Part shown: piece by piece, positions 1 to 64,000 of the stretch | How positions within the stretch are numbered: the first letter of the stretch is position 1 | Layout of the letters: each line of letters begins with the position of its first letter | NCBI RefSeq assembly: GCF_023278565.1 | Contig: NC_064675.1 | Coordinates: 4,464,001 to 4,528,000 of the forward strand | From: Colletotrichum lupini | Taxonomy: Eukaryota; Ascomycota; Sordariomycetes; Glomerellales; Glomerellaceae | Reading direction: 5' to 3' | Length of the DNA: 64,000 bases | The notes under the pieces: model-generated | What the model was told of the DNA's origin: nothing | The model's input: the letters and a program-made list of their open reading frames with translations, nothing else | Databases searched by the model: none | Translations under genes and position numbers: made by a program

Positions 1-2299
1 ATGTTGGTCACTGTTGGTGCCTCAATGAACACCTTGTTCTCACTACGACAGCCTTCCATCGGTCTTGGTCCTCTAATTGCGCAGATTATTGCATGGCCTA
101 TCGGTCAGGGTTGGGCCAAGGTGATGCCTACGAAGCAGTTCAAGACCTTTGGCATCAAGTGGAGCTTGAACCCGGGACCGTTCAACATCAAGGAGCACTC
201 CATCATTGTCGTGATGGCTGGTGTCTCCTTTTCGGTTGCATACGCTACCGACATTATCCTGGCCCAGCTGGTGTTTTACAAGCAAGACTTTGGCATCGTC
301 TTTCAACTGCTTCTCACCATTTCCACTCAGTCCTTGGGTTACGGAATTGCCGGCATCATGCGAAAGTTCCTCGGTGCGTACTCGTCAAGAAATTTCAGAT
401 TTAGGCTCGCTAACCTTACTATCAGTCTATCCGGCTGCTATGATCTGGCCCGGAAACTTGGTCTCCGTCACTTTGATGAATGCCATGTACGAGACGAATG
501 ACAGACCCGATCCCACTTTCATTGGTGGCAGCATGCCTCGATACAAGTGGTTCGGTATCATTGTTCTTGGCTCATTCTGCTACTATTGGATCCCCGGCTT
601 CCTCGCGCAATTCCTTAGTATCATGGCATTCGCCACCTGGATTGCCCCGAACAATGTTATCATCAACCAGCTATTTGGTGGAACGAGTGGTCTGTCACTT
701 CTGCCGTTGACTCTCGACTGGACTCAGATTTCCGGATTCGTTGGCTCCCCGCTCATTCCCCCATGGCACGCCATTGCCAACACCCTCATCGGTGTTGTTA
801 CCTTCTTCATCATCGGCTGCTCCGTCTTCCACTACAGCGGTGTGTGGTACGCTCAGTTCCTGCCCATGAGCGACTCGGGCACGTACGACAACACGGGTAA
901 CCCGTACAACACGTCTCGCATCCTTACCCCTCAGCTTACACTGAACGAGGAGGCGTACAAGAACTATTCACCGCTGTTCATCAGCACCACGTTCGCCATG
1001 TCGTACGGTCTGTCATTCGCTGCCATCGCTTCTTTGATCGTCTACACCTATCTGCACAACGGGAAGCAGATTTGGGCCCAGTACAGGAACAGCAACAAGG
1101 AGCAGCCCGATATCCACATGAAGCTCATGAGGAAGTACAAGGAGGCGCCGACTTGGTGGTACATGGGCCTCTTCGTGATCGTAAGTAACTTTGCTGGATT
1201 TTGTGGTCCGTCATCATGCACTAACACGCGTGCAGATGCTTGGTCTAGGTTTCGTGACTGTTCTGTACTACCCGACCAACCTGACCTGGTGGGCCTTCCT
1301 TTTGGCGGTGGCTATTTCGTTCGGCTTCTCGCTGCCCATTGGCATTATTCAGGCTGTCACGAACAACCAGATTGGTCTGAATGTGTTGACGGAGTTCATC
1401 TACGGCTACATCCAACCCGGGCGACCTCTCGCACTCATGATGTGAGTTACACTGTGTTCTAATCGACTTTCATCGACTCGTTTTGTGCTGACAAGTTACA
1501 CAGCTTCAAGACTTTTGGCTACATCACCATGTCCCAGTCCCTCAGCTTCGTCTCTGACTTGAAGTTTGGCCACTACATGAAGATCCCGCCAAGAACCATG
1601 TTCATGTGCCAAGTCGTCGCAACCACCTTCTCCTGCTTCATCCAGATCGCCGTGCTCAACGCCGCGTTGAAGAACATCCCCGATGTCTGCACGCCGCACC
1701 AGGAGAACAAGTTCTCTTGCCCGGGCGGCCGCGTCTTCTTTGCCGGTACGTCGTCCCTATCCCCCAACCCACTCCCTCCCGTATCACAAAACTAACAGCC
1801 CCCGTCCACAGCATCCGTAATTTGGGGTCTCATCGGTCCCGCCCGCATGTTCTCCCCGGGCCAAGTCTACTCCGGCCTCTTCATCTTCTTCGGCCTCGGC
1901 GCCATCCTCCCCGTAATCTTCTACTTCGCCGCTCTCAAGTGGCCCAAGTCTCCCGTCAAGTACCTCATGGCGCCCCTCATCTTTGGCGGTGCCGGCGCCA
2001 TCCCCCCCGCGACGCCCCTCAACTACCTCTCCTGGGGCATCGTCGGCTACGTCTTCCAGCACCACATTCGCAAGAAGCATTTTGGCTGGTGGTCGCGCCT
2101 CAACTACCTCACCTCGTCGGGTCTCGACCTCGGCCTGGCGCTCGCCACGCTCGTCATCTTCTTGGCTTTCACGCTTAACAAGATTGAGCCACCTAAATGG
2201 TGGGGTAACGATATCGTGACTGCAACGATGGACGCGCAGGGCACGGCTATCCAGGCGACGCCCGCGCCTGGAACAAAGTTTGGTCCGACAAGCTGGTGA
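1..2299 (+). CDS. OPT family oligopeptide transporter (isp4-type), 5' partial
   Basis: This is a proton-coupled small-peptide transporter of the OPT family, a polytopic plasma-membrane protein; substrate and location are known of the family, not seen here. Exons read 1-373, 426-1180, 1236-1441, 1504-1745 and 1812-2299, with introns of 52, 55, 62 and 66 bp that all have GT..AG ends. The second intron has a CTAAC branch site at 1221. The joined frame gives about 687 residues with no stop before 2297. The family hallmark NPGPFNIKEH lies near residues 58-67, and YPAAMIWPGNLV follows the first splice. Many hydrophobic helices run to a short C-terminal tail. OPT proteins are usually 700-900 residues, so an N-terminal exon should lie left of the window; the ATG at position 1 need not be the start. 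Family assignment is firm; peptide versus glutathione specificity is not readable. Confidence 0.93.
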
Positions 2300-4712
2300 G
2301 TATCGACAATAGCTTTCGGCGTCAAAATAGGTTTAAAAGAGGGACTTGTATCACTAAAGAGCCGTAAAACACAGGGAACACTAGGAGAGAGACATGGGGA
2401 CATGTCCCATGTTCCATGTTGCTCCTGCCTATTCCCCCCCAATTTTGTAAAGGGTGTTTGCTTGGAAAGACCCAGTGGACATTGGATACGGATGATTAAA
2501 TGGGTAGAAGGGCTGGTTACCACGAATATTAAGGATGGATTATTTATTGTGTATACTCTCTATTTCACGCGAGTTAAGTCTAATTTCTACTTTCCGCTTT
2601 GCATAATGGATGGTCCAAAGATTCGTGCATGTGGCAAGAGACACGACACGTCCAAGCATATCTACATATTATCCTCTTGTGTGACGACACAAAGAGGGTG
2701 ATGTAGGTTGTGAAAAGAGCACTTCGTGAGAGCACGCGTTCGGGATCATCAATGGCGTCGTCTTCCTGAGATAGACGTCACCCAAGGACACTTTCGATTT
2801 CAGAGATGGGTAAACGTCTTTCACCTAGTGAGTACACGGCTCAACACGGTCGTTTGGCGTCTTCACGAAGGTGAAGCTGTCTGTTTGACATAAACGTCGG
2901 CAAGCCTATCCCGCCAAAAATTGGCTAGATTTTCATCAAGTTCGGAGCATCGCGATACGCCAGTGACACCTCGACATCCTTACGCCTGCGCCTCGGTACG
3001 CACATCGGTCAACGACTTCAGCCGGGCTACGCCTCGACGCCACAAGACAGCCCAGAAGCACACGAAGGGACAGGCTATCGTTCAACTCGACGGCACCATG
3101 GACCGTCATCACATGACTAGTCCGCGCTATGAACAAGGTACTTCATGATTTATTTCACTCGAGTCTCGGGCCCTAATGCAAGCTCGGCATTCCGAGCCCG
3201 AGAGTGGGAGAGAAACACGCAGATCTCACATCTAGGATCTCGGGGACCCGAAACCAACGACGTCGCAGCGGTAGTGGGCTGATAATGTGTTTACCGCACG
3301 CTCCTCCTCCTCCTCCTCCTCCTCCTCCTCCTCCTCCACCTTGGCATAGGGATCATGGATAGACAACCTGGGCAATAGAAACGGAGAACTGAAAGAAAAA
3401 AAAGACGACTTTTGATGGGTGGGACCCGGGTACGAAATGTTCCAACGCGCGCGCGGCGGGTTATTTATTGGCGCTAACGATTCGGGGGTCTTGAGCCGCC
3501 GGGGCCGTTGGGTGGATCCCTTACGGGGTCGGCCGCGGTTCGGCGGGGCGGAGCGCGGGCAACACGCGCCTCGCAGGGACCCGACCTGGACGTCGTAGTG
3601 TGAGTGGGGGGGGGGGGGAGACCAATTTTTGTTTGCCGTTCCATTGACTCTCGAAAGTGGCACCGGTGGGTTGCTTTTCTGTCGGGGGCGAAAAGTGCCA
3701 GTGATGATGGAGTCGCTTTGAAGTGGAGCTCGCTCTCTGTTTCGACTTTTGAGCGTTGTTTCCTGTAAGCAGATCATGTTTAAGTCTGGAACGGATTTCA
3801 TCTGAAAGAGTGCGAGCATTGATTGGCAAAGCGGCATACATGAAAACGGGATTCGCTGTCGTAAACGAGCTGTGAGTTTGGACTTTGTGTCGTCTTAATC
3901 AACGAGGCTCCTCAACAAGGGCAGAACTTCTTCCAAACAGGACACAAATATCCGTGCTTCAGCCGGAACCAGGGAAAAGCTTTTTTCTGCTTGCGGAGAG
4001 TCCGCGGTTAGCCACGCCCGGTCGAGTACGGATACGTCTTGGAGATTTCAAAAGTCTGATATATTGCCAAGAAAATGAACGGGATTACCAGTCCCCTCCC
4101 AAAATCCAATGCCGCAATACGAAATACCGGCCGAATGGGTGGATCCAGCTACAGCTGACATCGTCTTTTCGAATTGTCATTACGAATCGCCTGCAGGCTT
4201 GAGAGATGCCGGCCGGAGTGGGGGAGGAGGATGAGATTTCCATGGGCTTTTCAAAGTTCAAGCTTCTTGATGTGGGCTTTCGGCAACAGTAGCTTCTTCG
4301 GGGATCCAAGAGCCGCAGGTCCCCAACCTTTTTGAATTCTTGTTGGCTGCCGTTGATGCCAATGTTGCATCCTTTATTTGGCCGAGTTTGCCCATTGTCG
4401 AAATGGAGCGAGTTGGTGAACGCCACGGCAGGCCCTGTCAAAGTCTGCGGAACCGGGTACAGCAACCAACGGCAGTTTGGCTGGGTCCCGTGCCGTAACC
4501 CCCGGCGGCCTCACTTGAAGCTCATGATGTAAGCAGTATGAAGTCGTTCGATGCATACACTGCATACATGACTGCATATGCCCCTTTGACCGAGTGTTCC
4601 CGGGGGCAGGCAACAACGGCCACATTGATGCGGCCAAATGCGATGCAACTTCGGTCCAGCCACTCTTTCCCACTTTATTTTGACATCCGCATACAGAGCT
4701 AGAGTTGCTGCT
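2300..4712. other. Intergenic region without a supported gene
   Basis: Only short open frames with low-complexity or unrelated composition occur here. No spliced gene model or RNA gene could be recognised. It includes a CTC trinucleotide tract and a G-run near 3606-3619. Normal base composition argues against RIP in this stretch. Confidence 0.6.
3301..3337. repeat. (CTC)n microsatellite
   Basis: About twelve uninterrupted CTC units. It creates a glutamate run in a minus-strand open frame that is otherwise unlike a protein. Confidence 0.95.
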
Positions 4713-4721
4713 GCATTGTTT
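4713..4721. repeat. Left 9-bp target site duplication of the MITE-like element
   Basis: GCATTGTTT abuts the left inverted repeat and is repeated exactly at 5601-5609, directly after the right inverted repeat. Confidence 0.9.
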
Positions 4722-5600
4722 GTGAACACAGGTAAACTGACCTGTGGCCCCCCCGGTTACCTGACCTGACCAAGGAAAAGGGACGTGACCTGAGCGCTCT
4801 TCTGATTGGCCCGTGGAAAATAAGTGGGTCCAGCTGACCTAATTCTAAACTAATCTTAAAGTAATCTAGAATTAATTCAGAACTAATTTAGACATATTTC
4901 AGAATTAATTCTATATTATAATTTAAAAATATCAAAATATACTTATTTTAATATAAAAAATATATTCTTTTAAATATATTCTTTTAAATATATTATAATA
5001 ATTTATATATGTAATAATTAATTTAGATATAAAAAGTAAAGTTTTGAATTTTGAAAATTTATTTTAAAATATATTTTAAAACTAATTTAGAATTAGTTTA
5101 GAATTAATTTAGAACAAATTTAGAACTAATTTCGAACTAATCCTTATTAAATTTTAAAACTTAGTAATAGTTTATTTTTAAATATTAATTTTTATAATAT
5201 TAATTCAATTAAGATATTATAAAAATATATATATAAATAGTTTAATTTAATAATAAAGTGTTAATATTAAAAATAACTTATATATTATTAATTTTTATTT
5301 ATTAATATTAGTTTAATCCAGAATTGATTTAGAATCGATTCTAAATTAATTTAAAGATAGTTTTTTTTAAAAATGCTAGCTTTAGTTATTTATAATATAT
5401 AAAATACTTTTTAAAAATTATTATTATATATATATAATTATTTAATATTATAGTTAATATATATTCTTAATTAATTTAGAATCGATTCTGAACTATATCT
5501 AGATCACCTACGGAGTGGCACGGGCCATACTCACGTGAAGATGTGGGGCGGTCAGCTAACACCCCCCCCCCCCCCCACAGGTCAGTTTACCTGTGTTCAC
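4722..5600. mobile_element. Non-autonomous TIR DNA transposon (MITE-like, Mutator-like target duplication)
   Basis: The element is 879 bp. Its ends are perfect 26-bp inverted repeats (4722-4747 and 5575-5600) starting GTGAACACAGGTAAACTGAC. Similarity continues imperfectly inward for roughly 90-100 bp: blocks resembling TTACCTGACC, ACGTGA and GGCCCGTG occur in the same order from both ends. It is flanked by identical 9-bp duplications GCATTGTTT. The interior, about 4840-5510, is very AT-rich, built of variations on TTAGAATTAATTTAGAACTAA, with no open frame, so there is no transposase. A 9-bp duplication with long inverted repeats fits Mutator-like elements; hAT elements usually make 8 bp. Whether the AT-rich interior is native or decayed is not clear: unlike the 13-27 kb block it has few CpG or CpC left. 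Confidence 0.88.
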
Positions 5601-5609
5601 GCATTGTTT
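5601..5609. repeat. Right 9-bp target site duplication of the MITE-like element
   Basis: GCATTGTTT is identical to 4713-4721 and immediately follows the right inverted repeat. Confidence 0.9.
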
Positions 5610-8192
5610 GCACTTTTGTCATGTGCTCGAACCGTGTCACGCATGTCGCTATGTCATAGAGTATAGATGAAGGATGGGATCAGGATCAGGATCGGTGCTA
5701 ACATGCCCCCTTACATGACAGATTCAACCCGCCTCCAGTTTCTCCCTCTCTTTTCTAGAACCATGCCTGGAATGCCACCGAATGCTGAGCTTGCTTATTC
5801 CTTCTTTCCCGGGTTTTTTTTTCTCTTTCTGCCCGAGTCTCCACGCCGGTATGCATAGATCGTACGAAGAAATATAGGGCCGAGACTTTCTCCAATTTGG
5901 CATCACTGATTAGCGACTACGGATTGGCTGTTACCTCACGGGTTCGCCGTTGGAGTACCACCACCACCACCACCACCACCAGTCTCACACCGCCCTCCCC
6001 AGTTCCAACGCCGCCTAGAAACGGCCTCCTCCGAAGAAAGCTGTCAGTCGCGCGCGGCTCACGCTAATTAGTCACTGGATAGAGGTGGGAAGCTAATTTG
6101 CCCTACCAACACCATACCCCCGTATCTGGAATGACATTCCAATCGAAGTTGCCGCCAAAACCGTCGCGGGACTCCCGCGAGACTTCGAGAAGAAGACGCC
6201 CCCTAACCTTCCCTCCCCTGTCATGTCTTGCTAGTTGTCTTCCCAAATGTCTCACCGTGAAGAAGGAGCGTGGAAAGAAGCAGAACAGGTCGAAGGAAAC
6301 TTGGGAGAAGCTGAGGAGGAGAGGGCCGGAGTCTGAGACACGTGGCGGTGATCTATCGTGATCCCGCGCAATCAAGGGGCGGATCTCCCGGGGTCCACAT
6401 GCCCCCAATTGATTATCGAAGTCCCTGGTAATGTCAACGTCGTCGTACGGACTCAGAATCGTGAACAACAGCAGGTGTCCGTAGGGGAAATGACACCATG
6501 GACGGAACTCAGCTGTCAGCCTCATCTCCAACTGCATTAGTGTGACTTGATAGTGTGTCGAGCAGCTGAGTAGTTGAATCAACGCTACAGGGCTGGTGCT
6601 CCTGGCGCTAGATATACGGTAGCGCTCCTCGTGGCCCCCGAGGGACCGCCATCTACGCCTCGCATCAAGTCCCAACGGGGAGTCTAGACTCCGCCAGAGC
6701 GCTGTGGCGGCCACGCTCTTCGTTGGTGCCGGAAACTTTGTTCCTGAGCCGGCCCCCAACATTGCGGCTCAAGTCCACAGTATTCGCAGATAGCACAGGT
6801 GGAGGATACTCGGGCGCCGTCAAGCCGCTGGTGCGAAAAGGGGGGCCAGGGAGTCCGGGCCGGCCGGCTCGGAGTTTTGACGGCCGGCCGGTCGAAAGCA
6901 CCACCAGCTAAGGACCAAGGTACTGAGCTGGGTTTCCCATAGTAAATCTAGCCACTAGATATGGTTCCCGAAAACGAGAAGAGAGTAGCCGCATCCAGCC
7001 TATCATATCGTTCGTCTTCTTGTTTCTGCTCTGTGCCCGTCGAACAGTGATCTCTTGACGTCTGCCTCCAGAAACTGAGCATATTGGGTCTGTGAATCTC
7101 TGACGAAGGGACCGATCTCTGCATCTCAATCATTAGACGAGCTTCATCCTAGACCCAAGACGCACATCCTTACACATTACGGTCTCGTCTTAACGGAGTG
7201 GCCACCAGTGAAGACTTTCTGACTCAACTAGGAGAACCAACTCGCGGCAGGTGCTTTTCTTCACTTCCTCAACGACATCGAACCGAACCGAACCGAAACC
7301 CAACTCCTCCCTCGATACTCCCCGCCCCCAAGCCTCTCGTCGACGAGATTACCCTAATGGAACCTCTAGTTCAAAACGCCGACGACCGCCTCCTCTTCCT
7401 CCTCCTACTCCTCTTCGACCCGGTCCCACCTCATCTCTCCTCTGTCCTTGACCCCTTGATGGCGAGGAGGAGGAGGAGGAGAACAATGACGACGACAACG
7501 ACAACGACTATAGCAAGCCGCTTCTTGGGGGCCAGTAATCCGCCGACTACAAAAAAATATACCTTGAAGATAACCCCCCCCCCCCTTTTTGCAGCGAGAT
7601 CATGGGCAGCATCAAGTCGACTACGAGCCTGTCTCGCAGTTGAGCAAAAAGAGAGAAAAAACCTTATAAAATTGACAGAAGTGACAAATAAGAGCATTGC
7701 AATATCCTCCGTAGCTACAAAGGTAATCTAGTATCTAGTCAGACACGCAGCCTTACTTCTCGTCGGTTGCCGAAATGAAAGCAAATAACATGAAACTTTC
7801 TGGTATTCTCTAGCCCGGTGTAGAGCTTTTCCTTTAGTGTTTTCCCACTTAACTTTGTTGCTTGGCATTATTCATCCCTTTTCCCCCGAGTCTCCAACTT
7901 CTATCATCGCGACCGGTAGTCCGGCCCTCGTAGCAGTAAAATACAGTACTCGTCACAATGGCTCCTCCGAAACGAATCAGAAGTCAACTCATGACGTTGA
8001 AACACCTCTTCGTTTCCCCCTAATCTAGGTTTTGTTGAATAGAAATGATTGCCTTCCTCGTCATCCTCTGGGTATCTTTGCTGCCTCCAAAATCACTTTT
8101 CTGTGCCCTCAGGCTTGGCTCGACAAATATGCTGCTGGCTGTCATATCCACTGCAGACCAGGTGCCCCAAAATGCTTCCAGAACTACCCATA
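5610..8192. other. Intergenic region without a supported gene
   Basis: Several overlapping open frames on both strands look like chance frames in GC-rich DNA. Short trinucleotide tracts occur (CAC near 5957, GAG near 7465). The right end is the 3' flank of the transcription-factor gene. I see no transposon ends or RNA gene. Confidence 0.5.
5957..5981. repeat. (ACC)n microsatellite
   Basis: Eight ACC units in a row. Confidence 0.95.
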
Positions 8193-11100
8193 CTAGGAGT
8201 ATTCTGCCGGAACGTACATTGGTACACTGGGGGCCGTGTACCCCGGAGGCCCGGCCGCTGGCACCCCAGCACCGTTAGGACCGCCAGGCACAACGTAGTT
8301 CGCAAAGCCTTGAAACTGCTGCTGGCCGGGGCCTTGCGCAGAGAACACAGGTGCGTTCACGGTCGGAGCTGCAACCGCGGCTACCGCGACGGGAGGCGCT
8401 CCGGCGCCAGCTGGCACCGCTGCCCCCGACGCATGAGGCCCTCTAGATATTGCGTTGGGCACAGCTGACCAGCCCCAAAGCTGATCGAACTCGAGCTCTC
8501 CATCACCTGTGTCCGAGTCACCACCCATCCGCGCACTTTGGTCACCCTGTGACATGCTGGGGGTACTACCGGCCGGCGAGGCGACGGCTGACGGGCCTGT
8601 AGACGTAGGAAAGCTATGGTCCGTCTTCATTGACAGCGGCGGTGGCGCCATTGGCTTGGCTTTGTTTCCTGTCATGCCCGATACTGTGGCAGCCAGAGAA
8701 TTCTTACGCGAAGACTTGAAGATGGTGCCAATGGGGTCGTTGAGGGATGTCGGGGAAAGCATTGGGGGCGCGGGCATGGCTGGCTGCTCGGTCTTTTTCT
8801 GTTGTAATTCGTAGACGACGTTGCGGAAAGATGTGAGGATGAAGAGGAGTCGACTAGCCTGCGGGTCGCTGGTAGCACAATACCGCATAATAGCAATGGT
8901 ATTAGATATCGAGGCCGCGTAAGTCGGGTTGGGGTATATAGATGCAAATTCGTTACTCAGGATGACGAGTGAGGCAGCGAAGAGAAAGTAGCTGGGTGAG
9001 ATGTTAGCATAATGCAGTTTGCAGTCCATTTCGTATTTACATACAGAACAAAGGGGTTTCGTTGAGGAAGGTAGTTGCTCTCAAACGCCTTTTGCACGTA
9101 GATGATTGTCTGGTTAGAAGCGTGTAAGCATGCCTCGCAATACTTTGACATGCGGTTGATCCAGCGGGGGACCGGGAGAGCAAGGCCGCTTCGCTCGCCG
9201 TGAACTTTACTCAAAAGGCAGAGAAAAAATGGACGAGTCAGTAAGAGAATAGAGTGGCAGTATAAGAGGTTGACATGCAGAGCCGCGATGCCCTGAGCGG
9301 GGTTGCTGGGATCGGCGGCCACCCGCCCACCCGCCAATTCGGGGCTCAGAGTAGTGTACCAGGTGTTGCACTGCTCCCAGATGTCTTGAGCGAGGCGGAC
9401 CGAAATTCGCCGGCGGGCGTAGATCTTCTTGAGAATCTGCCCAACGATCCGACAAGATCGCACGGCGGCGTCGAGCCCATCATCGGGATCCGTAACACGG
9501 ATCAATTCCCCTTGGGAGTTTTTTTCAAACACCAAAAGCGCATCTACAGAGCACTCTTCTTCGTCAATGGCGACCGGTCGGCCTAGTGATGCCGCGAGAA
9601 ACCGATCGAGAACGAATAGACTTCTCCAGAGGTTACGGCGGAGCCGAATCTCCTCGCCATTGAAAATAAAGTGGTTCTCGTGGACCCTGTGTAAGCCAAG
9701 AGCAAAGCCAGAACGGACCGCCATTCCTAAAAGATGAAAGCATTAGCTATGATGTTCCGCACGGGATAGCTGATTATGGCCTCACCAAAGTAGGCGTACG
9801 CTGCGTTACGTTTGGATATCGCTAGCATATAGACAGCCATCAATGACAGTGCCTGCACAGACCAAAAGTCTGCATCTTCAAATCCGGAAATGGGGTCGCC
9901 AAGAGCTTTGGCACTCCTGAAGAATAGCTCGGCGCGGTCATATCGACTTGCTCGGAGCTTTTTGAAAATCACGTCTTCTTTGCTACCGGGAAGCGGTGTC
10001 CCCAAGACGGTGCCGATAGCAAAGGTCAAATGCAATAGGCAGAGGAAAGAAGATTGCGCTGCCAATGGATCTGTGTAGCAGGCTTCCACGGACTCTTCAA
10101 ATGCTGCTCTGTTAAAGACCTCGATCAGGCCGTGAGTCTATAGCAAGTCAGCAACCAAACCTCATAAGCGTCGTACCGAGTACTCAGAGGAATCGCATAC
10201 GTTCGTAAAGAAGGAGTCCAGCAGAGCGTTGGCTGTATCCCTGTCGGGCAGGATATGTGGAGGCCGAATGCTATCCGGGATAGCACTGGTCGCCTCCATG
10301 ATCTTATGGCGGCTAGGGTCCAGGGTAAAGTCGCTGGGCCCAACGCTCGCCTCCACAATCATTCGTATGAGCTGTAGGTAAGCCAACGAGGCCGAGTCGC
10401 CAACGTAGACTGATCGTATGATTAGTTACAAGATAAATACAACGCCCTGGCATAGGATACATACGGAGTCTGCCTGTAGGATCCTGCAACATTCTGGTAG
10501 ATTGCATAAGCGATGTCTCTTCATCAGGTCCTGAAGCGGTGCTGTGCCTGGAGCGAATGTCGAACTCGCGGTCTACTCCCAGCATTTCATGGTCCTGTTC
10601 GATAGATGGCTTTATATCAGATCCGGCGGCTGGTTTCGCATCGTTGACTGGTTGGTTCGGTCTCGAGTCCCATGGGGTCGTGGCCGCCGCGGGGCTCTCA
10701 GATGTGAGTGAGCCATCTGGGGCTGTTGGCTTCACCGTCGGTAGTTCTTCAATATTGCGACGCTTGGAAGGAGAAGCTAATTGGTCCGGGGCGGTCTGCT
10801 CGGAGCCATTGCTAGTCGTGTATGTACACTGAAGACTCCTCTTGGTACAAGTGCCGCAAGGGCGAGCACCGTTGCACTGTCAAGTATCGGTCAGCGACTG
10901 GAAAGTGACTTGGCGACTAACGTGATGCGGGAGGTGAACCGGACAAGGTCTCGGAAAATTGCAAATAGCTAGCACTTGCCGAGCTTGAGGTCATTCAGAT
11001 AGACCGGGATGCGGTGTACACGAGGCCGGCAAGGCGGTAACCCGTTGTCGATCGGTACTGGGGCACTTCATGGGATGAACCAATGATCCTGGGAAGTCTG

Positions 11101-11900
11101 TGACCAGATCGTCGGGTTGCCCACAAAGACATGCCTTGACGAGGGGCACCCCGGGTGCTGGAAGAGATGCCCCGTTTAAGGGTCCAGCAAATTGAGCAAC
11201 GAGTGCGAAATGTGCTGCAAGAAACAGCTCGGAAAACAGATGGAGAATGGTGTATCTGCATGGATGCCCACCACCCACTTGGATGGACCGGACTTAGTTG
11301 GCAATGTAGCATTGACAATCAAGGCAGAGAGGGGAGCTTGCACGATTAAAGTGTATTTTTTGTCGAATTGTGAGGCCACGATCAACGCGGTCAGAGGATA
11401 CGTCGCCATATCGGGCCGGAGAATTCCCCCAACAAGAGATATTTCCCGATACATAAGCCAGGTTTTTCAGTGATGGGCAGTCTGAATCCCCATTCATGGC
11501 AATTGGAATGGGATTGTACTTGGTTCTTCTGGCAACTAGCCGAGACCGGCGCGAGGAAATGGTGGGGAGTTGTCAAGACGTTTTGGCAACGCCACGGAGG
11601 GAGCTCTAGGTATGCCGGTACTAAGAGCACTAATAATATGACAGCTGGGGTAAAATGTGATGGACTGGGAAGCGAGTAGGACAATGTGGAAAGAAACAAC
11701 AACAACAAAGGGTGACGATAGTGCTGGTCGGCCAGGCTTGAATTCGGGCTCTACCACGAACAGAAAACAAGAGTTGGGTGCACCAGGAACGTGGGGGATG
11801 GGGAAAAGAGGATGCTTACCTTTTGCTTTCGTCGCTTACACGTGTCACAGGCCTGTGCAGTCCGTTGGCGCTTGTCATCTGGGACCTTGGGTCGGGTCAT
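8193..11900 (-). CDS. Zn2Cys6 transcription factor with fungal-specific TF domain
   Basis: A DNA-binding regulator of the fungal binuclear zinc-cluster class, nuclear; target genes unknown. Minus-strand exons are 11900-11820, 10876-10465, 10409-10201, 10137-9786, 9726-9045 and 8991-8193, giving 844 residues with phases that close exactly. The cluster is C18-x2-C21-x6-C28-x5-C34-x2-C37-x6-C44 with KRRKQK between the second and third cysteines. Introns 2-5 are 55, 63, 59 and 53 bp; intron 1 is 943 bp and falls just before C28. The middle has YVGDSASL near residue 166 and the Fungal_trans core ending in GLHR near 365. The C-terminal 180 residues are Pro/Ala/Gly-rich, likely an activation or disordered tail. 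The start ATG (MTRPK) is the first after an in-frame stop about 60 bp upstream. A Gypsy element begins about 1.1 kb upstream. I cannot match it to a named regulator. Confidence 0.9.
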
Positions 11901-12985
11901 TGTCGAGGATGTTGATGCATCAGCCGACGGTCCATGGACCCTGGATGATGCCCGTTATCCGACGAGAAGACGATGTGGAGTTGGAGATCGGAGCAGCAGC
12001 GGCCGCACCAAGACCAAAAATGTCGCAGCGGCGGGGATGGCGGGGGAGGGCGGAACTAGGCGGGAGCTGTTTCGAGGGTATACACTACAGCCTACAGGTA
12101 ACTGTAAGTGTACAAGCTGTCCCGAAAGGTGAACTGTAGAGAGGCGGATAGCAGCAGACAGCGGGTGCGGATAAGTGTAAGCATAGGCATGCTCATGCTT
12201 CCCTCTCACTGCAATAAGGTAAGTTGACGGGAATGACGGGCGAAGGCAGCGGGTAGGAGATGAGGGTGCGGAAGCCGCAGCCGTAGAGACGGTTCCGTGC
12301 TCTGCCCCCGGGGGGCGGGAAGCTAGTAAGGGTCGGTTCTTCAAGCAAGCTTTTCTGACATGTTCCGACGACAGACAAGCAAGCTCGCTGGACGATGATG
12401 GGCAGGCGAGGATAACCGCAAGTGGGGAGCTTGAGCTTTCGGATATGGGGGGGTTGTTACTTTAAAGAGCAACACCCCAAGGTACGTGATAATGAGATGT
12501 GACGAGGGAAGCAGCAAATGTCAACTTGTGTTATGCCGCGCCGGTTTGGCTTGCTGCGGGTGAGCAGGAAAGGATAGGGCTGGGGAGGACTGGAATCCAA
12601 GCTGGGCAGGACAAGACCAGTGAGATGGTATGGGAAAGAGATGGAGGGGACCGCCGTTACGGCAGGCGGATATCGGCGATGGCGGGGAACGACGGGTGGA
12701 AGGACGGACGTGGACGTGGGCGTATGAGAGACAAGTAGAGCAAGGCCGGACGAGAATGAGGAAAGGGTAGAGAGAGGACTGGGCGGGCGAGGGAGGGAAG
12801 GGCGAGACTTTGATCGGATATGGGACAATCGACCAGTCCAAGAGACTCATTCAAAAAAATGGGCAAAAGTACGAAGGACGCGCGCTTGTTACGCCCAACG
12901 CAAGTCAGGCCAGGTGAAGGGGACGGGGGAGTCGGGGGACTGGGGTGAGCGAGCTACTTGGACTGGAGCCCTTCAGGGAAGCAGG
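11901..12985 (-). promoter_or_regulatory. Presumed promoter and 5' leader of the Zn2Cys6 gene
   Basis: This stretch lies between the start codon of the transcription factor and the retroelement insertion. On the gene's strand it has long pyrimidine-rich runs (for example 12560-12830), common in fungal leaders. Open frames here are repetitive chance frames. No specific binding site can be assigned. Confidence 0.4.
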
Positions 12986-12990
12986 GTCGT
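12986..12990. repeat. Left target site duplication of the outer Gypsy element
   Basis: GTCGT immediately precedes the 5' LTR and is repeated at 27133-27137 immediately after the 3' LTR. Confidence 0.9.
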
Positions 12991-13169
12991 TGCCACACTA
13001 CACAGCCACAGGCTGTGTACCACAACTGGTAGCGACCAGCCATAACTATACATAGGGGCTTCTGCCTACATTAGGGGCTTCTACCCACATTAGGGGCTTC
13101 TACCCACATTACTTAGAAAAATCAACCACTACTTAACATATTATATTAACCCTACCTTTACCCTTAGTA
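12991..13169 (+). repeat. 5' LTR of the outer Gypsy element
   Basis: 179 bp, from TGCCACACTAC to a RIP-mutated end CTTAGTA (CCGGCA in the other LTR). It holds three copies of a 19-bp unit, AGGGGCTTCTGCCTACATT, at 13054-13110. The outer 63 bp are essentially unmutated and the inner 59 bp are strongly mutated. Confidence 0.92.
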
Positions 13170-14682
13170 ATCTAGTAGCATAACTTATAATACGACTTAA
13201 TACTAAGAATTTCTTTTTTATTAGCTTATTATAACTAAGATTTAATTTACTAAATAATCCTTACTTTATTCTTATAAAAATATAATTAATAATAGCTAAG
13301 TTAAAAGCTAAATAACTACTACGTTTTTATATTAATAATATAAACTACCCCTACGTAGCAAGAGTTATAGATATTAATTAATATTACGTAACGCGGGTAT
13401 TATAATAAGCTAACTAAATTATTAATACTCATATTAATAAAGTCGAGCTAAACTACTTTATTAAATTTTTAAAATTAGTACGAGGAGTTAATATAGTAAT
13501 TTAATAAATTTATATCGTAAAGTTCGATTACTAACCAACGTTATTTAATAATACTTATTTAATAACTCTTATTTAATTATAGTCGTTACTTATTATACTT
13601 TTAGTATTAATAGTAATACGTATTACTAACCTAAATAACTACTTCGATTTAAAAAGTCTTATTACTAACCTAAGTAATTACTATTTACGCCCTTTTTTAT
13701 TTAGTAATTACGATAAGTTAGTAAAGCTTTTTAAAATAGCGAACGGTAATATAAACGGTAATAACTAGCTTATAAGTAATAATAACCCGATTAATAGTTT
13801 TTTTATTAATATAATTACTTAAATTATTATAATAATAGCCTTAACTATAAATAATATAAATAATAATAATAACGGTAGCTAATAATTAACTCCTAGACCT
13901 AATAATAATTCATTTATACCCCTAAAGCTAAAAAAGATTAAATACTTCGATTTAACTAATTATAATAATTCGAAATATAATATTATTTCTAATACTAAGT
14001 TTACTACTTATACTAACGTTTATATTTTTTATAATAAGCTTTAATATCTTATAATAACTGGAAATAACGTAGTTATTAAAAAAGTATAATCGTTTTATTT
14101 ACTAAGTATAGCGTTAATATAATATATTACTAAGCTTATATAACTAAAACGACTAGCTCTATTTAATTATAAAATATAAGTTATTACTAAGACTCTATAA
14201 AAGCGGTTTAAATAAAATTCCTCTAAAGCCCTTAACGTATTATATATATTAAAACTTATAATTAAGGACCTTATTAATAAATATATAATTAAACTATTTA
14301 TATAAATAATAATTTATAACGTACGAAATACGGAGATTAACGACGTTTAAGTATAACTTAGAATTATTTTTAAAGCTCTTAATAGTAAAATCTAAGTATA
14401 AATAAAAAAGCTAACGGTAATAATAACCCTAGCTTAGTTCTTAAATTACCTCGATAATAAAAAAAATATCTTAATTTGCATAGCTAAGGATAAATATCCT
14501 ATATAAAATAATTACTAAATATAATAAATAATAACGAGCTTTTTATATAATAATAACTTAGTCCCCAAACTAAGGTTAGTTTTATAAAAAAAAGGATATT
14601 AAAATACTCCCTATTTATTATAAAGACCGGAGTTTAATAATTACTAGCTAAACTATAATTATTAATAGTTTAATAAGTAATT

Positions 14683-14686
14683 TAAT
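14683..14686. repeat. Left target duplication of the nested Gypsy element
   Basis: TAAT directly precedes the left LTR, and TAAT follows the right LTR at 21521-21524. Four bases in AT-rich DNA are weak evidence on their own. Confidence 0.5.
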
Positions 14687-14911
14687 TATTATAAAAGGGA
14701 TCTCGAAGTAGGTTAGAACGCTATTATATTAACCTAATTAACTTAAAGACTTAATATAAAGAGGGAAAAAATAGAATAGTAAATAGAAGCTAGCGAGCGG
14801 GCCCTTTAGGCCTAGCGGTTTAGCTTGTTATATAATTATTAAGAGCTTAGCCTCGTAGCCTAAGGCTAAGCTACGGGGCCTATAGGGGCCCTAATACTTA
14901 TTATTATAATA
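14687..14911 (-). repeat. LTR of the nested Gypsy element (3' LTR in its own orientation)
   Basis: 225 bp, same length as 21296-21520. The GC-richer core GCGAGCGGGCCCTTTAGGCC and the GGGGCCTATAGGGGCCC segment survive in both copies because their cytosines are not in CpA context. Confidence 0.9.
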
Positions 14912-15839
14912 TTACCCCCTCCTCTATACTAAAGGGTACTATTTATAATACTAAAAAATAAACTTCCTAATTACCCTTTATTCTAGCGAATTTATAGTTA
15001 TAATTACTATTATTATATTATCGTCGTCCCTTAGTAATAGTAAATTACTAGTTACGGTAGCTTTTATTTATATATCTAGGTTTTATAGCGGACCCTTAGT
15101 AATTAAGTATTAGTAATAGAACGTTTATAACGCCGCTAGTATATACCTAAAGCTCTTTATGTTATATTATATTAGATCCGTATTATATCCTTTTTAATCC
15201 GCTTAGTACTATAGCTTTCTTTTATATAAGTATAACTTAACTATTTTAAAAACCTTATACTCTAGCTCGCCGTCGTTATTAATAATTAGTAGCAATAGCT
15301 CTTAGTTCTACTTAAGTAATAAGTCGTTAGTAGCCTTCCTTAGCTTACTTAAGTAAAAGACTAGGTATACCCGGCTACTTATTAATAATTTTATAACTTA
15401 TATACCCCCCTATCCGGCGCTAATAATAGGCTATAGGCCGGCTTATAGTTATTATAATTTATTTACGTTAGTAGATTTTTAATACGAAGTATTAACGAAG
15501 ACCCGATCTCCCGTTTTTAGGTTATTTAGGTATTAACAATAGTTAGTATACTTTTTATATTATATTTAAGTAACCTTTATATTACCCTTAGTAATCTCCT
15601 AGGCCTTATATATCTTTTAAGCTATACGCTACGCATTAATATAATTTAGCTTTTCTTTTATAAAGCCGAATTAGTAAGTTCGCTTAGACTAATTAAAAGA
15701 AAGCTATAATTAATAACTAAATTCTATTTTGTATAATAATAGCCCCGTAGTCTCGCTAAGCTAAGTAATATAAGTAAAGTTAACTATAGGTAATATATCG
15801 CTCTAATTATCTTAGTATTAGTTAACTAGTAATCTTAAC

Positions 15840-15985
15840 TACTATAAAATATACTAGTTTAATACCTCTATTTAGCTATCCGTTTGCGGGTAATTTATTA
15901 TTAATAGTTATAGCCTAACTCTATAAATTTTATAAAGCTCCCTTTAGAAATTAGAAATAAATTAGGGGCCTCGGTCCGACGTAAT
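15840..15985 (-). pseudogene. Integrase remnant of the nested Gypsy element
   Basis: On minus, codons resemble the catalytic-core end of Gypsy integrases. A tract matching SDRGP appears near 15985, and codons 15896-15867 correspond to the conserved NHPQTDGQTE with Gln and His codons changed to TAA or TAT. Two stops fall in this short span. Confidence 0.75.
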
Positions 15986-17459
15986 AGTTTTTAATAAGCT
16001 AAAGATAGGTAGTACCTATTTATAGAATATTTAGCTTATATCTTTTATTATAGTAGTTTTATAATAAGGAATAGATATTACCCTTTTACCTAGGTAGTTT
16101 ATTACTATTTATATATTATTAAATCTTTTTTAATTAGTGGGGATAGTTATAAAGTTAGTAAAAATATATTACTACGAGTAGTTGGGTATTAGTAGTAGTC
16201 TTAGCTCCCCTAGGGGTTTATTACGTAGCTTTTATAACTAGTAGTAAGTATAGTAGTTCTATATATATTAATAAGTATTTACTATTAAGCCCGGCTAGTA
16301 ATATTATTATTTAATTATTTTTATAACCTTATTATGCCCTAGGTAGGCGAGGAGTTTTTATTTATAGACTTTATAAATAACTATAGTACGGAGGTTCTCT
16401 TTCTTGGGTATTATAAGCTTCCCGTTTATTACTAATAATCCGTTATCTTAAATAAACTAGCGCTCATATCCTTTAGCTACTAATACTTATATTAGCATAA
16501 GAGACGTTATAATAGGGTCCCTATTAAGCTTTAGAATCTTCTCTATTAGTAAGTACCCCTAGAGCTCGTTTTTTAATAAAAGTAAGCTAATTATAAACTA
16601 TAGTTAGCTAATAATAGCACTTAATAGCGCCCGTAGCTCCGTTACGATATTAAGAAATAATAATCCTAGTAATAAAAAGACTTATATCTTATTAGCCTTT
16701 TTTAATACTTACTAAGTACAGATATCTTTCGTTTTTTACGAGAGGGTATTAGCTAGTACGTTTTCTTTCTCTAAGTAGTAATAAATCTAAAAATTAAAGT
16801 CTGCTAATATACTAACTTAGTAAGCTTATTATAAGTTAAGTAAGCGCTTAGTTATAAAGAATAGTAATAACTAATAATTTATAATAATATCAAACTTATA
16901 TTTATAGCTCACGAGCTCTGCGCACTATTCTTTTAAGTATAGTATTATTATTAATATTTCTTTATTATAAATAGCATAGTTAAGCTTTATATTACTTATT
17001 ATTTTTAAATAAAAGGCTACTAGGTACTATAACCCGTTATCCTCTTATTATTATAGTAGCGCCCCGGTATATACTAAGTTAGAGGCGTTTATTTCTAGTT
17101 ACGTTAGTAGCTCTAGCTTAAAATAATAAAAAATAGGCGCTAATATTAGCGCTAGCTTTATAACTTTAAAAACTATTTCGTAGTTAATATTAAAGTTAAA
17201 AAGAACTCCCTTACTTATTAACCTCGTAAGGGGCCTAGCTAAGTAGCCGTAATTCTTTATAAACCTCTTATAGAAGTTATAAAACCCGAGGAAAGACTAA
17301 ATACCCTTAAGTAATATAAGTAGTTTTTAGTCCCTAATTATAAAGACTTTTTCCTCGTCCGGCTATATACCTTTTATTAAAATTACGAAGCCTAAGTATT
17401 TTATAAAAATAATACTAAATTCGCACTTCTTAATATCTGCTTATAAGCTTACTTTTTAT

Positions 17460-17700
17460 AAGTAGTCTAGTACTTTAATAACGTGCTCCTAGTACTAAAG
17501 GGGGTTATTAAGAATATTAAGATATTATTTATATATATTATATAAAAGTCGTTTAAGTATTTTATTAATATCTCGTTTATATATTATTAATATATAATAA
17601 GCCCGTTATAAAGCTTAAAGGGTACTACTTTATACTTATACGCCCCGTAGCGGGTTCTAAATATTATTAAGTCCTCGGAGGCTAAGTTAAGTTAAATATA
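17460..17700 (-). pseudogene. Reverse transcriptase remnant of the nested Gypsy element
   Basis: On minus, the reading contains RTRYGAY-KYKVVPF, then RYINEILMEYL-like residues, then the polymerase core. The YxDD active site (17535-17524) reads Tyr-Ile-Asn-Asn: both Asp codons GAT have become AAT, as RIP on the opposite strand would produce. Downstream NNPL.Y.EHVIKVLD also fits the family. Confidence 0.85.
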
Positions 17701-19121
17701 GTAAAAGGCCTACTTAATATTTAGTTTAGTAAATATTTTTATCCTACTTAGCTACGCAAGGGTCTTATTAATAAGTAGTAATAAGTAGTAGTCTTTTTTT
17801 ATAACCTTATTAAGCTTATAGAAGTTAATATAAAAGCGTAGGCTATTATCGTGCTTTTTTATAAATAGCGTTAGTAATACGAAAGGAGTATTACCTAGCT
17901 TAATAAATCCCTTTTATAAGTACTCTAATAAATAGGCCCTTATAGCCTCTAGCTCGGGTACTAACTACTTATATAAAAAATAATAAGTTAGCTTCTCTTT
18001 ATTATTATCTAAGAGCTCGATTTTATAGTTATATAGCCTATAAGGCGCTAATATATCGCTAGCCGCTTTACTAAAAACGTCGGTCTAGGGCCGTAAATAC
18101 TTTAATAAGTTCGTTATTATAAAGTTATAAGTAACCTAGTTATTATTATATAAGGGGTTTACCTCCTCTTTCTTATTTTTTATAATATAGTTAAGCTTAT
18201 AGAATAATATAGAGCCTATTTTAACGTCGTTCTACCTTAGGTTTTTTTGTAAAAAGGGAGCGCTAATAAAGGTAATATTTATTTATACTATTACTAAGTA
18301 TAGTTTCTACTACCTAGCCTTTTTTACGGGGGCAATATTAGTATTATTAAGGGCGCGTTCTATTTTCCTTATATTCTTAGCCTCGTTTAATTACTATATT
18401 TAATAAGCTATTATTTTTAATAAGCATAGTAATATCCTAATCGGTATACCCCTTACCTACTACTACTAAAGCTTTTAGTTATAATAAGTTATATTTATTT
18501 TAAATAAGTCCTACTAGCGGTTAATATTAATTTAGTATTATATATTAATAATTTTTAGAGTATATAAGTCCTTAATATCCCTAATAATAGTAGAGGGCGT
18601 CTTTTATAGCAGTAGGTCCTTAAGCTATATTAAACATTAGTAGTAAATATTAGGGTTTATCCCGTAATATTCAAATTACTTCTACCCTAGGATTAGGTCG
18701 TAGCGGCCTATATTAAGCTAAAAGAGGGGTACTTTTAAAAAGACCCGTTAGTTAATATATAAGTTAGCGGTTTATATTATACTAATATTATTTAATCGCT
18801 CTTTATTAAATTTAGTAATAAGGATTAGGTATTATAATTTATAAAATAGGGCCGCGTAGAACTACTATAATAGAGGGGTTATATAATTATTTATAAATCC
18901 GTATTTATTAACTCCCGTATTAAGTAAGGTTCTTAAGCAAATTCTATATTTATTAAATACTAATATAAGCTCTATTTTAAAGGGCTAGCCCCCTATAAGA
19001 TCCTATAAGTTTACTAAATTAATCGCTAATTTTCCGTCCTTTTTATACGTATCCCCTAACTAGGAGTTTATTTTTACTAGGGGTTCTAGTTTTTCTAGCA
19101 CGTATAGCTTTAACGAGGTAA

Positions 19122-19607
19122 TGCGGGATATTCTCATAAAGAATATAAAAAGTGAATATTCATATAGAAGCAAGAATATATGAATATAGAGGATATAAGC
19201 GTATATAAAAGAGGTTTTTATAGTAAAGAGAGTAATATAGTTAAATTACTATATGAGAAGTTGCTTGCTTAACGAAAGGTCTAGGTAGGCAAATACACGC
19301 CTACATATAGGCATAAAAACCTCCTACTAGAATATTCCATTGCTTATTAATTATGATATAATTAATAAGCGTATACGTAAGTGAATGCGTAATCGTAGTA
19401 CGTAATTCCGCCTCGAGTAAATTCCAGATTATTCAGTTACCTTCCAGTACTTTCTATTGCTCACGTAAGCTTATATAAGCAGTATTGCTTACATAATCAA
19501 TACCTATGATAATCTACAGAAATCGTAGATTAATATGGTATATAGTTTGCTTACGTAATATTGATAATAAGGCGAATAATAAGGTAAACAAAGTTACCTT
19601 CGTAACA
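19122..19607 (-). mobile_element. Solo-LTR-like insertion, weakly mutated
   Basis: A 486-bp segment inside the nested Gypsy element differs from its surroundings: CpA and TpG dinucleotides are common and RIP scars few. On minus it starts TGTTACGAAGG and ends CCCGCA, so it has TG..CA ends, plus a TATAAAA box about two thirds along (complement of 19217-19223), as in LTR promoters. It has no open frame and no partner copy in the window. Clean target duplication is not visible: flanks are GGTAA and GTTTT. A solo LTR of a different, probably Copia-like, element is the best reading; family is uncertain. Confidence 0.6.
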
Positions 19608-21295
19608 GTTTTCTAAACTTAACTTTATTTTAATAGGACCCTTAGTAGCGTTAATAGCGGCTATAATAGTCTTTAGCTTTTTAAAATAGTCCTTAAAAAT
19701 ATATTTAGTATTACTATAAACGAAATAAGTACTACTATCCTTAAGCTTTTAATATAGGGCTTTAGGAATTATCTTATAGATAAAGGGGCAACCTCGGTCC
19801 TATTTAGTACCTTTAGTACTTTTATTATTTCCGCTACTTCTATTACTTCTACCCGAGGTTTAGTAAGTCTAGCTAAAAGCCTTAACCGGGTAGTCCTTTA
19901 TAAAAGGGGGGTATATTACGTTAGCTAGCTAAGTAACGTATTTAGTATACTTTTAAAAAGTAGCCGTATTATCTAAGTATTTTAATATAGCCTAGTTATA
20001 AAGATATATAAATAGCTTATTATAAAAACGGCGCTTTTACTAAGACTTTAAAAGCTTATTAATACGCGCGAGCTTAGTAAATATAAAGCGCTTTTAATAA
20101 ACGTCTTTAAATATAATTATTAATATATCTAGGTTACGACTAGCGTTATTTATAATAGTTAGGTTAGTATAAGCTAACTTAAGCTCGTAAAGTAGCTACT
20201 TAGCCGTAGTAATCTCGTTAGAAGTTAGTAATAAGTATATAAACTCCGTAGTACTACCTCTAATCTTATTAATAATATACTCTAAGTAGTACCTATTTAT
20301 ACTATAATTAGCGTTCTTTAAACGCTTCGTAATATACTAAAACTAGTAATTAAACTTAAAGTTAGTATTATTATTTATAAAGGTAGGTATATTAAGTATT
20401 TTCTAAGAGCCGTAAGTAATAGGATAGGACGAGGCTAGAGTAGTCTCGTAGCTACCCTACGTTTCTAAATATACTAGTTACTACTCTAGCGTACTAAGGG
20501 TAATAGTATTTTAAATAAAGCTAGCTTAAGAGCCGTTCTCTAATTACTCTAGCTTTTTAATTATAACTATATTACTAATATAGGCTTAGGTAAGGGCTTC
20601 TTTCGTAGTACGGAGCTCTATAATAATAGTACGCGTAAGGTCGAGGTTTTTATAAGTTATTATATATAAGTACTTAGTATTATTACTTAGCTAGCTAATA
20701 ATAAAAACTAGGACTTACTTTAATTAGTATTAAGTAATACGTATTTTTAGCTACTATTTAATCTATTTAAGTAGGGTCTTTTTATTATTTTTAAAGTATA
20801 GCTCTTAAATAAGGTTAAGGTTAATATACTATTTAATATTCTTTTTAAAGAGGATATTATTATAAATATAAATAAGTAAAATAAGCTAGTTAGTTATATT
20901 ATTAAAGTATACTAAGTAATCGGCCTAGGTAGTAAAGGGTAAGAAGCGCTTTACTAACTAGTTAAATAGCACGACTTTTAAGTTAATAATTAAGAGCTTA
21001 GTACCTTTATTAGGGCTTATAACGCTCTATTAGGACTTATAAAGGCGGCGACTTTATTAGAAGCCGTTAATATAAAAAAAGACTTAGCCTCTTTAGCTAT
21101 ATTCTCTAACTATTACGTTTAGTAAAGGGGGTATATATTTAGAGGGTATTAATTACGCTACTTATACGTAATTAATTTAATTAGCTATTACTTAGCTCTT
21201 TTATACGCTTTCTTAGTAAGGGTAGTTAGTAATTAATTAATTAAGATATTATTATTCCGTTTTTAGAAAATAGTTAATTAAGTAACGTTAAGTAG

Positions 21296-21520
21296 TATTA
21301 TAAAAGGGATCTTAAGGTAGGTCGGAACGCTATTATATTAACTTAATTAACTTAAAAACTTAATATAAAAAGGGAAAAAATAGAATAATAAGTAGAAGCT
21401 AGCGAGCGGGCCCTTTAAGCTTAGTAGTTTAGCTCGTTATATAATTATTAAGAGCTTAGCCTCGTAGCTTAAGGCTGAGCCACGGGGCCTATAGGGGCCC
21501 TAATACCCACTACTATAACA
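21296..21520 (-). repeat. LTR of the nested Gypsy element (5' LTR in its own orientation)
   Basis: 225 bp, aligned end to end with 14687-14911; differences are mostly C/T and G/A. On minus it begins TGTTATAGTAGTGGG. Confidence 0.9.
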
Positions 21521-21524
21521 TAAT
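21521..21524. repeat. Right target duplication of the nested Gypsy element
   Basis: TAAT matches 14683-14686. Confidence 0.5.
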
Positions 21525-23934
21525 TATAATTAGTATAATAACTTTAATTATCTAAACGACCGTAAGCTACTTATTTAATATAATAACTTATATAAAAATA
21601 GTAATTCTTAAAAAAGTAATTAGTTAAATAATTAACTTATAACGTAGGCTAATAGCTAAATAACTAATATTATATAATAAATATAGTAGAGTACTTAGTC
21701 TTAGCTATACTAACCTCTCTAAATAAGAAGTTTTATAGCGCTATTATGATCTAATAAGTATATTTATAACCCTAATAATAACCTTAATAAATTATATTAA
21801 TAATATAATAACTACTATTTAAACCGTTTTAATTATAATTAACTACGTTATACGTATATATAAGCCTACGTATTAAAAAAATAAAATAAAGAGCTATTAA
21901 AATAAAATAAGGACTAAAATTTAAAGTAGGCGTACTACGGTAATAACTAACTAAAAGAACTAAATATAAATAATAATTTTAATAATATAAACTACGGACC
22001 TCTAAACTACCATTTAGTACTCGTAATTAAGGACGTAGTATTTTTTATTACTAGCTCTTTAAATATATATAATTATAAGAAATATAATAAGTAATTCGCT
22101 TCGGGTAATAAACTATTCTAATATCTCCGTAACGTATATAATATAAGTCTTTAATATAAATTATAAATATTAACGGCTAATACTTTTTTTAAGATTCCTT
22201 AGTTACTAAATAACGAGGATTAAAAAAAAGCGTACTTAATAATATTATATTAATAATAGAAGATAATATAATAACTACTTTATTAATAATAAATACTCTA
22301 GCTACTAATAAAACTAAACTACTTATTATTATTTTTATTACGGATTCTAAGCTAAATATTAAAATAAGATTCGGAATAAGAATATTTATTATTATATAAC
22401 TACGACTTATAACTTCCCTTAATAACGATACTAAGGAAGAGGTTTATATTAATATAGGCTATAATTAATCGATCGCTAACTAATAATAAATTATAGCTAT
22501 TTTCCTATTTTAAAAAATTAAATAACGCGCCGTTCCTCTAATTATTAAAGGTATTAGAATAGATATATACTAAATATAAAACTATATAGTCTTCTTATTT
22601 TATATTAAAGGTACTATTATAAATAATAGTATACTATCCTTAGTATACTTTATACGAGAAGTATTACTAATTAATAGTTTATAAATAAATATATTAATTA
22701 ATACTAATATTATAAGACTAAAAAAACCCCCGACGGAGCAATCTACTAGGGCCGTACCGTATATTACGTATTAGGGAAAACTAAGTATATTGCGCTCTAT
22801 ACTTAATTACTAATTAAAATTAACTAACTCGACCGTTATTTTCTTTTTATTAATAGCTCTTAACCTTTCCCCGCGTAATTCTAGCCGTTTAAAAAGTAAG
22901 CTATACTTATTTTAATATATATAAAACCTCTTAATACTAGTCTACATAGGTAGTTAAATCCTATATTATATACTCCTTTTTATTAAAGATTAAGGGGCCC
23001 TTTATATATTCCCTTACGTTTATAATATAGCCTATATTAAATGGATTTCTAGTTCTATAAAGTATAATTTTTAAGTTAGTATTAATATATTAGGTCTTAA
23101 CGTCCGTATTAGCCTAGCTATTTACGGTATTCGTATTATTACCTAGCCGAATTCCGTATTATTAAAAAGTACTTTATTAATCCTCGGGCGTACTTATATT
23201 AATTATAATAACTATAGTATCGAGCTAGCTAAAGAGGGCGCCTAGGCTAAGAGGGGTAGACTTATTAACGGGTATCTTTAGAATAGGTTCTTATTAAAGT
23301 AGTATTTTAACTAGCTAACCTCTTAACTAATTATCTAACTAGCTATTTAAATAGTAGTTTATATATTAATAAGTTTATTTAGTAAATTTATTTAGTAAAT
23401 TTATTTAGTTTAAATAGAGAGTAGTTTTAAATAATATTAAAAATAATAAAAATAAAAAGAATTTTTATAAGTTTTAGTATAAGTAATAGATATTAATTTA
23501 TTTAGCTCTTTTTTTAAAAAACTTTTACGTTACTATTAAAATTTAGAACTTCTATAGTTAAAAAAGGCCGCTTCTAACTATTACGGCTGACTATTATAGC
23601 TAACTATTATAGCTAACCTTTACTATTAACCTTTTTAATTAATGCCGCTACGTGAGTATATTACTTAGCCTATTGTTAATAAGTAGCTAAAAAGGGCAGC
23701 TTACCTATCCTAAATTATATAGTAGTTTTCGTATTAAAATTATTATATTACGTTAAGCGCGTGCTTAGGGCATATTATACGTATTATATAATTAAAAAGT
23801 ATACCGTATTATATATTTTCTTTAAAAGCGTAATCCCGTTAAGGTTAATTTTTTACGCTTATAAAGCCGGAAAAAAACCACTATATAGTAATATATAACT
23901 TATTATACCGTTATTATATCCCTATTATATAATT

Positions 23935-24740
23935 ATTATTAATTTTATTTTAAAACTACTAACTTTAAAAAAAGGATATAACTATATTTTATTAATAACT
24001 AATAAAATATCTAAATAGATTAGTCTAATACTTAAATATAAAACGATAATAGTAAAAAAATAAGCGACGTTATTAATAGACTTTTCATAGTATTATAACT
24101 AGGGATTACTAAAAGTAATCCTAAGTAATAAAGACCTTAAATTCCTTTTTATAATATAAAAATATATATAGGATAAGTGCGGTAGTAAACTATTATATTT
24201 AGTAGCTTACTATCCCTAGATTAATAACTAGAGTAAATAAATAAACTTTATAGTTAAGTCGGCGCTACGAATATACTTTATATTACTAAAATCCCTAAAT
24301 TAATAGCCTAATAGTATTCCCTAATTATAATTCGAGATTAATAATAGTAAATTAGTAATAATAACTAAGTTACTTAATAAAATTATTTTAGGATTTATTT
24401 TTAATCATATTATTAACATAGTCGTAAATATAATAAATAAATTACTAACTAAATTAAAAATACGACTTAAAATATACGATACTATTACTATTATAGCCGT
24501 TTAGATAAAATTATACTATAACTAAAAATACCTTACTAAAAAATTTTAAATTAGATAATATATTATACTAAGACTATACTGCGGTTATAATATACTATAA
24601 TTAACTATACTAAAAAAGAAATACTTATAATAATATACTAGGCCTTTTATAATCCTTGAACGGGTCGGACGATTCGTATATAAGCTCGACTTACCTTAAT
24701 ACGTAAAGATATATAACGTAATCTTAGTTAACTATTTAAA
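23935..24740 (+). pseudogene. Integrase remnant of the outer Gypsy element
   Basis: In forward frames the stretch follows Gypsy integrase order. An FILKL.T.KKGYN.ILLIT.K.SK segment comes first. VILS.KDLKF follows near 24115, then a RISAVV segment. The AYHPQTDGQSE motif, reduced to AYYP-stop-INN-stop-SK, lies at 24205-24240. Last is the C-terminal ERVGRFVYKLDLP..VKIYNVILVNYL at 24655-24738. Glutamine and tryptophan codons are stops and Asp codons are Asn, as RIP predicts. Confidence 0.85.
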
Positions 24741-26934
24741 ACTAACATTATTATTTAATATTTATAAACGAGTACTACTAATACTAATAGCAATTTTACT
24801 TACTAATTTACTAAAAAAAATTATTAACGTTTAATAAAATAAGAGTAGATTATAGTTTTTATTATAATTAGAAGGACTAAGTAAATAATATAAATAGTAG
24901 TTAGAACTTCCCTATAAAATTATTATAACGAGGTATTTATTATTATAAGAAGAAGAATATTTAATTTAGTTAAATAATAATTCCTTTTTATAATAGAGGA
25001 TAGTATTAACTATTCCTAATTTTAAATACCTACTTAAAGCTAAAAATCGAACTTACTATTTAATCTCGATTCTATATTACTTATAGCTAGCTATTTAAAA
25101 AAAAATTTATTTACTTTAGCTATACTTTTTTTTTTTTATATACTTATACTAAAATAGTATAACTAAATAAGACTAATAATAACTTTACTAACTTAGCTAG
25201 TTAGGTATACGATTAAAAAAGTACTAACTAAACGTCTATTAATAATCTTAATAATCTAGTAACCCCTAATATTAATCGTATAAACGCTTTTAAATTATTA
25301 TAATACTCGCTAATTATTAACAATAAAAACGACGGACTATTTAAAATAAAAAACGAAGACGATAACTTAATAAATAAAAAAGACCCCGGATTTAAAACTA
25401 AATATAGGGGATTTATTAGTTTATTTAGTATATATAACTTATTTAGTATATATAACTTATTTATTATAAACTTACTTCCTAAAAAACTTAGAATATTTAA
25501 TACTTAACTATTTATAATACTAAATAATACCGCTTAAAGAATTTAAAATTAAATAAATAAGAAGCTACTATCTTAGTTAAAAATAATAATAACTTAAACC
25601 CTAATTACGATTAATAATAACTTATTATTTATAAAATCGGAAATTAAAAATAAAAAAGTTAATAATACGAAGTTATTATTAAATAATAATAATAATCTTT
25701 TAAAAATTAAAAAAGAGACTAGTAATAAGGAGTTTAATAAAAGAGAATTTAATAATAGCGTTCTACTTAACAAAAAGTTATTGAAAAAAAATATAAGACT
25801 AAAAGAATAAAAAATATAGGTAATAAAAAGCTAAAAATAATAACTTTATAAAAAAAACCTCTTTAGGACGATTTATTAAAAAAAATTACTCGTATTCCTA
25901 AAGCTAATTCTTAGTAATCCCCTAGTATAACTAATTAAATTAATCTAAATATATTTATTTTAAATAAGATAATACCTAAGTAGTACTACTTAATTCCTAA
26001 GCTAATATAACGAGGTTAGTTATATAAAAAGAATTATAATAGCTTATATTATATTATAATATTCTTTAATAACGATTTAAATAAATTTTTTTTTTTTAAA
26101 GTTTAATAAAATTTCGGTTATAATAACTCTTTATTAAATACTTATAAATAGCTAAAAAAAAAGGTAACTTATTATTATATTTTATATATAAAGCTTTATA
26201 TAAAATTATTAAAAAAGAAGTAATAGCTAAAGAAATCGTAATAATAATATATTTATATAGCCTTAGCTTATTAAAAAGTTAGCATAACTATTTTAACTAA
26301 ATTAAGTTATTAAAATACTTTATTATTTATAATTTTATAAAACCTAGATATAATAATATACTAAATACGCTTTTTATTACTTATAGATAATAGAGGCTAG
26401 TACTTGGAACTATTATTATAACTCCTAGGCCTTAATACTTATTTTTAAAATAATTAAAATAATTACTAATTAAAAAAGAAAAGCCTAGGGATATAATTTT
26501 ATAATATAATATAACCCTAGTTTAGGATAATAATAAAGAATTCTATAAGTTTATATAAAAAATTACTATTAAAACGATAATAAATAATAAAATAAGGATA
26601 ATTCTTTTTTAATAAGAAATATAAAAAAATAATAATAAAAAGAAGTAGACTATATAGTAAAAATAACTAATATAACGATTCTTAATAATAAATAAAAAAT
26701 AATTTATAAAAGGGTACTCCGCAATTTTAATACTAAACTACGAAAATAACCTAATAACTTATTATTAAAGTATTATATTATTAAGTATAATAATTATAAC
26801 TATTATAGAACATTTTAGGTAATATATTTACGATAATTACGATAGTATTATATTATAATAACGTTATATTTAAAGGGAATAATTAGGGAATATAAGTAAC
26901 GAAGACGTTATAAAATTTTAATTAGGGGGCAGGC
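24741..26934 (+). other. 3' internal region of the outer Gypsy element
   Basis: About 2.2 kb between the integrase end and the 3' LTR, AT-rich and full of stops. Near 24855-24900 the codons can be read as a decayed chromodomain (LEGLS followed by a tryptophan-to-stop cluster); this is tentative. The rest matches nothing I recognise and is longer than the usual short tail of a Gypsy element. Confidence 0.4.
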
Positions 26935-27132
26935 TATTATACTATATAGCTACAGGCTATGTACTATAATTAGTAACAATTAGCTATAACTATATATAGG
27001 GGCTTCTGCCTATATTAGGGGCTTCTGCCTATATTAGGGGCTTCTGCCCACATTAGGGGCTTCTACCCATATTACCTAGAAGAATCAACCACTACTTGAC
27101 ACATCACATTGACCCTACCTTTGCCCCCGGCA
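26935..27132 (+). repeat. 3' LTR of the outer Gypsy element
   Basis: 198 bp, aligned with the 5' LTR except for one extra 19-bp unit: four copies at 26998-27073. Here the first 63 bp are RIP-mutated (TATTATAC for TGCCACAC) and the last 59 bp are intact, ending GCCCCCGGCA. Confidence 0.92.
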
Positions 27133-27137
27133 GTCGT
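27133..27137. repeat. Right target site duplication of the outer Gypsy element
   Basis: GTCGT, identical to 12986-12990. Confidence 0.9.
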
Positions 27138-29461
27138 GCAGTCAAAGTCGAGCTGTAGCTGGAGGCAAAGGCAAGGTCAAGGTGGTCAACAAGCTCGAGG
27201 CGAGTCGAGTCGCGCAACCAAGATGCGATGCGAAGCGGGGACTCTGAGAGAGAGGGTCGAGGATGCAGACCAGGGGAACTCTGAGAGGAGGAGGGGGAGT
27301 GGGCCACGCAGGGTTCAGCTTAAAGCTAGGACCGCATTGTAGGGCAAGGGGGGGTTTCCTTCAAGACGGGAGCAATGGGAAATCCGGGCCCCCGTCATGT
27401 CATCTGGATCAAGTCGGGTTGGGAGAATTTGAGAGGGATCCAAAGTCGTGTTCAAGGGGGTGGGCGAACCAAGATTGACTCACCTTTGTTCCTGATCTTC
27501 TGAAGAAGGCGAGACCCTAATGTCCCGTTCCAGCAGAACAGACAAGACCAGGCCCAGGCCCAAAACGGCTTTGACGGGACAGCATGGGGGTCAATACGCC
27601 CATGTGCGCGGTATGCGTCTAGAGACAACCAGAACGGCGCCGCCGGCCTATGTAACGCTTCGGTGCAGCATGCCGGCCGAGTCTACCGCAAGCTTGACCC
27701 CAAGATTTCCGAGGTTGATGTCTCTTATCCAGAGTGTATTCCTCTACGTATACAAGAAGGACTTTGATAAAGGATGGTAATGATGATGATATGAGTAGTG
27801 AAAGAGGCACATATCAAGATGAATAACAGGGAATCGATCCCGTCCCCCACTCGTCTCCGTATGTACGATGTGATGAAGCGCTGGTGTGCGACGCTATTCA
27901 AGGCTCGTTTGATGAGGTTCAGAGTTCAGACGTACGAATGGATGGCCCCCATGTGCGTGGCACAGACACTTCGCAGCCAAGCAGTCGTCTCGCAGATCTT
28001 TCTTGCAGAGCTCATGCAGAGAAGAAGCATGGCATTCATCGTGGAGCTGGATCAATGTTTTGCAAGCCTCTAAAGCCAGTGGCGCCACCGCTCGCTAGCG
28101 TTGGATGAGAAAAGCAAGAGGCCCCGAGACATGCTTTTGCGATTTAGCGGCGGCGTTTGCTGCCTGCCCTGTCACCTCACTGCGACCCTGGACTGGTGGC
28201 TGTCTGCCATGCATAAGATACACGAGCTGGCCGTAGGGCGAGTGCCGGAGGTGTGGCTGGACCTTGAGAGGCCACGGCTCGGCCGAACGTCTTTGGGCTG
28301 GGCTAGACTTGGCTAGAATCTGCTGGGTGGCCCCCAGGCTACAGTGAGCACGCGAGACGGGCGAGGCTTGCAGAAGCGTGTCCAAGATGTGAAACCATCA
28401 TTCTTCTCCCTTTCCCCTGGGCCTTGGGGCCGACACGACCGGAGATTTCCATCTCACATCGGTGTAGGCGACTAATCCATTGAGACAACGTGCTTCGGTT
28501 GGAATGGTTCCGACAGCGTGGTAAGGCACCATCCCCCTCACATCGACTAACGTGCCGTGCGTGCTTCCCGGAGGATCGTTCGCTGGGGCTGAATCGGCTA
28601 GGCACCTGGGTGACATTCTCCGCGTCGTTCTAATTTTCGCCTATACCAACGTTAGCTCCGGTTACACTTTACGATTGCTATGGCTTAGGGGTTACTGAGG
28701 CGCTGGTATTGACTGAGGTAGGTCCTGGAGGCGGCAGTCGATATGCAATGAAGTTTGGATTGAACTAGAAGGTGCGAAGGCGCATCATGTATTGACACAG
28801 CAAAGTTAGTGATGGTGAGTGATGGTGGCGAACGATATTGCATAACACGGACGATGTAACGGGTAGGAAATGCCACAACGGAGCATCTCGATTGCTTGGT
28901 TGGGAGATGCAGCGAAGAAGGTTGTTGATTGCAACCTGGAAGTTACCAAGGTAGACACGGATACCCAAAAGAGGAACAGTTGGCAAGGTATGAGCAGAGC
29001 TACGTGTGCCATTCTCGGTGCCTCCTTCCAATGTCTTTTCCTGTTGCAGAATGCTCCTTGCTCCTTCTGCAACCAGACCGGCGCCGCCCTTCCTGCCTTC
29101 CGGAACCAAAGCCGGGTCGGAAGGAACTGCGACGGAGCCAAGTCCGGCCCGGCACTGACACAAATGGATGCTCATCCAGTACAAACCCCCGCTCCGATGT
29201 AGTCGCAATCGGCCCCGAGGACTGATTCCTTTCTCATTTCCCCCGCGCCCTTTTGAACTCGTGGCTACTGGTCTCATTACGGAAATCCACACCTGCATCG
29301 TCGCATCATCGGATAGTGCACTCTTCAAAGTCAAACATGAATCGCAACACAACACCGTTCATTCGCACGCCATTCAGTACAGTACTTGAAATCCAAACCC
29401 GTACTCATAAATACTTACTACACACCCAGATGCCTTACTCATTCTGATTCCCCTGCAGCAG

Positions 29462-29992
29462 CCTCCTCATCTCAACTTGTCTAATTGAACCTTATCCAGT
29501 TAGCATTCATCTTTATAAGATGGCAGAAGGCCGAGCGATGTTTGATCTGGGCAGGTTGCCACAACACAGACTTACCCGTCACAGCGCAGCACATGGCGCT
29601 GCAGGTGCTGCGGATTTTCGCATCCTGGACATAGCTGGATCTGCACAAGAGTTCTTCACCGCAAATGGTCTTGGTCGGATAGCGCACTCACAGACCTTCC
29701 ATCATCGTCATTGAATTGCCGTTTCCGGTGACACTTGGCTTTACCCAGACCCGACCGTCTGGGAGCATTTCCACTGCCCACTCTGATCTTCAAATCTCTA
29801 GGTACTCGTACACATTTCGTATTTCGTCAATGACAGCTAGGGATTCAGTCCACTACAGTAGCTTTTGCCATTCGCGCCTGGCCTTTTCTTTCTCAACTTA
29901 CCACTCGATTACAGAGCCCTCATTTTTTAGATCGGCATAGACTCCAGCATGAGAAGATTCAGCCTATCATTTGCTGCTTACCACTCGCAACG
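29462..29992 (-). pseudogene. Candidate small cysteine-containing gene or decayed gene
   Basis: One minus-strand frame from about 29992 to 29568 reads like protein but is broken by four or more stops, each of which could come from CAA, CAG or CGA by a C-to-T change. It ends in a stretch with five cysteines (CGEELLC, then C-AM-CC). A well-formed intron follows: donor GTAAGT at 29571, branch GCTAAC near 29504, and an acceptor TTAG after which the frame closes in four codons. A second possible intron (GTGAGT near 29687 to TGCAG near 29638) would remove one stop and keep frame. So it is either a small spliced gene of about 50 residues or a RIP-damaged larger one. No family is recognised and no signal peptide is visible. 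Confidence 0.22.
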
Positions 29993-32950
29993 CTGTAGTA
30001 GCCCTGATATTCCATGTGTTATGTGGTGATCCCATTAACAAGACCATGGTGGAATACCTGCTAAAAGGGATGTACTGAGACGATTTAGGCCAAATTGCGA
30101 ATATCGCTACTTAAAACCAAGTAGACGGCTCTCTTATGTCGAGCCGGCCGCCCTGTTTTCTCCAGGTCCTCTCTATGGCAGGTCTGAGCAAGACTCGCCC
30201 AATTATGTCTATATTGTCTCGAGCTTGCACAACGCGTAGTGTGCTCGACGACGTTCGCTTTGCTAGTCTAGTCCTGACGTGGATCATTCTCCTACAACGG
30301 TCCTCCCCAGTCAGGTCAAACGTAGCTGCCACCAGTTCTTCCAGCCTTGGTCTTCCGAGTTCATCGCACATCCAGATTACTATACATATACTGTCATCTG
30401 TTGAAAAATGGTCTCCAGATGCTTCCCACGGTAGACCACCCACTCATGAAGGCTGCAGGAATGTTTCGATCGCTAGCCACGGCATAGCAAAAGATAGCGC
30501 TTCTGGTCCCATCAGTCATATTTCGTTTGACATCTTCTTTGCATCGTGAGGAAATGAGGCCTGAAATACAGAAAATGTGGTCAATGTGACCCGCGTACGG
30601 CATGGTTCCTATGATTGTCCGCATTACCACAAAGGGGCATTAGCTTGCAATCTGCAGACAGATAGTTCAGTATCTGACCTACAACTTACATTGGAAGACA
30701 CCAGGAGATCCAATAAGCCTTTCTGCTTTCAGATGTGACTCGAAACTGAACCGGTCATGAGAAGAGCAGGCCCTTCCGAGCTACAGCATATGCATTGAAA
30801 CTGTCAAGGTCTTGATGAGACGAGATTCCCGCTTGGATACAACATGTTCGCATATAGTATAAAGGCATATGAGCAACAAGACTTGTCTAGACTGAACTTC
30901 ACGTAGTTAATTGCCCTCTCAGTCCTAGTCACACCATAGCTGCCCAGCAAATGTTTCTCTAGCATATGGATGTAACTAACAAATCTGTGCCACCGGCCGT
31001 CGGTTTACATCCTCTGCAGCATTCCAATCCTTGTGTCCCTTTTCGGGTTCATCACCAGAATCCCCACAGGCCCTGGCCGATTACAGCATCTCACTCTTCG
31101 CCACGACACCCTGGACACAGTCTCCTGGGTACGATACAGCTTCTAGTCTTCATTACAAGACTCTGGCAGGGATTGTGCCATCTTTATGGCTCTAAGTGCG
31201 TGTGGAACGATCTCTCGCATTATGACAAGGCCCGGAGAGAATGCATGAGAACAATTCAACGACAAAGCTTCATCATACGGGGTCCAGACTGTAGCTCATC
31301 GGCATTCAATCGGCCCTCGAATGGACCCAAGCCTTGCTTCTCTCGTGTCTTATCGTTTCTGTCCTTTCTCGGCAATACCTCTCTGACATGTATTTGTGTG
31401 GACAAAACGGTGCTAGGGATTCCAAGGGTTGTAATTAGATCTCTCTCGTTGGTTCGAAGCTATCTCCGAGATGAAAGGCTTTCTTGCTGCATCATTAGCA
31501 TACTCGGACAGGCGCACCTTCACCTTCGTGTGGGTATTTTTTTGAGCTCAAATCGAGGAAGATTCATTACCGAAAGATCCAAGGACTCAATCCTTCAGCC
31601 GCGGCGATCCCAACCACAGCCCACTTGGAGAAATTGCGCTCTGACAAGTAAACAGTAAGGGCTTCTTCCTCTGACACAAGTCATGGCTGTTTGACTTTAG
31701 GTCCGATCTCACCGGCTTCGGTAAGTTTTTCAGGGACATATCTGTTGCCCACAGCTCTTGTAGCACTACGTCCTAAGCCTTGATGAAGTTGATATCCTGT
31801 CTTGGAAGAATGGCACCCGCCCCGGCTACCTAGATCGAAACAACTCCAGTATAGGCTAGCAGTGCTAGCCGCCACCTCGAACAGGCCGCCCATTTCTCGC
31901 AGCCGTAATGCTCCCATGCCCACCATCCTTACCACAGTCGACCGGAACAGAACGCAGAAGATACCCAATAGCGAAGCCTAGGTAAGCTTTAGATGCGGTA
32001 CTGTGTCGTGGGTTCCCGCCGCGCTTTGCAACGCTTTGATAGGAAAGTCCCGCAGACAAAGATCAACACCTGACTCCTTGGACTTATGTCGAGATGAGAT
32101 GGGAACAAAGGATTTGACTCTCTGTAGCTCATTGAATCTCACGTGAATAGACGCAGTGCCGCTCTAGGTGACGATTGAAATGGAGTTGAGAAGAAAACAG
32201 CCCTCCTGTAGAGAAGAGTATTCCCGCTCTCCAAGTTATTGACGTCTAAAGCCGATGGTTGCTACGAGCTTATAGAAGATGGTCCGACCTATTCATAGAT
32301 TGTCTTGTTTTGTTTTGGCCAGGCTCTTTGTTACCGGCAGCGATTATCGTCGAGGAAAGAGGCATTTGAACGCCTTATCTGGATGCGAAGTCTTGCGGGT
32401 TGGGGCTTTGAGCTTCAGCAGTGCTAAACGCAGCCTTGGTGGATTGTAATGGAACATACTTCATCGGAGCTGCGACGGAAGCGAACGCTGTCTCTGATGA
32501 TGAGACAGCTCTACTCCGAGAGAAATATGTCTCACGATAGGGCCTCATTTTGGCTCATCGATCCCCTCTATTCCGGTACTCGCACCCGAATATCGGCCAG
32601 ACAGGTTGGTCCCTGGAGAAAGCGTGCGTTCGATCGGTCTTGCCTTGACTTCAAGGTCTGGAAGTCAGACTACCAGAGGGCACGAGGCTAGGCAGGCCGT
32701 TTGCCAACCAAGGATCGCACCCATAAAGTTCTTCAATACCCTGACAAGTGGTTCGCTAAGAATCAATGCAGTCACCCATAATCGCCATATTACCCTTAAT
32801 AGCCCGATTCTCGAAACACATCTCCACGAAGACATTGGAATGGCATGAAATCCGGAAAGCCAAGAATCCTATGAACCCAAATACGAAGGCTTAAATCCAG
32901 CCTTTGTTCCAGACGGTAATCGAACTTTCAGCGCAGGGTCATCAGTCTGG

Positions 32951-32976
32951 CCCCCTCCCCCTCCCCCCCCCCCCCC
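32951..32976. repeat. C-rich homopolymer tract
   Basis: Runs of C interrupted by two T residues. Confidence 0.9.
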
Positions 32977-34310
32977 ATCATCTACAAGAGCTGGAAGACA
33001 CCTTGACTGCTGCAAACCTCGTAACATATCTCTCAGGTATTTCTACAGGATATTCCGCGAAGCTGACGACACCTGAAGTATCAAGAAAAGAAAAAAGGAG
33101 TGACAGGATCCGGAAAATAGACTCTACCTCGGAGACAAGGTCAGAAGACCACAATAGCTACCAAAGCACTCGCCCAAGCGGCTCTCAAGTGAGAGACCGA
33201 ACACGACGTCAGAATTCAGATGCACGCGAATTACGCCTTGCCTTTACCCAGGTAAGGAGCGCAACACTATCCACTCTACTCTGAAATATCTCTTCTCCTC
33301 GAGAATGGCTCATCATTTTCCTTGCATGTAAACACAACCGTTTCCTCTCGAGTTGCGGCTGAAAGGCAATCCATGCAGAAGCCCCCTCCTATGGCGATCC
33401 ATATCTGTAAATGATTTCACTGAGTTCTGTATCATCTGAGTCTGCCCTTTTACTTTTGAGCGGCCACTTCTCTACAGTCAGTTGGCTTGACGGGAACGCT
33501 GGCCACAGTCTTCAATAAAAACATTACCCAAGACAGCATATACGACAGTTAAGTATGGGGCTTCAGTCATTAGAGGCCACTCTCTTTCGGATCGAGCAGA
33601 CTAGGTTTGTCCACCAATAACAATAAACGTGCCACAGATACATCACATTGCAAGGCACAGCGAAGGAAGCATGGCCAATGAGGTATGCGTTTCATCATGT
33701 ATTAGAAGCCATCCACCAGCTTGTCTTATGGACAAGTATTCATCTACCATAACCAAACACACAATGCAACTCATGCGGGATTTTTTTCGTGCCCATGAAA
33801 CCAGAAATGACTAAAGCCACTCGACATGTAGTTCCGCCAACGCCAAATTGAAGCCTGCAATATGAAAGGTAAACAAGTCTTGAGAAGAGAAGAAAGAAGA
33901 AGATGCCTTCGCGCCCAATGTCACTCGCTTTTTATCCCTCCCATCCCAGTGATGCCCGAGAGAGACCTCTGTGTTGAGGTCGCGCCAAGAAACCAAACAG
34001 ACGGGAAAGCGACAAGATCTACTGTGGCCTTCTACCACCTCAGGCGGTGCAAGAGATAAATGCGGAGACTGAAACCAGTTGACCGCCAAAACCAAAACGC
34101 CTTGTACGCTATGCTCTACCATGCTGGAAAATAATGACGAATAACACAATGGTTGGAGGCGAAGCCACCGGTCATGCTCGTGGCAATGCCATGTGCAATG
34201 CTGCAGAAGGAGAATTCAAGAAAGCAGCCCAACAGTAGAATCGAACCTCAAGAGGGGGGTGGGGGTATCATGAAGGGTATCATGTAGAAAGGGCAAGTTT
34301 TTTTTTTCCT

Positions 34311-36974
34311 TTAGCCAAGGGTGCGGCCACTGTGAATGGCCGCGGGGTGGTGATGGGAGTTAGTCCGAGGGGTAGTAGGACTGGGCCGAACTGTCGAGGC
34401 TGGGCTGAAGTCTGGCACCAAGTATGTTGGCGGGCGAGAGGGATCCCAGCCCTCCTCACTGAGCACACTGAGGTAGCCATTCCCAACCTTGTCCCGCAAT
34501 GCCTCGATCTTACGGCGGTACATTTCCCCGCTGACATCCCAGTCCTGGGAGTCTGGCGGAGCATCGCGGGTTGTGTAGATGGGGGGAAGTTCGGGAACCA
34601 CGCTAGTGTCTATGCGGGGAACTTCAGGTTGGGAGTCGGCCTTTCGATTGTCGGCCAGAATGGCAGAGGGAAATGGAGGAATCTCAGGGGCCTGTGAAAT
34701 ACGGTAGTTGTTGGTGTCTGGACCGACTGCGGTGGCTGTGGCATCGGAGGCGAGCACCTTGATGTTCGCAGGGGGTGACGGCACGATACCAGGAGTCACC
34801 GTCACAGAGGCATCCGTGGTAGAAAGGTCTACTATCCGTCTCTTTGGTGTTTTGCGGCGGCGAGTAGAGCTAGTGTTCACCTCGCTGGTGACAGCTTTGG
34901 GGACTGGGCGCTCCTTGCGGAGAACTGAGGGCTCCTTGGGGATGTCGTAGATGATGGCTGGCTTGCTGACGTCAACAGCCGGGATGTCGGCGGGAGCGGG
35001 CTTTACGACCGGCACGGCGGCGGGCACCGGAGTACGCTCCACCAAGTACCTCCTCTCCGAATACGTGGGACCGCAGTTGTCAATGACAACGTCCTCGGTG
35101 TAGCCCGGGGTCTTGCGGAAGAGGTTGAAAATTGTGATGCGGTAATCCTTGTGGGTGCGGGTGAAGGGGTTGCCCTCAACCCAGATCTCCCGGATGTCAG
35201 GGATTCCAGTGAGTCTGGCCAGCTCCATAGGGTCTGATAGACGGTTGTCGCGAAGGTCCAATCGCTCGAGAGGATAGAGCTTCTCAATGCCGGCGATTGA
35301 TTGCAGGCGGTTGGCGCGGAGGTTAAGAGCCGAGATGGCCGGGAGGGGATTGCGCGTCAAGGAGTGGAGCCCATCGATCATGCAGTGTGAGAGGTTAAGT
35401 GCGCGAAGTGCGGTAAGGGTAGCCAGACTGTCGGGGATCTGAGTGAACAGATTGGATGACAAGTCCAGGGAGTGAAGGGTGTTTGCGAGGGGAACCAAGC
35501 TGGTGGCAGGGATGGAGGTCATGGAGTTGTCGGCCAGACTGAGGTGCTTCAAGAACCGCCACTTTGATGCTGGAAGAACACCCATGCTCAGAAGATTCGA
35601 GGAGCTGTTGGCGCGGCTGTGGTGCCACGAGTCCGAAAGACTCGAGTGCGAGCTGCCAGAGCCGGAGCGACGAACCTTGTGGCCTCCTCTCATGTGGGAG
35701 GGGTTGCGGGAGCTGACTGGGCGAGTAGGCGAATTGCTACGTGGTCTTGATCCCTTTGGAGGCGACATGGCCTCGAACGTTTCCGCCCGAGCCAGAGATG
35801 GCCGTCTGCCTTCACCGTGAACATCATCCACAGCATGGTCTTGCGTGCTTAGAGAACCAATGCCCAGGTCACCAATCGAATTGCGCGGGTCTGGTGAGCC
35901 CGGCATTGAGGGTGACTTGTGAAGTTCAGCGTGAGGAATGGTGGGACTTCTGCGAGGGCTGGAACTTGCGGGCCAAGGGGTAGTGGGCGATGATTGTTGC
36001 TTCGACGTCCTTCTCCGTCGCTTGTCCATATCATCAAGCACAATGTCAATTAGGATATCCGCAGGGTCCTCAACACCAGCGCGCTTCAGCGTCAGCGATC
36101 TCAGCTGCTCGGCCATGCGGTCCCACCCGAAGAATTGTCGGAAGTCGATGCTGTTCACCTCGAGGGCCTGGACATTCTTGAAGACGTATAGCGGTACTGC
36201 TGAGTCGAATGGGAACTCTTCGTAGCCGCGGATCAGCCGGGCGCGCCAGTCGGGGGCAAGGCGAAGGCAAGGAATTTTGGTGAAGGCCGAGTAAAGGTAT
36301 TTCAAGTCAGCTTGCGTGGCCGCCTTCTGCCGCTCGGTTCGGGCGGCCGAAATGCTCGCGCCGATGCCAAAACTCGTCCAAAGTGCCGACATGCCTGACA
36401 TGACGCTTCGAACGCTGGATACGGAATGGATAGAACCAACATCGGAGCCGCGGCTTCGGGATCTTTGGGTGTTGCTCAAAAAGGAGACATAGTTGGCGGA
36501 TGTTGAGCTATCGTGTAGGTTCTCGAGACGAATCTTCATGGGGCCAACGGGAATGGCGAGTTCTTCGAATCGAGATAGTAGGTAAAACAGATGGTGCGGC
36601 GTCAAGGCTAGCTTCGCCGACTTGACAGTGTGCGAGGTGAAGTTGAGAGAACCGAGAGAAAGAGCGGATGCGAGTCCGCTCGAAGTCGAGGCCGAAGTCG
36701 AGGGCCTCTCGGGAACGACCGGTGATTGAGGCGTGGGAATGGAGCTGACGCTCTGAGAGGAGCCATGGCGAGAGGCAGCCTGTCTTCGGAATTGCAAGGC
36801 GTTGGCGAGAGCCTTTTCGTGCGTGCGCACAAAGCTGGCCAGTTGCTGTAGACGACGATGTTAGCACAAGCAGCACATCAGACCAGGCAGCAAAGCCCAT
36901 CGGCAAAGGTATGAGAATATGGCTCTTCCGTAGTAGCGTACCTTTATGAACAACTCCCCGTCTTCCGAATCCAT
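34311..36974 (-). CDS. Leucine-rich repeat protein (Nischarin/STK11IP-like architecture)
   Basis: Minus-strand exons 36974-36942 and 36845-34311 are joined by a 96-bp intron (GTACGC..CTACAG), giving 855 residues. Exon 1 encodes only MDSEDGELFIK and joins in frame to QLASFVRTHEKALANALQF. Residues 30-75 are Ser-rich. About 80-300 form a conserved-looking N-terminal region, including a YVFKNVQALEVNSIDF segment. About 305-430 is Ser/Pro/Arg-rich and likely disordered. About 435-610 hold roughly six leucine-rich repeats (LKHLSLADNSM, LHSLDLSSNLF, LRALNLSHC, ISALNLRANRL, LERLDLRDNRL) closed by an EIWVEGNPF cap. The C-terminus is disordered. There is no kinase or membrane segment. Layout resembles STK11-interacting protein and Nischarin, which act as scaffolds; the fungal role is unknown to me. 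Confidence 0.85.
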
Positions 36975-38220
36975 GATCAAGGACGCATCAGGGGCAGACG
37001 GAGTACAGGGTATGGGTATCTTGGGGGTCGGAAAGGAGGGAAACGGCGAGTATCGGCGCCTAATATGGTCGAAGAAGGTATCCTTCGTCTATAAAACCAG
37101 ATATTGCTAGTAAGTCGGACGATGGAGGCCAGTCGTGACCGGTTACACCGCAGGCTGTACGAGGAGGGTTAGTATGTTGTTGATGCGTGGCTGAGTGCTT
37201 TTCGAGCAGGTGAGAGTGGGAAAATCGGAGTGAGAAGTCGAGGAGAACAAGAAGCGCCGTTGCGACACTCTGCGCAGGCAGCACAGTCGGAAAAGATGAG
37301 GAGGCTCGTGAGAGGGACCACGAGCGATGTATCCCCGTTGCAGATGCTGCAGGAGCGGTCTTGTCTCACAACGCTGGAATTTGAGGGGGGAAGTACAAGA
37401 CGCCGAGGACAACGAGGGGAATGTGAAGTGGTGTTGCCAACTCTCGAAAACACGGGGCGGCCGACGGTGGTGAGTGACAGATGATACAGGCAAAGGCAAA
37501 CACAGGCAGACAGTGAATATGACAGCCAACAGCAAAGCAACTGGGTGGTGCAGGATGCAAAGTGCAGTGTGCGAGGCAGAGATTTCCCCTTCTCGTTTCC
37601 TCTCCTCTGACGAGGCGGCAAGATAAGCAGGCAGTGTAGTGAGGAGTCACAAAAACGAGGCAACAAGCTGGGCAATAGGCAAAAGGCAGCGGTCAAGAAC
37701 CATGGTACTGGTTTCCTGGTGTTGTTGTTCTCCTGAAGGGTGGCCAAACAGAGGGCACTCACAGTTTTTTTTCTCCTTGGTGTTTCTGGCGTGAAGCGAG
37801 ATAGAGATAGCTCACCGGGAACAGTGGCTCTCTTTTCTCGGGATGTAGATTTCGGAGGGCTCCTCGTAGGAAGACAGAGGAGAGTCGAAGTCGGGTCGGG
37901 AGGATAAGGAGGAGGTTGAGGGTATTCGGAATTGTGATTCGAGGTCGAGGAAGCTATTTCCAAACTCCTCACGACAACTCTGCACGACACAGAGAAAGGA
38001 GTGCGAGGGAGACCGAGAAGGGTCTTTCTTAGATGGAAGGGGGGTGGTCGGACGGGGTCCGGGTTTAATAATAACAAATGGTCGCCAACCCAGGCCGCTG
38101 ATGGTGGTGGTGGTGGTGGTAGCGGTGCTAGGAGGGAAGGTAACAGGTATCGGTGGGAGTGGGAGTGGGAGAGAGAGAGAGAACCGAGAGGTGTGGTGCG
38201 CGGGCTAGAGCGGTAGGCGG
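36975..38220 (-). promoter_or_regulatory. Presumed 5' leader and promoter of the LRR gene
   Basis: A 302-codon minus-strand frame (38077-37169) lies here, but its composition (Ser, Pro, Leu, Cys, Arg from CT-rich DNA) looks like a pyrimidine-rich leader, not a protein. A TGG tract and GA-rich runs mark the left part of the promoter at 38102-38190. Confidence 0.4.
38102..38120. repeat. (TGG)n microsatellite
   Basis: Six TGG units. Confidence 0.9.
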
Positions 38221-41200
38221 TACGAGACTCTTTCCTTCCCTCTGGTCCTTGGATACCTACCTAGATACCTGGTAGATTTAGGTACAAGGTAGTGTACATG
38301 GATGTCCATAGAGCCGGTACGTACTCAGACAGCCCACGGTCGAATCAACCCACCCGCACCCACACCCTCAATCCACCAGATGCAGCGAACAGAGGACCAG
38401 CGGCCAGCCTTCCCTGACGGGTGACCCTTGACCAGGACATGCTTGTTCGAATATCGACAGGGGACTCGAGGACCCATCTCAGTCTCCCACTTTTCAAAGG
38501 TGGATACAGATACTGGAAACTGGAGACTGATGATCCAGCAACATGCCATTGCAAGTATCTGAACATGGAGGAGATAGAAAACCCACAGACTCCAAGGACA
38601 CCCTGATCGTCAAGACTACGGAGTACGACTGCTTTCCTTACCTTAGCATACTATCCCCCCAGCACCCGAGAACGCCCATGTTCAACTTAGCACCGCTCAT
38701 TTTCTCTCTTAGTCGACCCTGCAGCCCGCACCCTGCCACAAGAGGCGCCAAGGAGGGTTCGCCAGCGGCAGCAGCGAGCAACATGGAGTGAGAGAGCTGG
38801 GTCAAGAAGACGACGGTTGGTTGTGGATGGTGGTGGACGATGAGAGAGAAACGCTCGCCAGAGGCAGAGACTGGATGAGAAGGAGACAGGGTGGGAGTGA
38901 TTGGAAGCTGGGGTCATCCCTGGTTTGTGGCGGCGGGTCATTCACTCAAAGCAGACCAAAGTACCCGGTACAAGCTGGAGCGCCATTTCCATTTCGACTG
39001 CAACTGCAACTGCCATTTTTTTTTTTTCGATCCCTCCTCCTTCCTCGTCTCACTCAACTCAACCGTTGGCGTGGCAGGCGAGGCAGGAAACAAGGGGAAC
39101 TCACGATGCCTGCACCTGCCTCCTGTCTATCCTCAGCCTACCTCACCTACCTACCTCACGCAGTAACCACGTCTGCCTCGCACCACAGATGATAATTGCA
39201 ACCTGGCTTAGCTAATACCATTTTCAAATACTCGATACTGACTCTCTTCCTCCATTCTCTCTCTCGCTCGTTGCAGCTTGCATCTTGCAGAGCAGACTTG
39301 CAGAGACGTGCAGCCCGGCCTGCAAGTCGATGCCTCCGTGTGTTTCTGGTTGTCTCTAAACTCTGCTCATCACATTCTTTCCCTGCCGCCGCGACTGCCT
39401 GCTGCGCTGCACGTCTGTTTGACTTGCACCTTCAGTTTTAAGACGTGCATCGCAAGCGCAGCATGCGGCGACAGGGTGCAGTTGCACCTCAGTTGACAGA
39501 CTGATTTCGTGTGAATTCTGGCCCATGATCTTTTTTCTTTCTTTCTTTCTTTTTTTTTACCTCTCGCTCTCTTTCTCTTTGTCCTGGGCTCCTCCGGTCT
39601 CCGTACCTTTGGCACCTTGCCGATGCTTCTCCCAATGCAACCAACCCACACCCCCGGAACCTCATCATATCCTCCTCGACCACGACTACGACTCGAACCG
39701 GCCATCTCTTCTGTTGCGACTCGGTCACCAATGCCGCCGTCTCCACGCCGCCCGACCCCCCCGACGAGCCCCGTTCTCCTCGTCCCCTATGTCTTACATG
39801 CCTTGTTCCGTACTGCGTACTATCCGTACGCGATTTTCTCCCATGACTTACGACTACGAGAACCTAAGATGACATGCACGTGGGTCCCGTATCTAGTATC
39901 GCAGATACTGCTCAGCTCCAGACAGATAGTTATGTACATTAGGCGTCCAATCCGTCGAGCTGTCCGGCGCACGGTCGCTCCATCATCTCCCACCTCTGCC
40001 CGGCCCTGACAAGCCTGAGTAGTGGCTTCGTAGTAGACACCCTTGTTTTTTCCAGTCACCCTTCCTTCTCTTTTCCCATCATTTAATTCTCCGTGGCAGC
40101 ACACATCAAAGCAGTCAAAACATCCATCGTCTTGCGCCTCCGACACCATCTTCTCCGTTGCTTGTCTCGCCATCGGTTACCGGGCGACCAACGGGCGGGC
40201 GTGCGGCAGCGGCGGTCAGATGACACCCGTCGCCATCAGCCGGAATGGAACACCTGCGAATAGACACGATTGTTCGCTGCAGTCTGTCGGTCACCGGCCA
40301 AAGTGAGACTGACGGCTGACGGGCGCGAGGCAAAGAAACTGTCCAATGGTGCTTCGTACTCTATACAAGCACACTCCAGACCTCTCGCCCGTTTGTCGCC
40401 GAGATTTCGGAGCTCGTCTGGGGTGTGTAAGGAGGGGTCCGCCGACGAAGTGATCCTGGCTTGCGGCTGGGGCTTGCGCTTGGCCCCAAACGTGTGACAA
40501 GCGACGAGCAGCACCTCGTCAATACGGGTAGTGGAGGTAGCACGAAGAAAAGGAAAAGGCATGGTATGTCTCTGCCCCCGAATAATATCAAATCGCCGGC
40601 CATGTCCCCACCATGAACGGGCGAGTCTTATTCGAGTCTTCCCTCGGTATGTCTGCACCTCTGGAATTCGCCAAAGGAGTTCATCACGATCAACAAGCAC
40701 CAAGAGTATCGGGACTCTCTAGCAGTCGCATTCCTGGCACACGAGACAATCACATCATCGCGACCCCATCCGGATCCAGCGCATTGGGATGACCGGACGA
40801 GTGTGAGCATTGCGCCTCCAACCTCTAGAGCAGGAGCCAATTCGCTTCCCCAACTTGCCGGCCTCGGGTCCGGCTGGTGCGCATTTCCACCTCATTTTGT
40901 TCATGCGAACTAGCATCAAGGATCTCCAAAGTCGGTCCAACCGCCAATTGCCATGGTATTCTTTTGTTTACACCATGGAAGGTGGTTGTTTTTGTTGACG
41001 GGTTCCCCGTCCAACTTGTCAATTTGTGCTGTTTGGAGTAGTGGCAATCGGCTGCGCTTCTTATCAGGCTGTTGTCTGCGCGGGGTCGTCTGAAGGCGGT
41101 TGCCATCTGCCAGGAGAAGCCAAGCCCAGCAAGACCACGGGCCGTTGATAACGCATTCCAGCGAACATGGCCGACTCGTCATGCAAAGGACATTAAGCTA

Positions 41201-44200
41201 TAATGCCGTTGCCCGTTGTAAAAATGGACTGATTACGCCATTGTTTTCTGACGGATAAAGTCCACGTTGGCAATGCGATCTGCTGCAACTTGATGCCGTG
41301 TCAATATATCTGCCTTTGAGGTGTTGTCGTGATCGTCAATGTTTGACGCGACAAGACGCGGCGCGAGGGTTGCGAAGTTGCGATGCGGCATTACTTTTGG
41401 CGAATGCATAAGGTAACGTCGCGGGGCGTTTATACCATACCATTGCTATGGAACAATACTTCGTACTCGGTAGTTTTAGCCTGGAGACGACATGGGCACC
41501 AACATCGTCAAGGCATATACTCGGTATCGTAGTTGATATTGCCATGAAGGACGATTCAATAGCTCGAGTTGGCGACTGCAAAAGAAAAGCATAGTAAGAT
41601 TGCAGCGGCTCAAGAGATCCAATGAAGCGCATGGATGGTCACGGCGACACTGGATCGTGGCGGAGAGGTCAATCTCGTCTTTTCATCGCCTGTTTCGCCT
41701 GGCGGTCCACTGGAAGCCCCCCCAGCACGGTCATCCCATGTCGTGCGCTAAGGGATCCCGGGCAATATGGCACCCTGCAAGCCACCCCACTCGAGGACCC
41801 TCCATCGTCTTTTTGAGAAGTGTCAAGGGTACTTTGTACTTGCGAGTGCACATACGGATACAAGCACAACAAGGTGGGTGGCGCCTTCCTCTTTCGAGCA
41901 ATGGGCAAAAGATGCATCTCGCTCTCATGCGCAAACAAATCTCACTGGCTAGGATTGTGGCCATGTCCGTGCACTGCGCTCGTCAGACTTAGCGTCTTGC
42001 ACTATGAACTTGCCTGTCTTGGTACCGGTACTTTACGGAGTAGGGGCCTCCACCTCTTGAGGAGCAGAACGCAACAGGGAAGGCAGGGAATATCGGGCCA
42101 GCACAGAAAGGCCCTCCTTCTTCGCGGTTGCATCTCCTCAACAATGATATAGCGATATTCAACGGCTGCTATCACCACCCGAAAGAAGAAAAAGGTGGTC
42201 CCTTAATCAGTCCGAATCCATGACTCTGTCTCTTCGCGACTATGGCCACCTGTAATTCGACATCAGATATATGAGCCTCATCTATCCGTAGGTACGTTGT
42301 TGATTCATACTGCGGGAACACTAAGGGCCACCATAGTGAATACCAGCCGTTAGTGAGAACAGGCAGTGCAGTAACGTCGAGGCAACTTTAACCTTTTGGT
42401 TTCTGTCTTCCCCCAGATCATCCCTCTAAGCGTTTCTCCAGTTTCCAAGGGTTAGATTGAATGTTTGCCACTGCGTTTTTAGAAACTGGGCTGAAGAATC
42501 GACACCTTACCCAAAACCAGAATTCAAAAACCTGGGGTAATAGGACCAACATTCTAAAGGGCTGAGAAACATGTTCTGGATGAAACGTTTGTCCAGGCCG
42601 ATGCCCAACTCAGATAGACATGTTTTGCGCCTCAAACGAGACTTTGACCGGACTAAAATAGCACATTGCTTCGACTCTGACTAGGCAACTTGGGTAAAAG
42701 CACGTTGATGATAAATCCAAATGAAGAAACTAAGGTGCTGCCAAACAACACCAACCACCACGTTTATTCACCTAAAGTAAATAGGTACTTGCAACGGCGC
42801 ACGTTTTCTCTCTGAACCAAGTCCTCTTTCTACTCGGCGCGCGAACCCTTCGGACCCGACTCTGGAGCCAAAGAGATCCGCGCTACTATTTCGAGAACGA
42901 ACGGTCAACCCAACCCTTCTCCAACGACATGACATGTGCCCTGCGCTTAATACCGTTTATCCGCACCGAGGCGTGGTAATTAACCTGCCTTCTCATCTTG
43001 ATTACCCAACCGTGTAGATATTCTGGGTATAAGCCTGGACACAGCTCCTTGGGGCATTATCTACCTTACCTTGCAGACATCGATAGTATACAGAGTTTTT
43101 TTTTTCTTCTTCAGTGTTTTGTGAGTCTTGACCGTTCCTTCAGGTAGGCATGGGAAGGGACCAAAGTATACAGGAACTCCCAAAGAGTCAGGAGGCGGGG
43201 TCGGCCGTTCGTGCCTACCTAGATACCTCTTCAACTCCAAGTTTATCCATGTCTCTTGCAATATAAACGTCCCTCAGTCAAGGCACCTTACCTTGGGTCC
43301 TCCGTACTACGACTCAAGGCAGGTGCCCTTTCCCAAGGTACCTTACTACACGTATTTCAACATGCTTCTGTCGAACCTGCCATCTTTCTCTGAGCGCCAC
43401 GCCAAATGGAAGTCACGATGATCATCTACAGAAGTGACTGTTGTGTACAGATGCTCTTTCCCCCCATGCCAGTCAACCAGTTAGTTACAGACTCGTCCCG
43501 CTGGTTTCCGCTCGTCGATCTTGGTGCGGTACCCATACTTTTGTTGCGCGTGCACGCATTCCCATTATCATCCTCCAAATCTCCAGGTGCCCCTCTCCGC
43601 TCCATCGTCCAATTAGACCATTGGCACCATCCCTTTGCTTCCTTCCATGTGCCGTCGTCACTTGTACCGAAACATAGCAAAGAAGATCTTTACCTTTCCC
43701 TCCTCGGCCGAATTGCACATCACCTTGTTTCCTCCCACCTTTTTTGCTACATGCATGCAACATGTCGGCAACGCACATTTTCTTCCAGCACATATCACAT
43801 ACCAGAGAATCGAATCAAGCAGGATGAAGATGGGGCCCGAATTGCCAAAGAACGCGTTCCGCCGACACGGAGCCAATCCGAGCAAGGTTTGTAGCTGCAT
43901 CCTGGGCGGAAACGGAGCAGCAATTATGTCATAATTCCACCAGCTCGAGGGGCCGCGATGCCACCTGATTGGGAACGCAGCGAAAGCACCACAGCGCAAC
44001 TTCGCAACAGACCTCGTCGTCGATGCGAGGGCATGTCATCCTGCCTCTGACCCTCCGCCCGTCATCCCTGCAGACAGCCAACGACCCTCCACCAGCCGAT
44101 CCCTCCCACGGCCATTCTTCACAACCTCACCCCCACTTCACCCTTCTTTTCTTCCGCCTGGCTGCCAATCTAAAAGGGCAGACGCCGAATTGTGGATGGC

Positions 44201-47200
44201 ATCCCCCAGTGCCAGCGGTCTATTCCTCTTCGGGGACACACCTGGTTCAATCTTCACCACCATCATGCTGTTCCCCTCCGTCCAGTGCGCAGGCGCGGGC
44301 AAGACAGAGAGAGTAAACCGGCCAGAGGAGACCACGCCCGCCGTCCCCGTGGGACATTTACATCGTGGCAGACGCGCGTGGAATATCATCGTGCACCGAC
44401 GTGCAGCACCACATCATCCACTCTACCAACAACCCATGTCGTCTCCGGGCCCTCTCTTTCGCTCCATACGCCGGGCCTCTTTTCCATCGTCCCACGTCCA
44501 CGGCCCCGATGCTATGCTTCAACTCTATCATGACGCATGCTCTTTCACGTCGCAGGTCGACGTGTGGTCACTACCTATGCGCGCTCTCTAGACTCTCTCC
44601 CATGAGCTGGGATGCTGACGCGCTGTTACATAAACGCACCCGCTCGGCATTCATCATTGTGGATTCAGGAACGGGGACTCCATCGTCAAGCAGCCTCATT
44701 TTGCGAATAGCTGCATTTTCCATTGAGATTCACAACAGCCTCGACGGAGGAATCGTACGGCGGCGCTACGGATACCGCCTGAGACGTTCTCGACCGGGAA
44801 CGTTGCAACAATGTCGGTCAGCCGGCGGAGTGCACGGCCGACCCTCTTGCGCGGGTGCTTGCAGCGGCGGAAGTGTGTGTGCACGCTACATCTGTCGCTC
44901 ACAGGTATACGATACATGCCAACTTTGGTGTACGCGGGATACACACTACACTACACCCTCAACTTACTGTTCCTGCACGTACAATGGGTGAATCGACGGC
45001 GACGAGTACCTATTGAACCTCGCCTACCTACAACCGCCAATCGCCAATCTGTCCGCTTCCCCTGCCCTACCACTCGCTCGATGCGATGCCGTGCAGCCCC
45101 TCATTTTCACTCCGTAGACTACCACCATGCGCGACGAATCTCTCACACTCTGCAACACATTTCTTTGCGCCTTCATGTCGCTGCTGCTCTTCACCGCTTC
45201 TCCGCTGTTCATCGGAATGTCCTAGAATGAGGCAAACGAGGAACGGGCAAAGGATGAACAATACGACTGTTTTTCCGTGTCTCGCGTATTGGTTGCAACG
45301 CTGAACACCTTTTTTGATCACATCGAACCTTTGCCCCGTCGCATTCTCAGGTGTCTTCGTCTGGCGGGGTCAGCCTCAGTGCCATGTGCCCCGCGCGGGA
45401 GTGGTAATGAACCAGAACATTCATCATGTGGGCGTGGCTGGACAGTGCCGCGACGTCCTCCGAGCCACCGACACTGATAGCTAGTCGTTGGAGCTCATTA
45501 CCCAACCCTTTTCCTGCCGCCACGAACGGGGCGGTTCGTCTGGCGGTCTTGGATATCTGAGACCTGGTACCGGAGTAAGGGCGAGGCCGGAAAGGCGCAA
45601 TCGCTGTAAAGCGAGTCAGTCCCATATCTCAGACGACTACCTACTGATATTCTGGCGTCTGCGCTGACCCAGGCACGAGAGAAGCGATCATCAGGCACTT
45701 GAGGCTCGTTCTCGGGGATGGCTCTTGTTTGGTGTGGTTCGCTGCACTGAGAAGGGCGGTGGGAGGATGCAGGTGGTGCACTACCAGACTACACTACAGC
45801 ACCACCTCGAGCCTAAAAGACATGATGGAGGGCAGATGCTGTCTCCTCATTCGGCGTTGGTTTGTCCATATCAGTGAAACATGGCCCAGACCGAACCAGG
45901 CCGCCTACGAGGTTCGCGACTTTTGACCTGCAGGCGTCAAAATCATTTGACATTCAGACATTTTCCTCCGCATCCTAATCGGGGTGCGTGGTCTTATCCG
46001 AGAGTCCAGGCCTGCAGACGGGGAGAAATCGCCTTTGATGGTGGACGAAGCCGTGATACGATGTCGTTGAACCCGAGCCGAGAAGAATGAACCACGACGG
46101 CCAACCACCGAATTCGCAAATGCCTTGGAAGTTGGAACAGGTTCCGATGCCAAGGGAGCGTCGCTAATGGACTAGGGATGAGCGGCGCCGCTGCGAGCAT
46201 GTGAGCCCATCCATGGTGCAACGGAGCCGCCCACCAATGATGGGCCGGACATGCGAGGCTGGAGAGTCTATGAGTCTGGGGACTGGGAAGCGGGAGGACC
46301 GCTGACTCGCCAGCCAAGAGAGATCGTCCAGCTGTGCGATTCACGTTTCACACCGTGAGTCGTTTTTCTGATACTCACCGTTGAGCGGTGGACTGCCGAA
46401 CAGCCGTCGATCTCACCGGACCTGGGCTACCGAAGAGGTTCCATAAGTGACCGAGTCTTGCGGTTTGGAAACTTGACGTGTCGACTGCAAATGGGATCCC
46501 GACGAACCAAACCCCCCGCTACCCAGCTAGGGAAGACTGGCTTGCCTTGGTTGTTGACGGGTTCTTCATACAACCCGGGAAGAAGTGGCCTGCCTTTCGC
46601 CAGGAAACTCTGGACGGATGGCCGGAGGAGCTTAGCATCACATAGCTACAGTACACTACGCCTGAGGTGTCGTTCACGCCAGCCACAGCACTAATGCAAC
46701 TTTGCCATTTACACTACCAAAGCTCATTTGTATAAGCTGCAGCAGGATCCACGGCTTCACCTAAAGTCTGACGTTTGTTCATACGCCAAGATTGGCGACC
46801 ACGGATCGGGACCCTCACTTCTGTTCTCGTCTTCCAGACGCGAAAGATGGGAATTCCGCTATTACCGTACTACAGACACGGGTATGAACAATGGCGCTAC
46901 TCTCGCAGCAAGGTTCGATTCAGATCTAGGGTGCAAAAAACAAGGCTGCTTGAACCCTGAAGATCCTCCAAGAATGCGCCGTCTACTTTACGGTCCTTAC
47001 CGAGCTCGCCGAGAGCTGGAACTCAACCGCTAATACGTGACAGTAGAGTTGAGGCACATGATTTGAAGATGCAGCCGCTTCTGGGGGGCGAGGAATGCAC
47101 ATTTGTCGTCTCATCAGGGGGGGAAGAGAGGCTACAGGGAGGCGATACGCCGATTGCTCGCTCACCGCTCCGTCGCGAAAATTCTCTTTTTCCTGCAGGC

Positions 47201-50200
47201 TCGCACACCTTTTTTTGTTTTATGCGAGAAAGACTGCAAAGAGTGGATTCTCCGAGACGCACGACTGGAGGACGACCGGGGTGGTCATCGGGCCTTGTTC
47301 CACTAGGAAGGCAGAGGAGGAATGACGCTATTCCCAGTACGTCTTAGAGCAGGAAGCTGGGATCGCTCGAACCAGTTGACTTCTCGACTGTCGACTTCAA
47401 CCTTGACTTCAACCCTGACTTACATGAGGGTTGTGATGGTCTGTGCTCGTGCTGTTGGCGGCTCATGACGAGCAGTGCCACGGTCAAGTGTACACACAAT
47501 CACGGGCTGTTCTGTGTCTCTACCTATCTTTGAGCGCAGCTGCGGTCTGGTGCAAGAAAAGGAGGGGCATTGATTCGGACCCCTGGAGCTGCCCCTCGAT
47601 CTCGTGGGGAATTGGCGATGACCGTTGGCTGCGGCCAACCAAACGCCATTCCCGCCTGCACCACGCAACCCGAGTACGCATCCTCATTCTCCCGCTCTCT
47701 CCCTGTCCTTGGACCGCAAATAGACGCCCTCAAGCGTCGCCTACCTTCTTTGGCAGGTTCTCGCTTCAGCTTCCATCTGATCTCATGGCGGCCGGCATGG
47801 AAGCGAAACTCGGCGGAGCCTCTTGAGTCCCTGTTGAACGGGGTCCATTGTGAAGCCTCAATCCATCCCATACCACCAGCTCCCGTACGTATACAAGGCC
47901 TTGCCTCATGCAGACACTCGTCGGCGCATGTACCAAGATACACTATCTTTAACCTTTACTCGGCTGAGGTGTGATGGAGGTTTAGAGGCTCCGTTTCTCT
48001 TGTCTTTGCACTGCCGGCAGCACACCACAGCGGCTCCATTCAAGATGCCACACTTTCAGCTTTCTTATCCAATAAGTCCGCGGTGTTTACTGAGTATCCA
48101 AACGGGGCTACTGTCGAATGCTATCTATCGGAAGGCTGCTCATTCCCCCCCACACTCAGGTATAGGTATGCTCATCTCGGGAGTCTGCACCACATAGTAA
48201 TTACACTACACTAGGTAACACAATGAGTACACTAATACCTGGTAGGCTCCTGTCAGACCCCGGACCTTGTCTCTTGCGCTATCCTCTGCTACGGCCTCCG
48301 CTCTCGCACGTCAACAACCAGGTAGTCGAGGACCCAATGTGCAGCCGTGGGGTTTTTTTTCGTTTCTTTTTTGCGGGCATCGTATGAATTGCCGTCGAAC
48401 CATCTTGAGCTGATGATCTGACGCCTCTACAACCACCAGCCATGGTAGGCGTCATGTTGTGATGGAGGATCGCGGGGAAACATCATCCATCGCTTCATGC
48501 TTGATACATTCCCTACGCTTACCCGCAGACACGCGCCAGTCAACTTCGGGACATGCCTGGTATTCAGACTTGGGGCAGCTGCTTGAGGACCCTTCACTAT
48601 GTCTTTACAATTTTCCACACTGCAAATGCCATCCGTACTTTTTGTACGACTTCAGTGTTGCCTCGAACTGTGGTGCAACCCACCTTAGATTTTCTCATTC
48701 TTTTTGAATAATGGAATCGTTGCAGACGACCTGCCCCTGTGCTTCTCGTTCTTTGAACGGGCAGAGAGCACACGCTCACTGCATGCAGACGCCCGGAATC
48801 AGGCACTCGGTGACCTTCATGCCGGCGTCCGGAGCCGCCATCTCAGTCGGTGGGGAATGCGATCGAGTCCTGCTGCATGTTGCCCCTATTTACAACGGCC
48901 AGCCATTGCCCGAGTTCGGTCTGCCGCCAGCGTAGGTCCCGCTACGCTGTGCGATGCGATATAGCGATACCAATAATCAGAGTAAAATGGGGCATGAGTC
49001 GTTCCACTCAGTTCGGTGGAGACTAGGACCCCCCCATCAGCCAACATCACGCATTATCTCAACCCTGACCATTGTTGGACGACCGACTCGAGGGATGATG
49101 ACGGCATCGTTTGAAAGGCGGGGTGGAACGAAGGATAATTCCTGAGCGTGAGGTGGCCGCCAGACCGAACCACCAAAGCCCGCAATATCTACTCTTCTCC
49201 AATCCTCCGTCCGGCAGCGGAGGCAAATGTCGAATTCCATTCGTTGCAACCAATCCCGCACGGTGAGAAGGCCGCTTATCATCACACCGCTCAGCAAGCG
49301 CCCGGCAGTGTGTCGTATACCTCACCACTTTGTAACCTCTCTCTACTGGTTCTTGGGAATGGCCTCACCCGAGGTCTGTACCCCGCCTGCTGCAACTCCC
49401 CCTCTCTCCAAAGACGAGGCGATCGACAGGTCCTTCTCTGCGACAGGACGAACCCTCATCAGCTCGTCGGAGGGGCAGAGGGAGGACCTTGTATTTCTTC
49501 AGTTGCCCCTCACTACGCCATTTGGAAAATGTCTGTTGATCAGCCGTTGAAGGTTCGACGTGGCTTCTGGCAGGCAGGGATAGCCTCGTTTCGCCCCCGT
49601 AAACTCTGAGGCTGACTGACCGCCATAGATCGCCCGCCACCCGATGTACTCCGTATACATACACTATTCCACCTTGCCAAGTGGGACTTTGTAGCCGCCA
49701 GCTAAGCCAGCACCAGCCTTGCCAGCCAACTTTTTTTTCTGGAAGTTTTGTTTTTCCTTCGTCGGACTTCTATGCAACGGCCGGCCACTTACATGGACAC
49801 CACTTACACAGGCTTCACCCCAGCCGCCACCGCCAAACAACCACGCTGTCGGTGGTTCGTGATGCGATTCCCTAGGCGTTTCCTCGATCTGAACCTACCG
49901 TGGCATCCTGCTTTTCGACATGCGCTAGCCACTGGCTCAGTCCACAGTCCACGTATCTCGCCCCAAGAATCTCTCGACTGTTTCCAGCTTCCGAATTCCC
50001 ACAAATACCATTCACCTTCTGGACCCGGAACGATGAACATCAGGGAAAATGCCCGCCGCGGCGGTTGGGTCGGAGTCGACTCCGCGAGGTTGGGGGTGTC
50101 GAGAGACCGTGTGTACACGCTACTTTCTCATTTTCTAACGCACGCCATATAGGACAAGGACAAGGCGAGACACACTCAGCTTCCAAACATAGAATTAGGT

Positions 50201-51238
50201 CGTCCTAGTATGACCGATCATCAGGGACACCAGAGAGGGCCGATCAGGGGCTCTAGGCCGATCTGTGCCCGTGGCCCTTCTGCCCCTCCCGTTCTGTACG
50301 CGGTGAATATCAGAAAGCACTTGTTTTTTTCTTCAAGTAAAGCGTCGCTCTGAGGCACATGGAGGGGTAACGGTAAGGCTGTAAGGGGCGGTCTGGTGAA
50401 GATGTCGACTTGGCTCCCTCGGGATGCACGTACGCCTTGCTGGAACCAAGGCAGTTGTGTTTCTTGCCATGTCAGGCCCACGACTTTTGTTGGATCGAGA
50501 TGCGTTTTGCGGGTTCCGAGAGGGGAGCTCTATAGGGCTGCTTACATTCTGTCGGTCTGGGCCCGGTTGAAGCATGCAGCATGACTATGTAAGATCGACG
50601 ATGTTATCGACGGTTTCTTACTCCTGCATCGCGAAGAGAATGCTGTGGATGGGTACGTTCGGCGGGGTTCGCCAGCAATATGCGGCAACAGCGCGTCTCT
50701 GCTTTCCGTGTGATTTGAAGAGATTTCGAGACTTGAGGTTGGTGACATTTACGTTGCGAAGTGGCTTTGGAGGGGGATACTGGCACCGGGCAGCCTCGAC
50801 GTCTACCGGCTCGGGGCAGGCTGGTTCTCCTTTTCGGTTCTGGCTAGGTCTTGGTGAGTGGTACATCGCGTCTGCGCTCAGAGCATGGCACAGTGAGGTT
50901 TGTGTTGTGTGTAGATCGTCTCGCTCTGGAGTCGTGGGTGAAAGGGACTCTGGATGTCAAAAGTAAGTTGACGCGCGACACTAGCCCAGTGTCTACTGTG
51001 AATGTTTGAGACATCGGTTCTCTCTAGTTTTCTCTCAGCTATCTTGTTCGTGGAGACGTCTCTGTCCAATCTTTTGAGCATTAAATCTGCTAGAATCTCG
51101 TCTACATTGGGATTCAATCATGATACAGTATTGTACAACCTTGTTCAATGATAGGAGAACAGCTAACCTCCCTCTCAGGGCAAGTGCGAATTCTCCCATC
51201 ATCCACGAACCCATCAATCACATATACATACCTACATC
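38221..51238. other. 13-kb region without a supported gene
   Basis: Composition is ordinary and open frames are short and overlap on several frames and both strands, as expected by chance at this GC content. From about 42150 to 43060 there is not even a 60-codon frame. Short shared sequences rich in TACCT occur (38254-38270, 43063-43080, 43213-43228, 43283-43346). I see no transposon ends, tRNA or strong multi-exon model. Confidence 0.5.
39531..39558. repeat. TTTC/T-rich tract
   Basis: Three to four TTTC units flanked by T-runs. Confidence 0.9.
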
Positions 51239-52291
51239 TCACGCCCCAATCTTGACAAGACGATCAATAGCCCGTCCATCATCCAGCGCCCAGCCTGTAG
51301 AGACGTCCAGCTTGAGCTTCTCCCCGCCCGCCTCCATCCTCAGGAACCCTTCCTTGGTGATGGCCCTCCGGACGCCGTACCACGCCGCCTTGAATCCTTT
51401 ACTCGCATGCCGGAACGGCGTCGTCATGAGATGTCCCTTGTCGTACTCCCAGTCGGCTCTCGACTGCACCTGCCTTTGCCGCGCGGCGGCCCTCTCCATG
51501 GCGGGCGTGGGCGTTACGAAAGGCGAGTAGATCCGGGTCGGGATGGTGACCTGGTCCGGCGCGAGGAGGAACTTTTTGGGGGTTCCGGGCAGGATGCGCT
51601 CGCACGTGATTTCGAGCACGACGGGTGTTGCTTTCGCGCTGCTCACGCCCAGGGGCAGCACACCGGCGGCGGACTTTTCGCCCGCGGACTTCAAGAGGGA
51701 CGCCGTCGGCACGGCGCGGATGACCTTGACGATGTTGCGGGCGTTGAAGAGGAAGTAGGAGCCGAAGCCGGCGGTGGCGACGCAGATGAGGGCGAAGGCG
51801 TGCGGGACCCAGGCGGCGAGGTCGGGAGGGGGGTCGAGGAGGGTGAAGTAGTAGTTTACGCCGGCGTAGCTGTAGAACATTGTGGCGGCGGACCAGGCTG
51901 AGACTTTCATCCAGAGGTGGGAGGCGGCTTCGTAGAGGACTGTTGGTTGGGGGCGCTGGGCGAGGGTTGTCGCGAGGGCGTAGGCTGAGCCTGCGGTGGC
52001 GCCGGCGCCGGCGCCTGGGGGTGCTGCCGCGGGGTTCGTTGTCGTCTTTGGTGATGTTGACGGGAGGGGGGATTTCGGAGGAGGATGAGGTTTGGAGACT
52101 GCGCTGCGGGTGAGGTTGTTTGGGATCGTTGTCGTGCGCGAGGGTTTTGCGGCGTATCGGAGGGGGAGAAGGGAGCTGAAGAGCCGGCGGGGGAGAAGGG
52201 GTTGTGTCGTTGCCGTTGTCGTCGCGCAGAGGGGCCCGGGTCGGGAGGCGAGGAGGAGGCAGAGGCTCATGCCTCTCGAGGAGGCTGCCAT
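51239..52291 (-). CDS. Putative mitochondrial two-helix membrane protein (TMEM223-like)
   Basis: A single exon of 350 residues. The N-terminus (about 1-50) is rich in Arg, Ser, Leu and Ala with no acidic residue, as in mitochondrial targeting peptides. A Pro/Thr/Ala linker follows to about 112. Residues 117-195 contain TVLYE, a first hydrophobic helix about 130-151, a short acidic loop, a second helix about 161-182, and then LFNARNIVKVIRAV. Next comes a soluble domain in which a Cys-Glu-Arg segment (ITCERI) lies near 230. This order (short N-terminus, two helices separated by a loop, then a basic R.I..V segment) recalls animal TMEM223, an inner-membrane protein linked to COX1 synthesis and assembly. 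The match is from memory and moderate. GC-rich DNA gives a longer shadow frame (52628-51399) that is Arg/Pro-rich and not credible. Confidence 0.7.
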   Translation of the reverse strand: MAASSRGMSLCLLLASRPGPLCATTTATTQPLLPRRLFSSLLPLRYAAKPSRTTTIPNNLTRSAVSKPHPPPKSPLPSTSPKTTTNPAAAPPGAGAGATAGSAYALATTLAQRPQPTVLYEAASHLWMKVSAWSAATMFYSYAGVNYYFTLLDPPPDLAAWVPHAFALICVATAGFGSYFLFNARNIVKVIRAVPTASLLKSAGEKSAAGVLPLGVSSAKATPVVLEITCERILPGTPKKFLLAPDQVTIPTRIYSPFVTPTPAMERAAARQRQVQSRADWEYDKGHLMTTPFRHASKGFKAAWYGVRRAITKEGFLRMEAGGEKLKLDVSTGWALDDGRAIDRLVKIGA

Positions 52292-53237
52292 GGTTGCGGA
52301 TTACTGGTGGTGGTGGTGACAGAAGACCTCTGAAATGAAGCCAATTATACAGAAAAAAAAAAGAGAGGTTTGGGGATTTGCGCCGCAGTGGCCGTGGCTC
52401 AATTGGTCCCGGCAGGAATGCGTCAAGCTGTCGCGGGATATCGTACGTGGTGGAAATTGAAGCTATCCAGAAAAGTTTCTGTGGAGCATCAGACGTCTTG
52501 ACGACCGGGGTGGAAGGTGTCTCCACTAGCGATATGCGACGTCCAATCTGCAGCAGGGGACTTTTTTTTGGTGTCCTTGCCTGCCCGTGCTGTAAGGTAA
52601 GGTGAGGTGCGGTCGGAGAGCGGCGCAACGATAAGGCGCCACAGATGTTTGAAGCCGCTCAGAAAGCGAGTACGTACTTTTTGGTTGTCATCCGATCTAA
52701 CGGGCGAGGAAGGGGCCAATGGGACCAACAAATTGGCGGCATTTTCTTGGTCCGTGCTCGTACAGTGTCTCCCCTCCCCCCTGTTCGCCGCCAAAATTCG
52801 GCGATAAGCCACACCAGGCCCTGTCCGGTCCCACCCCAACAGGTCCATGATTGCTGGCGCTAGAAGGAAGCTCACCCAACGGAGCTCGACAATTTTATCC
52901 TTGCGCGAGAGAAAGAGACGCAGATAGAGCACAAGGCGCCGCCCCGGGTTCGCTTTTTCGACCACCGACACCGACCACGCCCGAACGGACAAGCCTTCGT
53001 TCAACCCACTTTGGCGATTTCCTCTTCTTTTTTTCCCCTTGTCCACCGTCCTCCGACTCCAACGACCAAAACGCCTGCGTCCCCTCGTATTGTGTGGTCC
53101 GACAACGGAAAATCAATTGGGGAAGTTTTTTTCTTTGAAAGTTATCCCTCAATTGAATCGATCCGAACCCGCTCCGCTCCCTACGCATCCCCGAATAAAT
53201 CTCCGGCTCCGACGAACGGTTCCCGTGAATTGTAAAG
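52292..53237. promoter_or_regulatory. Divergent promoter region between two mitochondrial genes
   Basis: 946 bp separate the start codons of the TMEM223-like gene (left, minus) and Pdx1 (right, plus). The sequence has T/C-rich runs on each side in the sense of each gene. No protein-like frame occurs. Shared control is an inference from layout. Confidence 0.45.
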
Positions 53238-54680
53238 ATGGCTTCCCTTGCGACGGCGGCTCGTCTTTCTGCGAGGGTTGCTGGCCGGAGAATACCCGCA
53301 GAGTCCACAGCTCGAGGTCCGTAAATCAACTTGTCCCCTCTCAGAGATGCTGTAGCTGCCAGCAGATACACCCTTTTGCTGTCCCTCTGCCACGACGTGA
53401 AACCGCGAGACAAAACCGGAGCTGACCACTCTTCGACCTCCCCATAAACAGGCTTCCGGACTTCAGCACGATGCCTCGCGGCCCAGAACTTCTCCATGCC
53501 CGCCCTCTCCCCGACCATGACGGAGGGCAGCATCGCCAGTTGGAAGGTCAAGGAGGGTGAATCCTTCTCCGCCGGCGACGTGCTCCTCGAGATCGAGACG
53601 GACAAGGCTACCATGGACGTCGAGGCCCAGGACGACGGCGTCATGTTCAAGATCACCACCGGCGACGGCGCCAAGGCCGTCCAGGTCGGCACCCGTATCG
53701 CCGTCATCGCCGAGCCCGGCGACGACCTCTCCTCTCTCGAGGTTCCCGCCGAAGACAACACCTCCTCCTCTTCGAAGCCCGCCCCGGCCGCCGAGAAGTC
53801 GGCACCCAAGAGCGACGGCCCCGCGGCGGCATCGGCTCCCGCGCAGCAAAAGGGTGGCGCGGCCAAGACCTCCGGTTCCAAGGCCCGCGAGCAGCGATAC
53901 CCCCTCCTCCCCTCCGTCCAGGCCCTCGTCAACGGCCACGGCCTCGGCAAGGACGCCGTCAACCAGATCGAGCCCACGGGCCCCAACGGCCGCCTCCTCA
54001 AGGGCGACGTCCTCGCCTACCTGGGCACCATCAACGCCGAAACCCCCTCCAAGATTATGAACCGCGCCGTCAAGATGTCCCACCTCGACCTAAGCAACAT
54101 CAAGGTCGCGCCCAAGAAGGAGGCCCCGGCACCCAAGAAGGCCGAGGCCGCCGCCGCCGCGCCCGCCGCCCCCGTCGACTCCGAGGTCGCCCTCCCCGTC
54201 TCCCTCGCAAAGGTCCTCGAGGCCCAGAAGCGCATCCAGTCCACCCTCGGCGTCTTCATGCCCGTCTCCACCTTTGTCGCCCGCGCCGCCGAGGTCGCCA
54301 ACGACGACCTGCCCCCCTCGGCCCGCAAGGCCACCGCCGACGAGCTCTTCAACCAGGTCCTCGGCCTCGACAAGCTGGCGCCCCGCGGCTCCCGCGGATA
54401 CTACCTGCCCCAGATCTCCGCCCTGCCCGAGTCTTCGCTCCTGGCGCCCCGCGCGTCCAAGAGATCGTCCTCGGCTGATATCATCGACTTCCTCGCCGCG
54501 CCCGCCAAGAAGGCCGTCTCCGCTAAGAAGCCGGTCGCTGCTCACCACACCCCTGGCATGTCGTCCGGAAGCAACCTGTTCACCGTGACGGTGCCGCAGG
54601 GCGATGAGAAACGCGCCAAGGTGTTTTTGGAGAGGGTCAAGGTGATTTTGGAGGAGGAGCCTGGCAGACTTGTTCTGTGA
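53238..54680 (+). CDS. PDX1: Pyruvate dehydrogenase complex E3-binding component Pdx1
   Basis: Non-catalytic subunit that tethers dihydrolipoamide dehydrogenase (E3) to the E2 core of the mitochondrial pyruvate dehydrogenase complex. Exons 53238-53316 and 53452-54680 (intron 135 bp) give 435 residues. Exon 1 encodes MASLATAARLSARVAGRR and on, an Arg/Ala targeting peptide. The lipoyl domain starts MPALSPTM at residue 42 and carries the lipoylation site ETDKA, with the lysine at about 78. After an Ala/Pro/Lys linker the E3-binding domain spans about 174-218 (PSVQALVNGHGLG, GPNGRLLKGDVLAYL). The C-terminus lacks the HxxxDG acyltransferase motif of E2, which distinguishes Pdx1 from Lat1. The intron donor is GTCCGT, off consensus, but it is the only site tested that keeps frame; a better-looking GTAAAT four bases later would break it. 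The frame on the other strand is a GC shadow. Confidence 0.9.
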
Positions 54681-57600
54681 GTTGCTGTACTTGTGAGGAA
54701 GAAATAGACGGAGACGCTTTGGGAGACACTGGGGGTTTGGAGGAGGACATGAGAACGAAATATTCATCATCACCAAACTGAGGAGACTGATAGAAATCTT
54801 TGTCTTACACCCGACGCGGTGGGAAGAGAATGTACTTGTAGCGTGTTGTGGAAGTGGGGATACAGTTGAAAACGTCGTATACATATATACACCGTCCCAA
54901 ATTCAGTTTTTCAGATGATCTTTCTAACCTTGCTGGTCGTCAAGAGCAGTGTCCGTACCATATTGGCCGAGCTGTCTCGTCCTGCAGCTGTCGAAATGAG
55001 TTGCGACCTTGTTGGCACAGGCTCTCGTATATATCTTGCCCAAGGGTGTTTTACGTGGGTTTTCACTCAATGGACCTGGGAACGACATCGCGGCGCTATC
55101 AGTCTCCAACGTCTCCCCCTTTTCTACATCATCAAGTACGCGTCAGACAGTCGCGGTCCCGGTGCCTCTTCAACACGGAGTAGAGAACATTTTATCGAGA
55201 GCTGCGCTGACGAAGACTGGATTTGTGTGGACTACGTTGGGATTCTATCTCCACTGGTGACTCTGCCCGCTTGACATATACATCGGATGGGTTATCATGG
55301 GCCAGAAATGGTCCTTTTTAGCGGGCCAAGTAGATGTCAATAGCTATAAACACCGCCGGGCATACTCCATTTCCTCCAAGATGGTAGGCGATCTTTTCGC
55401 TTCGACATTAATAGAGCGGATGCGGCCCAAGAAGTTGGTGGAGTCCTGCTGAAACTCGTTGAAAGATTTACCCTATCTCCTTGTGGTGTGTCTCGGTGTC
55501 ATCTGCGTAAAATTCCAATGCGAATACGGACCAGGGGGTGAGCCACGGGTTTGTCTACTTGATCTTCGGCGGGCGATCTGAAAGTCACCCGCGATCCCAG
55601 CCTCTTGTCCCCTCGGTTGGCCCAATCCATGAGGGAAAATGAGCTTAGTTTTACCAAATAGCATCAGCCTCACTCCTCATCCTGTTACTCTACTCATGGC
55701 ATCTCGCACCAAGGGCACGCGTGGAGATCGGCCGCTGTAGACTGAGGACTTTCTACGTTTGGTCGGTATATATAGCCTTGCCTCTCTTAACTCAAGGCGC
55801 AGCTCAAGGTGCAGCTTTTAAGTGGCGAAATCTCTATCAGCTATCCAAGGGTACATGGATTGCATCGGGGCCCTGTGGCAGGAGCCGTACAATGTTGAGC
55901 ATTCCGGGCATTTTGTTAAAGACCGTGCTCCGGCGCCCCGTCGGCTGCCTCGAGGTCATCGTCCCTGCTGAAGCTTTAGGTGTCTTTGAGAATGGTAGAA
56001 TGCTGAAGCCCGCACCTGCGCCCGCACCGTCTGCCGCTACGATCAGTCACTTTTGAAAGTGCTCTGTTTCTTCGAGGGCCTTGAGGTTGATGTTGGTAGC
56101 TAGTGGGTCTGTGGAGGTTGTCCGTCATCTTCACTCCCTTTCGAAAACTATGCCATGATGGAAACTCTAGCAACCTAAGGTTAAGAAAACTGTGGACCCT
56201 ACGCCTAGAAAATATAACGTATTGTGAGGTATCACAATTCTGGTCTATATATTACACCGATCCAGACGGCAATTCTTCCCTCAAGGTGTCTCTTGGAACG
56301 AGATACAGGATCGCTGGAACGTATTGTAATTCGCAATAGCTGCTTGAGCATGAAGAGACTAACACAGAGACGCACCTCTCCCAATATTCATCTCCATGCC
56401 CTTCATTGAAGCTATCGATCACTCACTGTGGATTAGCAATGATCTTTCTCAGTATGTAAATGACGGCATTGAGTGGCAGCTAGTGTAGATACCATACTCT
56501 CGGCAGGAGCTGGGACATGACATTACAACTACTTTATGACACACTCATCAATAATTTATAGAACCTGAGCGCTGGCTATCTGTCTCAACCAGCAAACTGA
56601 AACATAAAACAGCGTACCGAAAGGTTGACCCTACAAGCAGTGCTACCAAGATCGAAACCCCATTTGACTTGCTCTCATAGCTCATCAGCTACGAATCATG
56701 AAGAATCATTTCCCCTTGGTCTCATAAACAAGTGCCTTGATCATGAGTATCGGATAACCTACAGCTTTCTTCCTACATAAGACGACGATGAGTGTCAACT
56801 AGAGCAAGGGTCGGCTCTCAATCCGCAATTCAATTGAGCAAAACGCGTTCATTACCACTTTCATTACACAGCATTTTCTCACCCGTGACAGTATTTCATT
56901 CTACTTCCCAGCAAGTTCCCGGCTTCAGAACACCTCCCCCCCCCTGTAACTCAGTCACTTGTTCCTGCAGATTGCGACTCTCGTATTTCCTGTGCTTCCG
57001 CAGGGGGTCTTTCAAGTTTTGAGAGCCAGGACTCGTCGACGAAGCAAGATCAAATCTCTGACGGGGCTCATGCCCCCTAATTACGTTAAATTCCTTTACC
57101 AAAGATAAAGAATGACCAAGAGTTGACTTGTGATAGAGACTCACCGGGCTTGTGTTGCCTTCCTGGACCCGGCCAGGGAAGCTTGCTTCCTGCCTAGATC
57201 TCTGTAATCGCTTGATTCCCGCTTACGCGTGGATAACGGTATTTCAAGAGTGGCGACGGTGTCTGAGGATAGACTCCGTGCATCAATCCTGTTCCGAATC
57301 TGACGCCTGTTGTTACATACAACTCCTCTACCCCCCCTACCCCCCCCCCCCGGGGGATAAACCGCTGCCGAAGCTAGGGGGCATTCCTCACTAGATGCCT
57401 AGGCACCAAGTAATATAAAAGCACCCGTCTTGTTCTATCTTCAGCTCTCTCGGTATGGGTGCTGGCGGGGATTGGATGCGAGATACTTGAGGGGAGGCTC
57501 GTGACATCCTACAGGCGAGTTTCGGCTGAGTCTAACCCAATGCTTCTGTGATACACTGGTAAGGATGATGTCCTGCGCAACTAGTCAAGTCAGAACTACT

Positions 57601-60600
57601 CCAATACCCCACCCTTCTTTCCCTCAGTTGGATATTCCATGAGAATATGCAGACGATGAGTAGAACTTCCCGAAGGCGGGCTTGTTAGAATGACTTTCGT
57701 TCAACGATTTAGCCGAAGAGCCTTGCGGTGCTCGGTAGGAGCATGACTACACTCAGATCACCATGGTGTAACCAGTGTGTTCATTTAACACCAAAAGGCT
57801 GGAATTCTGAAGACATGATCTGTGGATGAGAGAGAGAAAAAAGGGGATAAAATGTTACGTCACGTCTTATAGAGGACACTTTCCAGCAGAGCTTACCGTC
57901 AATATGACACTTCGAACTATGAACTTGGAAGTTCATAGTGTTCCTAGACGTAACTTCATCATGTTTCCCTTTTGATTCGCTCGCCTTGACCCTCAAGGTT
58001 AGGCTGCTGCTCTTACGTCGTAGTCCTCTGCCTGCGTACGTCCAGCACAGCTAGCAAGAAGTCTCGACTCCTTCTCTTACCCTCGTCGCTGAGATTTGGA
58101 CTCCACGGAGTATCCGACAGCCCTGATTTCTAAGAGTAACATGCAGAAAAAAGGCTCCTGACGGCAAGTAACGGAGCTGAGCTAGCTTTGCGAGTTTGCA
58201 TGCTAGGTCGCTAGTACAGAATAGCCAGCATCAGGCTATTCCCGTGCCAAATTTCCATCAATAAAGGCGTTCCACTTAGCCCGAGTACTTTTTCATTGAG
58301 TGCCACATCACTAGAACGAAGACTCCTCAACGGCGGCGGTGGAGGTTGGAAAAAGCTGATCGCGTGGCTCACTCATCTTGCAGAGATTGTTGGAGTATTC
58401 TCGCTGTTCACACAACCCATCTAGAGGGTAAAACCATTCATCTTGCAATATTGAAAACTCAAAGTGACCAAATCAGTGAGTATATCTCAATAGAGGGGCC
58501 TCGTTGTCCAGATAATTTCTCCATATCTTTGAAATTAAAGTATCGAAGTGCGAGAGTTGCTCATCTATCAAAGATGCAGCTTCGGACACTGACCACCGTA
58601 GGAATGGCAGAGACGCAAGACATCGTCAGGCGTTATCACGTAACGAATGGAAATTTTGCAAATCTTTGTCACAGGCGAATGACTTGAACGGGCTTCGCCA
58701 ACGTCGCAAAGCGGGTCAAGAAGCTTGCCGAGGTCGGCATTTGGTGAGAACCCCGGACATGCCAGTTGAATCGTGTGCGAAGCTCTCAATGGCACCGTAA
58801 GCTTCAACGCTCGTCGCCAATATTCGTTGAGAAATTTCGTGCTTCAAATTGACTTCAGTTGCTCTCTGCACCAGTGTCGCTGCCTACCTCACACATGGCG
58901 AAAAGGGAATGTTAACCAAAGGCTTTGACGCCGACGAAATGGACCTAAAGCGCGATCCTGATGAATGCGCGGACTATCATGAGGGGAGTAGAAGACAAGC
59001 TTGCCATCAAGCTGTCGTTTTACCATATAGAGTGGTTCCTGCTTGGTGATGAGGTTGCTCCATCACACCGCTCATTCATGAGGGCTTTTGCAGAAGGACT
59101 GTGGGGTTGTTAACCCGAAGAGTAACAACTTGCTTGAACGTGGTTGTGAAGCAATGAGCTATCGAGTGTAAATTGTGCTGTCGATGAATGTATTTCTCAA
59201 GGGCTGTCGAGAACCAGACAGTAGCCGATGCTTCATGCTGAGAGTAATTGTGAGAGATAGCGGTTGCGAAGGGCCAACTCATGCTCGTTTTCCGGAGCGT
59301 CCGTTCTCTGCATTGAGAGGAATTGTCGCGCCTATGAGAGTTCGAAGGTTCATGTATACGAGGCTCCTCTGCTATGATTATTTTATCATTCAGGTTGTCT
59401 CTGTCAAAGTGTAGAGAAGCAACCGTTCTAGCTTTCTGAGCAAGAAGTGCGATTTTTCTTGAGTGCGAGTCAAACAGAATATGTCCCCGGGACCAAATAG
59501 AGTTGCGACAGTAACAGGAACCAGCGAAGCGATAGCAGGGGACTCATGATTGCAAAAGGTAAGGTGAAGTCAGGTAAAGCGCCATAGCTTAATCACTCAG
59601 AAAGTAGGTAAGCGAGGCCAGCGACACAAAAGCGAAGACCAAATGGCGAAGGGGGCAACGATCTCGTTAGTGGGGTTCCACAGGAGTGCACCGATGGAGA
59701 TTGTTCCCACCGTCTTACCGACCGCGAGCTTGACGAAGCGAATGGTCGCGCATATGCGCGTCTGATGAACTTTGCGTTTGGGAACAACAGACTATGTGAG
59801 TAGGATGGAATCCAGGTGTCTAAGTAGCACGTCAGCGGCATTGTGCGGGTGTTAGGGTAAGCCGACGGGCTGGTGTTGGGAACGAGGCAATGTGTCGTTT
59901 GAGAGCTTTGCGACGATGTGGTTTCGCTCGCATTTGTTTCTTTCGCGGACTCGCAGATGGTGGCTAAGCAGGTTATGGATACGCCGCTCACCTACCTTAA
60001 GATCGTGACGTTGCGCCACCTCGAAAATAAATATTTTGTGGTAAAGCCAGGCTCACCGTAAGCCTCTCAAGAGCTGGATTTTACGAGTGCATGAAGCACA
60101 GTGACTGCATAATTAATCACCGTTCATATGGAAGCCAAAACACTCTGGCATGTGTGAAAGCCAGCTGAATCACACAGCCTCATTGAGGCCGGAGCTGGGT
60201 AGCACATTCTTAACTAGGTCGAATCTCCCGGTCGGGGACGGGGAAAGGTGGACAACCAGGAAGGCCGACACACAGATCCCATGAGCCAGCCGAGGACCAG
60301 GCGAAGATTGAAATCGTGTCAAAACTTCTGGAGGAAGGGGGAAGTAACGTGCCGAGGTCATGGGAAAGTTCCAAGTGACGAAAGGCACAGGAAGAGAAAC
60401 CATAAGAGGACGAAGCAAGTGTAAGTCAGAATGGCGCAGGCCGACCCCTGGACTTCACAAGCCGGGTCTCCCAAAGCGTGCCTGACCAGATCTCTGACCG
60501 CAAGATGTCTAGCTGAGATTGGACCCTGAAAGCCAACCAAGTCTAAACGGCAAACAAGCAGGGAGGCCATGTGGCGGTGGACCAGCGGTGGCCGATCGAG

Positions 60601-61819
60601 GAGGGGCGGCGAGGCACATTGGCCGCTTGGCCGCCTCGGGAAGGGGCCCGAAAATGTGGAGAGGCATCCGGGGTAGAGGAGCGGTGTCATCAATGCCAGT
60701 CGCAAGTCTAAGGTAGCGGCTCAGAGATTCGCGAACGATGCGCTGACATGCGCCACTGGGACCATACAGAGAGAAGTATTGTGCACAGATTATATCTCAA
60801 GCTGGGCGAACTACACAGTCTAGACTATGGCGTAGTTGAGTGAATTGCGCCACCGGGCTTTTCGGCCGAGTCGACTGGCTCGTCTGGTGGTTTGTAGCGG
60901 CCTTCAATTGACTTTGGATTCTGCCTCTAAACGTGGAAATAATGACTCGCTGCATCTGAACTTGTGGAGAGACACAACGTGTGTATGGGTATAGGTATTC
61001 AATTCGCCTTAGACATGTTGCGCAGACATCACACAATTGCCGTACTAAATGGACAAGGGAAGACGAACAAGATCGTTGTAAACTGGAAAATTGTATGTAT
61101 GTCAGCCATGGGGGGAAAGCAATGAGATTAGTCCTTGATGCCTTGCTGGGAATGAAGATGACATTGGTAGAGAGAGCGGCTACACTTGATTTGGCATGGA
61201 ACTGTGGCCCTGTCGAGGAATTTCCATTTTGATCTGATAGAATAAAGAAGGAGCAATCGGCCCAATCAACGGTGACGAGTACGGAGTAAGGTGCAACGGT
61301 GCTAGTGGCAAGTGCAAAGGAGAAAGGGTGGATGCGGGTGCGGCTGCCCCTCAAGGCCCCTTGTTCCTTCCCCGAAACATGAAGCGAACCCCAAGGCCCC
61401 AATGCCCCAATGCGGCGCGCGCCCCATTCAAATCCACCCCTGCGACTGCCATGCCAGATGTTCACGGATGACTAATGGCGCGTTCCCCCTGCGGCTAGCA
61501 ATCGTATCCGGGTCCGTGCGTTTCAACTTCACGCGTTGTCTGTTTTTCGCACCCGTAACTCTGAGCCGCAAATTCGACGTCACCTCGTCTCCTGATGATC
61601 TGTTCAACTCTTTTCCATTTCAGCATCACCTTCGCAACTGCACTGTAACCTTGTTGCGTGCCGGAGATTCGTGCGCGGTACCGTTTCGCCAATGCCCCGC
61701 CCCTTCCTCCAGCCGTACCACTACTCCGCGCGCCACCTCCTCCTGACGCGGTGATTTCCGACCACCTCTCTTAATCCCCATCGAAACAAGTCCCAATACT
61801 GGGCCAATAATCGCGAAAC
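54681..61819. other. 7-kb region without a supported gene
   Basis: Ordinary to slightly AT-rich DNA with short, unrelated open frames; the longest (61465-60797 on minus, 222 codons) has no recognisable domain. A C-run lies at 57331-57351. The last few hundred bases are presumably the promoter of the PHD gene. Confidence 0.5.
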
Positions 61820-64000
61820 ATGCCTTCAAAGCCTTCAACACCGAGGCGATCCTTTACCGGTCGAAAACGTGGACGTCCTCCAGGTACAACCAATGCCACA
61901 CGCAGTGCGCGCGACCTCGAAGATTCCCCCGCACCACCTCCCTCCGGCCGATCTACGCGCGACCACGCCACCCCTTCTGCAGTTCCTCACACCGAGCCGG
62001 CGCCTAAGAGAAGAAGATACATTCCTGGAGGCGCTGGTGGTGGAGGCCGTTTCATCGATGATGATGGAACTGAGACGCCCATCGCAGCAGTGCGTAGACC
62101 ACCAAGGGAGCCGCGCAGCGTGTCGGCGATAGTCCCAAGACGAGAACGAAGCGCAAGATTACGAACCGCCGCGGATCGAGAAGACATGGAATTCAGTTCG
62201 GCCGCGGCTGTCGCAGCGGCCGTTGCAGAAAACGAAGGATACAAGCCCAGAGAGGAACGGGGCTGGGAGGAATTCCACCCTAAGCTCGATATCGATGCCA
62301 CCTTCATGATGTTCCGCTCTGAAGAAGTCGATGGAATTCCTCTCCCTGTCGCCAAATCGCCTCCGAGGACACCAGCAGGAGTACGGCCATCCACCCCGAT
62401 GAATGGATCCAATACACCCTTGAGAGAAATGAACCCGGCTTCGACGGGCAATACACCGGCGCCCACCACAAATTCCTACTTCAGCCTTCCCGTCGCTGGA
62501 AGTGAAACGCCACAGAAGCGTCGCACGAGGCCACCCCGTGAATCTGTCTCCTTCCTCGGTCGAGATCTGGCTCCAGCAGCGACACCAAGACTACCCCAAG
62601 TCCTACCTATTCGGAATCAAACCCCCAAGGAGCGTCTGGACCTCAAGGCACCTTCTTATCGCAGATCTGACCAGGTTGAGCAATTCGAGAGCAAGAGCTT
62701 TGGTCAAGCGCGATACGTAGACAAGTCGATGATGAATGTAGGATATCAGGAGACTGATCGTTACATGCGCTCCGAGGGCAGACTTATTAAAGCGGCGGAG
62801 CCAAATTTGGAGGACGACCTCGAACAATCAGCGGCCAAAGTAGATGGCGAAGCGCAACCAATATCTGGAACGAATGTTGGACGTGTCGAGTACGACATGG
62901 ACGAGCAGGATGATAAGTGGTTAGAGGTTTACAACAGGGAACAAAGGAAGGGCAACGAACTGGAACCAATCACCCGCGAAGTATTTGAGATTGCCATTAC
63001 GAAAATCGAAAAAGAGTGGCATGCGTTGGAAAAGCGGATACCAAAGCCCAATCCTAAACCGCCTCAGACCCATCGGCCGCGGTCTAGTTCGGCCGCGGCT
63101 GTCAATGGCGAACCACAAGTTGGGGAGGAGCAAGACAGCAAATGCGCGATTTGCGATGACGGCGACTGCGAAAACACCAATGCCATTGTCTTCTGTGACG
63201 GATGCGACCTCGCAGTCCACCAGGAGTGTTATGGTGTGCCCTTCATTCCAGAAGGCCAGTGGCTTTGCAGGAAGTGTCAGCTCATCGGTCGAGGCGTACC
63301 GGTAAGATTTCATCCCGCGCCCTTTCACTTTCTTGACATCATTACTAAAACGCTCCACAGACTTGCATCTTCTGCCCCAACACAGACGGCGCTTTCAAGC
63401 AGACCAATTCATCCAAGTGGGCGCACCTTCTCTGCGCAATGTGGATTCCTGAGGTGTCCCTTGGGAATGCCACTTTCATGGAGCCTGTCATGGATGTGGA
63501 GAAAGTACCCAAGACGCGCTGGAAGTTGAATTGCTATATCTGCAATCAGAAGATGGGTGCCTGCATACAGTGCAGTAACAAATCTTGCTACCAAGCGTTC
63601 CACGTAACGTGCGCACGACGGTCGCGCCTCTTCCTCAAAATGAAGAACAGTCACGGGGCGCTTGCAGTTCTTGATAACAGCATGATACTGAAGGCTTTCT
63701 GCGACAAACACTGTCCTCCCGACTACTCCAAAGACAATGGCGTCACTCAAGCAGCGCGGGAAGCTAAGAAGTTCTACAAGCGGGCAATGAAGGGACGGAT
63801 CTGGGCAGACAGCCAAGCAACAGCTCATGCGCTGGCTGCAAATCACCGTAATGCCTTAACAGAGCACCCACCCGACGAAAGTCAAATGACGGGAGCCAAA
63901 TTTGCGTCCTATGTTGGCGGAGACAAAAAGAAGGGGCAACCCGGAAAGCAGATTTGGAAGCTACCTTCAGGCGCGCCCATCATTCCCCAAGCTGTCTTTG
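61820..64000 (+). CDS. NTO1: PHD-finger protein, Nto1/BRPF type (NuA3 histone acetyltransferase subunit), 3' partial
   Basis: Chromatin reader that in yeast is a subunit of the NuA3 histone H3 acetyltransferase. Exon 1 is 61820-63301 and exon 2 starts at 63361, after a 59-bp intron with a TACTAAAAC branch region; the gene runs past the window end. Residues 15-21 (RKRGRPP) form an AT-hook-like motif. About 317-408 match the enhancer-of-polycomb-like region (EYDMDEQDDKWL.VYN, then ITREVFEIAITKIEKEW). A classical PHD finger lies at about 441-488 (CAICDDGDCENTN, FCDGCDLAVHQECYG, WLCRKC). It is followed across the intron by a zinc knuckle and extended PHD: CIFCPN, WAHLLCAMW, CYICNQ, C..C, FHVTCA, FCDKHC (about 495-613). 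This PHD-knuckle-ePHD order defines BRPF/JADE/Nto1 proteins. A bromodomain, if present, would lie beyond 64000. JADE-type is less likely given the N-terminal layout. Confidence 0.88.

Follow-up and report, generated by a model that had tools for sequence, protein, structure and literature searches.

Complementary RIP damage in the LTR pairs of Colletotrichum lupini and the lightly touched ends of its transposon copies

In the genome of Colletotrichum lupini, RIP (repeat-induced point mutation), a genome-defence process, heavily mutates each transposon copy, but roughly the outermost 100 bases are only lightly touched, at both ends and insertion after insertion. Since each LTR sequence lies once at the outer end of an element and once beside its interior, each half of the sequence is spared in one LTR of a pair and damaged in its partner.

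Complementary halves in the LTR pair of the window

The window, that is, the whole stretch of 64,000 nucleotides that was analysed (contig NC_064675.1, positions 4,464,001 to 4,528,000), contains an LTR element interrupted by a second, nested one (Table 1). The preliminary description had counted about 18 and about 12 differences of opposite direction between the outer LTRs, and these counts are exact: in a global alignment of 12991-13169 and 26935-27132, the right copy has T or A at all 18 differences at or before 13053, and the left copy has T or A at all 12 differences at or after 13113. In total, the alignment contains 33 base differences, all of which are C/T or G/A (no transversions) and 23 of which are in the CpA context, and a single gap that corresponds to one whole 19-bp tandem unit. 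Mixed directions of change within the halves, which would have spoken against the description, are absent. If the differences fell in random order, the 18/12 split would arise with a probability of 1e-8, and four or fewer runs among all 33 with a probability of 9e-7. Both the direction and the position of the changes are therefore directly supported by the alignment.

Table 1. Parts of the outer LTR element of the window, with coordinates in the window
Feature	Position	Strand	Evidence
Left target-site duplication GTCGT	12986..12990	.	Same letters as 27133-27137
Left (5') LTR, 179 bp	12991..13169	+	Pairwise alignment, TG..CA ends, flanking target duplication; 17 other insertions align at the same ends
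Spared outer half, left LTR	12991..13053	+	Right copy mutated at 18/18 differences; 4/36 C/G sites changed relative to solo LTR
19-bp tandem units, transition zone, left LTR	13054..13110	+	3 differences of mixed direction; one unit less than right LTR
RIP-mutated inner half, left LTR	13111..13169	+	Left copy mutated at 12/12 differences
Outer element, RIP-mutated interior, left part	13170..14686	+	GC ~0.24; one piece scanned, without confident protein domain
Nested second LTR element, also RIP-mutated	14687..21520	+	LTRs ~14687-14911 / 21296-21520; 226-nt direct repeat, 90%; LTR ends from shared motif
Outer element, RIP-mutated interior, right part	21521..26934	+	GC 0.17-0.26
Right (3') LTR, 198 bp	26935..27132	+	Pairwise alignment, TG..CA ends, target duplication
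RIP-mutated inner half, right LTR	26935..26997	+	Mutated at 18/18 differences; block has 22/36 sites mutated vs solo LTR
Spared outer half, right LTR	27074..27132	+	Intact at 12/12 differences; 0/28 sites mutated vs solo LTR
Right target-site duplication GTCGT	27133..27137	.	Perfect 5-bp match to left copy

Some details of the earlier picture require modification. The sparing of the outer halves is complete on the right, but the left one is partly touched, its few changes relative to the solo LTR being of the RIP type. The switch between mutated copies does lie near the tandem units, as described, but it is not sharp: of the three differences there, 13069 and 13107 are mutated in the right copy and 13083 in the left, leaving an overlap zone at 13083-13107, and across elements the change is a ramp (see below). 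RIP was also said to fade at the repeat boundary; it does fade there, but its limit falls inside the duplicated element and not at unique DNA. A genome search with the flanks of the outer element (200 bp on the left and 268 bp on the right) gave no second match within the limits of the search. RIP is confined to duplicated DNA and ends inside the element, as judged from the GC outside the 36 ends of the family and apart from a faint dinucleotide trace (see below); the search for a single-copy state of the flanks covered the window's copy.

A Pfam scan of 20 stop-to-stop pieces, 10 from the two elements of the window and 10 from copy C3a, gave no match above the cut-off and no superfamily for the element; the best relevant match was RT_RNaseH_2 (E 0.0056), which is under the curated cut-off.

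Recurrence in 18 insertions and the width of the spared zone

The genome yielded 18 insertions of this family (family 1) with both LTRs, all of which are framed by direct LTRs with TG..CA ends and by a short target duplication. The 5-bp target duplications are identical in 15 insertions and have one C/T difference in 3. As the reference for the ancestral state, we used an observed solo LTR (L043; listed as C5f) with the target duplication GTATC, which was itself excluded from the counts. Scoring against it was limited to the two blocks that flank the tandem units, and a fragment, C9f (62-bp match), was excluded from every count.

Damage to the interior-facing half and sparing of the outward half of each LTR, as described for the window, recur in 17 of the 18 insertions. 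In 18/18 insertions, the left half of the 5' LTR has fewer mutations than that of the 3' LTR; in 17/18, the right half of the 3' LTR has fewer than that of the 5' LTR, the remaining insertion being tied. In the RIP direction, the outer blocks differ from the solo LTR at 50/648 and 38/503 C/G sites, and the inner blocks at 191/504 and 381/647. Over the two blocks of the 36 LTRs, 660 of the 663 differences are RIP-type, 3 are transversions and none is reversed. The view that the unmutated halves represent the ancestral state agrees with this comparison, in which no T-to-C or A-to-G difference occurs in the scored blocks, and no case in which the intact halves are derived was found among the other genomic copies. 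The 145-bp solo LTR itself is un-mutated despite at least 40 homologous stretches among the matches listed (n=1); it may have escaped RIP as a short repeat, or it may have formed early or be young.

By context, the mutated sites of the inner blocks are CpA 447/522, CpG 45/72, CpT 42/251 and CpC 38/306, and those of the outer blocks are CpA 76/522, CpG 4/71, CpT 7/252 and CpC 1/306. The changes therefore show both the restriction to transitions and the CpA preference of RIP; CpG is also high in the inner blocks. The genome contains an ORF for a RID-like methyltransferase (755 aa, PF00145; a Colletotrichum cuscutae protein matches at 96%), among whose 120 listed relatives three Colletotrichum proteins are named 'RIP defective', and also a second, DIM-2-like methyltransferase ORF.

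In each inner block, the sets of mutated sites differ among all 18 copies, so the copies were hit independently. This argues against selection or transposition as the source of the pattern, in which the ends would be kept because integrase needs them, or copies would descend from RIP-mutated parents. Integrase binds the terminal bases of the LTR, which do fall within the spared ends, but only these are needed and not 60-100 bp. In retrotransposition, the offspring takes U3 from the 3' LTR of its parent and U5 from the 5' LTR, which here are the two mutated halves; the offspring of a mutated parent would therefore have both LTRs mutated throughout, and 0/18 copies look so. We consider this explanation scarcely credible. 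Equally improbable is the repair of the outer ends by gene conversion or assembly error. Gene conversion has been seen in full-copy LTRs of yeast (cited in PMC10787394), but exchange between the two LTRs would wipe out the complementary pattern, and an identical misassembly is unlikely at 36 ends of 18 loci with matching target duplications.

The spared zone is not fixed, because two copies have heavily mutated outer blocks: in the exception, C4c, the right outer block is as mutated as the inner one (11/28 each), and copy C6 has 16 mutated outer sites. The outer mutation load climbs with the inner load (Spearman 0.63). When mutation of CpA-type sites is fitted as a ramp, the half-maximum lies ~85 bp from the element edge (bootstrap 75-99). 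This fit uses the 28 of the 36 LTRs with a length of exactly 160 bp, of which 13 are left and 15 right LTRs. A nested element interrupts the 3' LTR of C9 at its start, and a single adjacent base was added in front of that LTR to hold the register. The change-points of individual LTRs are scattered from 11 to 131 bp.

Pooled over the 36 ends, every bin outside the element has a GC of 0.51-0.56; within the element, GC is 0.56 over the initial 30 bp and 0.20-0.24 at depths of 200 bp and more. The dinucleotides of the 60 bp that adjoin the element on the outside are faintly RIP-like (TpA/ApT 1.08, against 0.49-0.85 in random stretches; CpA index 1.03, against 1.10-1.40). From this trace and the C/T differences in 3/18 target duplications, it follows that mutation is not strictly inside the element.

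Near the edges of family 1, C is preferentially mutated on the strand that runs 5' to 3' outward (logit +1.0, bootstrap 0.6 to 1.6), which is also the strand of 3/3 target-duplication differences. LTR columns 25, 29, 38, 41 and 58 may be old polymorphisms among the source elements; without them, the effect is 1.2 (bootstrap 0.8 to 1.9). It is not clear in element interiors or in family 3, and in family 2 it is not reproduced (-0.09, -0.22 to 0.03). We therefore rejected strand polarity as a general edge feature: it looks strong in family 1 only, and family 2 does not support it.

Other repeat families

Family 2, the LTR family of the nested element, lies in AT-rich DNA and shows weaker edge sparing, with complementary halves in 9/11 elements; the window's own copy is one of the two that are not complementary. 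The outer part is mutated at 83/209 sites against 119/209 in the 5' LTR, and at 90/253 against 186/253 in the 3' LTR. Ten pairs were fetched out of ~13 paired by eye, drawn from the best 40 of 250 and the best 40 of 255 candidates, so that the sample leans toward window-like copies. For F5+, the anchoring of the 3' LTR included 5-6 bases in excess. A search found the exact intact 5' end of the family in three places.

In family 3, which consists of long TIR (inverted-repeat) elements, mutation is likewise graded toward the ends; 14 of the 15 fetched ends were scored, the other having no TIR within 5 substitutions. Note that families 2 and 3 have no un-mutated yardstick, so that fully mutated columns are invisible and the rates there are understated. 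A MITE at 4722-5600 was considered as a second example and rejected: several of its copies are 96-99% identical across the parts of the AT-rich interior covered by two end queries, and therefore apparently moved after turning AT-rich. Its long relatives were taken in its place, and four short copies (L080-L083) were left out.

These families bear on two further explanations. One is that the GC-rich 19-bp units of the LTR halt RIP. The switch in the window does coincide with the units, but sparing of either half is restricted to the LTR in which that half faces outward, the change-points range over 11-131 bp among individual LTRs, and two unrelated families whose alignments contain no such units (families 2 and 3) show the same fading trend at their ends. 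On these three grounds we rejected the units as a RIP stop, a role that must be judged very improbable.

The other explanation places the limit at a chromatin boundary: mutation by RIP, or by methylation with subsequent deamination, would fill heterochromatin and fade at euchromatin regardless of homology. In its favour, sparing is weaker for copies nested in AT-rich DNA, and strongest in family 1, where the flanks of the 36 ends have GC of at least 0.40 in all bins to 1500 bp (except the left flank of C5, 0.11 at 200-500 bp). However, edge sparing persists in 9/11 nested elements whose AT-rich surroundings have a GC of 0.13-0.28 over the adjoining 100 bp, where no euchromatin boundary is expected, and the CpA-centred spectrum is that of RIP. 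A boundary of this type is an unlikely cause.

Homology and the reach of RIP

We consider it probable that RIP requires its target to be flanked by shared homology in both directions, and that mutation thus fades toward the end of the homology. Each copy would insert un-mutated with identical LTRs and then be mutated separately, with pairing with other copies steering RIP. For a base near the element end, the partner would offer homology on one side only, and the machinery would rarely act; further inward, the chance of mutation would climb, reaching half its value ~85 bp from the edge and nearly a plateau by ~110-140 bp. The recognition length would then be ~170 bp, and the enzyme may be RID or DIM-2. 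A more specific proposal, which we regard as doubtful, is that dispersed LTR pairs form a natural ruler: mutation would occur readily only in the centre of ~170 bp of homology (~85 bp each way), and C on the outward-running strand would be preferred near the end, as though a processive enzyme set out from within the paired DNA and travelled toward its end.

As in RIP of Neurospora crassa, described in passages of PMC4858203, the changes here are C-to-T in duplicated DNA. Passages of PMC7296669 speak of leakage of RIP into flanks in that species, whereas C. lupini spares the outermost part of shared natural DNA in many dispersed copies, where its width can be measured. In Zymoseptoria tritici, the relevant parts of PMC10294615 report uneven RIP along elements and no leakage into flanks, much as in C. 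lupini, and raw counts of new RIP mutations that are highest in the windows farthest out along LTR elements; in C. lupini, by contrast, accumulated mutations are fewest there. If saturated interiors left targets only at the ends, where old copies keep them, this hot-spot report and the present pattern might be reconciled. In the part of PMC10787394 on Podospora, LTRs of full copies of the LTR element crapaud carry RIP mutations, unlike most solo or fragment LTRs, the GC described being that of whole LTRs rather than halves; the un-mutated solo LTR and mutated full-copy LTRs of C. lupini are similar. The RIPCAL study of Stagonospora nodorum (PMC2621366) reports long non-tandem rDNA repeats mutated especially in the centre, which resembles the pattern seen here between paired LTRs, and another family, X0, with slightly more RIP toward its ends.

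Because all 33 differences over the 179 aligned bases of the window's LTR pair are RIP-type, dating of insertions by LTR divergence fails here. Where RIP stops bears on the mutual recognition of intact DNA duplexes. If RIP does fade within duplicated DNA and reaches half its full value at ~85 bp, genome sequence alone would suffice to estimate how long a stretch is read for homology and, since the two LTRs of an element are each other's control, this would hold for every RIP-competent fungus that has LTR pairs.

Complementary halves of the LTRs in the outer element

The outer retroelement of the window (family 1) is bounded by a perfect 5-bp target duplication, GTCGT, and a search of the same genome gave no second match for its near flanks. 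When its two LTRs are aligned over their length, they show 33 base differences, all transitions, 23 of which lie in the CpA context preferred by repeat-induced point mutation (RIP). The preliminary description had claimed that the LTRs are mutated in opposite halves, and the alignment bears this out: in the first 18 differences (to 13053) it is the right LTR that is mutated, in the last 12 (from 13113) it is the left, and 3 differences of mixed direction fall in the tandem units. For the 30 differences outside these units, the chance of such a split in random order is 1e-8.

Features of the window used in the comparison
Feature	Position	Description
Left (5') LTR	12991-13169	179 bp
Right (3') LTR	26935-27132	198 bp
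Tandem units, left LTR	13054-13110	19 bp each
Tandem units, right LTR	26998-27073	19 bp each
TIR element (MITE)	4722-5600	879 bp; perfect 26-bp inverted repeat; interior GC 0.11-0.2

The number of tandem units is unequal within one insertion, both in the window and in another copy, C7a (198 vs. 160 bp); thus, the unit number changed during insertion or later. Without its nested element, the window copy (13170-14686 plus 21521-26934) amounts to about 7.3 kb, whereas 10 of the 18 copies described below span 8.7-8.8 kb, and therefore about 1.4 kb is missing.

Searches of the 63.4-Mb genome (12 contigs) with each of the two window LTRs gave at least 18 insertions with both LTRs, the window's counted. 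Sixteen were paired by position; the other two were each assembled from an unpaired left and an unpaired right end that lie on one chromosome, correctly ordered and oriented, and have a common 5-bp duplication. As the yardstick we used a solo LTR (L043, duplication GTATC), which is an observed sequence rather than a reconstruction. Relative to it, the mutated C/G sites number 50/648 in the outer block (facing the flank) and 191/504 in the inner block (facing the interior) of the 5' LTRs, and 38/503 and 381/647, respectively, in the 3' LTRs. Among the 663 differences from the yardstick there are 3 transversions and no T-to-C or A-to-G change, in agreement with the earlier proposal that the spared halves are ancestral. 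Comparison with other genomic copies, also proposed there, found complementary halves in 17 of the 18 insertions, the exception being a copy (C4c) with a tie in the right block. In one insertion (C9:2272782-2288396; L025, L026), the 3' LTR is seemingly broken at its start by a nested family 2 element.

For each inner block, the sets of mutated sites are distinct in all 18 copies; therefore, the copies were mutated separately. Transposition from already mutated parents was also considered. Retroelement offspring take U3 from the parent's 3' LTR and U5 from its 5' LTR. Since these are the mutated halves, offspring would carry both of them, a state seen in none of the 18 copies; this explanation does not fit.

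The profile of mutation at the element edge

Because all family 1 LTR ends align, homology among the copies reaches the very ends of the LTRs; mutation, in contrast, does not. When the 36 ends are pooled, GC stays at 0.51-0.56 throughout the bins outside the element and is still 0.56 over its outermost 30 bp, but at 200 bp and deeper it is down to 0.20-0.24. The 28 LTRs that measure exactly 160 bp were used for a logistic fit to CpA-type sites, in which mutation reaches its half-maximum at a distance of 85 bp (bootstrap 75-99) from the edge; the change-points of single LTRs vary between 11 and 131 bp. The fading of RIP at the edge, as first described, holds for the pooled 36 ends, but the sharp switch gives way to a ramp.

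The nearest 60 bp outside these ends have a faint RIP-like skew without GC loss (TpA/ApT 1.08 and CpA index 1.03, vs. 0.49-0.85 and 1.10-1.40 in randomly chosen stretches at greater distance), and 3 of the 18 target duplications contain one C/T difference. Slight leakage would explain both; for the skew, a target or insertion-site preference would serve as well. All three duplication differences are of the outward kind, and family 1 sites at a given distance are more often mutated if their C is on the outward-running strand (logit +1.0, bootstrap 0.6 to 1.6). In family 3, the long inverted-repeat (TIR) elements related to the MITE, an outward-kind G/A difference was read by eye in the duplication of 2 of 5 paired elements. 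Family 2 has no strand effect (-0.09, -0.22 to 0.03), and there is no steady strand trend in interiors or family 3. We regard strand polarity at the edges as a lead only. In Neurospora, single RIP clusters are mostly on one strand, according to the available part of PMC7296669.

The two insertions paired by their duplications, C1:1022782-1259784 (L041, L042) and C4:2285965-2428199 (L037, L038), count as single insertions on the strength of their matching 5-bp duplications. Since their LTRs lie 237 kb and 142 kb apart, respectively, and all 14 sampled 600-bp stretches between them have low GC (0.17-0.41), these very large AT-rich blocks seem to have grown within one retroelement copy. They are perhaps centromeric.

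Other families and the proposed cause of edge sparing

Family 2, the LTR element nested in the window copy, is larger than family 1, with 250 and 255 first-look candidates in two LTR searches. We sampled 11 copies including the window's, each of which sits in AT-rich surroundings (GC 0.13-0.28 over the adjoining 100 bp). Here too the pooled outer blocks carry fewer mutated sites than their counterparts in the partner LTR (83/209 vs. 119/209 and 90/253 vs. 186/253), and the LTR middle does not differ between partners (144/319 vs. 144/318). Nine of the 11 copies are complementary; the window's own nested copy is one of the two failures. At 14 family 3 ends, the mutated share of C/G columns is 0.08-0.12 over the outermost 45 bp, against 0.15-0.42 deeper inside. 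Fading at the edges of three unrelated sequences makes a peculiarity of one particular LTR less likely.

The MITE itself is flanked by a 9-bp duplication, as read by eye. Both of its ends, some AT-rich sequence included, are 96-99% identical in several copies from other places, so the element seemingly spread after it had become AT-rich. Its long relatives, which span 6-15 kb when paired by eye, have only about 60-70 bp in common at each end.

The bases, directions, positions and replication of the edge pattern are matters of observation; its cause, we infer, is lost homology, in that RIP would act on a base only where partner homology exists on both sides. Foremost among the rival explanations is a chromatin boundary that sets the limit of mutation. 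Edge sparing persists inside AT-rich nested DNA, which argues against such a boundary, but it is weak there, which keeps the rival alive. If homology is the cause, the recognition length may be about 170 bp, twice 85 bp. The solo LTR, of 145 bp, is un-mutated despite at least 40 homologous stretches among the matches listed; this single LTR, which may instead have formed early or be young, would fit a recognition length of more than about 150 bp. In the available parts of two papers, solo and fragment LTRs are mostly without RIP (PMC10787394), and mutation tracks shared homology, with a distal stretch escaping in one interspersed construct (PMC4858203).

Candidate RIP machinery and relation to published work

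The C5-methylase domain occurs at three loci in the genome, one of them weak. A 755-aa ORF matches one protein of Colletotrichum cuscutae at 96% identity and one of C. acutatum at 86%, and a relative in C. tofieldiae carries the name 'RIP defective'. These matches most likely place the window in the C. acutatum complex. A second C5-methylase ORF, open for at least 1009 aa, is presumably DIM-2-like, judging by length and domain. For C. higginsianum, the part of PMC5576322 available describes orthologues of both RID and Dim-2, and some of the element families there bear RIP signatures.

In Zymoseptoria, 35% of the new within-element mutations are reported to fall in the most distal windows, which make up 5% of element length; they are mostly in LTR elements, without leakage (PMC10294615, in the part available). 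Taken as a rate, this distal excess would speak against the reading given here; if interiors there are saturated, however, targets would remain at the ends and both patterns would agree. The literature searched, mostly outside subscription papers and seen in part, contained no description of LTR halves with complementary RIP, although an earlier one may exist. The pattern is an edge effect of a known process, true, replicated and measurable, and no new kind of system; what is new, as far as we searched, is a clean natural ruler for it and its location inside duplicated DNA.
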